Positions 1 through 64,000 of a DNA stretch of 64,000 nt are shown here, one piece after another. A model generated the notes under the pieces. That model did not search any database. It saw only the letters and a program-made list of their open reading frames with translations, and was not told the origin of the DNA. Each line of letters starts with the position of its first letter. Within the stretch, counting starts at the first letter, position 1. The DNA comes from Pythium myriotylum (taxonomy: Eukaryota > Oomycota > Peronosporomycetes > Pythiales > Pythiaceae): NCBI GenBank assembly GCA_023091665.1, contig JALJCQ010000021.1:1-64000 (forward strand), written 5' to 3'. The translations under genes were made by a program, and so were the position numbers.

Positions 1-220
1 CCTAAACCCTAAACCCTAAACCCTAAACCCTAAACCCTAAACCCTAAACCCTAAACCCTAAACCCTAAACCCTAAACCCTAAACCCTAAACCCTAAACCC
101 TAAACCCTAAACCCTAAACCCTAAACCCTAAACCCTAAACCCTAAACCCTAAACCCTAAACCCTAAACCCTAAACCCTAAACCCTAAACCCTAAACCCTA
201 AACCCTAAACCCTAAACCCC
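1..220. repeat. Terminal telomere tract, (CCCTAAA)n
   Basis: About 31 uninterrupted copies of CCCTAAA read into the window, so the G-rich TTTAGGG strand has its 3' end at the left edge. This orientation is that of a left chromosome end. The tract has no variant repeats until it meets a 5'-truncated retroelement at 220/221, where one or two extra C residues mark the join. The outermost position and perfect repeats fit telomerase-made DNA, but the true chromosome terminus may lie further left. Confidence 0.97.
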
Positions 221-1237
221 CAGATTCAGCCCAGCCCCAAGCATCGTTTGTTCACATTTGACGCCGTCTCGCTCTACACCAACATCCCCACCAACATCGG
301 CATCGCAACAATCAAAGCCATGCTCCAAGAAGAGAAGCATCGCTTCGAGAATGTGATCGTCCAAGGTCTCGACTACATCATGAACGAGAACTTGTTCATG
401 TTCGGAGACTGCGTGTGGAAGCAAATCAAGGGCACCGCCATGGGAACACCATGTGCCCCCACGTACGCATCACTCTACGTAGCGTATCACGAGCGAAGCA
501 TCCTTCGAGAGTTCAGCAACTACATCGTGCTCTACAAGCGCTACATCGACGACGTGTTTTTGATTTGGCAAGACGGAAAAGATCCCCGTGCTTTCGAACT
601 CTTCAAGATCCGCCTCAACACGATTCCAGGACTTCGCTGGACGTACATGGAACGCGGTCGTGAAGCACCGTTTCTTGACCTCAAAATCCGCCGATCCGAC
701 ACGAGATACGAGACTCGAACTCATGAGAAAGAGCTCAATCTCTATCTCTACATCGCGGCTCAAAGCGCACACCCTCCAGGCGTTCTGAAAGGCCTCATCA
801 TCGGCATTGTCCAGAAGTATTACCGCCAGAACACCAGGAAGGAAGATTTCCTGTCTCAAGTCAGAGCCTTCTTCCAGCGCCTGGCAGCTCGCGGATACAA
901 CTCTAACCAGCTTAGAGACCATTTCCGCGACGCCATCGAAAGAATCGCCAAGCTACAAGAAGAAGCACAACAGACGACGCGGCCAACCACGGAACTCGGC
1001 AAGCCCAAGCAAGTCTTCTTGTCTGTGCCTTATGACCCGAACGGCCCAACTCGGAAACAACTACGAGCTATCTATCAAGCCCACCGTATTGAAGACGAGT
1101 TCGCAGCCCACAACATCAAGATCACTGTGTGCTACCGCCGTCCACGGAACCTCCGAGACATACTCTGTCCATCAGAGTTCAGGGCCAACATCTACGACGA
1201 CCACTTCAAGAACAGCTCGGGAGATGCCATGCATTAA
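221..1237 (+). pseudogene. Truncated PLE reverse transcriptase fragment
   Basis: The remaining 338 codons match the last 338 codons of the complete RT and stay open to the TAA at 1235-1237. The fragment still holds motif A (FDAVSLYTNIP), the AMGTPCAP motif, YIDD, FLDLKI and the C-terminal CYRRPRNLRDIL motif. It lacks ORF1, the N-terminal RT motifs including DKNLGPT and KLHK, and any upstream promoter. An ATG at 248 opens the frame, but starting there would remove motifs needed for polymerase activity, so I call it a dead 5'-truncated copy. Confidence 0.9.
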
Positions 1238-1490
1238 AGCCTGGACCACCCCGGACACGGATGACCGTGCCCTTCCAGCGCGCGAGAACGTGTTTAGCCT
1301 TGCTGCTACCCACTCATTTGGAACCATGCCACAGAGTATGGGGTCGTGCAGTGAAGGCTCACGGAGCGGCTGGCTTGGGATGATCCCCCTCGAAAGGGTA
1401 ACAGCGAACGCTTGGCATATTGCGAGCAAATTCAAGAATGGCCGCCCGGATCGTGCACTATCTGTCTACAACCCATCCCCGACCCTCAAC
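1238..1490 (+). other. PLE 3' untranslated segment, insert 1
   Basis: No reading frame with a recognisable product is present here. Just after the RT stop, 1253-1271 can fold into a hairpin: GG and CACGG pair with CCGTG and CC around an ATGA loop, with one bulged A at 1255. The segment ends where a telomere-like run begins at 1491. Matching segments lie at 5134-5386, 9133-9385 and 12710-12962. Confidence 0.6.
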
Positions 1491-1518
1491 CCCAAACCCT
1501 ACCCTAAACCCTAAACCC
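1491..1518 (+). repeat. Telomere-like run inside the PLE 3' UTR
   Basis: A run of three to four heptamers close to CCCTAAA, with two irregular steps at its left end, lies inside the element. It is present at the same place in all four copies with a complete 3' region (1491-1518, 5387-5414, 9386-9413, 12963-12990), so it is part of the mobile sequence and not a recent telomere addition. It probably fossilises an old element/telomere junction that later became internal. Confidence 0.8.
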
Positions 1519-1560
1519 AGACGAAAATTTCGGCCAACCCAGTCGAAAAGTTTGTCGAAG

Positions 1561-1618
1561 GTTCGAGAACGTTCGACCGAACATTCGAGAATATTCCCGA
1601 GAATGTTCGAGAATGTTC
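1561..1618 (+). promoter_or_regulatory. Heat-shock-element-like array in pLTR (insert 1)
   Basis: Alternating TTC and GAA triplets spaced by two bases fill 58 bp: TTCnnGAAnnTTC, then GAAnnTTCnnGAAnnTTC, then a further TTCnnGAAnnTTC. Three or more inverted nGAAn modules are the established binding site of heat shock factor. The spacing is visible in the sequence; promoter activity is inferred from the place, about 360 bp upstream of an ORF1 start when a pLTR precedes a unit. Copies lie at 5457-5514, 5879-5936, 9456-9513 and 13033-13090. Confidence 0.55.
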
Positions 1619-1717
1619 AACCCAGGACGTCGAATATTCTCACGTGTCTCAAGACCCCAGCAGCACAGACACGCAGACCCAGAACACTCAAGTTCCTGTC
1701 CAGCCCTAGAACCCAGA

Positions 1718-1756
1718 AGCGTAGGACTCTAGCGTAGGACTTTAGCGTAGGCACCC
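1718..1756 (+). repeat. Three 13-bp direct repeats in pLTR
   Basis: AGCGTAGG followed by ACTCT, ACTTT or CACCC occurs three times back to back (1718-1730, 1731-1743, 1744-1756). The same trio is present in every pLTR copy, including both truncated ones. The function is unknown; protein binding or RT slippage origin are both possible. Confidence 0.7.
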
Positions 1757-1811
1757 GGGGGCGAGGTCGGCGGTCTTCCTCAGTTTTCAATTTTCCACTC
1801 AGCACGAAGAC

Positions 1812-1875
1812 GCCCACCGACGAAGACATCAAGTCGAAAGAGCCCCTGCATCTGTAATAGAGCAACTCTTTGGGT
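1812..1875 (+). ncRNA. Hammerhead-ribozyme-like motif, degenerate
   Basis: The order of parts matches a hammerhead. Helix I is GCCCA (1812-1816) with TGGGT (1871-1875). The core is CCGACGA (1817-1823), against a CUGANGA consensus. Helix II is GAC/GTC with an ATCAA loop, followed by GAA. Helix III is AGAG (1839-1842) with CTCT (1866-1869), and U1870 is the residue before the expected cleavage site. Two deviations weaken it: C at the conserved U4 and an extra A between A9 and helix II. Hammerheads are known in PLE terminal repeats, which supports descent from one. Copies: 2131-2194, 5708-5771, 6130-6193, 9707-9770, 13284-13347. Confidence 0.35.
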
Positions 1876-1920
1876 CGTAGTTTCCCTGACCAAGTCTTTG
1901 CAAGTCACTTCAAGCCTCTC

Positions 1921-1970
1921 TAAACCCTAAACCCTAAACCCTAAACCCTAAACCCTAAACCCTAGACCCT
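1921..1970. repeat. Interstitial telomeric tract between inserts 1 and 2
   Basis: Six perfect TAAACCC units (1921-1962) are followed by a variant TAGACCC and then by the truncated pLTR of insert 2, which itself starts AGACCCC. The last bases therefore belong equally to the telomere variant and the element, a microhomology join. The tract marks a former chromosome end onto which insert 1 was added. Confidence 0.93.
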
Positions 1971-2239
1971 AGACCCCAGCAGCACAGACACGCAGACCCA
2001 GAACACTCAAGTTCCTGTCCAGCCCTAGAACCCAGAAGCGTAGGACTCTAGCGTAGGACTTTAGCGTAGGCACCCGGGGGCGAGGTCGGCGGTCTTCCTC
2101 AGTTTTCAATTTTCCACTCAGCACGAAGACGCCCACCGACGAAGACATCAAGTCGAAAGAGCCCCTGCATCTGTAATAGAGCAACTCTTTGGGTCGTAGT
2201 TTCCCTGACCAAGTCTTTGCAAGTCACTTCAAGCCTCTC
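1971..2239 (+). repeat. Left pLTR of insert 2, 5'-truncated
   Basis: It matches 1652-1920 of the full pLTR at a constant offset of 319. It keeps the 13-bp repeats and the hammerhead-like fold (2131-2194) but has lost the heat-shock-like array and CACGTG. Confidence 0.88.
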
Positions 2240-2299
2240 TAAACCCTAGACCAAGCCCCGCGTGACGAAGCAATTAAGGAAAGACTCTCCATCATCGCC
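2240..2299 (+). other. Leader of PLE unit with single telomeric heptamer
   Basis: TAAACCC (2240-2246) and TAGACC join the pLTR to a roughly 50-bp leader. The same join occurs at 6239 and 9816, including inside the uninterrupted dimer, so it is internal element sequence. The leader ends GCCATGG, a very good eukaryotic start context for ORF1. Confidence 0.7.
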
Positions 2300-3208
2300 A
2301 TGGATCGTAGTCTGCCGCGCCCACTGATGAAGACCACCCTGGAGTATCTGGAGCGCTATAAGAAGCTGCACCGGAAGCTCAGCGCGAAGCAAGAGAGCCT
2401 CCGCAAGATGCAACAACAACGCGAACGCCAAGAAGTACCCAGATCCCTGCGAGTACAGGCCAAGCTTGTTGTCTCCAACGAACTCCAGACGGCCCTTCCA
2501 ACTCGAGTGCTCACGCTGATGAATCAATTCGATGCTCTGAAGCTACAGTTTCAGCACCAAGCCTTCGATCTCATCCTCAGCGTACAGAAAGCCGAACTCG
2601 AACAACTTGAGCTCCAAGTTCAGAAGCTCCGAGACGATTTCCAAGATCGAGCACTTGAGTACTGCAAGCTCGCATGCAAAGCCGACCCGAACGGCAAGTA
2701 TGACACTATCAACTGGGATGCCATGGAAGAAGAAGATCGAGACGAGAACGCATATGTCGACATCTACCACCATGCCAAGGACGAGTTCGAAGCTCGCCTG
2801 ACCCAGTTTGAGCTTGCGGAACGATACAGCCAAGCTGATGCGAGCATCCGACTCGTCGACAAGCAAGCCAAGCAAGCCGCGGCTGCCGACATGGAGGTGG
2901 AAACTCCAAACCAGGATCTCGTGAACGTGTTGATTGATCGCAAGCTACAATCGATCAAGAACGAACTACGACAGCTCCGTATCGACCGGAAGGTTCCAAA
3001 GCAACAGGAACGAAAAAACGCCAGAGCTGGCGCGAAGGGTGCGACCGTCAGCAAGAACAAGAAGCACCCTGCACCAAAGGCCGACGCCGCAAAGGGAACT
3101 TCCGCCTCAAACAGCGGAAGAAACGGCAACACGCGAAGCGCAAGCAAAAGGAAAAGGAGCAACGCCGCCGACAAACCGCCGCGCGGCGCCAAAACCGCGC
3201 GATCATAA
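2300..3208 (+). CDS. PLE ORF1, coiled-coil protein with basic tail (insert 2)
   Basis: This is a 302-aa protein. Residues about 11-45, 78-125 and 155-232 are rich in L, K, E, Q and R with heptad-like spacing and are probably coiled coils. An acidic patch (MEEEDRDEN, 142-150) lies between them. Residues 229-302 are strongly basic, with SKRKRS resembling a nuclear localisation signal. I see no zinc knuckle, RRM or enzymatic motif. By analogy with other non-LTR-type elements it may bind element RNA and oligomerise; that is inference. The start is fixed by GCCATGG and by the lack of a better ATG. Its last 271 bases overlap the RT frame. A slippery site at codons 238-240 offers a switch into that frame, so ORF1 would be made alone most of the time. 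Confidence 0.85.
   Translation: MDRSLPRPLMKTTLEYLERYKKLHRKLSAKQESLRKMQQQRERQEVPRSLRVQAKLVVSNELQTALPTRVLTLMNQFDALKLQFQHQAFDLILSVQKAELEQLELQVQKLRDDFQDRALEYCKLACKADPNGKYDTINWDAMEEEDRDENAYVDIYHHAKDEFEARLTQFELAERYSQADASIRLVDKQAKQAAAADMEVETPNQDLVNVLIDRKLQSIKNELRQLRIDRKVPKQQERKNARAGAKGATVSKNKKHPAPKADAAKGTSASNSGRNGNTRSASKRKRSNAADKPPRGAKTARS
3013..3070 (+). promoter_or_regulatory. -1 ribosomal frameshift signal (slippery site and pseudoknot), insert 2
   Basis: The heptamer AAAAAAC (3013-3019) is read in ORF1 frame as CGA AAA AAC, which is the canonical X_XXY_YYZ arrangement. After six bases, stem 1 pairs GCTGGCG (3026-3032) with CGTCAGC (3046-3052), 7 bp with one G-U. Stem 2 pairs AGGGTGC (3036-3042) with GCACCCT (3064-3070), 7 bp. 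Loops are 3 nt, 3 nt and 11 nt, and the last (3053-3063) has only A, G and one C, eight of eleven being A. Spacing, frame and topology fit known -1 frameshift pseudoknots. The RT frame is exactly -1 to ORF1. Confidence 0.82.
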
Positions 3209-5133
3209 GACGCGACCGCTCGGATCTCTTCAACGCCAGTTTGATCTTCGGCTGTCGTAGGGCTTGTGATGTGGACGCATTGCCTCGCAATCTCGCGTTC
3301 CACAATCTCACACCACGTGGCACCAAGATTCCACCAGGTCTGAAGAGACTCCTGGGTCTGAACCTCAAGTTCTGCCCGACACCTCCGCCGCAACGCTCTT
3401 CCCTCTCGCCAGTTACCATCTTCCCCAAACTCGTCCGGTCTCTTCGAATTGCAGTCCAGTTTGCTGACTCCAGCGACCGCGACTACAACTCGAAGATCTA
3501 CGTTCCAAACCTTGCTTTCCAGCCAAACCACCTGCCACGCCATCAAGAAGATTTACTGGAGTCGATCAAGTCACACGCGACCGAACTCATTGCACAGTAT
3601 CCCTTCCGACACAAGTTCAACCTCGACAGCAACCAACGCAACTTGCTACGATTGCTACGAAATGATCCGAACTTGATGGTCGTGCAGGCAGACAAGAACC
3701 TCGGCCCGACGCTCATGCTTCGATCACAGTACACTTCCATGTGTCTTGATCACCTGAGTGACGAGGAGACATACACGCCATTGTATCGTCTTCCCAACGG
3801 ACCAGAGACCCAGATCCAACGGATCGCAGCCAAAGTGAACCTGATCTACATGCTACTCAACTACCAGTACCGTGAAGATCCAGTCATCCAACGACAAGTT
3901 GCTGTCATCAAGTGTAATCCAAGTTCGTGCAAGTTAGGACGCTTCTATGGCCTGATAAAGCTCCACAAGGAGGATCTCGCCATTCGCCCTATCATTGCCA
4001 GCTGCGGAACACCGACAGCCGGTCTCTCGAAGTGGATCGATTTCCAGTTGCAAGACATGCTCCAGCGACAGCCATCGTACCTTCGAGACTCCGACACGCT
4101 GCTGACTGAACTTCGACAGATTCAGCCCAGCCCCAAGCATCGTTTGTTCACATTTGACGCCGTCTCGCTCTACACCAACATCCCCACCAACATCGGCATC
4201 GCAACAATCAAAGCCATGCTCCAAGAAGAGAAGCATCGCTTCGAGAATGTGATCGTCCAAGGTCTCGACTACATCATGAACGAGAACTTGTTCATGTTCG
4301 GAGACTGCGTGTGGAAGCAAATCAAGGGCACCGCCATGGGAACACCATGTGCCCCCACGTACGCATCACTCTACGTAGCGTATCACGAGCGAAGCATCCT
4401 TCGAGAGTTCAGCAACTACATCGTGCTCTACAAGCGCTACATCGACGACGTGTTTTTGATTTGGCAAGACGGAAAAGATCCCCGTGCTTTCGAACTCTTC
4501 AAGATCCGCCTCAACACGATTCCAGGACTTCGCTGGACGTACATGGAACGCGGTCGTGAAGCACCGTTTCTTGACCTCAAAATCCGCCGATCCGACACGA
4601 GATACGAGACTCGAACTCATGAGAAAGAGCTCAATCTCTATCTCTACATCGCGGCTCAAAGCGCACACCCTCCAGGCGTTCTGAAAGGCCTCATCATCGG
4701 CATTGTCCAGAAGTATTACCGCCAGAACACCAGGAAGGAAGATTTCCTGTCTCAAGTCAGAGCCTTCTTCCAGCGCCTGGCAGCTCGCGGATACAACTCT
4801 AACCAGCTTAGAGACCATTTCCGCGACGCCATCGAAAGAATCGCCAAGCTACAAGAAGAAGCACAACAGACGACGCGGCCAACCACGGAACTCGGCAAGC
4901 CCAAGCAAGTCTTCTTGTCTGTGCCTTATGACCCGAACGGCCCAACTCGGAAACAACTACGAGCTATCTATCAAGCCCACCGTATTGAAGACGAGTTCGC
5001 AGCCCACAACATCAAGATCACTGTGTGCTACCGCCGTCCACGGAACCTCCGAGACATACTCTGTCCATCAGAGTTCAGGGCCAACATCTACGACGACCAC
5101 TTCAAGAACAGCTCGGGAGATGCCATGCATTAA
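3019..5133 (+). CDS. PLE reverse transcriptase, endonuclease-deficient (insert 2)
   Basis: The frame is open from 2938 to the TAA at 5131-5133. Its first ATG lies just before the RT motif DKNLGPT, so a normal start would lose essential sequence; translation by -1 frameshift from ORF1 gives a 944-aa fusion (240 + 704). Fusion numbering: very basic linker 241-315; LLGLNLKFCPTP 351-362; DKNLGPT 465-471; KLHK 554-557 and RPII 563-566; catalytic Asp620 in FDAVSLYTNIP; AMGTP 679-683; YIDD 714-717 with both aspartates; FLDLKI 757-762; CYRRPRNLRDIL 910-921. These are PLE-clade RT motifs. Only about 20 residues follow the last one, so the GIY-YIG endonuclease of canonical PLEs is absent. That matches the telomere-associated PLE groups, which use chromosome ends as primers. 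Confidence 0.9.
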   Translation, partial: RQSWREGCDRQQEQEAPCTKGRRRKGNFRLKQRKKRQHAKRKQKEKEQRRRQTAARRQNRAIIRRDRSDLFNASLIFGCRRACDVDALPRNLAFHNLTPRGTKIPPGLKRLLGLNLKFCPTPPPQRSSLSPVTIFPKLVRSLRIAVQFADSSDRDYNSKIYVPNLAFQPNHLPRHQEDLLESIKSHATELIAQYPFRHKFNLDSNQRNLLRLLRNDPNLMVVQADKNLGPTLMLRSQYTSMCLDHLSDEETYTPLYRLPNGPETQIQRIAAKVNLIYMLLNYQYREDPVIQRQVAVIKCNPSSCKLGRFYGLIKLHKEDLAIRPIIASCGTPTAGLSKWIDFQLQDMLQRQPSYLRDSDTLLTELRQIQPSPKHRLFTFDAVSLYTNIPTNIGIATIKAMLQEEKHRFENVIVQGLDYIMNENLFMFGDCVWKQIKGTAMGTPCAPTYASLYVAYHERSILREFSNYIVLYKRYIDDVFLIWQDGKDPRAFELFKIRLNTIPGLRWTYMERGREAPFLDLKIRRSDTRYETRTHEKELNLYLYIAAQSAHPPGVLKGLIIGIVQKYYRQNTRKEDFLSQVRAFFQRLAARGYNSNQLRDHFRDAIERIAKLQEEAQQTTRPTTELGKPKQVFLSVPYDPNGPTRKQLRAIYQAHRIEDEFAAHNIKITVCYRRPRNLRDILCPSEFRANIYDDHFKNSSGDAMH

Positions 5134-5386
5134 AGCCTGGACCACCCCGGACACGGATGACCGTGCCCTTCCAGCGCGCGAGAACGTGTTTAGCCTTGCT
5201 GCTACCCACTCATTTGGAACCATGCCACAGAGTATGGGGTCGTGCAGTGAAGGCTCACGGAGCGGCTGGCTTGGGATGATCCCCCTCGAAAGGGTAACAG
5301 CGAACGCTTGGCATATTGCGAGCAAATTCAAGAATGGCCGCCCGGATCGTGCACTATCTGTCTACAACCCATCCCCGACCCTCAAC
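5134..5386 (+). other. PLE 3' untranslated segment, insert 2
   Basis: Same sequence as 1238-1490, with the post-stop hairpin at 5149-5167. No gene is visible. Confidence 0.6.
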
Positions 5387-5414
5387 CCCAAACCCTACCC
5401 TAAACCCTAAACCC
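5387..5414 (+). repeat. Internal telomere-like run, insert 2
   Basis: Copy of the run at 1491-1518, with the same irregular left heptamers, which shows inheritance with the element. Confidence 0.8.
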
Positions 5415-5816
5415 AGACGAAAATTTCGGCCAACCCAGTCGAAAAGTTTGTCGAAGGTTCGAGAACGTTCGACCGAACATTCGAGAATATTCCCGAGAAT
5501 GTTCGAGAATGTTCAACCCAGGACGTCGAATATTCTCACGTGTCTCAAGACCCCAGCAGCACAGACACGCAGACCCAGAACACTCAAGTTCCTGTCCAGC
5601 CCTAGAACCCAGAAGCGTAGGACTCTAGCGTAGGACTTTAGCGTAGGCACCCGGGGGCGAGGTCGGCGGTCTTCCTCAGTTTTCAATTTTCCACTCAGCA
5701 CGAAGACGCCCACCGACGAAGACATCAAGTCGAAAGAGCCCCTGCATCTGTAATAGAGCAACTCTTTGGGTCGTAGTTTCCCTGACCAAGTCTTTGCAAG
5801 TCACTTCAAGCCTCTC
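5415..5816 (+). repeat. Right pLTR of insert 2
   Basis: Full-length copy with every internal motif. It ends CTCTC immediately before TAAACCC at 5817, the same end point as inserts 1 and 3. Confidence 0.85.
5457..5514 (+). promoter_or_regulatory. Heat-shock-element-like array, right pLTR of insert 2
   Basis: Same GAA/TTC module series as 1561-1618. Here it points toward a telomeric tract and the truncated left pLTR of insert 3. Confidence 0.5.
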
Positions 5817-5873
5817 TAAACCCTAAACCCTAAACCCTAAACCCTAAACCCTAAACCCTAAACCCTAAACCCT
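5817..5873. repeat. Interstitial telomeric tract between inserts 2 and 3
   Basis: Eight perfect TAAACCC units plus one T, joined directly to the truncated left pLTR of insert 3 at CGAAGG. There are no variant repeats at this join, unlike the tract at 1921-1970. Confidence 0.94.
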
Positions 5874-6238
5874 CGAAGGTTCGAGAACGTTCGACCGAAC
5901 ATTCGAGAATATTCCCGAGAATGTTCGAGAATGTTCAACCCAGGACGTCGAATATTCTCACGTGTCTCAAGACCCCAGCAGCACAGACACGCAGACCCAG
6001 AACACTCAAGTTCCTGTCCAGCCCTAGAACCCAGAAGCGTAGGACTCTAGCGTAGGACTTTAGCGTAGGCACCCGGGGGCGAGGTCGGCGGTCTTCCTCA
6101 GTTTTCAATTTTCCACTCAGCACGAAGACGCCCACCGACGAAGACATCAAGTCGAAAGAGCCCCTGCATCTGTAATAGAGCAACTCTTTGGGTCGTAGTT
6201 TCCCTGACCAAGTCTTTGCAAGTCACTTCAAGCCTCTC
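5874..6238 (+). repeat. Left pLTR of insert 3, 5'-truncated
   Basis: Matches 1556-1920 at an offset of 4318. Truncation lies five bases before the heat-shock-like array, so the array (5879-5936), CACGTG, the 13-bp repeats and the hammerhead-like fold are all kept. Confidence 0.88.
5879..5936 (+). promoter_or_regulatory. Heat-shock-element-like array upstream of first unit of insert 3
   Basis: Lies 363-420 bp upstream of the ORF1 ATG at 6299, a plausible promoter position. Sequence as at 1561-1618. Confidence 0.55.
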
Positions 6239-6298
6239 TAAACCCTAGACCAAGCCCCGCGTGACGAAGCAATTAAGGAAAGACTCTCCATCATCGCC

Positions 6299-7207
6299 AT
6301 GGATCGTAGTCTGCCGCGCCCACTGATGAAGACCACCCTGGAGTATCTGGAGCGCTATAAGAAGCTGCACCGGAAGCTCAGCGCGAAGCAAGAGAGCCTC
6401 CGCAAGATGCAACAACAACGCGAACGCCAAGAAGTACCCAGATCCCTGCGAGTACAGGCCAAGCTTGTTGTCTCCAACGAACTCCAGACGGCCCTTCCAA
6501 CTCGAGTGCTCACGCTGATGAATCAATTCGATGCTCTGAAGCTACAGTTTCAGCACCAAGCCTTCGATCTCATCCTCAGCGTACAGAAAGCCGAACTCGA
6601 ACAACTTGAGCTCCAAGTTCAGAAGCTCCGAGACGATTTCCAAGATCGAGCACTTGAGTACTGCAAGCTCGCATGCAAAGCCGACCCGAACGGCAAGTAT
6701 GACACTATCAACTGGGATGCCATGGAAGAAGAAGATCGAGACGAGAACGCATATGTCGACATCTACCACCATGCCAAGGACGAGTTCGAAGCTCGCCTGA
6801 CCCAGTTTGAGCTTGCGGAACGATACAGCCAAGCTGATGCGAGCATCCGACTCGTCGACAAGCAAGCCAAGCAAGCCGCGGCTGCCGACATGGAGGTGGA
6901 AACTCCAAACCAGGATCTCGTGAACGTGTTGATTGATCGCAAGCTACAATCGATCAAGAACGAACTACGACAGCTCCGTATCGACCGGAAGGTTCCAAAG
7001 CAACAGGAACGAAAAAACGCCAGAGCTGGCGCGAAGGGTGCGACCGTCAGCAAGAACAAGAAGCACCCTGCACCAAAGGCCGACGCCGCAAAGGGAACTT
7101 CCGCCTCAAACAGCGGAAGAAACGGCAACACGCGAAGCGCAAGCAAAAGGAAAAGGAGCAACGCCGCCGACAAACCGCCGCGCGGCGCCAAAACCGCGCG
7201 ATCATAA
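6299..7207 (+). CDS. PLE ORF1 (insert 3, first unit)
   Basis: 302 aa, the same translation as the ORF1 at 2300-3208, with the same GCCATGG start and the same overlap with the RT frame. An upstream pLTR with the heat-shock-like array is present, so this unit is better placed for expression than insert 2. Confidence 0.85.
   Translation: MDRSLPRPLMKTTLEYLERYKKLHRKLSAKQESLRKMQQQRERQEVPRSLRVQAKLVVSNELQTALPTRVLTLMNQFDALKLQFQHQAFDLILSVQKAELEQLELQVQKLRDDFQDRALEYCKLACKADPNGKYDTINWDAMEEEDRDENAYVDIYHHAKDEFEARLTQFELAERYSQADASIRLVDKQAKQAAAADMEVETPNQDLVNVLIDRKLQSIKNELRQLRIDRKVPKQQERKNARAGAKGATVSKNKKHPAPKADAAKGTSASNSGRNGNTRSASKRKRSNAADKPPRGAKTARS
7012..7069 (+). promoter_or_regulatory. -1 frameshift signal, insert 3 first unit
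   Basis: Slippery AAAAAAC at 7012-7018. Stem 1 is 7025-7031 with 7045-7051; stem 2 is 7035-7041 with 7063-7069. No base differs from the signal at 3013-3070. Confidence 0.82.
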
Positions 7208-9132
7208 GACGCGACCGCTCGGATCTCTTCAACGCCAGTTTGATCTTCGGCTGTCGTAGGGCTTGTGATGTGGACGCATTGCCTCGCAATCTCGCGTTCC
7301 ACAATCTCACACCACGTGGCACCAAGATTCCACCAGGTCTGAAGAGACTCCTGGGTCTGAACCTCAAGTTCTGCCCGACACCTCCGCCGCAACGCTCTTC
7401 CCTCTCGCCAGTTACCATCTTCCCCAAACTCGTCCGGTCTCTTCGAATTGCAGTCCAGTTTGCTGACTCCAGCGACCGCGACTACAACTCGAAGATCTAC
7501 GTTCCAAACCTTGCTTTCCAGCCAAACCACCTGCCACGCCATCAAGAAGATTTACTGGAGTCGATCAAGTCACACGCGACCGAACTCATTGCACAGTATC
7601 CCTTCCGACACAAGTTCAACCTCGACAGCAACCAACGCAACTTGCTACGATTGCTACGAAATGATCCGAACTTGATGGTCGTGCAGGCAGACAAGAACCT
7701 CGGCCCGACGCTCATGCTTCGATCACAGTACACTTCCATGTGTCTTGATCACCTGAGTGACGAGGAGACATACACGCCATTGTATCGTCTTCCCAACGGA
7801 CCAGAGACCCAGATCCAACGGATCGCAGCCAAAGTGAACCTGATCTACATGCTACTCAACTACCAGTACCGTGAAGATCCAGTCATCCAACGACAAGTTG
7901 CTGTCATCAAGTGTAATCCAAGTTCGTGCAAGTTAGGACGCTTCTATGGCCTGATAAAGCTCCACAAGGAGGATCTCGCCATTCGCCCTATCATTGCCAG
8001 CTGCGGAACACCGACAGCCGGTCTCTCGAAGTGGATCGATTTCCAGTTGCAAGACATGCTCCAGCGACAGCCATCGTACCTTCGAGACTCCGACACGCTG
8101 CTGACTGAACTTCGACAGATTCAGCCCAGCCCCAAGCATCGTTTGTTCACATTTGACGCCGTCTCGCTCTACACCAACATCCCCACCAACATCGGCATCG
8201 CAACAATCAAAGCCATGCTCCAAGAAGAGAAGCATCGCTTCGAGAATGTGATCGTCCAAGGTCTCGACTACATCATGAACGAGAACTTGTTCATGTTCGG
8301 AGACTGCGTGTGGAAGCAAATCAAGGGCACCGCCATGGGAACACCATGTGCCCCCACGTACGCATCACTCTACGTAGCGTATCACGAGCGAAGCATCCTT
8401 CGAGAGTTCAGCAACTACATCGTGCTCTACAAGCGCTACATCGACGACGTGTTTTTGATTTGGCAAGACGGAAAAGATCCCCGTGCTTTCGAACTCTTCA
8501 AGATCCGCCTCAACACGATTCCAGGACTTCGCTGGACGTACATGGAACGCGGTCGTGAAGCACCGTTTCTTGACCTCAAAATCCGCCGATCCGACACGAG
8601 ATACGAGACTCGAACTCATGAGAAAGAGCTCAATCTCTATCTCTACATCGCGGCTCAAAGCGCACACCCTCCAGGCGTTCTGAAAGGCCTCATCATCGGC
8701 ATTGTCCAGAAGTATTACCGCCAGAACACCAGGAAGGAAGATTTCCTGTCTCAAGTCAGAGCCTTCTTCCAGCGCCTGGCAGCTCGCGGATACAACTCTA
8801 ACCAGCTTAGAGACCATTTCCGCGACGCCATCGAAAGAATCGCCAAGCTACAAGAAGAAGCACAACAGACGACGCGGCCAACCACGGAACTCGGCAAGCC
8901 CAAGCAAGTCTTCTTGTCTGTGCCTTATGACCCGAACGGCCCAACTCGGAAACAACTACGAGCTATCTATCAAGCCCACCGTATTGAAGACGAGTTCGCA
9001 GCCCACAACATCAAGATCACTGTGTGCTACCGCCGTCCACGGAACCTCCGAGACATACTCTGTCCATCAGAGTTCAGGGCCAACATCTACGACGACCACT
9101 TCAAGAACAGCTCGGGAGATGCCATGCATTAA
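7018..9132 (+). CDS. PLE reverse transcriptase (insert 3, first unit)
   Basis: Intact frame in -1 to ORF1, with the same translation as 3019-5133 and all catalytic residues present (motif A Asp at 8155-8157, YIDD at 8437-8448). It ends in TAA at 9130-9132 and has no endonuclease domain. Like the other copy it has no usable ATG ahead of the RT core. Confidence 0.9.
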   Translation, partial: RQSWREGCDRQQEQEAPCTKGRRRKGNFRLKQRKKRQHAKRKQKEKEQRRRQTAARRQNRAIIRRDRSDLFNASLIFGCRRACDVDALPRNLAFHNLTPRGTKIPPGLKRLLGLNLKFCPTPPPQRSSLSPVTIFPKLVRSLRIAVQFADSSDRDYNSKIYVPNLAFQPNHLPRHQEDLLESIKSHATELIAQYPFRHKFNLDSNQRNLLRLLRNDPNLMVVQADKNLGPTLMLRSQYTSMCLDHLSDEETYTPLYRLPNGPETQIQRIAAKVNLIYMLLNYQYREDPVIQRQVAVIKCNPSSCKLGRFYGLIKLHKEDLAIRPIIASCGTPTAGLSKWIDFQLQDMLQRQPSYLRDSDTLLTELRQIQPSPKHRLFTFDAVSLYTNIPTNIGIATIKAMLQEEKHRFENVIVQGLDYIMNENLFMFGDCVWKQIKGTAMGTPCAPTYASLYVAYHERSILREFSNYIVLYKRYIDDVFLIWQDGKDPRAFELFKIRLNTIPGLRWTYMERGREAPFLDLKIRRSDTRYETRTHEKELNLYLYIAAQSAHPPGVLKGLIIGIVQKYYRQNTRKEDFLSQVRAFFQRLAARGYNSNQLRDHFRDAIERIAKLQEEAQQTTRPTTELGKPKQVFLSVPYDPNGPTRKQLRAIYQAHRIEDEFAAHNIKITVCYRRPRNLRDILCPSEFRANIYDDHFKNSSGDAMH

Positions 9133-9385
9133 AGCCTGGACCACCCCGGACACGGATGACCGTGCCCTTCCAGCGCGCGAGAACGTGTTTAGCCTTGCTG
9201 CTACCCACTCATTTGGAACCATGCCACAGAGTATGGGGTCGTGCAGTGAAGGCTCACGGAGCGGCTGGCTTGGGATGATCCCCCTCGAAAGGGTAACAGC
9301 GAACGCTTGGCATATTGCGAGCAAATTCAAGAATGGCCGCCCGGATCGTGCACTATCTGTCTACAACCCATCCCCGACCCTCAAC
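9133..9385 (+). other. PLE 3' untranslated segment, insert 3 first unit
   Basis: Same as 1238-1490, with the post-stop hairpin at 9148-9166. No gene is visible. Confidence 0.6.
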
Positions 9386-9413
9386 CCCAAACCCTACCCT
9401 AAACCCTAAACCC
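9386..9413 (+). repeat. Internal telomere-like run, insert 3 first unit
   Basis: Copy of 1491-1518 located inside the dimer, which confirms that the run is carried by the element RNA. Confidence 0.8.
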
Positions 9414-9815
9414 AGACGAAAATTTCGGCCAACCCAGTCGAAAAGTTTGTCGAAGGTTCGAGAACGTTCGACCGAACATTCGAGAATATTCCCGAGAATG
9501 TTCGAGAATGTTCAACCCAGGACGTCGAATATTCTCACGTGTCTCAAGACCCCAGCAGCACAGACACGCAGACCCAGAACACTCAAGTTCCTGTCCAGCC
9601 CTAGAACCCAGAAGCGTAGGACTCTAGCGTAGGACTTTAGCGTAGGCACCCGGGGGCGAGGTCGGCGGTCTTCCTCAGTTTTCAATTTTCCACTCAGCAC
9701 GAAGACGCCCACCGACGAAGACATCAAGTCGAAAGAGCCCCTGCATCTGTAATAGAGCAACTCTTTGGGTCGTAGTTTCCCTGACCAAGTCTTTGCAAGT
9801 CACTTCAAGCCTCTC
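9414..9815 (+). repeat. Middle pLTR of insert 3
   Basis: Shared between the two units: 3' end of the first and upstream region of the second. It joins the next leader through TAAACCC at 9816-9822 and TAGACC, without a telomeric array. Confidence 0.85.
9456..9513 (+). promoter_or_regulatory. Heat-shock-element-like array upstream of second unit
   Basis: Lies 363-420 bp upstream of the ATG at 9876 in an intact pLTR, the most complete promoter-to-gene arrangement in the window. Confidence 0.55.
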
Positions 9816-9875
9816 TAAACCCTAGACCAAGCCCCGCGTGACGAAGCAATTAAGGAAAGACTCTCCATCATCGCC

Positions 9876-10784
9876 ATGGATCGTAGTCTGCCGCGCCCAC
9901 TGATGAAGACCACCCTGGAGTATCTGGAGCGCTATAAGAAGCTGCACCGGAAGCTCAGCGCGAAGCAAGAGAGCCTCCGCAAGATGCAACAACAACGCGA
10001 ACGCCAAGAAGTACCCAGATCCCTGCGAGTACAGGCCAAGCTTGTTGTCTCCAACGAACTCCAGACGGCCCTTCCAACTCGAGTGCTCACGCTGATGAAT
10101 CAATTCGATGCTCTGAAGCTACAGTTTCAGCACCAAGCCTTCGATCTCATCCTCAGCGTACAGAAAGCCGAACTCGAACAACTTGAGCTCCAAGTTCAGA
10201 AGCTCCGAGACGATTTCCAAGATCGAGCACTTGAGTACTGCAAGCTCGCATGCAAAGCCGACCCGAACGGCAAGTATGACACTATCAACTGGGATGCCAT
10301 GGAAGAAGAAGATCGAGACGAGAACGCATATGTCGACATCTACCACCATGCCAAGGACGAGTTCGAAGCTCGCCTGACCCAGTTTGAGCTTGCGGAACGA
10401 TACAGCCAAGCTGATGCGAGCATCCGACTCGTCGACAAGCAAGCCAAGCAAGCCGCGGCTGCCGACATGGAGGTGGAAACTCCAAACCAGGATCTCGTGA
10501 ACGTGTTGATTGATCGCAAGCTACAATCGATCAAGAACGAACTACGACAGCTCCGTATCGACCGGAAGGTTCCAAAGCAACAGGAACGAAAAAACGCCAG
10601 AGCTGGCGCGAAGGGTGCGACCGTCAGCAAGAACAAGAAGCACCCTGCACCAAAGGCCGACGCCGCAAAGGGAACTTCCGCCTCAAACAGCGGAAGAAAC
10701 GGCAACACGCGAAGCGCAAGCAAAAGGAAAAGGAGCAACGCCGCCGACAAACCGCCGCGCGGCGCCAAAACCGCGCGATCATAA
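9876..10784 (+). CDS. PLE ORF1 (insert 3, second unit)
   Basis: 302 aa, with a translation matching the other two ORF1 copies. It has a full pLTR directly upstream. The coiled-coil and basic-tail layout is as described for 2300-3208. Confidence 0.85.
   Translation: MDRSLPRPLMKTTLEYLERYKKLHRKLSAKQESLRKMQQQRERQEVPRSLRVQAKLVVSNELQTALPTRVLTLMNQFDALKLQFQHQAFDLILSVQKAELEQLELQVQKLRDDFQDRALEYCKLACKADPNGKYDTINWDAMEEEDRDENAYVDIYHHAKDEFEARLTQFELAERYSQADASIRLVDKQAKQAAAADMEVETPNQDLVNVLIDRKLQSIKNELRQLRIDRKVPKQQERKNARAGAKGATVSKNKKHPAPKADAAKGTSASNSGRNGNTRSASKRKRSNAADKPPRGAKTARS
10589..10646 (+). promoter_or_regulatory. -1 frameshift signal, insert 3 second unit
   Basis: Slippery AAAAAAC at 10589-10595. Stem 1 is 10602-10608 with 10622-10628; stem 2 is 10612-10618 with 10640-10646. 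The signal is unchanged from the other units. Confidence 0.82.
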
Positions 10785-12709
10785 GACGCGACCGCTCGGA
10801 TCTCTTCAACGCCAGTTTGATCTTCGGCTGTCGTAGGGCTTGTGATGTGGACGCATTGCCTCGCAATCTCGCGTTCCACAATCTCACACCACGTGGCACC
10901 AAGATTCCACCAGGTCTGAAGAGACTCCTGGGTCTGAACCTCAAGTTCTGCCCGACACCTCCGCCGCAACGCTCTTCCCTCTCGCCAGTTACCATCTTCC
11001 CCAAACTCGTCCGGTCTCTTCGAATTGCAGTCCAGTTTGCTGACTCCAGCGACCGCGACTACAACTCGAAGATCTACGTTCCAAACCTTGCTTTCCAGCC
11101 AAACCACCTGCCACGCCATCAAGAAGATTTACTGGAGTCGATCAAGTCACACGCGACCGAACTCATTGCACAGTATCCCTTCCGACACAAGTTCAACCTC
11201 GACAGCAACCAACGCAACTTGCTACGATTGCTACGAAATGATCCGAACTTGATGGTCGTGCAGGCAGACAAGAACCTCGGCCCGACGCTCATGCTTCGAT
11301 CACAGTACACTTCCATGTGTCTTGATCACCTGAGTGACGAGGAGACATACACGCCATTGTATCGTCTTCCCAACGGACCAGAGACCCAGATCCAACGGAT
11401 CGCAGCCAAAGTGAACCTGATCTACATGCTACTCAACTACCAGTACCGTGAAGATCCAGTCATCCAACGACAAGTTGCTGTCATCAAGTGTAATCCAAGT
11501 TCGTGCAAGTTAGGACGCTTCTATGGCCTGATAAAGCTCCACAAGGAGGATCTCGCCATTCGCCCTATCATTGCCAGCTGCGGAACACCGACAGCCGGTC
11601 TCTCGAAGTGGATCGATTTCCAGTTGCAAGACATGCTCCAGCGACAGCCATCGTACCTTCGAGACTCCGACACGCTGCTGACTGAACTTCGACAGATTCA
11701 GCCCAGCCCCAAGCATCGTTTGTTCACATTTGACGCCGTCTCGCTCTACACCAACATCCCCACCAACATCGGCATCGCAACAATCAAAGCCATGCTCCAA
11801 GAAGAGAAGCATCGCTTCGAGAATGTGATCGTCCAAGGTCTCGACTACATCATGAACGAGAACTTGTTCATGTTCGGAGACTGCGTGTGGAAGCAAATCA
11901 AGGGCACCGCCATGGGAACACCATGTGCCCCCACGTACGCATCACTCTACGTAGCGTATCACGAGCGAAGCATCCTTCGAGAGTTCAGCAACTACATCGT
12001 GCTCTACAAGCGCTACATCGACGACGTGTTTTTGATTTGGCAAGACGGAAAAGATCCCCGTGCTTTCGAACTCTTCAAGATCCGCCTCAACACGATTCCA
12101 GGACTTCGCTGGACGTACATGGAACGCGGTCGTGAAGCACCGTTTCTTGACCTCAAAATCCGCCGATCCGACACGAGATACGAGACTCGAACTCATGAGA
12201 AAGAGCTCAATCTCTATCTCTACATCGCGGCTCAAAGCGCACACCCTCCAGGCGTTCTGAAAGGCCTCATCATCGGCATTGTCCAGAAGTATTACCGCCA
12301 GAACACCAGGAAGGAAGATTTCCTGTCTCAAGTCAGAGCCTTCTTCCAGCGCCTGGCAGCTCGCGGATACAACTCTAACCAGCTTAGAGACCATTTCCGC
12401 GACGCCATCGAAAGAATCGCCAAGCTACAAGAAGAAGCACAACAGACGACGCGGCCAACCACGGAACTCGGCAAGCCCAAGCAAGTCTTCTTGTCTGTGC
12501 CTTATGACCCGAACGGCCCAACTCGGAAACAACTACGAGCTATCTATCAAGCCCACCGTATTGAAGACGAGTTCGCAGCCCACAACATCAAGATCACTGT
12601 GTGCTACCGCCGTCCACGGAACCTCCGAGACATACTCTGTCCATCAGAGTTCAGGGCCAACATCTACGACGACCACTTCAAGAACAGCTCGGGAGATGCC
12701 ATGCATTAA
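10595..12709 (+). CDS. PLE reverse transcriptase (insert 3, second unit)
   Basis: Third intact RT frame, -1 to ORF1, ending in TAA at 12707-12709. The translation equals the other two. All RT motifs are present and no GIY-YIG domain is present. It is preceded by a full pLTR and followed by a full pLTR. Confidence 0.9.
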   Translation, partial: RQSWREGCDRQQEQEAPCTKGRRRKGNFRLKQRKKRQHAKRKQKEKEQRRRQTAARRQNRAIIRRDRSDLFNASLIFGCRRACDVDALPRNLAFHNLTPRGTKIPPGLKRLLGLNLKFCPTPPPQRSSLSPVTIFPKLVRSLRIAVQFADSSDRDYNSKIYVPNLAFQPNHLPRHQEDLLESIKSHATELIAQYPFRHKFNLDSNQRNLLRLLRNDPNLMVVQADKNLGPTLMLRSQYTSMCLDHLSDEETYTPLYRLPNGPETQIQRIAAKVNLIYMLLNYQYREDPVIQRQVAVIKCNPSSCKLGRFYGLIKLHKEDLAIRPIIASCGTPTAGLSKWIDFQLQDMLQRQPSYLRDSDTLLTELRQIQPSPKHRLFTFDAVSLYTNIPTNIGIATIKAMLQEEKHRFENVIVQGLDYIMNENLFMFGDCVWKQIKGTAMGTPCAPTYASLYVAYHERSILREFSNYIVLYKRYIDDVFLIWQDGKDPRAFELFKIRLNTIPGLRWTYMERGREAPFLDLKIRRSDTRYETRTHEKELNLYLYIAAQSAHPPGVLKGLIIGIVQKYYRQNTRKEDFLSQVRAFFQRLAARGYNSNQLRDHFRDAIERIAKLQEEAQQTTRPTTELGKPKQVFLSVPYDPNGPTRKQLRAIYQAHRIEDEFAAHNIKITVCYRRPRNLRDILCPSEFRANIYDDHFKNSSGDAMH

Positions 12710-12962
12710 AGCCTGGACCACCCCGGACACGGATGACCGTGCCCTTCCAGCGCGCGAGAACGTGTTTAGCCTTGCTGCTACCCACTCATTTGGAACCATG
12801 CCACAGAGTATGGGGTCGTGCAGTGAAGGCTCACGGAGCGGCTGGCTTGGGATGATCCCCCTCGAAAGGGTAACAGCGAACGCTTGGCATATTGCGAGCA
12901 AATTCAAGAATGGCCGCCCGGATCGTGCACTATCTGTCTACAACCCATCCCCGACCCTCAAC
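12710..12962 (+). other. PLE 3' untranslated segment, insert 3 second unit
   Basis: Same as 1238-1490, with the post-stop hairpin at 12725-12743. No gene is visible. Confidence 0.6.
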
Positions 12963-12990
12963 CCCAAACCCTACCCTAAACCCTAAACCC
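12963..12990 (+). repeat. Internal telomere-like run, insert 3 second unit
   Basis: Copy of 1491-1518. Confidence 0.8.
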
Positions 12991-13392
12991 AGACGAAAAT
13001 TTCGGCCAACCCAGTCGAAAAGTTTGTCGAAGGTTCGAGAACGTTCGACCGAACATTCGAGAATATTCCCGAGAATGTTCGAGAATGTTCAACCCAGGAC
13101 GTCGAATATTCTCACGTGTCTCAAGACCCCAGCAGCACAGACACGCAGACCCAGAACACTCAAGTTCCTGTCCAGCCCTAGAACCCAGAAGCGTAGGACT
13201 CTAGCGTAGGACTTTAGCGTAGGCACCCGGGGGCGAGGTCGGCGGTCTTCCTCAGTTTTCAATTTTCCACTCAGCACGAAGACGCCCACCGACGAAGACA
13301 TCAAGTCGAAAGAGCCCCTGCATCTGTAATAGAGCAACTCTTTGGGTCGTAGTTTCCCTGACCAAGTCTTTGCAAGTCACTTCAAGCCTCTC
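12991..13392 (+). repeat. Right pLTR of insert 3
   Basis: Full copy; the heat-shock-like array is at 13033-13090 and the hammerhead-like fold at 13284-13347. If it acts as a promoter it would transcribe through the telomeric tract into the satellite array. Confidence 0.85.
13033..13090 (+). promoter_or_regulatory. Heat-shock-element-like array, right pLTR of insert 3
   Basis: Same module series as 1561-1618. No PLE unit lies downstream, only the tRNA satellite. Confidence 0.5.
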
Positions 13393-13428
13393 TAAACCCT
13401 AAACCCTAAACCCTAAACCCTAAACCCT
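13393..13428. repeat. Innermost interstitial telomeric tract
   Basis: Five perfect TAAACCC units, then TA shared with the first bases of the satellite. It marks the former chromosome end on the broken satellite array. Confidence 0.93.
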
Positions 13429-13836
13429 AGACACATAGACACATACAACAACACAAAGACACACAGACACACAGACGCACAGACACACGGATACGACGAA
13501 TGCGAACGTGCATAAACCGTGAGTTCTGCGCGAGTCGAATAGATGGGGTGCACTGTCCAGTCAAGTTCGGTGATGACGATGGGAGCCGAGGTGGCTTTGG
13601 CTTTTGGTGTGGAGTCGCGTGGAAGGTGTCTCCGCTGTCGAGCGCACGGCGAGATCAACGCGTTGGGGTGAGTGGCGAGTTGGTGTTGGTGTTGGTCTAC
13701 GATACGAATGCGTGGTGTGGAGCGTGGAGGGTGTTGTTAGAGTGTGTGGGAAGTTGTGTGGTGATGTGTTGTTTTGTCCTGGCGTGTTGTGTGTAAGTGT
13801 AGTGATGGGTGGGTCAAAAAGTGTCAATATTGGCGT

Positions 13837-13918
13837 GTCAGTTTGCCCGAGTGGTCTAAGGGGTTACGTTCAGGTCGTAATGTATTCGTACTCGTGGCTT
13901 CAAATCCCACAGCTGACA
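13837..13918 (+). tRNA. tRNA-Leu(CAG), copy 1, T-stem variant
   Basis: The 82-nt gene folds as a type II tRNA. Acceptor GTCAGTT pairs with AGCTGAC (one G-U), with discriminator A. The D stem is CCC/GGG. The anticodon stem is TTACG/CGTAA with loop TTCAGGT (U33, anticodon CAG, G37). The long variable arm is GTA-TTCG-TAC and the T stem GTGGG/CCCAC. Length, A73 and the CAG anticodon give leucine; no intron, and CCA is not encoded. This copy has C for G at position 53, breaking the last T-stem pair and the B box. Next heptamer array: 14484-14574, 13 repeats. Next tRNA 1392 bp on. Confidence 0.75.
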
Positions 13919-13932
13919 TTTTGACACGTTTT
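13919..13932 (+). terminator. RNA polymerase III terminator, two T4 runs
   Basis: TTTT at 13919-13922 follows the discriminator base directly, and a second TTTT lies at 13929-13932. T runs of four or more end pol III transcripts. The pair is kept behind every tRNA copy in the array. Confidence 0.8.
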
Positions 13933-13936
13933 GCAC

Positions 13937-14046
13937 CGACACACAACACACAAACACAAACACACACACAAACACAAACACACACAACACACACACCAAC
14001 ACACAAGCACCCACCACACCCATGCCCTTACACACCACCCACAACC
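13937..14046 (+). repeat. CA-rich tract of unit 1
   Basis: Built mainly of ACACAC and AAACAC blocks. An 18-bp block of the type AAACACAAACACACACAC occurs two times in most units and three times in the units of tRNA copies 14, 17, 21, 22, 25, 27, 28, 31 and 32. Unit 13 has a separate 21-bp duplication. No gene is present. Confidence 0.85.
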
Positions 14047-14166
14047 ACCCCCTCCTCCCCTCCCCCACCACCACACGTCTCCCTTCTCCCCCTCTCTCTC
14101 TCTCCTCCTCCTCCTCCTCCTCTCTCTCTCTCTCTCCTCCCTCTCCTCCCCTCTTCGCCTCTTCCC
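14047..14166 (+). repeat. Polypyrimidine tract (CTC)n/(CT)n of unit 1
   Basis: From 14078 to 14156 the + strand has no purine. It consists of CCCTCT, CTC and CT blocks whose numbers vary between units. Long mirror-like pyrimidine tracts can form triplex (H-DNA) structures; whether this one does is untested. Confidence 0.85.
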
Positions 14167-14483
14167 ACACCATGACCTTTTGAGGCGCTGTCTCCTGACC
14201 GGGTCCTGTCCATTCATTACCCGTCGCATTGCATTGCCCGGAGTCCGCTGTCCCGACACCCATGAAGTGTGTCCAATCTTTGCCGCTGTTGGTTCTCCTT
14301 GCCTGGCATGACCGCCGTGTTGGGTGGAGCGGTGGCGGGAGAACGTGTTGCTTGGTGATTGCGTGCTTTGTTCGTGGATATCTGTTGTTTGTGTGTGGCG
14401 TGAAGCCCCGAGTCAAATTCTGGAGTAGCCCAGTGTCCTCGGAGCGCGAGGCAAGCGTTGGGAGCACTCGTGTCTGTCTGGAC
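14167..14483 (+). other. Non-repetitive part of satellite unit 1, left of heptamers
   Basis: Mixed-composition sequence of about 315 bp, nearly unchanged between units apart from a C-to-T change at 40321 and its equivalents near 41694 and 44464. An ATG at 14229 opens a frame that runs through the heptamers, but its composition and shared stops give no sign of a protein. I see no other gene. Confidence 0.6.
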
Positions 14484-14574
14484 AAAGGGCAAAGGGCAAA
14501 GGGCAAAGGGCAAAGGGCAAAGGGCAAAGGGCAAAGGGCAAAGGGCAAAGGGCAAAGGGCAAAGGGCAAAGGGC
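14484..14574 (+). repeat. G-rich minisatellite (AAAGGGC)13 of unit 1
   Basis: Thirteen perfect heptamers with GGG every seven bases on the + strand, enough for several G-quadruplex registers with 4-nt loops (CAAA). Each array in the window starts after GTCTGTCTGGAC and ends in AAAAGAC. Copy number by unit is given with each tRNA entry. Confidence 0.95.
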
Positions 14575-14757
14575 AAAAGACAAAGAGGCAAGGCGGGAAC
14601 CAAGCAACACGACAGAAAGAAGCAATACTAGGAAGAGGAGGTGAGACTACAGAGAAAGAGGCGAGACTAGAAAGAACGAAGACTAGGCAAAAACAGAGAA
14701 ACAACGAAGACGGGGAGACGGGATGGCGGGAAGAAGAAGAGAAACTAAAACACACAC
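14575..14757 (+). repeat. Purine-rich tract of unit 1
   Basis: About 180 bp dominated by GA, GAA and GAGA runs on the + strand, opposite in strand bias to the pyrimidine tract of the same unit. It is not a simple repeat and is well conserved between units. One unit has a private A-to-T change near 56243. Confidence 0.7.
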
Positions 14758-14816
14758 GGCAACTGACCGCCAACAACAGCAGGCAGCAAAGCCACTCGCC
14801 AGGCACACACATTAAT

Positions 14817-14881
14817 ACACAGACACATAGACACATACAACAACACAAAGACACACAGACACACAGACGCACAGACACACG
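14817..14881 (+). repeat. CACAGA-type tract of unit 1
   Basis: ACACAG and ACACAT blocks. It is expanded by 24 bp in the units that precede tRNA copies 33 and 36 (near 57844 and 62010). The base after this tract distinguishes two unit types, CGGATACG and CAGATACG. Confidence 0.8.
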
Positions 14882-15228
14882 GATACGACGAATGCGAACG
14901 TGCATAAACCGTGAGTTCTGCGCGAGTCGAATAGATGGGGTGCACTGTCCAGTCAAGTTCGGTGATGACGATGGGAGCCGAGGTGGCTTTGGCTTTTGGT
15001 GTGGAGTCGCGTGGAAGGTGTCTCCGCTGTCGAGCGCACGGCGAGATCAACGCGTTGGGGTGAGTGGCGAGTTGGTGTTGGTGTTGGTCTACGATACGAA
15101 TGCGTGGTGTGGAGCGTGGAGGGTGTTGTTAGAGTGTGTGGGAAGTTGTGTGGTGATGTGTTGTTTTGTCCTGGCGTGTTGTGTGTAAGTGTAGTGATGG
15201 GTGGGTCAAAAAGTGTCAATATTGGCGT
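14882..15228 (+). other. GT-rich segment upstream of tRNA copy 2
   Basis: About 350 bp with several TTGGTG and GTGTTG runs. Just before the tRNA, GTGTCA occurs twice, the second overlapping the 5' end of the tRNA, and an AATATT motif lies 17-22 bp upstream that might position TFIIIB. No protein gene is visible. Confidence 0.5.
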
Positions 15229-15310
15229 GTCAGTTTGCCCGAGTGGTCTAAGGGGTTACGTTCAGGTCGTAATGTATTCGTACTCGTGGGTTCAAATCCC
15301 ACAGCTGACA
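15229..15310 (+). tRNA. tRNA-Leu(CAG), copy 2
   Basis: Intact cloverleaf with a complete GTGGG/CCCAC T stem and B box GGTTCAAATCC; this is the reference form. Heptamers follow at 15876-15952 (11). Next copy 1378 bp on. Confidence 0.95.
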
Positions 15311-16606
15311 TTTTGACACGTTTTGCACCGACACACAACACACAAACACAAACACACACACAAACACAAACACACACAACACACACACCAACACACAAGC
15401 ACCCACCACACCCATGCCCTTACACACCACCCACAACCACCCCCTCCTCCCCTCCCCCACCACCACACGTCTCCCTTCTCCCCCTCTCTCTCTCTCCTCC
15501 TCCTCCTCCTCCTCTCTCTCTCTCTCTCCTCCCTCTCCTCCCCTCTTCGCCTCTTCCCACACCATGACCTTTTGAGGCGCTGTCTCCTGACCGGGTCCTG
15601 TCCATTCATTACCCGTCGCATTGCATTGCCCGGAGTCCGCTGTCCCGACACCCATGAAGTGTGTCCAATCTTTGCCGCTGTTGGTTCTCCTTGCCTGGCA
15701 TGACCGCCGTGTTGGGTGGAGCGGTGGCGGGAGAACGTGTTGCTTGGTGATTGCGTGCTTTGTTCGTGGATATCTGTTGTTTGTGTGTGGCGTGAAGCCC
15801 CGAGTCAAATTCTGGAGTAGCCCAGTGTCCTCGGAGCGCGAGGCAAGCGTTGGGAGCACTCGTGTCTGTCTGGACAAAGGGCAAAGGGCAAAGGGCAAAG
15901 GGCAAAGGGCAAAGGGCAAAGGGCAAAGGGCAAAGGGCAAAGGGCAAAGGGCAAAAGACAAAGAGGCAAGGCGGGAACCAAGCAACACGACAGAAAGAAG
16001 CAATACTAGGAAGAGGAGGTGAGACTACAGAGAAAGAGGCGAGACTAGAAAGAACGAAGACTAGGCAAAAACAGAGAAACAACGAAGACGGGGAGACGGG
16101 ATGGCGGGAAGAAGAAGAGAAACTAAAACACACACGGCAACTGACCGCCAACAACAGCAGGCAGCAAAGCCACTCGCCAGGCACACACATTAATACACAG
16201 ACACATAGACACATACAACAACACAAAGACACACAGACACACAGACGCACAGACACACGGATACGACGAATGCGAACGTGCATAAACCGTGAGTTCTGCG
16301 CGAGTCGAATAGATGGGGTGCACTGTCCAGTCAAGTTCGGTGATGACGATGGGAGCCGAGGTGGCTTTGGCTTTTGGTGTGGAGTCGCGTGGAAGGTGTC
16401 TCCGCTGTCGAGCGCACGGCGAGATCAACGCGTTGGGGTGAGTGGCGAGTTGGTGTTGGTGTTGGTCTACGATACGAATGCGTGGTGTGGAGCGTGGAGG
16501 GTGTTGTTAGAGTGTGTGGGAAGTTGTGTGGTGATGTGTTGTTTTGTCCTGGCGTGTTGTGTGTAAGTGTAGTGATGGGTGGGTCAAAAAGTGTCAATAT
16601 TGGCGT

Positions 16607-16688
16607 GTCAGTTTGCCCGAGTGGTCTAAGGGGTTACGTTCAGGTCGTAATGTATTCGTACTCGTGGGTTCAAATCCCACAGCTGACA
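16607..16688 (+). tRNA. tRNA-Leu(CAG), copy 3
   Basis: Intact reference form. Heptamers 17254-17323 (10). Next copy 1371 bp on. Confidence 0.95.
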
Positions 16689-17977
16689 TTTTGACACGTT
16701 TTGCACCGACACACAACACACAAACACAAACACACACACAAACACAAACACACACAACACACACACCAACACACAAGCACCCACCACACCCATGCCCTTA
16801 CACACCACCCACAACCACCCCCTCCTCCCCTCCCCCACCACCACACGTCTCCCTTCTCCCCCTCTCTCTCTCTCCTCCTCCTCCTCCTCCTCTCTCTCTC
16901 TCTCTCCTCCCTCTCCTCCCCTCTTCGCCTCTTCCCACACCATGACCTTTTGAGGCGCTGTCTCCTGACCGGGTCCTGTCCATTCATTACCCGTCGCATT
17001 GCATTGCCCGGAGTCCGCTGTCCCGACACCCATGAAGTGTGTCCAATCTTTGCCGCTGTTGGTTCTCCTTGCCTGGCATGACCGCCGTGTTGGGTGGAGC
17101 GGTGGCGGGAGAACGTGTTGCTTGGTGATTGCGTGCTTTGTTCGTGGATATCTGTTGTTTGTGTGTGGCGTGAAGCCCCGAGTCAAATTCTGGAGTAGCC
17201 CAGTGTCCTCGGAGCGCGAGGCAAGCGTTGGGAGCACTCGTGTCTGTCTGGACAAAGGGCAAAGGGCAAAGGGCAAAGGGCAAAGGGCAAAGGGCAAAGG
17301 GCAAAGGGCAAAGGGCAAAGGGCAAAAGACAAAGAGGCAAGGCGGGAACCAAGCAACACGACAGAAAGAAGCAATACTAGGAAGAGGAGGTGAGACTACA
17401 GAGAAAGAGGCGAGACTAGAAAGAACGAAGACTAGGCAAAAACAGAGAAACAACGAAGACGGGGAGACGGGATGGCGGGAAGAAGAAGAGAAACTAAAAC
17501 ACACACGGCAACTGACCGCCAACAACAGCAGGCAGCAAAGCCACTCGCCAGGCACACACATTAATACACAGACACATAGACACATACAACAACACAAAGA
17601 CACACAGACACACAGACGCACAGACACACGGATACGACGAATGCGAACGTGCATAAACCGTGAGTTCTGCGCGAGTCGAATAGATGGGGTGCACTGTCCA
17701 GTCAAGTTCGGTGATGACGATGGGAGCCGAGGTGGCTTTGGCTTTTGGTGTGGAGTCGCGTGGAAGGTGTCTCCGCTGTCGAGCGCACGGCGAGATCAAC
17801 GCGTTGGGGTGAGTGGCGAGTTGGTGTTGGTGTTGGTCTACGATACGAATGCGTGGTGTGGAGCGTGGAGGGTGTTGTTAGAGTGTGTGGGAAGTTGTGT
17901 GGTGATGTGTTGTTTTGTCCTGGCGTGTTGTGTGTAAGTGTAGTGATGGGTGGGTCAAAAAGTGTCAATATTGGCGT

Positions 17978-18059
17978 GTCAGTTTGCCCGAGTGGTCTAA
18001 GGGGTTACGTTCAGGTCGTAATGTATTCGTACTCGTGGGTTCAAATCCCACAGCTGACA
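17978..18059 (+). tRNA. tRNA-Leu(CAG), copy 4
   Basis: Intact. Heptamers 18625-18694 (10). Next copy 1371 bp on; same length as the previous unit. Confidence 0.95.
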
Positions 18060-19348
18060 TTTTGACACGTTTTGCACCGACACACAACACACAAACACAA
18101 ACACACACACAAACACAAACACACACAACACACACACCAACACACAAGCACCCACCACACCCATGCCCTTACACACCACCCACAACCACCCCCTCCTCCC
18201 CTCCCCCACCACCACACGTCTCCCTTCTCCCCCTCTCTCTCTCTCCTCCTCCTCCTCCTCCTCTCTCTCTCTCTCTCCTCCCTCTCCTCCCCTCTTCGCC
18301 TCTTCCCACACCATGACCTTTTGAGGCGCTGTCTCCTGACCGGGTCCTGTCCATTCATTACCCGTCGCATTGCATTGCCCGGAGTCCGCTGTCCCGACAC
18401 CCATGAAGTGTGTCCAATCTTTGCCGCTGTTGGTTCTCCTTGCCTGGCATGACCGCCGTGTTGGGTGGAGCGGTGGCGGGAGAACGTGTTGCTTGGTGAT
18501 TGCGTGCTTTGTTCGTGGATATCTGTTGTTTGTGTGTGGCGTGAAGCCCCGAGTCAAATTCTGGAGTAGCCCAGTGTCCTCGGAGCGCGAGGCAAGCGTT
18601 GGGAGCACTCGTGTCTGTCTGGACAAAGGGCAAAGGGCAAAGGGCAAAGGGCAAAGGGCAAAGGGCAAAGGGCAAAGGGCAAAGGGCAAAGGGCAAAAGA
18701 CAAAGAGGCAAGGCGGGAACCAAGCAACACGACAGAAAGAAGCAATACTAGGAAGAGGAGGTGAGACTACAGAGAAAGAGGCGAGACTAGAAAGAACGAA
18801 GACTAGGCAAAAACAGAGAAACAACGAAGACGGGGAGACGGGATGGCGGGAAGAAGAAGAGAAACTAAAACACACACGGCAACTGACCGCCAACAACAGC
18901 AGGCAGCAAAGCCACTCGCCAGGCACACACATTAATACACAGACACATAGACACATACAACAACACAAAGACACACAGACACACAGACGCACAGACACAC
19001 GGATACGACGAATGCGAACGTGCATAAACCGTGAGTTCTGCGCGAGTCGAATAGATGGGGTGCACTGTCCAGTCAAGTTCGGTGATGACGATGGGAGCCG
19101 AGGTGGCTTTGGCTTTTGGTGTGGAGTCGCGTGGAAGGTGTCTCCGCTGTCGAGCGCACGGCGAGATCAACGCGTTGGGGTGAGTGGCGAGTTGGTGTTG
19201 GTGTTGGTCTACGATACGAATGCGTGGTGTGGAGCGTGGAGGGTGTTGTTAGAGTGTGTGGGAAGTTGTGTGGTGATGTGTTGTTTTGTCCTGGCGTGTT
19301 GTGTGTAAGTGTAGTGATGGGTGGGTCAAAAAGTGTCAATATTGGCGT

Positions 19349-19430
19349 GTCAGTTTGCCCGAGTGGTCTAAGGGGTTACGTTCAGGTCGTAATGTATTCG
19401 TACTCGTGGGTTCAAATCCCACAGCTGACA
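19349..19430 (+). tRNA. tRNA-Leu(CAG), copy 5
   Basis: Intact. Heptamers 19996-20072 (11). Next copy 1378 bp on. Confidence 0.95.
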
Positions 19431-20726
19431 TTTTGACACGTTTTGCACCGACACACAACACACAAACACAAACACACACACAAACACAAACACACACAAC
19501 ACACACACCAACACACAAGCACCCACCACACCCATGCCCTTACACACCACCCACAACCACCCCCTCCTCCCCTCCCCCACCACCACACGTCTCCCTTCTC
19601 CCCCTCTCTCTCTCTCCTCCTCCTCCTCCTCCTCTCTCTCTCTCTCTCCTCCCTCTCCTCCCCTCTTCGCCTCTTCCCACACCATGACCTTTTGAGGCGC
19701 TGTCTCCTGACCGGGTCCTGTCCATTCATTACCCGTCGCATTGCATTGCCCGGAGTCCGCTGTCCCGACACCCATGAAGTGTGTCCAATCTTTGCCGCTG
19801 TTGGTTCTCCTTGCCTGGCATGACCGCCGTGTTGGGTGGAGCGGTGGCGGGAGAACGTGTTGCTTGGTGATTGCGTGCTTTGTTCGTGGATATCTGTTGT
19901 TTGTGTGTGGCGTGAAGCCCCGAGTCAAATTCTGGAGTAGCCCAGTGTCCTCGGAGCGCGAGGCAAGCGTTGGGAGCACTCGTGTCTGTCTGGACAAAGG
20001 GCAAAGGGCAAAGGGCAAAGGGCAAAGGGCAAAGGGCAAAGGGCAAAGGGCAAAGGGCAAAGGGCAAAGGGCAAAAGACAAAGAGGCAAGGCGGGAACCA
20101 AGCAACACGACAGAAAGAAGCAATACTAGGAAGAGGAGGTGAGACTACAGAGAAAGAGGCGAGACTAGAAAGAACGAAGACTAGGCAAAAACAGAGAAAC
20201 AACGAAGACGGGGAGACGGGATGGCGGGAAGAAGAAGAGAAACTAAAACACACACGGCAACTGACCGCCAACAACAGCAGGCAGCAAAGCCACTCGCCAG
20301 GCACACACATTAATACACAGACACATAGACACATACAACAACACAAAGACACACAGACACACAGACGCACAGACACACGGATACGACGAATGCGAACGTG
20401 CATAAACCGTGAGTTCTGCGCGAGTCGAATAGATGGGGTGCACTGTCCAGTCAAGTTCGGTGATGACGATGGGAGCCGAGGTGGCTTTGGCTTTTGGTGT
20501 GGAGTCGCGTGGAAGGTGTCTCCGCTGTCGAGCGCACGGCGAGATCAACGCGTTGGGGTGAGTGGCGAGTTGGTGTTGGTGTTGGTCTACGATACGAATG
20601 CGTGGTGTGGAGCGTGGAGGGTGTTGTTAGAGTGTGTGGGAAGTTGTGTGGTGATGTGTTGTTTTGTCCTGGCGTGTTGTGTGTAAGTGTAGTGATGGGT
20701 GGGTCAAAAAGTGTCAATATTGGCGT

Positions 20727-20808
20727 GTCAGTTTGCCCGAGTGGTCTAAGGGGTTACGTTCAGGTCGTAATGTATTCGTACTCGTGGGTTCAAATCCCAC
20801 AGCTGACA
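20727..20808 (+). tRNA. tRNA-Leu(CAG), copy 6
   Basis: Intact. Heptamers 21374-21457 (12). Next copy 1385 bp on. Confidence 0.95.
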
Positions 20809-22111
20809 TTTTGACACGTTTTGCACCGACACACAACACACAAACACAAACACACACACAAACACAAACACACACAACACACACACCAACACACAAGCAC
20901 CCACCACACCCATGCCCTTACACACCACCCACAACCACCCCCTCCTCCCCTCCCCCACCACCACACGTCTCCCTTCTCCCCCTCTCTCTCTCTCCTCCTC
21001 CTCCTCCTCCTCTCTCTCTCTCTCTCCTCCCTCTCCTCCCCTCTTCGCCTCTTCCCACACCATGACCTTTTGAGGCGCTGTCTCCTGACCGGGTCCTGTC
21101 CATTCATTACCCGTCGCATTGCATTGCCCGGAGTCCGCTGTCCCGACACCCATGAAGTGTGTCCAATCTTTGCCGCTGTTGGTTCTCCTTGCCTGGCATG
21201 ACCGCCGTGTTGGGTGGAGCGGTGGCGGGAGAACGTGTTGCTTGGTGATTGCGTGCTTTGTTCGTGGATATCTGTTGTTTGTGTGTGGCGTGAAGCCCCG
21301 AGTCAAATTCTGGAGTAGCCCAGTGTCCTCGGAGCGCGAGGCAAGCGTTGGGAGCACTCGTGTCTGTCTGGACAAAGGGCAAAGGGCAAAGGGCAAAGGG
21401 CAAAGGGCAAAGGGCAAAGGGCAAAGGGCAAAGGGCAAAGGGCAAAGGGCAAAGGGCAAAAGACAAAGAGGCAAGGCGGGAACCAAGCAACACGACAGAA
21501 AGAAGCAATACTAGGAAGAGGAGGTGAGACTACAGAGAAAGAGGCGAGACTAGAAAGAACGAAGACTAGGCAAAAACAGAGAAACAACGAAGACGGGGAG
21601 ACGGGATGGCGGGAAGAAGAAGAGAAACTAAAACACACACGGCAACTGACCGCCAACAACAGCAGGCAGCAAAGCCACTCGCCAGGCACACACATTAATA
21701 CACAGACACATAGACACATACAACAACACAAAGACACACAGACACACAGACGCACAGACACACGGATACGACGAATGCGAACGTGCATAAACCGTGAGTT
21801 CTGCGCGAGTCGAATAGATGGGGTGCACTGTCCAGTCAAGTTCGGTGATGACGATGGGAGCCGAGGTGGCTTTGGCTTTTGGTGTGGAGTCGCGTGGAAG
21901 GTGTCTCCGCTGTCGAGCGCACGGCGAGATCAACGCGTTGGGGTGAGTGGCGAGTTGGTGTTGGTGTTGGTCTACGATACGAATGCGTGGTGTGGAGCGT
22001 GGAGGGTGTTGTTAGAGTGTGTGGGAAGTTGTGTGGTGATGTGTTGTTTTGTCCTGGCGTGTTGTGTGTAAGTGTAGTGATGGGTGGGTCAAAAAGTGTC
22101 AATATTGGCGT

Positions 22112-22193
22112 GTCAGTTTGCCCGAGTGGTCTAAGGGGTTACGTTCAGGTCGTAATGTATTCGTACTCGTGGGTTCAAATCCCACAGCTGACA
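22112..22193 (+). tRNA. tRNA-Leu(CAG), copy 7
   Basis: Intact. Heptamers 22759-22835 (11). Next copy 1378 bp on. Confidence 0.95.
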
Positions 22194-23489
22194 TTTTGAC
22201 ACGTTTTGCACCGACACACAACACACAAACACAAACACACACACAAACACAAACACACACAACACACACACCAACACACAAGCACCCACCACACCCATGC
22301 CCTTACACACCACCCACAACCACCCCCTCCTCCCCTCCCCCACCACCACACGTCTCCCTTCTCCCCCTCTCTCTCTCTCCTCCTCCTCCTCCTCCTCTCT
22401 CTCTCTCTCTCCTCCCTCTCCTCCCCTCTTCGCCTCTTCCCACACCATGACCTTTTGAGGCGCTGTCTCCTGACCGGGTCCTGTCCATTCATTACCCGTC
22501 GCATTGCATTGCCCGGAGTCCGCTGTCCCGACACCCATGAAGTGTGTCCAATCTTTGCCGCTGTTGGTTCTCCTTGCCTGGCATGACCGCCGTGTTGGGT
22601 GGAGCGGTGGCGGGAGAACGTGTTGCTTGGTGATTGCGTGCTTTGTTCGTGGATATCTGTTGTTTGTGTGTGGCGTGAAGCCCCGAGTCAAATTCTGGAG
22701 TAGCCCAGTGTCCTCGGAGCGCGAGGCAAGCGTTGGGAGCACTCGTGTCTGTCTGGACAAAGGGCAAAGGGCAAAGGGCAAAGGGCAAAGGGCAAAGGGC
22801 AAAGGGCAAAGGGCAAAGGGCAAAGGGCAAAGGGCAAAAGACAAAGAGGCAAGGCGGGAACCAAGCAACACGACAGAAAGAAGCAATACTAGGAAGAGGA
22901 GGTGAGACTACAGAGAAAGAGGCGAGACTAGAAAGAACGAAGACTAGGCAAAAACAGAGAAACAACGAAGACGGGGAGACGGGATGGCGGGAAGAAGAAG
23001 AGAAACTAAAACACACACGGCAACTGACCGCCAACAACAGCAGGCAGCAAAGCCACTCGCCAGGCACACACATTAATACACAGACACATAGACACATACA
23101 ACAACACAAAGACACACAGACACACAGACGCACAGACACACGGATACGACGAATGCGAACGTGCATAAACCGTGAGTTCTGCGCGAGTCGAATAGATGGG
23201 GTGCACTGTCCAGTCAAGTTCGGTGATGACGATGGGAGCCGAGGTGGCTTTGGCTTTTGGTGTGGAGTCGCGTGGAAGGTGTCTCCGCTGTCGAGCGCAC
23301 GGCGAGATCAACGCGTTGGGGTGAGTGGCGAGTTGGTGTTGGTGTTGGTCTACGATACGAATGCGTGGTGTGGAGCGTGGAGGGTGTTGTTAGAGTGTGT
23401 GGGAAGTTGTGTGGTGATGTGTTGTTTTGTCCTGGCGTGTTGTGTGTAAGTGTAGTGATGGGTGGGTCAAAAAGTGTCAATATTGGCGT

Positions 23490-23571
23490 GTCAGTTTGCC
23501 CGAGTGGTCTAAGGGGTTACGTTCAGGTCGTAATGTATTCGTACTCGTGGCTTCAAATCCCACAGCTGACA
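23490..23571 (+). tRNA. tRNA-Leu(CAG), copy 8, T-stem variant
   Basis: Carries the same G53-to-C change as copy 1 (GTGGC instead of GTGGG). Heptamers 24137-24213 (11). Next copy 1378 bp on. Confidence 0.75.
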
Positions 23572-24867
23572 TTTTGACACGTTTTGCACCGACACACAAC
23601 ACACAAACACAAACACACACACAAACACAAACACACACAACACACACACCAACACACAAGCACCCACCACACCCATGCCCTTACACACCACCCACAACCA
23701 CCCCCTCCTCCCCTCCCCCACCACCACACGTCTCCCTTCTCCCCCTCTCTCTCTCTCCTCCTCCTCCTCCTCCTCTCTCTCTCTCTCTCCTCCCTCTCCT
23801 CCCCTCTTCGCCTCTTCCCACACCATGACCTTTTGAGGCGCTGTCTCCTGACCGGGTCCTGTCCATTCATTACCCGTCGCATTGCATTGCCCGGAGTCCG
23901 CTGTCCCGACACCCATGAAGTGTGTCCAATCTTTGCCGCTGTTGGTTCTCCTTGCCTGGCATGACCGCCGTGTTGGGTGGAGCGGTGGCGGGAGAACGTG
24001 TTGCTTGGTGATTGCGTGCTTTGTTCGTGGATATCTGTTGTTTGTGTGTGGCGTGAAGCCCCGAGTCAAATTCTGGAGTAGCCCAGTGTCCTCGGAGCGC
24101 GAGGCAAGCGTTGGGAGCACTCGTGTCTGTCTGGACAAAGGGCAAAGGGCAAAGGGCAAAGGGCAAAGGGCAAAGGGCAAAGGGCAAAGGGCAAAGGGCA
24201 AAGGGCAAAGGGCAAAAGACAAAGAGGCAAGGCGGGAACCAAGCAACACGACAGAAAGAAGCAATACTAGGAAGAGGAGGTGAGACTACAGAGAAAGAGG
24301 CGAGACTAGAAAGAACGAAGACTAGGCAAAAACAGAGAAACAACGAAGACGGGGAGACGGGATGGCGGGAAGAAGAAGAGAAACTAAAACACACACGGCA
24401 ACTGACCGCCAACAACAGCAGGCAGCAAAGCCACTCGCCAGGCACACACATTAATACACAGACACATAGACACATACAACAACACAAAGACACACAGACA
24501 CACAGACGCACAGACACACGGATACGACGAATGCGAACGTGCATAAACCGTGAGTTCTGCGCGAGTCGAATAGATGGGGTGCACTGTCCAGTCAAGTTCG
24601 GTGATGACGATGGGAGCCGAGGTGGCTTTGGCTTTTGGTGTGGAGTCGCGTGGAAGGTGTCTCCGCTGTCGAGCGCACGGCGAGATCAACGCGTTGGGGT
24701 GAGTGGCGAGTTGGTGTTGGTGTTGGTCTACGATACGAATGCGTGGTGTGGAGCGTGGAGGGTGTTGTTAGAGTGTGTGGGAAGTTGTGTGGTGATGTGT
24801 TGTTTTGTCCTGGCGTGTTGTGTGTAAGTGTAGTGATGGGTGGGTCAAAAAGTGTCAATATTGGCGT

Positions 24868-24949
24868 GTCAGTTTGCCCGAGTGGTCTAAGGGGTTACGT
24901 TCAGGTCGTAATGTATTCGTACTCGTGGGTTCAAATCCCACAGCTGACA
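24868..24949 (+). tRNA. tRNA-Leu(CAG), copy 9
   Basis: Intact, although both neighbours are G53C variants. Heptamers 25515-25591 (11). Next copy 1378 bp on. Confidence 0.95.
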
Positions 24950-26245
24950 TTTTGACACGTTTTGCACCGACACACAACACACAAACACAAACACACACAC
25001 AAACACAAACACACACAACACACACACCAACACACAAGCACCCACCACACCCATGCCCTTACACACCACCCACAACCACCCCCTCCTCCCCTCCCCCACC
25101 ACCACACGTCTCCCTTCTCCCCCTCTCTCTCTCTCCTCCTCCTCCTCCTCCTCTCTCTCTCTCTCTCCTCCCTCTCCTCCCCTCTTCGCCTCTTCCCACA
25201 CCATGACCTTTTGAGGCGCTGTCTCCTGACCGGGTCCTGTCCATTCATTACCCGTCGCATTGCATTGCCCGGAGTCCGCTGTCCCGACACCCATGAAGTG
25301 TGTCCAATCTTTGCCGCTGTTGGTTCTCCTTGCCTGGCATGACCGCCGTGTTGGGTGGAGCGGTGGCGGGAGAACGTGTTGCTTGGTGATTGCGTGCTTT
25401 GTTCGTGGATATCTGTTGTTTGTGTGTGGCGTGAAGCCCCGAGTCAAATTCTGGAGTAGCCCAGTGTCCTCGGAGCGCGAGGCAAGCGTTGGGAGCACTC
25501 GTGTCTGTCTGGACAAAGGGCAAAGGGCAAAGGGCAAAGGGCAAAGGGCAAAGGGCAAAGGGCAAAGGGCAAAGGGCAAAGGGCAAAGGGCAAAAGACAA
25601 AGAGGCAAGGCGGGAACCAAGCAACACGACAGAAAGAAGCAATACTAGGAAGAGGAGGTGAGACTACAGAGAAAGAGGCGAGACTAGAAAGAACGAAGAC
25701 TAGGCAAAAACAGAGAAACAACGAAGACGGGGAGACGGGATGGCGGGAAGAAGAAGAGAAACTAAAACACACACGGCAACTGACCGCCAACAACAGCAGG
25801 CAGCAAAGCCACTCGCCAGGCACACACATTAATACACAGACACATAGACACATACAACAACACAAAGACACACAGACACACAGACGCACAGACACACGGA
25901 TACGACGAATGCGAACGTGCATAAACCGTGAGTTCTGCGCGAGTCGAATAGATGGGGTGCACTGTCCAGTCAAGTTCGGTGATGACGATGGGAGCCGAGG
26001 TGGCTTTGGCTTTTGGTGTGGAGTCGCGTGGAAGGTGTCTCCGCTGTCGAGCGCACGGCGAGATCAACGCGTTGGGGTGAGTGGCGAGTTGGTGTTGGTG
26101 TTGGTCTACGATACGAATGCGTGGTGTGGAGCGTGGAGGGTGTTGTTAGAGTGTGTGGGAAGTTGTGTGGTGATGTGTTGTTTTGTCCTGGCGTGTTGTG
26201 TGTAAGTGTAGTGATGGGTGGGTCAAAAAGTGTCAATATTGGCGT

Positions 26246-26327
26246 GTCAGTTTGCCCGAGTGGTCTAAGGGGTTACGTTCAGGTCGTAATGTATTCGTAC
26301 TCGTGGCTTCAAATCCCACAGCTGACA
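26246..26327 (+). tRNA. tRNA-Leu(CAG), copy 10, T-stem variant
   Basis: G53-to-C variant. Heptamers 26893-26962 (10). Next copy 1371 bp on. Confidence 0.75.
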
Positions 26328-27616
26328 TTTTGACACGTTTTGCACCGACACACAACACACAAACACAAACACACACACAAACACAAACACACACAACACA
26401 CACACCAACACACAAGCACCCACCACACCCATGCCCTTACACACCACCCACAACCACCCCCTCCTCCCCTCCCCCACCACCACACGTCTCCCTTCTCCCC
26501 CTCTCTCTCTCTCCTCCTCCTCCTCCTCCTCTCTCTCTCTCTCTCCTCCCTCTCCTCCCCTCTTCGCCTCTTCCCACACCATGACCTTTTGAGGCGCTGT
26601 CTCCTGACCGGGTCCTGTCCATTCATTACCCGTCGCATTGCATTGCCCGGAGTCCGCTGTCCCGACACCCATGAAGTGTGTCCAATCTTTGCCGCTGTTG
26701 GTTCTCCTTGCCTGGCATGACCGCCGTGTTGGGTGGAGCGGTGGCGGGAGAACGTGTTGCTTGGTGATTGCGTGCTTTGTTCGTGGATATCTGTTGTTTG
26801 TGTGTGGCGTGAAGCCCCGAGTCAAATTCTGGAGTAGCCCAGTGTCCTCGGAGCGCGAGGCAAGCGTTGGGAGCACTCGTGTCTGTCTGGACAAAGGGCA
26901 AAGGGCAAAGGGCAAAGGGCAAAGGGCAAAGGGCAAAGGGCAAAGGGCAAAGGGCAAAGGGCAAAAGACAAAGAGGCAAGGCGGGAACCAAGCAACACGA
27001 CAGAAAGAAGCAATACTAGGAAGAGGAGGTGAGACTACAGAGAAAGAGGCGAGACTAGAAAGAACGAAGACTAGGCAAAAACAGAGAAACAACGAAGACG
27101 GGGAGACGGGATGGCGGGAAGAAGAAGAGAAACTAAAACACACACGGCAACTGACCGCCAACAACAGCAGGCAGCAAAGCCACTCGCCAGGCACACACAT
27201 TAATACACAGACACATAGACACATACAACAACACAAAGACACACAGACACACAGACGCACAGACACACGGATACGACGAATGCGAACGTGCATAAACCGT
27301 GAGTTCTGCGCGAGTCGAATAGATGGGGTGCACTGTCCAGTCAAGTTCGGTGATGACGATGGGAGCCGAGGTGGCTTTGGCTTTTGGTGTGGAGTCGCGT
27401 GGAAGGTGTCTCCGCTGTCGAGCGCACGGCGAGATCAACGCGTTGGGGTGAGTGGCGAGTTGGTGTTGGTGTTGGTCTACGATACGAATGCGTGGTGTGG
27501 AGCGTGGAGGGTGTTGTTAGAGTGTGTGGGAAGTTGTGTGGTGATGTGTTGTTTTGTCCTGGCGTGTTGTGTGTAAGTGTAGTGATGGGTGGGTCAAAAA
27601 GTGTCAATATTGGCGT

Positions 27617-27698
27617 GTCAGTTTGCCCGAGTGGTCTAAGGGGTTACGTTCAGGTCGTAATGTATTCGTACTCGTGGCTTCAAATCCCACAGCTGACA
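27617..27698 (+). tRNA. tRNA-Leu(CAG), copy 11, T-stem variant
   Basis: G53-to-C variant, adjacent to copy 10. Its pyrimidine tract has a shorter first CT run, the form that then appears in many downstream units. Heptamers 28260-28329 (10). Next copy 1367 bp on. Confidence 0.75.
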
Positions 27699-28983
27699 TT
27701 TTGACACGTTTTGCACCGACACACAACACACAAACACAAACACACACACAAACACAAACACACACAACACACACACCAACACACAAGCACCCACCACACC
27801 CATGCCCTTACACACCACCCACAACCACCCCCTCCTCCCCTCCCCCACCACCACACGTCTCCCTTCTCCCCCTCTCTCTCCTCCTCCTCCTCCTCCTCTC
27901 TCTCTCTCTCTCCTCCCTCTCCTCCCCTCTTCGCCTCTTCCCACACCATGACCTTTTGAGGCGCTGTCTCCTGACCGGGTCCTGTCCATTCATTACCCGT
28001 CGCATTGCATTGCCCGGAGTCCGCTGTCCCGACACCCATGAAGTGTGTCCAATCTTTGCCGCTGTTGGTTCTCCTTGCCTGGCATGACCGCCGTGTTGGG
28101 TGGAGCGGTGGCGGGAGAACGTGTTGCTTGGTGATTGCGTGCTTTGTTCGTGGATATCTGTTGTTTGTGTGTGGCGTGAAGCCCCGAGTCAAATTCTGGA
28201 GTAGCCCAGTGTCCTCGGAGCGCGAGGCAAGCGTTGGGAGCACTCGTGTCTGTCTGGACAAAGGGCAAAGGGCAAAGGGCAAAGGGCAAAGGGCAAAGGG
28301 CAAAGGGCAAAGGGCAAAGGGCAAAGGGCAAAAGACAAAGAGGCAAGGCGGGAACCAAGCAACACGACAGAAAGAAGCAATACTAGGAAGAGGAGGTGAG
28401 ACTACAGAGAAAGAGGCGAGACTAGAAAGAACGAAGACTAGGCAAAAACAGAGAAACAACGAAGACGGGGAGACGGGATGGCGGGAAGAAGAAGAGAAAC
28501 TAAAACACACACGGCAACTGACCGCCAACAACAGCAGGCAGCAAAGCCACTCGCCAGGCACACACATTAATACACAGACACATAGACACATACAACAACA
28601 CAAAGACACACAGACACACAGACGCACAGACACACGGATACGACGAATGCGAACGTGCATAAACCGTGAGTTCTGCGCGAGTCGAATAGATGGGGTGCAC
28701 TGTCCAGTCAAGTTCGGTGATGACGATGGGAGCCGAGGTGGCTTTGGCTTTTGGTGTGGAGTCGCGTGGAAGGTGTCTCCGCTGTCGAGCGCACGGCGAG
28801 ATCAACGCGTTGGGGTGAGTGGCGAGTTGGTGTTGGTGTTGGTCTACGATACGAATGCGTGGTGTGGAGCGTGGAGGGTGTTGTTAGAGTGTGTGGGAAG
28901 TTGTGTGGTGATGTGTTGTTTTGTCCTGGCGTGTTGTGTGTAAGTGTAGTGATGGGTGGGTCAAAAAGTGTCAATATTGGCGT

Positions 28984-29065
28984 GTCAGTTTGCCCGAGTG
29001 GTCTAAGGGGTTACGTTCAGGTCGTAATGTATTCGTACTCGTGGGTTCAAATCCCACAGCTGACA
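28984..29065 (+). tRNA. tRNA-Leu(CAG), copy 12
   Basis: Intact. One C is missing in the downstream CACCCACC block (29156 region). Heptamers 29634-29689 (8). Next copy 1360 bp on. Confidence 0.95.
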
Positions 29066-30343
29066 TTTTGACACGTTTTGCACCGACACACAACACACAA
29101 ACACAAACACACACACAAACACAAACACACACAACACACACACCAACACACAAGCACCACCACACCCATGCCCTTACACACCACCCACAACCACCCCCTC
29201 CTCCCCTCCCCCACCACCACACGTCTCCCTTCTCCCCCTCTCTCTCCTCCTCCTCCTCCTCCTCTCTCTCTCTCTCTCTCTCTCTCCTCCCTCTCCTCCC
29301 CTCTTCGCCTCTTCCCACACCATGACCTTTTGAGGCGCTGTCTCCTGACCGGGTCCTGTCCATTCATTACCCGTCGCATTGCATTGCCCGGAGTCCGCTG
29401 TCCCGACACCCATGAAGTGTGTCCAATCTTTGCCGCTGTTGGTTCTCCTTGCCTGGCATGACCGCCGTGTTGGGTGGAGCGGTGGCGGGAGAACGTGTTG
29501 CTTGGTGATTGCGTGCTTTGTTCGTGGATATCTGTTGTTTGTGTGTGGCGTGAAGCCCCGAGTCAAATTCTGGAGTAGCCCAGTGTCCTCGGAGCGCGAG
29601 GCAAGCGTTGGGAGCACTCGTGTCTGTCTGGACAAAGGGCAAAGGGCAAAGGGCAAAGGGCAAAGGGCAAAGGGCAAAGGGCAAAGGGCAAAAGACAAAG
29701 AGGCAAGGCGGGAACCAAGCAACACGACAGAAAGAAGCAATACTAGGAAGAGGAGGTGAGACTACAGAGAAAGAGGCGAGACTAGAAAGAACGAAGACTA
29801 GGCAAAAACAGAGAAACAACGAAGACGGGGAGACGGGATGGCGGGAAGAAGAAGAGAAACTAAAACACACACGGCAACTGACCGCCAACAACAGCAGGCA
29901 GCAAAGCCACTCGCCAGGCACACACATTAATACACAGACACATAGACACATACAACAACACAAAGACACACAGACACACAGACGCACAGACACACGGATA
30001 CGACGAATGCGAACGTGCATAAACCGTGAGTTCTGCGCGAGTCGAATAGATGGGGTGCACTGTCCAGTCAAGTTCGGTGATGACGATGGGAGCCGAGGTG
30101 GCTTTGGCTTTTGGTGTGGAGTCGCGTGGAAGGTGTCTCCGCTGTCGAGCGCACGGCGAGATCAACGCGTTGGGGTGAGTGGCGAGTTGGTGTTGGTGTT
30201 GGTCTACGATACGAATGCGTGGTGTGGAGCGTGGAGGGTGTTGTTAGAGTGTGTGGGAAGTTGTGTGGTGATGTGTTGTTTTGTCCTGGCGTGTTGTGTG
30301 TAAGTGTAGTGATGGGTGGGTCAAAAAGTGTCAATATTGGCGT

Positions 30344-30425
30344 GTCAGTTTGCCCGAGTGGTCTAAGGGGTTACGTTCAGGTCGTAATGTATTCGTACTC
30401 GTGGGTTCAAATCCCACAGCTGACA
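30344..30425 (+). tRNA. tRNA-Leu(CAG), copy 13
   Basis: Intact. A private 21-bp duplication lies in the CA tract at about 30490-30530. Heptamers 31016-31043 (4), the shortest array in the window. Next copy 1354 bp on. Confidence 0.95.
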
Positions 30426-31697
30426 TTTTGACACGTTTTGCACCGACACACAACACACAAACACAAACACACACACAAACACAAACACACACAACACACA
30501 CACCAACACACACAACACACACACCAACACACAAGCACCCACCACACCCATGCCCTTACACACCACCCACAACCACCCCCTCCTCCCCTCCCCCACCACC
30601 ACACGTCTCCCTTCTCCCCCTCTCTCTCCTCCTCCTCCTCCTCCTCTCTCTCTCTCTCTCTCTCTCTCCTCCCTCTCCTCCCCTCTTCGCCTCTTCCCAC
30701 ACCATGACCTTTTGAGGCGCTGTCTCCTGACCGGGTCCTGTCCATTCATTACCCGTCGCATTGCATTGCCCGGAGTCCGCTGTCCCGACACCCATGAAGT
30801 GTGTCCAATCTTTGCCGCTGTTGGTTCTCCTTGCCTGGCATGACCGCCGTGTTGGGTGGAGCGGTGGCGGGAGAACGTGTTGCTTGGTGATTGCGTGCTT
30901 TGTTCGTGGATATCTGTTGTTTGTGTGTGGCGTGAAGCCCCGAGTCAAATTCTGGAGTAGCCCAGTGTCCTCGGAGCGCGAGGCAAGCGTTGGGAGCACT
31001 CGTGTCTGTCTGGACAAAGGGCAAAGGGCAAAGGGCAAAGGGCAAAAGACAAAGAGGCAAGGCGGGAACCAAGCAACACGACAGAAAGAAGCAATACTAG
31101 GAAGAGGAGGTGAGACTACAGAGAAAGAGGCGAGACTAGAAAGAACGAAGACTAGGCAAAAACAGAGAAACAACGAAGACGGGGAGACGGGATGGCGGGA
31201 AGAAGAAGAGAAACTAAAACACACACGGCAACTGACCGCCAACAACAGCAGGCAGCAAAGCCACTCGCCAGGCACACACATTAATACACAGACACATAGA
31301 CACATACAACAACACAAAGACACACAGACACACAGACGCACAGACACACGGATACGACGAATGCGAACGTGCATAAACCGTGAGTTCTGCGCGAGTCGAA
31401 TAGATGGGGTGCACTGTCCAGTCAAGTTCGGTGATGACGATGGGAGCCGAGGTGGCTTTGGCTTTTGGTGTGGAGTCGCGTGGAAGGTGTCTCCGCTGTC
31501 GAGCGCACGGCGAGATCAACGCGTTGGGGTGAGTGGCGAGTTGGTGTTGGTGTTGGTCTACGATACGAATGCGTGGTGTGGAGCGTGGAGGGTGTTGTTA
31601 GAGTGTGTGGGAAGTTGTGTGGTGATGTGTTGTTTTGTCCTGGCGTGTTGTGTGTAAGTGTAGTGATGGGTGGGTCAAAAAGTGTCAATATTGGCGT

Positions 31698-31779
31698 GTC
31701 AGTTTGCCCGAGTGGTCTAAGGGGTTACGTTCAGGTCGTAATGTATTCGTACTCGTGGGTTCAAATCCCACAGCTGACA
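31698..31779 (+). tRNA. tRNA-Leu(CAG), copy 14
   Basis: Intact. Three CA-tract 18-mers. Heptamers 32362-32452 (13). Next copy 1409 bp on. Confidence 0.95.
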
Positions 31780-33106
31780 TTTTGACACGTTTTGCACCGA
31801 CACACAACACACAAACACAAACACACACACAAACACAAACACACACACAAACACAAACACACACAACACACACACCAACACACAAGCACCCACCACACCC
31901 ATGCCCTTACACACCACCCACAACCACCCCCTCCTCCCCTCCCCCACCACCACACGTCTCCCTTCTCCCCCTCTCTCTCCTCCTCCTCCTCCTCCTCCTC
32001 TCTCTCTCTCTCTCCTCCCTCTCCTCCCCTCTTCGCCTCTTCCCACACCATGACCTTTTGAGGCGCTGTCTCCTGACCGGGTCCTGTCCATTCATTACCC
32101 GTCGCATTGCATTGCCCGGAGTCCGCTGTCCCGACACCCATGAAGTGTGTCCAATCTTTGCCGCTGTTGGTTCTCCTTGCCTGGCATGACCGCCGTGTTG
32201 GGTGGAGCGGTGGCGGGAGAACGTGTTGCTTGGTGATTGCGTGCTTTGTTCGTGGATATCTGTTGTTTGTGTGTGGCGTGAAGCCCCGAGTCAAATTCTG
32301 GAGTAGCCCAGTGTCCTCGGAGCGCGAGGCAAGCGTTGGGAGCACTCGTGTCTGTCTGGACAAAGGGCAAAGGGCAAAGGGCAAAGGGCAAAGGGCAAAG
32401 GGCAAAGGGCAAAGGGCAAAGGGCAAAGGGCAAAGGGCAAAGGGCAAAGGGCAAAAGACAAAGAGGCAAGGCGGGAACCAAGCAACACGACAGAAAGAAG
32501 CAATACTAGGAAGAGGAGGTGAGACTACAGAGAAAGAGGCGAGACTAGAAAGAACGAAGACTAGGCAAAAACAGAGAAACAACGAAGACGGGGAGACGGG
32601 ATGGCGGGAAGAAGAAGAGAAACTAAAACACACACGGCAACTGACCGCCAACAACAGCAGGCAGCAAAGCCACTCGCCAGGCACACACATTAATACACAG
32701 ACACATAGACACATACAACAACACAAAGACACACAGACACACAGACGCACAGACACACGGATACGACGAATGCGAACGTGCATAAACCGTGAGTTCTGCG
32801 CGAGTCGAATAGATGGGGTGCACTGTCCAGTCAAGTTCGGTGATGACGATGGGAGCCGAGGTGGCTTTGGCTTTTGGTGTGGAGTCGCGTGGAAGGTGTC
32901 TCCGCTGTCGAGCGCACGGCGAGATCAACGCGTTGGGGTGAGTGGCGAGTTGGTGTTGGTGTTGGTCTACGATACGAATGCGTGGTGTGGAGCGTGGAGG
33001 GTGTTGTTAGAGTGTGTGGGAAGTTGTGTGGTGATGTGTTGTTTTGTCCTGGCGTGTTGTGTGTAAGTGTAGTGATGGGTGGGTCAAAAAGTGTCAATAT
33101 TGGCGT

Positions 33107-33188
33107 GTCAGTTTGCCCGAGTGGTCTAAGGGGTTACGTTCAGGTCGTAATGTATTCGTACTCGTGGGTTCAAATCCCACAGCTGACA
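33107..33188 (+). tRNA. tRNA-Leu(CAG), copy 15
   Basis: Intact. Heptamers 33753-33794 (6). Next copy 1342 bp on. Confidence 0.95.
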
Positions 33189-34448
33189 TTTTGACACGTT
33201 TTGCACCGACACACAACACACAAACACAAACACACACACAAACACAAACACACACAACACACACACCAACACACAAGCACCCACCACACCCATGCCCTTA
33301 CACACCACCCACAACCACCCCCTCCTCCCCTCCCCCACCACCACACGTCTCCCTTCTCCCCCTCTCTCTCCTCCTCCTCCTCCTCCTCCTCTCTCTCTCT
33401 CTCTCCTCCCTCTCCTCCCCTCTTCGCCTCTTCCCACACCATGACCTTTTGAGGCGCTGTCTCCTGACCGGGTCCTGTCCATTCATTACCCGTCGCATTG
33501 CATTGCCCGGAGTCCGCTGTCCCGACACCCATGAAGTGTGTCCAATCTTTGCCGCTGTTGGTTCTCCTTGCCTGGCATGACCGCCGTGTTGGGTGGAGCG
33601 GTGGCGGGAGAACGTGTTGCTTGGTGATTGCGTGCTTTGTTCGTGGATATCTGTTGTTTGTGTGTGGCGTGAAGCCCCGAGTCAAATTCTGGAGTAGCCC
33701 AGTGTCCTCGGAGCGCGAGGCAAGCGTTGGGAGCACTCGTGTCTGTCTGGACAAAGGGCAAAGGGCAAAGGGCAAAGGGCAAAGGGCAAAGGGCAAAAGA
33801 CAAAGAGGCAAGGCGGGAACCAAGCAACACGACAGAAAGAAGCAATACTAGGAAGAGGAGGTGAGACTACAGAGAAAGAGGCGAGACTAGAAAGAACGAA
33901 GACTAGGCAAAAACAGAGAAACAACGAAGACGGGGAGACGGGATGGCGGGAAGAAGAAGAGAAACTAAAACACACACGGCAACTGACCGCCAACAACAGC
34001 AGGCAGCAAAGCCACTCGCCAGGCACACACATTAATACACAGACACATAGACACATACAACAACACAAAGACACACAGACACACAGACGCACAGACACAC
34101 GGATACGACGAATGCGAACGTGCATAAACCGTGAGTTCTGCGCGAGTCGAATAGATGGGGTGCACTGTCCAGTCAAGTTCGGTGATGACGATGGGAGCCG
34201 AGGTGGCTTTGGCTTTTGGTGTGGAGTCGCGTGGAAGGTGTCTCCGCTGTCGAGCGCACGGCGAGATCAACGCGTTGGGGTGAGTGGCGAGTTGGTGTTG
34301 GTGTTGGTCTACGATACGAATGCGTGGTGTGGAGCGTGGAGGGTGTTGTTAGAGTGTGTGGGAAGTTGTGTGGTGATGTGTTGTTTTGTCCTGGCGTGTT
34401 GTGTGTAAGTGTAGTGATGGGTGGGTCAAAAAGTGTCAATATTGGCGT

Positions 34449-34530
34449 GTCAGTTTGCCCGAGTGGTCTAAGGGGTTACGTTCAGGTCGTAATGTATTCG
34501 TACTCGTGGGTTCAAATCCCACAGCTGACA
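34449..34530 (+). tRNA. tRNA-Leu(CAG), copy 16
   Basis: Intact. Heptamers 35092-35154 (9). Next copy 1360 bp on. Confidence 0.95.
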
Positions 34531-35808
34531 TTTTGACACGTTTTGCACCGACACACAACACACAAACACAAACACACACACAAACACAAACACACACAAC
34601 ACACACACCAACACACAAGCACCCACCACACCCATGCCCTTACACACCACCCACAACCACCCCCTCCTCCCCTCCCCCACCACCACACGTCTCCCTTCTC
34701 CCCCTCTCTCTCCTCCTCCTCCTCCTCCTCTCTCTCTCTCTCTCCTCCCTCTCCTCCCCTCTTCGCCTCTTCCCACACCATGACCTTTTGAGGCGCTGTC
34801 TCCTGACCGGGTCCTGTCCATTCATTACCCGTCGCATTGCATTGCCCGGAGTCCGCTGTCCCGACACCCATGAAGTGTGTCCAATCTTTGCCGCTGTTGG
34901 TTCTCCTTGCCTGGCATGACCGCCGTGTTGGGTGGAGCGGTGGCGGGAGAACGTGTTGCTTGGTGATTGCGTGCTTTGTTCGTGGATATCTGTTGTTTGT
35001 GTGTGGCGTGAAGCCCCGAGTCAAATTCTGGAGTAGCCCAGTGTCCTCGGAGCGCGAGGCAAGCGTTGGGAGCACTCGTGTCTGTCTGGACAAAGGGCAA
35101 AGGGCAAAGGGCAAAGGGCAAAGGGCAAAGGGCAAAGGGCAAAGGGCAAAGGGCAAAAGACAAAGAGGCAAGGCGGGAACCAAGCAACACGACAGAAAGA
35201 AGCAATACTAGGAAGAGGAGGTGAGACTACAGAGAAAGAGGCGAGACTAGAAAGAACGAAGACTAGGCAAAAACAGAGAAACAACGAAGACGGGGAGACG
35301 GGATGGCGGGAAGAAGAAGAGAAACTAAAACACACACGGCAACTGACCGCCAACAACAGCAGGCAGCAAAGCCACTCGCCAGGCACACACATTAATACAC
35401 AGACACATAGACACATACAACAACACAAAGACACACAGACACACAGACGCACAGACACACGGATACGACGAATGCGAACGTGCATAAACCGTGAGTTCTG
35501 CGCGAGTCGAATAGATGGGGTGCACTGTCCAGTCAAGTTCGGTGATGACGATGGGAGCCGAGGTGGCTTTGGCTTTTGGTGTGGAGTCGCGTGGAAGGTG
35601 TCTCCGCTGTCGAGCGCACGGCGAGATCAACGCGTTGGGGTGAGTGGCGAGTTGGTGTTGGTGTTGGTCTACGATACGAATGCGTGGTGTGGAGCGTGGA
35701 GGGTGTTGTTAGAGTGTGTGGGAAGTTGTGTGGTGATGTGTTGTTTTGTCCTGGCGTGTTGTGTGTAAGTGTAGTGATGGGTGGGTCAAAAAGTGTCAAT
35801 ATTGGCGT

Positions 35809-35890
35809 GTCAGTTTGCCCGAGTGGTCTAAGGGGTTACGTTCAGGTCGTAATGTATTCGTACTCGTGGGTTCAAATCCCACAGCTGACA
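35809..35890 (+). tRNA. tRNA-Leu(CAG), copy 17
   Basis: Intact. Three CA-tract 18-mers. Heptamers 36470-36511 (6). Next copy 1357 bp on. Confidence 0.95.
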
Positions 35891-37165
35891 TTTTGACACG
35901 TTTTGCACCGACACACAACACACAAACACAAACACACACACAAACACAAACACACACACAAACACAAACACACACAACACACACACCAACACACAAGCAC
36001 CCACCACACCCATGCCCTTACACACCACCCACAACCACCCCCTCCTCCCCTCCCCCACCACCACACGTCTCCCTTCTCCCCCTCTCTCTCCTCCTCCTCC
36101 TCCTCCTCTCTCTCTCTCTCTCCTCCCTCTCCTCCCCTCTTCGCCTCTTCCCACACCATGACCTTTTGAGGCGCTGTCTCCTGACCGGGTCCTGTCCATT
36201 CATTACCCGTCGCATTGCATTGCCCGGAGTCCGCTGTCCCGACACCCATGAAGTGTGTCCAATCTTTGCCGCTGTTGGTTCTCCTTGCCTGGCATGACCG
36301 CCGTGTTGGGTGGAGCGGTGGCGGGAGAACGTGTTGCTTGGTGATTGCGTGCTTTGTTCGTGGATATCTGTTGTTTGTGTGTGGCGTGAAGCCCCGAGTC
36401 AAATTCTGGAGTAGCCCAGTGTCCTCGGAGCGCGAGGCAAGCGTTGGGAGCACTCGTGTCTGTCTGGACAAAGGGCAAAGGGCAAAGGGCAAAGGGCAAA
36501 GGGCAAAGGGCAAAAGACAAAGAGGCAAGGCGGGAACCAAGCAACACGACAGAAAGAAGCAATACTAGGAAGAGGAGGTGAGACTACAGAGAAAGAGGCG
36601 AGACTAGAAAGAACGAAGACTAGGCAAAAACAGAGAAACAACGAAGACGGGGAGACGGGATGGCGGGAAGAAGAAGAGAAACTAAAACACACACGGCAAC
36701 TGACCGCCAACAACAGCAGGCAGCAAAGCCACTCGCCAGGCACACACATTAATACACAGACACATAGACACATACAACAACACAAAGACACACAGACACA
36801 CAGACGCACAGACACACGGATACGACGAATGCGAACGTGCATAAACCGTGAGTTCTGCGCGAGTCGAATAGATGGGGTGCACTGTCCAGTCAAGTTCGGT
36901 GATGACGATGGGAGCCGAGGTGGCTTTGGCTTTTGGTGTGGAGTCGCGTGGAAGGTGTCTCCGCTGTCGAGCGCACGGCGAGATCAACGCGTTGGGGTGA
37001 GTGGCGAGTTGGTGTTGGTGTTGGTCTACGATACGAATGCGTGGTGTGGAGCGTGGAGGGTGTTGTTAGAGTGTGTGGGAAGTTGTGTGGTGATGTGTTG
37101 TTTTGTCCTGGCGTGTTGTGTGTAAGTGTAGTGATGGGTGGGTCAAAAAGTGTCAATATTGGCGT

Positions 37166-37247
37166 GTCAGTTTGCCCGAGTGGTCTAAGGGGTTACGTTC
37201 AGGTCGTAATGTATTCGTACTCGTGGGTTCAAATCCCACAGCTGACA
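37166..37247 (+). tRNA. tRNA-Leu(CAG), copy 18
   Basis: Intact. Heptamers 37818-37901 (12). Next copy 1390 bp on. Confidence 0.95.
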
Positions 37248-38555
37248 TTTTGACACGTTTTGCACCGACACACAACACACAAACACAAACACACACACAA
37301 ACACAAACACACACAACACACACACCAACACACAAGCACCCACCACACCCATGCCCTTACACACCACCCACAACCACCCCCTCCTCCCCTCCCCCACCAC
37401 CACACGTCTCCCTTCTCCCCCTCTCTCTCCTCCTCCTCCTCCTCCTCCTCTCTCTCTCTCTCTCTCTCTCCTCCCTCTCCTCCCCTCTTCGCCTCTTCCC
37501 ACACCATGACCTTTTGAGGCGCTGTCTCCTGACCGGGTCCTGTCCATTCATTACCCGTCGCATTGCATTGCCCGGAGTCCGCTGTCCCGACACCCATGAA
37601 GTGTGTCCAATCTTTGCCGCTGTTGGTTCTCCTTGCCTGGCATGACCGCCGTGTTGGGTGGAGCGGTGGCGGGAGAACGTGTTGCTTGGTGATTGCGTGC
37701 TTTGTTCGTGGATATCTGTTGTTTGTGTGTGGCGTGAAGCCCCGAGTCAAATTCTGGAGTAGCCCAGTGTCCTCGGAGCGCGAGGCAAGCGTTGGGAGCA
37801 CTCGTGTCTGTCTGGACAAAGGGCAAAGGGCAAAGGGCAAAGGGCAAAGGGCAAAGGGCAAAGGGCAAAGGGCAAAGGGCAAAGGGCAAAGGGCAAAGGG
37901 CAAAAGACAAAGAGGCAAGGCGGGAACCAAGCAACACGACAGAAAGAAGCAATACTAGGAAGAGGAGGTGAGACTACAGAGAAAGAGGCGAGACTAGAAA
38001 GAACGAAGACTAGGCAAAAACAGAGAAACAACGAAGACGGGGAGACGGGATGGCGGGAAGAAGAAGAGAAACTAAAACACACACGGCAACTGACCGCCAA
38101 CAACAGCAGGCAGCAAAGCCACTCGCCAGGCACACACATTAATACACAGACACATAGACACATACAACAACACAAAGACACACAGACACACAGACGCACA
38201 GACACACAGATACGACGAATGCGAACGTGCATAAACCGTGAGTTCTGCGCGAGTCGAATAGATGGGGTGCACTGTCCAGTCAAGTTCGGTGATGACGATG
38301 GGAGCCGAGGTGGCTTTGGCTTTTGGTGTGGAGTCGCGTGGAAGGTGTCTCCGCTGTCGAGCGCACGGCGAGATCAACGCGTTGGGGTGAGTGGCGAGTT
38401 GGTGTTGGTGTTGGTCTACGATACGAATGCGTGGTGTGGAGCGTGGAGGGTGTTGTTAGAGTGTGTGGGAAGTTGTGTGGTGATGTGTTGTTTTGTCCTG
38501 GCGTGTTGTGTGTAAGTGTAGTGATGGGTGGGTCAAAAAGTGTCAATATTGGCGT

Positions 38556-38637
38556 GTCAGTTTGCCCGAGTGGTCTAAGGGGTTACGTTCAGGTCGTAAT
38601 GTATTCGTACTCGTGGGTTCAAATCCCACAGCTGACA
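38556..38637 (+). tRNA. tRNA-Leu(CAG), copy 19
   Basis: Intact. First unit with the upstream CAGATACG type (near 38210). Heptamers 39208-39256 (7). Next copy 1355 bp on. Confidence 0.95.
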
Positions 38638-39910
38638 TTTTGACACGTTTTGCACCGACACACAACACACAAACACAAACACACACACAAACACAAACAC
38701 ACACAACACACACACCAACACACAAGCACCCACCACACCCATGCCCTTACACACCACCCACAACCACCCCCTCCTCCCCTCCCCCACCACCACACGTCTC
38801 CCTTCTCCCCCTCTCTCTCCTCCTCCTCCTCCTCCTCCTCTCTCTCTCTCTCTCTCTCTCCTCCCTCTCCTCCCCTCTTCGCCTCTTCCCACACCATGAC
38901 CTTTTGAGGCGCTGTCTCCTGACCGGGTCCTGTCCATTCATTACCCGTCGCATTGCATTGCCCGGAGTCCGCTGTCCCGACACCCATGAAGTGTGTCCAA
39001 TCTTTGCCGCTGTTGGTTCTCCTTGCCTGGCATGACCGCCGTGTTGGGTGGAGCGGTGGCGGGAGAACGTGTTGCTTGGTGATTGCGTGCTTTGTTCGTG
39101 GATATCTGTTGTTTGTGTGTGGCGTGAAGCCCCGAGTCAAATTCTGGAGTAGCCCAGTGTCCTCGGAGCGCGAGGCAAGCGTTGGGAGCACTCGTGTCTG
39201 TCTGGACAAAGGGCAAAGGGCAAAGGGCAAAGGGCAAAGGGCAAAGGGCAAAGGGCAAAAGACAAAGAGGCAAGGCGGGAACCAAGCAACACGACAGAAA
39301 GAAGCAATACTAGGAAGAGGAGGTGAGACTACAGAGAAAGAGGCGAGACTAGAAAGAACGAAGACTAGGCAAAAACAGAGAAACAACGAAGACGGGGAGA
39401 CGGGATGGCGGGAAGAAGAAGAGAAACTAAAACACACACGGCAACTGACCGCCAACAACAGCAGGCAGCAAAGCCACTCGCCAGGCACACACATTAATAC
39501 ACAGACACATAGACACATACAACAACACAAAGACACACAGACACACAGACGCACAGACACACGGATACGACGAATGCGAACGTGCATAAACCGTGAGTTC
39601 TGCGCGAGTCGAATAGATGGGGTGCACTGTCCAGTCAAGTTCGGTGATGACGATGGGAGCCGAGGTGGCTTTGGCTTTTGGTGTGGAGTCGCGTGGAAGG
39701 TGTCTCCGCTGTCGAGCGCACGGCGAGATCAACGCGTTGGGGTGAGTGGCGAGTTGGTGTTGGTGTTGGTCTACGATACGAATGCGTGGTGTGGAGCGTG
39801 GAGGGTGTTGTTAGAGTGTGTGGGAAGTTGTGTGGTGATGTGTTGTTTTGTCCTGGCGTGTTGTGTGTAAGTGTAGTGATGGGTGGGTCAAAAAGTGTCA
39901 ATATTGGCGT

Positions 39911-39992
39911 GTCAGTTTGCCCGAGTGGTCTAAGGGGTTACGTTCAGGTCGTAATGTATTCGTACTCGTGGGTTCAAATCCCACAGCTGACA
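39911..39992 (+). tRNA. tRNA-Leu(CAG), copy 20
   Basis: Intact. Followed by the C-to-T variant at 40321. Heptamers 40560-40615 (8). Next copy 1359 bp on. Confidence 0.95.
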
Positions 39993-41269
39993 TTTTGACA
40001 CGTTTTGCACCGACACACAACACACAAACACAAACACACACACAAACACAAACACACACAACACACACACCAACACACAAGCACCCACCACACCCATGCC
40101 CTTACACACCACCCACAACCACCCCCTCCTCCCCTCCCCCACCACCACACGTCTCCCTTCTCCCCCTCTCTCTCTCTCCTCCTCCTCCTCCTCCTCTCTC
40201 TCTCTCTCTCTCCTCCCTCTCCTCCCCTCTTCGCCTCTTCCCACACCATGACCTTTTGAGGCGCTGTCTCCTGACCGGGTCCTGTCCATTCATTACCCGT
40301 CGCATTGCATTGCCCGGAGTCTGCTGTCCCGACACCCATGAAGTGTGTCCAATCTTTGCCGCTGTTGGTTCTCCTTGCCTGGCATGACCGCCGTGTTGGG
40401 TGGAGCGGTGGCGGGAGAACGTGTTGCTTGGTGATTGCGTGCTTTGTTCGTGGATATCTGTTGTTTGTGTGTGGCGTGAAGCCCCGAGTCAAATTCTGGA
40501 GTAGCCCAGTGTCCTCGGAGCGCGAGGCAAGCGTTGGGAGCACTCGTGTCTGTCTGGACAAAGGGCAAAGGGCAAAGGGCAAAGGGCAAAGGGCAAAGGG
40601 CAAAGGGCAAAGGGCAAAAGACAAAGAGGCAAGGCGGGAACCAAGCAACACGACAGAAAGAAGCAATACTAGGAAGAGGAGGTGAGACTACAGAGAAAGA
40701 GGCGAGACTAGAAAGAACGAAGACTAGGCAAAAACAGAGAAACAACGAAGACGGGGAGACGGGATGGCGGGAAGAAGAAGAGAAACTAAAACACACACGG
40801 CAACTGACCGCCAACAACAGCAGGCAGCAAAGCCACTCGCCAGGCACACACATTAATACACAGACACATAGACACATACAACAACACAAAGACACACAGA
40901 CACACAGACGCACAGACACACGGATACGACGAATGCGAACGTGCATAAACCGTGAGTTCTGCGCGAGTCGAATAGATGGGGTGCACTGTCCAGTCAAGTT
41001 CGGTGATGACGATGGGAGCCGAGGTGGCTTTGGCTTTTGGTGTGGAGTCGCGTGGAAGGTGTCTCCGCTGTCGAGCGCACGGCGAGATCAACGCGTTGGG
41101 GTGAGTGGCGAGTTGGTGTTGGTGTTGGTCTACGATACGAATGCGTGGTGTGGAGCGTGGAGGGTGTTGTTAGAGTGTGTGGGAAGTTGTGTGGTGATGT
41201 GTTGTTTTGTCCTGGCGTGTTGTGTGTAAGTGTAGTGATGGGTGGGTCAAAAAGTGTCAATATTGGCGT

Positions 41270-41351
41270 GTCAGTTTGCCCGAGTGGTCTAAGGGGTTAC
41301 GTTCAGGTCGTAATGTATTCGTACTCGTGGGTTCAAATCCCACAGCTGACA
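41270..41351 (+). tRNA. tRNA-Leu(CAG), copy 21
   Basis: Intact. Three CA-tract 18-mers and the downstream C-to-T variant. Heptamers 41933-42023 (13). Next copy 1408 bp on. Confidence 0.95.
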
Positions 41352-42677
41352 TTTTGACACGTTTTGCACCGACACACAACACACAAACACAAACACACAC
41401 ACAAACACAAACACACACACAAACACAAACACACACAACACACACACCAACACACAAGCACCCACCACACCCATGCCCTTACACACCACCCACAACCACC
41501 CCCTCCTCCCCTCCCCCACCACCACACGTCTCCCTTCTCCCCCTCTCTCTCCTCCTCCTCCTCCTCCTCTCTCTCTCTCTCTCTCCTCCCTCTCCTCCCC
41601 TCTTCGCCTCTTCCCACACCATGACCTTTTGAGGCGCTGTCTCCTGACCGGGTCCTGTCCATTCATTACCCGTCGCATTGCATTGCCCGGAGTCTGCTGT
41701 CCCGACACCCATGAAGTGTGTCCAATCTTTGCCGCTGTTGGTTCTCCTTGCCTGGCATGACCGCCGTGTTGGGTGGAGCGGTGGCGGGAGAACGTGTTGC
41801 TTGGTGATTGCGTGCTTTGTTCGTGGATATCTGTTGTTTGTGTGTGGCGTGAAGCCCCGAGTCAAATTCTGGAGTAGCCCAGTGTCCTCGGAGCGCGAGG
41901 CAAGCGTTGGGAGCACTCGTGTCTGTCTGGACAAAGGGCAAAGGGCAAAGGGCAAAGGGCAAAGGGCAAAGGGCAAAGGGCAAAGGGCAAAGGGCAAAGG
42001 GCAAAGGGCAAAGGGCAAAGGGCAAAAGACAAAGAGGCAAGGCGGGAACCAAGCAACACGACAGAAAGAAGCAATACTAGGAAGAGGAGGTGAGACTACA
42101 GAGAAAGAGGCGAGACTAGAAAGAACGAAGACTAGGCAAAAACAGAGAAACAACGAAGACGGGGAGACGGGATGGCGGGAAGAAGAAGAGAAACTAAAAC
42201 ACACACGGCAACTGACCGCCAACAACAGCAGGCAGCAAAGCCACTCGCCAGGCACACACATTAATACACAGACACATAGACACATACAACAACACAAAGA
42301 CACACAGACACACAGACGCACAGACACACGGATACGACGAATGCGAACGTGCATAAACCGTGAGTTCTGCGCGAGTCGAATAGATGGGGTGCACTGTCCA
42401 GTCAAGTTCGGTGATGACGATGGGAGCCGAGGTGGCTTTGGCTTTTGGTGTGGAGTCGCGTGGAAGGTGTCTCCGCTGTCGAGCGCACGGCGAGATCAAC
42501 GCGTTGGGGTGAGTGGCGAGTTGGTGTTGGTGTTGGTCTACGATACGAATGCGTGGTGTGGAGCGTGGAGGGTGTTGTTAGAGTGTGTGGGAAGTTGTGT
42601 GGTGATGTGTTGTTTTGTCCTGGCGTGTTGTGTGTAAGTGTAGTGATGGGTGGGTCAAAAAGTGTCAATATTGGCGT

Positions 42678-42759
42678 GTCAGTTTGCCCGAGTGGTCTAA
42701 GGGGTTACGTTCAGGTCGTAATGTATTCGTACTCGTGGGTTCAAATCCCACAGCTGACA
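42678..42759 (+). tRNA. tRNA-Leu(CAG), copy 22
   Basis: Intact. Three CA-tract 18-mers. Heptamers 43348-43403 (8). Next copy 1380 bp on. Confidence 0.95.
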
Positions 42760-44057
42760 TTTTGACACGTTTTGCACCGACACACAACACACAAACACAA
42801 ACACACACACAAACACAAACACACACACAAACACAAACACACACAACACACACACCAACACACAAGCACCCACCACACCCATGCCCTTACACACCACCCA
42901 CAACCACCCCCTCCTCCCCTCCCCCACCACCACACGTCTCCCTTCTCCCCCTCTCTCTCCTCCTCCTCCTCCTCCTCCTCTCTCTCTCTCTCTCTCTCTC
43001 CTCCCTCTCCTCCCCTCTTCGCCTCTTCCCACACCATGACCTTTTGAGGCGCTGTCTCCTGACCGGGTCCTGTCCATTCATTACCCGTCGCATTGCATTG
43101 CCCGGAGTCCGCTGTCCCGACACCCATGAAGTGTGTCCAATCTTTGCCGCTGTTGGTTCTCCTTGCCTGGCATGACCGCCGTGTTGGGTGGAGCGGTGGC
43201 GGGAGAACGTGTTGCTTGGTGATTGCGTGCTTTGTTCGTGGATATCTGTTGTTTGTGTGTGGCGTGAAGCCCCGAGTCAAATTCTGGAGTAGCCCAGTGT
43301 CCTCGGAGCGCGAGGCAAGCGTTGGGAGCACTCGTGTCTGTCTGGACAAAGGGCAAAGGGCAAAGGGCAAAGGGCAAAGGGCAAAGGGCAAAGGGCAAAG
43401 GGCAAAAGACAAAGAGGCAAGGCGGGAACCAAGCAACACGACAGAAAGAAGCAATACTAGGAAGAGGAGGTGAGACTACAGAGAAAGAGGCGAGACTAGA
43501 AAGAACGAAGACTAGGCAAAAACAGAGAAACAACGAAGACGGGGAGACGGGATGGCGGGAAGAAGAAGAGAAACTAAAACACACACGGCAACTGACCGCC
43601 AACAACAGCAGGCAGCAAAGCCACTCGCCAGGCACACACATTAATACACAGACACATAGACACATACAACAACACAAAGACACACAGACACACAGACGCA
43701 CAGACACACGGATACGACGAATGCGAACGTGCATAAACCGTGAGTTCTGCGCGAGTCGAATAGATGGGGTGCACTGTCCAGTCAAGTTCGGTGATGACGA
43801 TGGGAGCCGAGGTGGCTTTGGCTTTTGGTGTGGAGTCGCGTGGAAGGTGTCTCCGCTGTCGAGCGCACGGCGAGATCAACGCGTTGGGGTGAGTGGCGAG
43901 TTGGTGTTGGTGTTGGTCTACGATACGAATGCGTGGTGTGGAGCGTGGAGGGTGTTGTTAGAGTGTGTGGGAAGTTGTGTGGTGATGTGTTGTTTTGTCC
44001 TGGCGTGTTGTGTGTAAGTGTAGTGATGGGTGGGTCAAAAAGTGTCAATATTGGCGT

Positions 44058-44139
44058 GTCAGTTTGCCCGAGTGGTCTAAGGGGTTACGTTCAGGTCGTA
44101 ATGTATTCGTACTCGTGGGTTCAAATCCCACAGCTGACA
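44058..44139 (+). tRNA. tRNA-Leu(CAG), copy 23
   Basis: Intact. Shares the downstream C-to-T variant with copies 20 and 21, and the 13-heptamer array with copy 21. Heptamers 44703-44793 (13). Next copy 1390 bp on. Confidence 0.95.
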
Positions 44140-45447
44140 TTTTGACACGTTTTGCACCGACACACAACACACAAACACAAACACACACACAAACACAAAC
44201 ACACACAACACACACACCAACACACAAGCACCCACCACACCCATGCCCTTACACACCACCCACAACCACCCCCTCCTCCCCTCCCCCACCACCACACGTC
44301 TCCCTTCTCCCCCTCTCTCTCCTCCTCCTCCTCCTCCTCTCTCTCTCTCTCTCTCCTCCCTCTCCTCCCCTCTTCGCCTCTTCCCACACCATGACCTTTT
44401 GAGGCGCTGTCTCCTGACCGGGTCCTGTCCATTCATTACCCGTCGCATTGCATTGCCCGGAGTCTGCTGTCCCGACACCCATGAAGTGTGTCCAATCTTT
44501 GCCGCTGTTGGTTCTCCTTGCCTGGCATGACCGCCGTGTTGGGTGGAGCGGTGGCGGGAGAACGTGTTGCTTGGTGATTGCGTGCTTTGTTCGTGGATAT
44601 CTGTTGTTTGTGTGTGGCGTGAAGCCCCGAGTCAAATTCTGGAGTAGCCCAGTGTCCTCGGAGCGCGAGGCAAGCGTTGGGAGCACTCGTGTCTGTCTGG
44701 ACAAAGGGCAAAGGGCAAAGGGCAAAGGGCAAAGGGCAAAGGGCAAAGGGCAAAGGGCAAAGGGCAAAGGGCAAAGGGCAAAGGGCAAAGGGCAAAAGAC
44801 AAAGAGGCAAGGCGGGAACCAAGCAACACGACAGAAAGAAGCAATACTAGGAAGAGGAGGTGAGACTACAGAGAAAGAGGCGAGACTAGAAAGAACGAAG
44901 ACTAGGCAAAAACAGAGAAACAACGAAGACGGGGAGACGGGATGGCGGGAAGAAGAAGAGAAACTAAAACACACACGGCAACTGACCGCCAACAACAGCA
45001 GGCAGCAAAGCCACTCGCCAGGCACACACATTAATACACAGACACATAGACACATACAACAACACAAAGACACACAGACACACAGACGCACAGACACACG
45101 GATACGACGAATGCGAACGTGCATAAACCGTGAGTTCTGCGCGAGTCGAATAGATGGGGTGCACTGTCCAGTCAAGTTCGGTGATGACGATGGGAGCCGA
45201 GGTGGCTTTGGCTTTTGGTGTGGAGTCGCGTGGAAGGTGTCTCCGCTGTCGAGCGCACGGCGAGATCAACGCGTTGGGGTGAGTGGCGAGTTGGTGTTGG
45301 TGTTGGTCTACGATACGAATGCGTGGTGTGGAGCGTGGAGGGTGTTGTTAGAGTGTGTGGGAAGTTGTGTGGTGATGTGTTGTTTTGTCCTGGCGTGTTG
45401 TGTGTAAGTGTAGTGATGGGTGGGTCAAAAAGTGTCAATATTGGCGT

Positions 45448-45529
45448 GTCAGTTTGCCCGAGTGGTCTAAGGGGTTACGTTCAGGTCGTAATGTATTCGT
45501 ACTCGTGGGTTCAAATCCCACAGCTGACA
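45448..45529 (+). tRNA. tRNA-Leu(CAG), copy 24
   Basis: Intact. Heptamers 46096-46179 (12). Next copy 1386 bp on. Confidence 0.95.
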
Positions 45530-46833
45530 TTTTGACACGTTTTGCACCGACACACAACACACAAACACAAACACACACACAAACACAAACACACACAACA
45601 CACACACCAACACACAAGCACCCACCACACCCATGCCCTTACACACCACCCACAACCACCCCCTCCTCCCCTCCCCCACCACCACACGTCTCCCTTCTCC
45701 CCCTCTCTCTCTCTCCTCCTCCTCCTCCTCCTCCTCTCTCTCTCTCTCCTCCCTCTCCTCCCCTCTTCGCCTCTTCCCACACCATGACCTTTTGAGGCGC
45801 TGTCTCCTGACCGGGTCCTGTCCATTCATTACCCGTCGCATTGCATTGCCCGGAGTCCGCTGTCCCGACACCCATGAAGTGTGTCCAATCTTTGCCGCTG
45901 TTGGTTCTCCTTGCCTGGCATGACCGCCGTGTTGGGTGGAGCGGTGGCGGGAGAACGTGTTGCTTGGTGATTGCGTGCTTTGTTCGTGGATATCTGTTGT
46001 TTGTGTGTGGCGTGAAGCCCCGAGTCAAATTCTGGAGTAGCCCAGTGTCCTCGGAGCGCGAGGCAAGCGTTGGGAGCACTCGTGTCTGTCTGGACAAAGG
46101 GCAAAGGGCAAAGGGCAAAGGGCAAAGGGCAAAGGGCAAAGGGCAAAGGGCAAAGGGCAAAGGGCAAAGGGCAAAGGGCAAAAGACAAAGAGGCAAGGCG
46201 GGAACCAAGCAACACGACAGAAAGAAGCAATACTAGGAAGAGGAGGTGAGACTACAGAGAAAGAGGCGAGACTAGAAAGAACGAAGACTAGGCAAAAACA
46301 GAGAAACAACGAAGACGGGGAGACGGGATGGCGGGAAGAAGAAGAGAAACTAAAACACACACGGCAACTGACCGCCAACAACAGCAGGCAGCAAAGCCAC
46401 TCGCCAGGCACACACATTAATACACAGACACATAGACACATACAACAACACAAAGACACACAGACACACAGACGCACAGACACACAGATACGACGAATGC
46501 GAACGTGCATAAACCGTGAGTTCTGCGCGAGTCGAATAGATGGGGTGCACTGTCCAGTCAAGTTCGGTGATGACGATGGGAGCCGAGGTGGCTTTGGCTT
46601 TTGGTGTGGAGTCGCGTGGAAGGTGTCTCCGCTGTCGAGCGCACGGCGAGATCAACGCGTTGGGGTGAGTGGCGAGTTGGTGTTGGTGTTGGTCTACGAT
46701 ACGAATGCGTGGTGTGGAGCGTGGAGGGTGTTGTTAGAGTGTGTGGGAAGTTGTGTGGTGATGTGTTGTTTTGTCCTGGCGTGTTGTGTGTAAGTGTAGT
46801 GATGGGTGGGTCAAAAAGTGTCAATATTGGCGT

Positions 46834-46915
46834 GTCAGTTTGCCCGAGTGGTCTAAGGGGTTACGTTCAGGTCGTAATGTATTCGTACTCGTGGGTTCAA
46901 ATCCCACAGCTGACA
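46834..46915 (+). tRNA. tRNA-Leu(CAG), copy 25
   Basis: Intact. Upstream CAGATACG type; three CA-tract 18-mers. Heptamers 47500-47583 (12). Next copy 1404 bp on. Confidence 0.95.
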
Positions 46916-48237
46916 TTTTGACACGTTTTGCACCGACACACAACACACAAACACAAACACACACACAAACACAAACACACACACAAACACAAACACACAC
47001 AACACACACACCAACACACAAGCACCCACCACACCCATGCCCTTACACACCACCCACAACCACCCCCTCCTCCCCTCCCCCACCACCACACGTCTCCCTT
47101 CTCCCCCTCTCTCTCTCTCCTCCTCCTCCTCCTCCTCCTCTCTCTCTCTCTCCTCCCTCTCCTCCCCTCTTCGCCTCTTCCCACACCATGACCTTTTGAG
47201 GCGCTGTCTCCTGACCGGGTCCTGTCCATTCATTACCCGTCGCATTGCATTGCCCGGAGTCCGCTGTCCCGACACCCATGAAGTGTGTCCAATCTTTGCC
47301 GCTGTTGGTTCTCCTTGCCTGGCATGACCGCCGTGTTGGGTGGAGCGGTGGCGGGAGAACGTGTTGCTTGGTGATTGCGTGCTTTGTTCGTGGATATCTG
47401 TTGTTTGTGTGTGGCGTGAAGCCCCGAGTCAAATTCTGGAGTAGCCCAGTGTCCTCGGAGCGCGAGGCAAGCGTTGGGAGCACTCGTGTCTGTCTGGACA
47501 AAGGGCAAAGGGCAAAGGGCAAAGGGCAAAGGGCAAAGGGCAAAGGGCAAAGGGCAAAGGGCAAAGGGCAAAGGGCAAAGGGCAAAAGACAAAGAGGCAA
47601 GGCGGGAACCAAGCAACACGACAGAAAGAAGCAATACTAGGAAGAGGAGGTGAGACTACAGAGAAAGAGGCGAGACTAGAAAGAACGAAGACTAGGCAAA
47701 AACAGAGAAACAACGAAGACGGGGAGACGGGATGGCGGGAAGAAGAAGAGAAACTAAAACACACACGGCAACTGACCGCCAACAACAGCAGGCAGCAAAG
47801 CCACTCGCCAGGCACACACATTAATACACAGACACATAGACACATACAACAACACAAAGACACACAGACACACAGACGCACAGACACACAGATACGACGA
47901 ATGCGAACGTGCATAAACCGTGAGTTCTGCGCGAGTCGAATAGATGGGGTGCACTGTCCAGTCAAGTTCGGTGATGACGATGGGAGCCGAGGTGGCTTTG
48001 GCTTTTGGTGTGGAGTCGCGTGGAAGGTGTCTCCGCTGTCGAGCGCACGGCGAGATCAACGCGTTGGGGTGAGTGGCGAGTTGGTGTTGGTGTTGGTCTA
48101 CGATACGAATGCGTGGTGTGGAGCGTGGAGGGTGTTGTTAGAGTGTGTGGGAAGTTGTGTGGTGATGTGTTGTTTTGTCCTGGCGTGTTGTGTGTAAGTG
48201 TAGTGATGGGTGGGTCAAAAAGTGTCAATATTGGCGT

Positions 48238-48319
48238 GTCAGTTTGCCCGAGTGGTCTAAGGGGTTACGTTCAGGTCGTAATGTATTCGTACTCGTGGGT
48301 TCAAATCCCACAGCTGACA
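48238..48319 (+). tRNA. tRNA-Leu(CAG), copy 26
   Basis: Intact. Upstream CAGATACG type. Heptamers 48883-49008 (18). Next copy 1425 bp on. Confidence 0.95.
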
Positions 48320-49662
48320 TTTTGACACGTTTTGCACCGACACACAACACACAAACACAAACACACACACAAACACAAACACACACAACACACACACCAA
48401 CACACAAGCACCCACCACACCCATGCCCTTACACACCACCCACAACCACCCCCTCCTCCCCTCCCCCACCACCACACGTCTCCCTTCTCCCCCTCTCTCT
48501 CCTCCTCCTCCTCCTCCTCTCTCTCTCTCTCTCTCCTCCCTCTCCTCCCCTCTTCGCCTCTTCCCACACCATGACCTTTTGAGGCGCTGTCTCCTGACCG
48601 GGTCCTGTCCATTCATTACCCGTCGCATTGCATTGCCCGGAGTCCGCTGTCCCGACACCCATGAAGTGTGTCCAATCTTTGCCGCTGTTGGTTCTCCTTG
48701 CCTGGCATGACCGCCGTGTTGGGTGGAGCGGTGGCGGGAGAACGTGTTGCTTGGTGATTGCGTGCTTTGTTCGTGGATATCTGTTGTTTGTGTGTGGCGT
48801 GAAGCCCCGAGTCAAATTCTGGAGTAGCCCAGTGTCCTCGGAGCGCGAGGCAAGCGTTGGGAGCACTCGTGTCTGTCTGGACAAAGGGCAAAGGGCAAAG
48901 GGCAAAGGGCAAAGGGCAAAGGGCAAAGGGCAAAGGGCAAAGGGCAAAGGGCAAAGGGCAAAGGGCAAAGGGCAAAGGGCAAAGGGCAAAGGGCAAAGGG
49001 CAAAGGGCAAAAGACAAAGAGGCAAGGCGGGAACCAAGCAACACGACAGAAAGAAGCAATACTAGGAAGAGGAGGTGAGACTACAGAGAAAGAGGCGAGA
49101 CTAGAAAGAACGAAGACTAGGCAAAAACAGAGAAACAACGAAGACGGGGAGACGGGATGGCGGGAAGAAGAAGAGAAACTAAAACACACACGGCAACTGA
49201 CCGCCAACAACAGCAGGCAGCAAAGCCACTCGCCAGGCACACACATTAATACACAGACACATAGACACATACAACAACACAAAGACACACAGACACACAG
49301 ACGCACAGACACACAGATACGACGAATGCGAACGTGCATAAACCGTGAGTTCTGCGCGAGTCGAATAGATGGGGTGCACTGTCCAGTCAAGTTCGGTGAT
49401 GACGATGGGAGCCGAGGTGGCTTTGGCTTTTGGTGTGGAGTCGCGTGGAAGGTGTCTCCGCTGTCGAGCGCACGGCGAGATCAACGCGTTGGGGTGAGTG
49501 GCGAGTTGGTGTTGGTGTTGGTCTACGATACGAATGCGTGGTGTGGAGCGTGGAGGGTGTTGTTAGAGTGTGTGGGAAGTTGTGTGGTGATGTGTTGTTT
49601 TGTCCTGGCGTGTTGTGTGTAAGTGTAGTGATGGGTGGGTCAAAAAGTGTCAATATTGGCGT

Positions 49663-49744
49663 GTCAGTTTGCCCGAGTGGTCTAAGGGGTTACGTTCAGG
49701 TCGTAATGTATTCGTACTCGTGGGTTCAAATCCCACAGCTGACA
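49663..49744 (+). tRNA. tRNA-Leu(CAG), copy 27
   Basis: Intact. Upstream CAGATACG type; three CA-tract 18-mers. Heptamers 50326-50458 (19). Next copy 1450 bp on. Confidence 0.95.
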
Positions 49745-51112
49745 TTTTGACACGTTTTGCACCGACACACAACACACAAACACAAACACACACACAAACA
49801 CAAACACACACACAAACACAAACACACACAACACACACACCAACACACAAGCACCCACCACACCCATGCCCTTACACACCACCCACAACCACCCCCTCCT
49901 CCCCTCCCCCACCACCACACGTCTCCCTTCTCCCCCTCTCTCTCTCTCCTCCTCCTCCTCCTCCTCTCTCTCTCTCTCCTCCCTCTCCTCCCCTCTTCGC
50001 CTCTTCCCACACCATGACCTTTTGAGGCGCTGTCTCCTGACCGGGTCCTGTCCATTCATTACCCGTCGCATTGCATTGCCCGGAGTCCGCTGTCCCGACA
50101 CCCATGAAGTGTGTCCAATCTTTGCCGCTGTTGGTTCTCCTTGCCTGGCATGACCGCCGTGTTGGGTGGAGCGGTGGCGGGAGAACGTGTTGCTTGGTGA
50201 TTGCGTGCTTTGTTCGTGGATATCTGTTGTTTGTGTGTGGCGTGAAGCCCCGAGTCAAATTCTGGAGTAGCCCAGTGTCCTCGGAGCGCGAGGCAAGCGT
50301 TGGGAGCACTCGTGTCTGTCTGGACAAAGGGCAAAGGGCAAAGGGCAAAGGGCAAAGGGCAAAGGGCAAAGGGCAAAGGGCAAAGGGCAAAGGGCAAAGG
50401 GCAAAGGGCAAAGGGCAAAGGGCAAAGGGCAAAGGGCAAAGGGCAAAGGGCAAAGGGCAAAAGACAAAGAGGCAAGGCGGGAACCAAGCAACACGACAGA
50501 AAGAAGCAATACTAGGAAGAGGAGGTGAGACTACAGAGAAAGAGGCGAGACTAGAAAGAACGAAGACTAGGCAAAAACAGAGAAACAACGAAGACGGGGA
50601 GACGGGATGGCGGGAAGAAGAAGAGAAACTAAAACACACACGGCAACTGACCGCCAACAACAGCAGGCAGCAAAGCCACTCGCCAGGCACACACATTAAT
50701 ACACAGACACATAGACACATACAACAACACAAAGACACACAGACACACAGACGCACAGACACACGGATACGACGAATGCGAACGTGCATAAACCGTGAGT
50801 TCTGCGCGAGTCGAATAGATGGGGTGCACTGTCCAGTCAAGTTCGGTGATGACGATGGGAGCCGAGGTGGCTTTGGCTTTTGGTGTGGAGTCGCGTGGAA
50901 GGTGTCTCCGCTGTCGAGCGCACGGCGAGATCAACGCGTTGGGGTGAGTGGCGAGTTGGTGTTGGTGTTGGTCTACGATACGAATGCGTGGTGTGGAGCG
51001 TGGAGGGTGTTGTTAGAGTGTGTGGGAAGTTGTGTGGTGATGTGTTGTTTTGTCCTGGCGTGTTGTGTGTAAGTGTAGTGATGGGTGGGTCAAAAAGTGT
51101 CAATATTGGCGT

Positions 51113-51194
51113 GTCAGTTTGCCCGAGTGGTCTAAGGGGTTACGTTCAGGTCGTAATGTATTCGTACTCGTGGGTTCAAATCCCACAGCTGACA
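51113..51194 (+). tRNA. tRNA-Leu(CAG), copy 28
   Basis: Intact. Three CA-tract 18-mers. Heptamers 51779-51862 (12). Next copy 1404 bp on, the same length and tract pattern as the unit of copy 25. Confidence 0.95.
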
Positions 51195-52516
51195 TTTTGA
51201 CACGTTTTGCACCGACACACAACACACAAACACAAACACACACACAAACACAAACACACACACAAACACAAACACACACAACACACACACCAACACACAA
51301 GCACCCACCACACCCATGCCCTTACACACCACCCACAACCACCCCCTCCTCCCCTCCCCCACCACCACACGTCTCCCTTCTCCCCCTCTCTCTCTCTCCT
51401 CCTCCTCCTCCTCCTCCTCTCTCTCTCTCTCCTCCCTCTCCTCCCCTCTTCGCCTCTTCCCACACCATGACCTTTTGAGGCGCTGTCTCCTGACCGGGTC
51501 CTGTCCATTCATTACCCGTCGCATTGCATTGCCCGGAGTCCGCTGTCCCGACACCCATGAAGTGTGTCCAATCTTTGCCGCTGTTGGTTCTCCTTGCCTG
51601 GCATGACCGCCGTGTTGGGTGGAGCGGTGGCGGGAGAACGTGTTGCTTGGTGATTGCGTGCTTTGTTCGTGGATATCTGTTGTTTGTGTGTGGCGTGAAG
51701 CCCCGAGTCAAATTCTGGAGTAGCCCAGTGTCCTCGGAGCGCGAGGCAAGCGTTGGGAGCACTCGTGTCTGTCTGGACAAAGGGCAAAGGGCAAAGGGCA
51801 AAGGGCAAAGGGCAAAGGGCAAAGGGCAAAGGGCAAAGGGCAAAGGGCAAAGGGCAAAGGGCAAAAGACAAAGAGGCAAGGCGGGAACCAAGCAACACGA
51901 CAGAAAGAAGCAATACTAGGAAGAGGAGGTGAGACTACAGAGAAAGAGGCGAGACTAGAAAGAACGAAGACTAGGCAAAAACAGAGAAACAACGAAGACG
52001 GGGAGACGGGATGGCGGGAAGAAGAAGAGAAACTAAAACACACACGGCAACTGACCGCCAACAACAGCAGGCAGCAAAGCCACTCGCCAGGCACACACAT
52101 TAATACACAGACACATAGACACATACAACAACACAAAGACACACAGACACACAGACGCACAGACACACAGATACGACGAATGCGAACGTGCATAAACCGT
52201 GAGTTCTGCGCGAGTCGAATAGATGGGGTGCACTGTCCAGTCAAGTTCGGTGATGACGATGGGAGCCGAGGTGGCTTTGGCTTTTGGTGTGGAGTCGCGT
52301 GGAAGGTGTCTCCGCTGTCGAGCGCACGGCGAGATCAACGCGTTGGGGTGAGTGGCGAGTTGGTGTTGGTGTTGGTCTACGATACGAATGCGTGGTGTGG
52401 AGCGTGGAGGGTGTTGTTAGAGTGTGTGGGAAGTTGTGTGGTGATGTGTTGTTTTGTCCTGGCGTGTTGTGTGTAAGTGTAGTGATGGGTGGGTCAAAAA
52501 GTGTCAATATTGGCGT

Positions 52517-52598
52517 GTCAGTTTGCCCGAGTGGTCTAAGGGGTTACGTTCAGGTCGTAATGTATTCGTACTCGTGGGTTCAAATCCCACAGCTGACA
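52517..52598 (+). tRNA. tRNA-Leu(CAG), copy 29
   Basis: Intact. Upstream CAGATACG type; long CTC run. Heptamers 53170-53302 (19). Next copy 1439 bp on; this stretch is nearly repeated by the next one. Confidence 0.95.
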
Positions 52599-53955
52599 TT
52601 TTGACACGTTTTGCACCGACACACAACACACAAACACAAACACACACACAAACACAAACACACACAACACACACACCAACACACAAGCACCCACCACACC
52701 CATGCCCTTACACACCACCCACAACCACCCCCTCCTCCCCTCCCCCACCACCACACGTCTCCCTTCTCCCCCTCTCTCTCCTCCTCCTCCTCCTCCTCCT
52801 CCTCCTCCTCTCTCTCTCTCTCCTCCCTCTCCTCCCCTCTTCGCCTCTTCCCACACCATGACCTTTTGAGGCGCTGTCTCCTGACCGGGTCCTGTCCATT
52901 CATTACCCGTCGCATTGCATTGCCCGGAGTCCGCTGTCCCGACACCCATGAAGTGTGTCCAATCTTTGCCGCTGTTGGTTCTCCTTGCCTGGCATGACCG
53001 CCGTGTTGGGTGGAGCGGTGGCGGGAGAACGTGTTGCTTGGTGATTGCGTGCTTTGTTCGTGGATATCTGTTGTTTGTGTGTGGCGTGAAGCCCCGAGTC
53101 AAATTCTGGAGTAGCCCAGTGTCCTCGGAGCGCGAGGCAAGCGTTGGGAGCACTCGTGTCTGTCTGGACAAAGGGCAAAGGGCAAAGGGCAAAGGGCAAA
53201 GGGCAAAGGGCAAAGGGCAAAGGGCAAAGGGCAAAGGGCAAAGGGCAAAGGGCAAAGGGCAAAGGGCAAAGGGCAAAGGGCAAAGGGCAAAGGGCAAAGG
53301 GCAAAAGACAAAGAGGCAAGGCGGGAACCAAGCAACACGACAGAAAGAAGCAATACTAGGAAGAGGAGGTGAGACTACAGAGAAAGAGGCGAGACTAGAA
53401 AGAACGAAGACTAGGCAAAAACAGAGAAACAACGAAGACGGGGAGACGGGATGGCGGGAAGAAGAAGAGAAACTAAAACACACACGGCAACTGACCGCCA
53501 ACAACAGCAGGCAGCAAAGCCACTCGCCAGGCACACACATTAATACACAGACACATAGACACATACAACAACACAAAGACACACAGACACACAGACGCAC
53601 AGACACACGGATACGACGAATGCGAACGTGCATAAACCGTGAGTTCTGCGCGAGTCGAATAGATGGGGTGCACTGTCCAGTCAAGTTCGGTGATGACGAT
53701 GGGAGCCGAGGTGGCTTTGGCTTTGGTGTGGAGTCGCGTGGAAGGTGTCTCCGCTGTCGAGCGCACGGCGAGATCAACGCGTTGGGGTGAGTGGCGAGTT
53801 GGTGTTGGTGTTGGTCTACGATACGAATGCGTGGTGTGGAGCGTGGAGGGTGTTGTTAGAGTGTGTGGGAAGTTGTGTGGTGATGTGTTGTTTTGTCCTG
53901 GCGTGTTGTGTGTAAGTGTAGTGATGGGTGGGTCAAAAAGTGTCAATATTGGCGT

Positions 53956-54037
53956 GTCAGTTTGCCCGAGTGGTCTAAGGGGTTACGTTCAGGTCGTAAT
54001 GTATTCGTACTCGTGGGTTCAAATCCCACAGCTGACA
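53956..54037 (+). tRNA. tRNA-Leu(CAG), copy 30
   Basis: Intact. One T is missing upstream (GGCTTTGG near 53718, for GGCTTTTGG), a change shared only with copy 31. Heptamers 54609-54741 (19). Next copy 1439 bp on. Confidence 0.95.
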
Positions 54038-55394
54038 TTTTGACACGTTTTGCACCGACACACAACACACAAACACAAACACACACACAAACACAAACAC
54101 ACACAACACACACACCAACACACAAGCACCCACCACACCCATGCCCTTACACACCACCCACAACCACCCCCTCCTCCCCTCCCCCACCACCACACGTCTC
54201 CCTTCTCCCCCTCTCTCTCCTCCTCCTCCTCCTCCTCCTCCTCCTCCTCTCTCTCTCTCTCCTCCCTCTCCTCCCCTCTTCGCCTCTTCCCACACCATGA
54301 CCTTTTGAGGCGCTGTCTCCTGACCGGGTCCTGTCCATTCATTACCCGTCGCATTGCATTGCCCGGAGTCCGCTGTCCCGACACCCATGAAGTGTGTCCA
54401 ATCTTTGCCGCTGTTGGTTCTCCTTGCCTGGCATGACCGCCGTGTTGGGTGGAGCGGTGGCGGGAGAACGTGTTGCTTGGTGATTGCGTGCTTTGTTCGT
54501 GGATATCTGTTGTTTGTGTGTGGCGTGAAGCCCCGAGTCAAATTCTGGAGTAGCCCAGTGTCCTCGGAGCGCGAGGCAAGCGTTGGGAGCACTCGTGTCT
54601 GTCTGGACAAAGGGCAAAGGGCAAAGGGCAAAGGGCAAAGGGCAAAGGGCAAAGGGCAAAGGGCAAAGGGCAAAGGGCAAAGGGCAAAGGGCAAAGGGCA
54701 AAGGGCAAAGGGCAAAGGGCAAAGGGCAAAGGGCAAAGGGCAAAAGACAAAGAGGCAAGGCGGGAACCAAGCAACACGACAGAAAGAAGCAATACTAGGA
54801 AGAGGAGGTGAGACTACAGAGAAAGAGGCGAGACTAGAAAGAACGAAGACTAGGCAAAAACAGAGAAACAACGAAGACGGGGAGACGGGATGGCGGGAAG
54901 AAGAAGAGAAACTAAAACACACACGGCAACTGACCGCCAACAACAGCAGGCAGCAAAGCCACTCGCCAGGCACACACATTAATACACAGACACATAGACA
55001 CATACAACAACACAAAGACACACAGACACACAGACGCACAGACACACGGATACGACGAATGCGAACGTGCATAAACCGTGAGTTCTGCGCGAGTCGAATA
55101 GATGGGGTGCACTGTCCAGTCAAGTTCGGTGATGACGATGGGAGCCGAGGTGGCTTTGGCTTTGGTGTGGAGTCGCGTGGAAGGTGTCTCCGCTGTCGAG
55201 CGCACGGCGAGATCAACGCGTTGGGGTGAGTGGCGAGTTGGTGTTGGTGTTGGTCTACGATACGAATGCGTGGTGTGGAGCGTGGAGGGTGTTGTTAGAG
55301 TGTGTGGGAAGTTGTGTGGTGATGTGTTGTTTTGTCCTGGCGTGTTGTGTGTAAGTGTAGTGATGGGTGGGTCAAAAAGTGTCAATATTGGCGT

Positions 55395-55476
55395 GTCAGT
55401 TTGCCCGAGTGGTCTAAGGGGTTACGTTCAGGTCGTAATGTATTCGTACTCGTGGGTTCAAATCCCACAGCTGACA
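55395..55476 (+). tRNA. tRNA-Leu(CAG), copy 31
   Basis: Intact. Shares the one-T deletion with copy 30; three CA-tract 18-mers. Heptamers 56065-56120 (8). Next copy 1380 bp on. Confidence 0.95.
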
Positions 55477-56774
55477 TTTTGACACGTTTTGCACCGACAC
55501 ACAACACACAAACACAAACACACACACAAACACAAACACACACACAAACACAAACACACACAACACACACACCAACACACAAGCACCCACCACACCCATG
55601 CCCTTACACACCACCCACAACCACCCCCTCCTCCCCTCCCCCACCACCACACGTCTCCCTTCTCCCCCTCTCTCTCCTCCTCCTCCTCCTCCTCCTCTCT
55701 CTCTCTCTCTCTCTCTCCTCCCTCTCCTCCCCTCTTCGCCTCTTCCCACACCATGACCTTTTGAGGCGCTGTCTCCTGACCGGGTCCTGTCCATTCATTA
55801 CCCGTCGCATTGCATTGCCCGGAGTCCGCTGTCCCGACACCCATGAAGTGTGTCCAATCTTTGCCGCTGTTGGTTCTCCTTGCCTGGCATGACCGCCGTG
55901 TTGGGTGGAGCGGTGGCGGGAGAACGTGTTGCTTGGTGATTGCGTGCTTTGTTCGTGGATATCTGTTGTTTGTGTGTGGCGTGAAGCCCCGAGTCAAATT
56001 CTGGAGTAGCCCAGTGTCCTCGGAGCGCGAGGCAAGCGTTGGGAGCACTCGTGTCTGTCTGGACAAAGGGCAAAGGGCAAAGGGCAAAGGGCAAAGGGCA
56101 AAGGGCAAAGGGCAAAGGGCAAAAGACAAAGAGGCAAGGCGGGAACCAAGCAACACGACAGAAAGAAGCAATACTAGGAAGAGGAGGTGAGACTACAGAG
56201 AAAGAGGCGAGACTAGAAAGAACGAAGACTAGGCAAAAACAGTGAAACAACGAAGACGGGGAGACGGGATGGCGGGAAGAAGAAGAGAAACTAAAACACA
56301 CACGGCAACTGACCGCCAACAACAGCAGGCAGCAAAGCCACTCGCCAGGCACACACATTAATACACAGACACATAGACACATACAACAACACAAAGACAC
56401 ACAGACACACAGACGCACAGACACACAGATACGACGAATGCGAACGTGCATAAACCGTGAGTTCTGCGCGAGTCGAATAGATGGGGTGCACTGTCCAGTC
56501 AAGTTCGGTGATGACGATGGGAGCCGAGGTGGCTTTGGCTTTTGGTGTGGAGTCGCGTGGAAGGTGTCTCCGCTGTCGAGCGCACGGCGAGATCAACGCG
56601 TTGGGGTGAGTGGCGAGTTGGTGTTGGTGTTGGTCTACGATACGAATGCGTGGTGTGGAGCGTGGAGGGTGTTGTTAGAGTGTGTGGGAAGTTGTGTGGT
56701 GATGTGTTGTTTTGTCCTGGCGTGTTGTGTGTAAGTGTAGTGATGGGTGGGTCAAAAAGTGTCAATATTGGCGT

Positions 56775-56856
56775 GTCAGTTTGCCCGAGTGGTCTAAGGG
56801 GTTACGTTCAGGTCGTAATGTATTCGTACTCGTGGGTTCAAATCCCACAGCTGACA
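56775..56856 (+). tRNA. tRNA-Leu(CAG), copy 32
   Basis: Intact. Upstream CAGATACG type and a private A-to-T change near 56243; three CA-tract 18-mers. Heptamers 57438-57570 (19). Next copy 1474 bp on, the longest unit. Confidence 0.95.
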
Positions 56857-58248
56857 TTTTGACACGTTTTGCACCGACACACAACACACAAACACAAACA
56901 CACACACAAACACAAACACACACACAAACACAAACACACACAACACACACACCAACACACAAGCACCCACCACACCCATGCCCTTACACACCACCCACAA
57001 CCACCCCCTCCTCCCCTCCCCCACCACCACACGTCTCCCTTCTCCCCCTCTCTCTCCTCCTCCTCCTCCTCCTCTCTCTCTCTCTCTCTCCTCCCTCTCC
57101 TCCCCTCTTCGCCTCTTCCCACACCATGACCTTTTGAGGCGCTGTCTCCTGACCGGGTCCTGTCCATTCATTACCCGTCGCATTGCATTGCCCGGAGTCC
57201 GCTGTCCCGACACCCATGAAGTGTGTCCAATCTTTGCCGCTGTTGGTTCTCCTTGCCTGGCATGACCGCCGTGTTGGGTGGAGCGGTGGCGGGAGAACGT
57301 GTTGCTTGGTGATTGCGTGCTTTGTTCGTGGATATCTGTTGTTTGTGTGTGGCGTGAAGCCCCGAGTCAAATTCTGGAGTAGCCCAGTGTCCTCGGAGCG
57401 CGAGGCAAGCGTTGGGAGCACTCGTGTCTGTCTGGACAAAGGGCAAAGGGCAAAGGGCAAAGGGCAAAGGGCAAAGGGCAAAGGGCAAAGGGCAAAGGGC
57501 AAAGGGCAAAGGGCAAAGGGCAAAGGGCAAAGGGCAAAGGGCAAAGGGCAAAGGGCAAAGGGCAAAGGGCAAAAGACAAAGAGGCAAGGCGGGAACCAAG
57601 CAACACGACAGAAAGAAGCAATACTAGGAAGAGGAGGTGAGACTACAGAGAAAGAGGCGAGACTAGAAAGAACGAAGACTAGGCAAAAACAGAGAAACAA
57701 CGAAGACGGGGAGACGGGATGGCGGGAAGAAGAAGAGAAACTAAAACACACACGGCAACTGACCGCCAACAACAGCAGGCAGCAAAGCCACTCGCCAGGC
57801 ACACACATTAATACACAGACACATAGACACATACAACAACACAAAGACACAAAGACACACAGACACACAGACACACAGACACACAGACGCACAGACACAC
57901 GGATACGACGAATGCGAACGTGCATAAACCGTGAGTTCTGCGCGAGTCGAATAGATGGGGTGCACTGTCCAGTCAAGTTCGGTGATGACGATGGGAGCCG
58001 AGGTGGCTTTGGCTTTTGGTGTGGAGTCGCGTGGAAGGTGTCTCCGCTGTCGAGCGCACGGCGAGATCAACGCGTTGGGGTGAGTGGCGAGTTGGTGTTG
58101 GTGTTGGTCTACGATACGAATGCGTGGTGTGGAGCGTGGAGGGTGTTGTTAGAGTGTGTGGGAAGTTGTGTGGTGATGTGTTGTTTTGTCCTGGCGTGTT
58201 GTGTGTAAGTGTAGTGATGGGTGGGTCAAAAAGTGTCAATATTGGCGT

Positions 58249-58330
58249 GTCAGTTTGCCCGAGTGGTCTAAGGGGTTACGTTCAGGTCGTAATGTATTCG
58301 TACTCGTGGGTTCAAATCCCACAGCTGACA
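58249..58330 (+). tRNA. tRNA-Leu(CAG), copy 33
   Basis: Intact. Preceded by the 24-bp CACAGA expansion. Heptamers 58894-58935 (6). Next copy 1341 bp on, the shortest unit. Confidence 0.95.
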
Positions 58331-59589
58331 TTTTGACACGTTTTGCACCGACACACAACACACAAACACAAACACACACACAAACACAAACACACACAAC
58401 ACACACACCAACACACAAGCACCCACCACACCCATGCCCTTACACACCACCCACAACCACCCCCTCCTCCCCTCCCCCACCACCACACGTCTCCCTTCTC
58501 CCCCTCTCTCTCCTCCTCCTCCTCCTCCTCTCTCTCTCTCTCTCTCCTCCCTCTCCTCCCCTCTTCGCCTCTTCCCACACCATGACCTTTTGAGGCGCTG
58601 TCTCCTGACCGGGTCCTGTCCATTCATTACCCGTCGCATTGCATTGCCCGGAGTCCGCTGTCCCGACACCCATGAAGTGTGTCCAATCTTTGCCGCTGTT
58701 GGTTCTCCTTGCCTGGCATGACCGCCGTGTTGGGTGGAGCGGTGGCGGGAGAACGTGTTGCTTGGTGATTGCGTGCTTTGTTCGTGGATATCTGTTGTTT
58801 GTGTGTGGCGTGAAGCCCCGAGTCAAATTCTGGAGTAGCCCAGTGTCCTCGGAGCGCGAGGCAAGCGTTGGGAGCACTCGTGTCTGTCTGGACAAAGGGC
58901 AAAGGGCAAAGGGCAAAGGGCAAAGGGCAAAGGGCAAAAGACAAAGAGGCAAGGCGGGAACCAAGCAACACGACAGAAAGAAGCAATACTAGGAAGAGGA
59001 GGTGAGACTACAGAGAAAGAGGCGAGACTAGAAAGAACGAAGACTAGGCAAAAACAGAGAAACAACGAAGACGGGGAGACGGGATGGCGGGAAGAAGAAG
59101 AGAAACTAAAACACACACGGCAACTGACCGCCAACAACAGCAGGCAGCAAAGCCACTCGCCAGGCACACACATTAATACACAGACACATAGACACATACA
59201 ACAACACAAAGACACACAGACACACAGACGCACAGACACACAGATACGACGAATGCGAACGTGCATAAACCGTGAGTTCTGCGCGAGTCGAATAGATGGG
59301 GTGCACTGTCCAGTCAAGTTCGGTGATGACGATGGGAGCCGAGGTGGCTTTGGCTTTTGGTGTGGAGTCGCGTGGAAGGTGTCTCCGCTGTCGAGCGCAC
59401 GGCGAGATCAACGCGTTGGGGTGAGTGGCGAGTTGGTGTTGGTGTTGGTCTACGATACGAATGCGTGGTGTGGAGCGTGGAGGGTGTTGTTAGAGTGTGT
59501 GGGAAGTTGTGTGGTGATGTGTTGTTTTGTCCTGGCGTGTTGTGTGTAAGTGTAGTGATGGGTGGGTCAAAAAGTGTCAATATTGGCGT

Positions 59590-59671
59590 GTCAGTTTGCC
59601 CGAGTGGTCTAAGGGGTTACGTTCAGGTCGTAATGTATTCGTACTCGTGGGTTCAAATCCCACAGCTGACA
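59590..59671 (+). tRNA. tRNA-Leu(CAG), copy 34
   Basis: Intact. Upstream CAGATACG type. Heptamers 60236-60319 (12). Next copy 1384 bp on. Confidence 0.95.
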
Positions 59672-60973
59672 TTTTGACACGTTTTGCACCGACACACAAC
59701 ACACAAACACAAACACACACACAAACACAAACACACACAACACACACACCAACACACAAGCACCCACCACACCCATGCCCTTACACACCACCCACAACCA
59801 CCCCCTCCTCCCCTCCCCCACCACCACACGTCTCCCTTCTCCCCCTCTCTCTCCTCCTCCTCCTCCTCCTCCTCTCTCTCTCTCTCTCCTCCCTCTCCTC
59901 CCCTCTTCGCCTCTTCCCACACCATGACCTTTTGAGGCGCTGTCTCCTGACCGGGTCCTGTCCATTCATTACCCGTCGCATTGCATTGCCCGGAGTCCGC
60001 TGTCCCGACACCCATGAAGTGTGTCCAATCTTTGCCGCTGTTGGTTCTCCTTGCCTGGCATGACCGCCGTGTTGGGTGGAGCGGTGGCGGGAGAACGTGT
60101 TGCTTGGTGATTGCGTGCTTTGTTCGTGGATATCTGTTGTTTGTGTGTGGCGTGAAGCCCCGAGTCAAATTCTGGAGTAGCCCAGTGTCCTCGGAGCGCG
60201 AGGCAAGCGTTGGGAGCACTCGTGTCTGTCTGGACAAAGGGCAAAGGGCAAAGGGCAAAGGGCAAAGGGCAAAGGGCAAAGGGCAAAGGGCAAAGGGCAA
60301 AGGGCAAAGGGCAAAGGGCAAAAGACAAAGAGGCAAGGCGGGAACCAAGCAACACGACAGAAAGAAGCAATACTAGGAAGAGGAGGTGAGACTACAGAGA
60401 AAGAGGCGAGACTAGAAAGAACGAAGACTAGGCAAAAACAGAGAAACAACGAAGACGGGGAGACGGGATGGCGGGAAGAAGAAGAGAAACTAAAACACAC
60501 ACGGCAACTGACCGCCAACAACAGCAGGCAGCAAAGCCACTCGCCAGGCACACACATTAATACACAGACACATAGACACATACAACAACACAAAGACACA
60601 CAGACACACAGACGCACAGACACACAGATACGACGAATGCGAACGTGCATAAACCGTGAGTTCTGCGCGAGTCGAATAGATGGGGTGCACTGTCCAGTCA
60701 AGTTCGGTGATGACGATGGGAGCCGAGGTGGCTTTGGCTTTTGGTGTGGAGTCGCGTGGAAGGTGTCTCCGCTGTCGAGCGCACGGCGAGATCAACGCGT
60801 TGGGGTGAGTGGCGAGTTGGTGTTGGTGTTGGTCTACGATACGAATGCGTGGTGTGGAGCGTGGAGGGTGTTGTTAGAGTGTGTGGGAAGTTGTGTGGTG
60901 ATGTGTTGTTTTGTCCTGGCGTGTTGTGTGTAAGTGTAGTGATGGGTGGGTCAAAAAGTGTCAATATTGGCGT

Positions 60974-61055
60974 GTCAGTTTGCCCGAGTGGTCTAAGGGG
61001 TTACGTTCAGGTCGTAATGTATTCGTACTCGTGGGTTCAAATCCCACAGCTGACA
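60974..61055 (+). tRNA. tRNA-Leu(CAG), copy 35
   Basis: Intact. Upstream CAGATACG type. Heptamers 61619-61737 (17). Next copy 1442 bp on. Confidence 0.95.
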
Positions 61056-62415
61056 TTTTGACACGTTTTGCACCGACACACAACACACAAACACAAACAC
61101 ACACACAAACACAAACACACACAACACACACACCAACACACAAGCACCCACCACACCCATGCCCTTACACACCACCCACAACCACCCCCTCCTCCCCTCC
61201 CCCACCACCACACGTCTCCCTTCTCCCCCTCTCTCTCCTCCTCCTCCTCCTCCTCTCTCTCTCTCTCTCTCCTCCCTCTCCTCCCCTCTTCGCCTCTTCC
61301 CACACCATGACCTTTTGAGGCGCTGTCTCCTGACCGGGTCCTGTCCATTCATTACCCGTCGCATTGCATTGCCCGGAGTCCGCTGTCCCGACACCCATGA
61401 AGTGTGTCCAATCTTTGCCGCTGTTGGTTCTCCTTGCCTGGCATGACCGCCGTGTTGGGTGGAGCGGTGGCGGGAGAACGTGTTGCTTGGTGATTGCGTG
61501 CTTTGTTCGTGGATATCTGTTGTTTGTGTGTGGCGTGAAGCCCCGAGTCAAATTCTGGAGTAGCCCAGTGTCCTCGGAGCGCGAGGCAAGCGTTGGGAGC
61601 ACTCGTGTCTGTCTGGACAAAGGGCAAAGGGCAAAGGGCAAAGGGCAAAGGGCAAAGGGCAAAGGGCAAAGGGCAAAGGGCAAAGGGCAAAGGGCAAAGG
61701 GCAAAGGGCAAAGGGCAAAGGGCAAAGGGCAAAGGGCAAAAGACAAAGAGGCAAGGCGGGAACCAAGCAACACGACAGAAAGAAGCAATACTAGGAAGAG
61801 GAGGTGAGACTACAGAGAAAGAGGCGAGACTAGAAAGAACGAAGACTAGGCAAAAACAGAGAAACAACGAAGACGGGGAGACGGGATGGCGGGAAGAAGA
61901 AGAGAAACTAAAACACACACGGCAACTGACCGCCAACAACAGCAGGCAGCAAAGCCACTCGCCAGGCACACACATTAATACACAGACACATAGACACATA
62001 CAACAACACAAAGACACAAAGACACACAGACACACAGACACACAGACACACAGACGCACAGACACACGGATACGACGAATGCGAACGTGCATAAACCGTG
62101 AGTTCTGCGCGAGTCGAATAGATGGGGTGCACTGTCCAGTCAAGTTCGGTGATGACGATGGGAGCCGAGGTGGCTTTGGCTTTTGGTGTGGAGTCGCGTG
62201 GAAGGTGTCTCCGCTGTCGAGCGCACGGCGAGATCAACGCGTTGGGGTGAGTGGCGAGTTGGTGTTGGTGTTGGTCTACGATACGAATGCGTGGTGTGGA
62301 GCGTGGAGGGTGTTGTTAGAGTGTGTGGGAAGTTGTGTGGTGATGTGTTGTTTTGTCCTGGCGTGTTGTGTGTAAGTGTAGTGATGGGTGGGTCAAAAAG
62401 TGTCAATATTGGCGT

Positions 62416-62497
62416 GTCAGTTTGCCCGAGTGGTCTAAGGGGTTACGTTCAGGTCGTAATGTATTCGTACTCGTGGGTTCAAATCCCACAGCTGACA
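62416..62497 (+). tRNA. tRNA-Leu(CAG), copy 36
   Basis: Intact. Preceded by the same 24-bp CACAGA expansion as copy 33. Heptamers 63061-63123 (9). Next copy 1362 bp on. Confidence 0.95.
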
Positions 62498-63777
62498 TTT
62501 TGACACGTTTTGCACCGACACACAACACACAAACACAAACACACACACAAACACAAACACACACAACACACACACCAACACACAAGCACCCACCACACCC
62601 ATGCCCTTACACACCACCCACAACCACCCCCTCCTCCCCTCCCCCACCACCACACGTCTCCCTTCTCCCCCTCTCTCTCTCTCCTCCTCCTCCTCCTCCT
62701 CTCTCTCTCTCTCCTCCCTCTCCTCCCCTCTTCGCCTCTTCCCACACCATGACCTTTTGAGGCGCTGTCTCCTGACCGGGTCCTGTCCATTCATTACCCG
62801 TCGCATTGCATTGCCCGGAGTCCGCTGTCCCGACACCCATGAAGTGTGTCCAATCTTTGCCGCTGTTGGTTCTCCTTGCCTGGCATGACCGCCGTGTTGG
62901 GTGGAGCGGTGGCGGGAGAACGTGTTGCTTGGTGATTGCGTGCTTTGTTCGTGGATATCTGTTGTTTGTGTGTGGCGTGAAGCCCCGAGTCAAATTCTGG
63001 AGTAGCCCAGTGTCCTCGGAGCGCGAGGCAAGCGTTGGGAGCACTCGTGTCTGTCTGGACAAAGGGCAAAGGGCAAAGGGCAAAGGGCAAAGGGCAAAGG
63101 GCAAAGGGCAAAGGGCAAAGGGCAAAAGACAAAGAGGCAAGGCGGGAACCAAGCAACACGACAGAAAGAAGCAATACTAGGAAGAGGAGGTGAGACTACA
63201 GAGAAAGAGGCGAGACTAGAAAGAACGAAGACTAGGCAAAAACAGAGAAACAACGAAGACGGGGAGACGGGATGGCGGGAAGAAGAAGAGAAACTAAAAC
63301 ACACACGGCAACTGACCGCCAACAACAGCAGGCAGCAAAGCCACTCGCCAGGCACACACATTAATACACAGACACATAGACACATACAACAACACAAAGA
63401 CACACAGACACACAGACGCACAGACACACAGATACGACGAATGCGAACGTGCATAAACCGTGAGTTCTGCGCGAGTCGAATAGATGGGGTGCACTGTCCA
63501 GTCAAGTTCGGTGATGACGATGGGAGCCGAGGTGGCTTTGGCTTTTGGTGTGGAGTCGCGTGGAAGGTGTCTCCGCTGTCGAGCGCACGGCGAGATCAAC
63601 GCGTTGGGGTGAGTGGCGAGTTGGTGTTGGTGTTGGTCTACGATACGAATGCGTGGTGTGGAGCGTGGAGGGTGTTGTTAGAGTGTGTGGGAAGTTGTGT
63701 GGTGATGTGTTGTTTTGTCCTGGCGTGTTGTGTGTAAGTGTAGTGATGGGTGGGTCAAAAAGTGTCAATATTGGCGT

Positions 63778-63859
63778 GTCAGTTTGCCCGAGTGGTCTAA
63801 GGGGTTACGTTCAGGTCGTAATGTATTCGTACTCGTGGGTTCAAATCCCACAGCTGACA
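63778..63859 (+). tRNA. tRNA-Leu(CAG), copy 37
   Basis: Intact. Upstream CAGATACG type. The window ends in the pyrimidine tract behind this copy, so the array continues to the right. Confidence 0.95.
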
Positions 63860-64000
63860 TTTTGACACGTTTTGCACCGACACACAACACACAAACACAA
63901 ACACACACACAAACACAAACACACACAACACACACACCAACACACAAGCACCCACCACACCCATGCCCTTACACACCACCCACAACCACCCCCTCCTCCC

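Follow-up and report, generated by a model that had tools for sequence, protein, structure and literature searches.

A candidate -1 ribosomal frameshift signal between ORF1 and the reverse transcriptase frame of a putative telomere-associated Penelope-like element in Pythium myriotylum

Among the -1 frameshift signals of viruses and retroelements is a type with an A_AAA_AAC heptamer and an H-type pseudoknot, and the locus described here resembles them in the heptamer, a 6-nt spacer, two 7-bp stems, and an A-rich last loop. It also resembles viral and retroelement -1 signals in that the overlapping frame encodes a polymerase; here the predicted signal lies in a putative Penelope-like element (PLE). 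On mammalian ribosomes, A_AAA_AAC is listed as one of the most shift-prone heptamers (PMC5009743). HeT-A of Drosophila is, like the element studied here, a telomeric retroelement, and its expression is reported to need a frameshift (PMC5009743). HeT-A differs in that it is a non-LTR element, in that the shift is needed for the gag gene, and in that it encodes no reverse transcriptase (RT). The RTs of telomere-capping PLEs have been described as close to telomerase. Within one such lineage, Athena, most copies are reported to carry telomeric repeats at their 3' end and some are 5'-truncated (PMC5537684). Our element and Athena, as described there, are alike in an RT without a GIY-YIG match, 3' telomeric repeats, 5' truncation, and location at chromosome ends (PMC5537684), while overlapping ORF1 and RT frames with a signal, as well as exact 3,577-bp tandem units, set our element apart from that description of Athena. 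An earlier note on this DNA knew of no described frameshift in telomere-associated PLEs, and in the openly accessible portions of the literature we likewise found no report of ribosomal frameshifting in a PLE. As far as those portions go, the device itself is known, and we found no record of it for this class of elements. A 2007 paper on telomere-associated PLEs reportedly named stramenopiles. Before the Ectocarpus elements, PLEs are stated to have been unreported in the supergroup that includes stramenopiles (PMC12477816).

The window, by which we mean the whole 64,000-nt stretch analyzed here, is the left end of contig C21 in a genome of 58.7 Mb in 55 contigs. It opens with a (CCCTAAA)n telomere at the left contig end (positions 1-219; 31.3 copies, 100% matches), continues with tandem retroelement copies, and then passes into a satellite of approximately 1.38 kb. 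TTTAGGG/CCCTAAA is given as a motif for locating oomycete telomeres (PMC11139960). A 5'-truncated element copy directly adjoins the telomere, with 221-1976 matching 4117-5872. Pseudo-LTRs and tandem copies are features of PLEs generally, and both are present here: a 379-bp 3' repeat (5451-5829, forward strand) is a direct repeat of 5873-6251 (99.7%), and the tandem period between the second and third element copies is 3,577 bp. The 3' ends of the elements in the window continue into CTAAACC repeats, with telomeric repeats standing directly at the 3' end at 5816-5873 on the forward strand and likewise at 1920-1976 and 13392-13429.

The terminal setting recurs at other contig ends. All listed RT copies (at least 78; 78 of 93 candidates scored) are carried by 19 contig ends, and in 78 of 78 the 3' end points inward and the copy lies no more than 45,262 bp from the contig end. 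Twelve of the 16 contig ends that were fetched start with 197-309 nt of telomere followed by 5'-truncated pieces, while two of the remaining four start with imperfect repeats and two end within an array. A degenerate DKN[L/I/F]GP pattern matched 81 genome sites, three of which are away from contig ends.

These data bear on the claim in the earlier note that the element is a telomeric PLE. The terminal location of the 78 listed copies upholds the first half of that claim, while PLE identity is provisional and draws on architecture and motifs. Searching the RT frame with Pfam up to E 1 returned RVT_1 and HEPN_Toprim_N, both below cut-off; the RVT_1 match has an E value of 6.5e-5, below the curated cut-off, and RVT_1 matches with E values of 0.01 or lower were found in 24 of the 30 aligned RTs. 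An RT profile searched against solved structures up to E 0.001 matched only two group II intron-like RTs (E 0.0005). NCBIfam returned nothing for the RT of the window and, for its relatives, only sub-cut-off matches to Drt3a, group II, and other RT models. No GIY-YIG endonuclease was found by Pfam up to E 1 in ORF1 or the RT frame, and no hammerhead ribozyme was found by Rfam up to E 5 in 1500-6260. The hammerhead ribozyme motif occurs in other PLEs, and we did not treat it as defining. The RT carries the motifs DKNLGP, AMGTP, YIDD, and FLDL, which we take to be Penelope-like. Placement among the PLEs is thus a provisional assignment that draws on the position at contig ends, the lack of an endonuclease, the pseudo-LTRs, and these motifs, the named family models being silent.

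ORF1 is an open frame of 302 aa with a basic C-terminal tail (2300-3208, forward strand; stop at 3208), and it had zero Pfam matches up to E 1. The RT frame lies one base back from ORF1 and is open from 2938 to 5133, giving a 271-nt overlap (2938-3208, forward strand) in which the RT frame, the -1 frame, is open within ORF1. If read after a -1 shift, the RT frame would run from 3019 to 5133 on the forward strand (704 codons to the stop), and the predicted ORF1-RT fusion would comprise 944 aa, the length given in the earlier note. As that note had claimed, the RT frame has no ATG before its core: the first ATG that it offers, at 3676, comes within the conserved RT, past nearly invariant or invariant residues (F30 to N137 of A1; 30 aligned sequences). 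Since a start at this ATG would discard nearly invariant residues, the RT appears to need ORF1. The note had further drawn on the RT frame being open 271 bases into ORF1. We confirmed this at 2938-3208 but give it less weight, because the +1 frame is likewise open across the last 272 nt of ORF1 and because 1.2% of synonymous permutations of ORF1 leave the -1 frame open for as long as observed. We therefore downgraded the open -1 frame from strong to modest or weak evidence.

Within the overlap, the slippery heptamer A_AAA_AAC stands in the ORF1 frame at 3013-3019 and is preceded by G (GAAAAAAC); the ORF1 codons at the slip site are AAA (3014-3016) and AAC (3017-3019). A 6-nt spacer, GCCAGA (3020-3025), separates the heptamer from an H-type pseudoknot, all on the forward strand. 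In stem 1, GCTGGCG (3026-3032) pairs with CGTCAGC (3046-3052) over 7 bp including one G.U, and in stem 2, AGGGTGC (3036-3042) pairs with GCACCCT (3064-3070) through seven Watson-Crick pairs. Loop 1 is CGA (3 nt), GAC (3 nt) sits between the 5' arm of stem 2 and the 3' arm of stem 1, and loop 3 is A-rich and 11 nt long (AAGAACAAGAA, 3053-3063). The arrangement described in the earlier note (7 + 7 bp, loops of 3, 3, and 11 nt) was thus reproduced base by base. A -1 frameshift signal is recognized by an X_XXY_YYZ heptamer in the zero frame within a -1 overlap and by a stable structure, above chance, 5-9 nt downstream, and the locus has both. Identical signals are present at 7012-7069 and 10589-10646 on the forward strand, as noted before; they belong to near-identical tandem copies and are not independent evidence.

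Chance expectation differs sharply between the two parts of the signal. We scored H-type pseudoknots with a spacer of 5-9 nt by summed stacking energy, and the observed pseudoknot scored -29.98 kcal/mol. No other position in the element reached this value (3,416 tested in 2300-5740), nor did any of the 3,000 dinucleotide shuffles or of the 2,937 positions drawn from 14,000-63,920; among 10,000 versions of ORF1 with synonymous codons permuted and the protein unchanged, 3 did. The heptamer alone is unremarkable and constitutes weak evidence, because 1,020 of 5,000 synonymous permutations (20%) place a canonical in-frame heptamer within the overlap. All parts of the signal on which the earlier note relied are real and correctly placed, but its implied strength must be lowered for the heptamer, which by itself is common by chance.

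We also considered the fold of the region when pseudoknots are disallowed. The nested fold of 3020-3070 has a predicted energy of -17.0 kcal/mol and includes a hairpin that borrows part of stem 1, so free RNA may prefer it over the pseudoknot. Once the ribosome covers the spacer, the part left to fold (3026-3070) has a nested energy of only -12.5 kcal/mol, and the pseudoknot would be expected to win. The competitor of stem 1 in the nested fold, absent from the earlier note, is a 5-bp hairpin (3019-3023/3028-3032). It overlaps the spacer and stem 1 and would have to melt before the pseudoknot could form, making it a possible switch on ribosome arrival.

A close relative of ORF1 is P0121, a protein of 302 aa that is 70% identical to ORF1 without gaps, ends in the same last residues, and comes from a database contig of 3,577 bp, about one tandem period. 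P0121 keeps the residues at the slip site (ERKNARAG, with Lys-Asn at 240-241), and from residue 239 to the end 48 of 64 residues are identical. Compared at the protein level, the residues of P0121 are consistent with base pairing throughout both stems, a compatibility that falls short of proof. By the fewest base changes it differs at three places within 3013-3070, namely loop 1, loop 3, and one pair of stem 2, and the changed stem 2 pair can remain U.G or C-G; the smallest change explaining H256R in P0121 is A3066G. After the slip site, the changes from ORF1 toward P0121 comprise 9 at second and 3 at first codon positions, compared to 23 and 23 upstream of it (one-sided p 0.11), a bias that points toward dual coding but is not significant. 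ORF1 searched alone returned only P0121 (E up to 0.01; proteins of similar length), and a profile of three sequences again returned only P0121 (E up to 1; proteins of similar length, fusions being outside its scope). DNA relatives were sought by pattern in viral contigs (25 matches) and genome contigs (78 matches), with zero confirmed in either.

Variation among copies within the genome is slight. The slip site with the 5' arm of stem 1 occurs exactly at 72 genome places, by a pattern that would also accept a longer A run, and none of the fetched stretches, a set in which some genomic copies appear twice, has an indel at the A run (3013-3019). Fetched copies are almost identical, with only two variable sites in 3013-3208: 3066 A>G in 1 of 60 stretches (the copy on C16), turning a U-A pair of stem 2 into U.G, and 3114 G>A in 6 of 59. 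Both variants alter the ORF1 protein and leave the RT protein unchanged; two variable sites prove little. The copy with the 3066 variant (L041, the right end of C16) is among the most divergent of those fetched (99.4%) and has an ORF1 stop at 2783, upstream of the slip site, while its RT frame is open. Searches of the genome with the RT, ORF1, P0054, and P0085 as queries returned, among the matches listed, only the near-identical family apart from three weak ORF1 matches (E 0.3 to 3.9); 61 of 95, 84 of 84, 78 of 93, and 59 of 92 candidates were scored in these searches, which could miss a divergent copy. ORF1 matches of 63% on C13 were entertained as divergent copies and rejected, as they are copies truncated at window position 3143, judging by the two of the three that were fetched. 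The locus in question (L032, C13:21500-31400) shows a 6,280-bp higher-order repeat in which full-length copies alternate with such truncated ones.

We found one relative in which the two frames are joined. P0045, a database protein of 955 aa (source ena), contains ORF1 and RT in one continuous frame, and its residues 21-868 align with residues 15-897 of the predicted fusion in a single stretch at 29.5% identity. It thus has both domains of the predicted fusion in matching order over almost its full length, and differs in having them in one frame. Against the ORF1 part alone the match is weak (20.6% over 102 residues, pairwise E 6.6e-6). Because P0045 aligns through both domains in one frame, the alignment indicates that a fused ORF1-RT protein is a real architecture in this element family, seen once, and it lends support to the 944-aa product predicted in the earlier note. 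By the same comparison, at least one relative does without frameshifting.

The RT search that yielded P0045 found 1,003 relatives, of which the best 120 were listed (P0001 and 119 others). P0001, from Pythium insidiosum, is the closest named protein among the matches listed (91% over 56% of the RT), and the 119 listed after it have 32-42% identity. Of the 119, 33 have an initial M at fusion residue 329 or later, and 11 start with another residue; a start shared across the RT family is not evident from these proteins, and part of the scatter could come from how genes were called or where contigs end. Eight of the 119 extend back to fusion residue 240 or earlier. The longer relatives P0070, P0085, P0086, P0091, P0102, P0109, and P0113 were considered as ORF1 fusions and rejected, because among those eight only P0045 matches ORF1 (next best E 3). 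As a separate observation, a count by eye gave 27 of the 60 RT relatives from P0002 to P0061 whose longest contig measures 3,200-3,650 bases, about one tandem period; arrays of the element may collapse to one unit in the assemblies of relatives, or this may be chance.

In our judgment, these data are best, and probably correctly, explained by a -1 frameshift signal at the junction of ORF1 and RT. Transcriptional slippage would reach the same product if the polymerase added an extra A in GA6C, such that a share of the mRNAs, carrying A7, read ORF1 into the RT. The run is indeed a G followed by six A, one added base gives the RT frame, and the potyvirus pipo slippage motif is likewise a G followed by six A. 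A one-base polymerase insertion is reported to open pipo in potyviruses (PMC5009743). Slippage by the polymerase leaves a pseudoknot at the ideal distance unexplained, and we regard it as unlikely. Pol II would also be expected to slip only rarely on a run as short as six A, which further counts against it. A slightly less likely route is separate translation of the RT, whether by non-AUG initiation, by reinitiation after ORF1, or from an internal entry site. The telomeric element TART offers a parallel, since its second frame is presumed to be initiated at a start codon described downstream of gag (PMC5009743), but in our element the first ATG, at 3676, falls inside the conserved RT, and neither the pseudoknot nor the one-frame P0045 would be accounted for.

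Two further readings remove the need for a shift in the ribosome or the polymerase by changing the sequence that is read. One is a homopolymer error: if the true run were A7 and a single A had been lost from it, ORF1 and RT would share one frame, as they do in P0045. P0121, a 70% identical protein from another source, shows the same 302-aa extent, C-terminal residues, and Lys-Asn at the slip site, so a sequencing error probably does not account for the split; in addition, the A run is free of indels in the fetched stretches, and the error would make the pseudoknot pointless. We consider this reading very improbable. Least probable of all is an intron in the overlap that joins ORF1 and RT. One rotifer Penelope copy is reported with an intron inside its ORF (PMC3846280), and between 2700 and 3261 there are 80 GT-AG pairs in the right phase that span 40 nt or more, but 2300-3260 contains zero GTRNGT donors and none of the 80 pairs has one.

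Under the preferred -1 frameshift explanation, ribosomes translating ORF1 would pause at the pseudoknot (3026-3070), and with A_AAA_AAC (3013-3019) in the P and A sites a fraction of them would slip one base back into the RT frame. The inferred efficiency would leave the 302-aa ORF1 protein as the main product and the 944-aa ORF1-RT fusion as a minor one, similar to Gag and Gag-Pol. ORF1 might coat the RNA, and the fused, telomerase-like RT might extend the G-rich 3' end of the chromosome on element RNA. Such priming at chromosome ends would yield copies that are 5'-truncated, telomere-capped, and pointing inward, which is how the copies at the contig ends are arranged.

More tentatively, and with confidence slightly short of even, we suggest that a telomere-capping PLE lineage sets the ratio of ORF1 to RT by a virus-type -1 frameshift while relatives such as P0045 fixed a single protein. 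The same tentative reading takes near-identity at 19 contig ends as a sign of very recent activity, and holds that the copies may still be extending chromosome ends alongside telomerase. PLE expression and the dosing of a telomerase-like RT are poorly known, and a compact frameshift signal would bear on both. If true, the signal would tie PLEs mechanistically to Gag-Pol style elements, would point to ORF1 and RT working as a single protein, and would provide a reporter handle on an element that apparently extended chromosome ends very recently.

The satellite beyond the element array has features of its own. From 13836 to 63860, and thus to the end of the window, it contains 37 tRNA-Leu (CAG) genes in tandem, one per unit of approximately 1.38 kb. 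The first of these scores 44 bits against the Rfam tRNA model, above the gathering score, and an Rfam scan of 13300-20000 with default filters listed zero tRNAs despite this score. At 14483-14591, and at the same place in further satellite units, there is a (CAAAGGG)n array of about 6 to 15 copies among the units listed, and this 7-mer resembles the telomere repeat.
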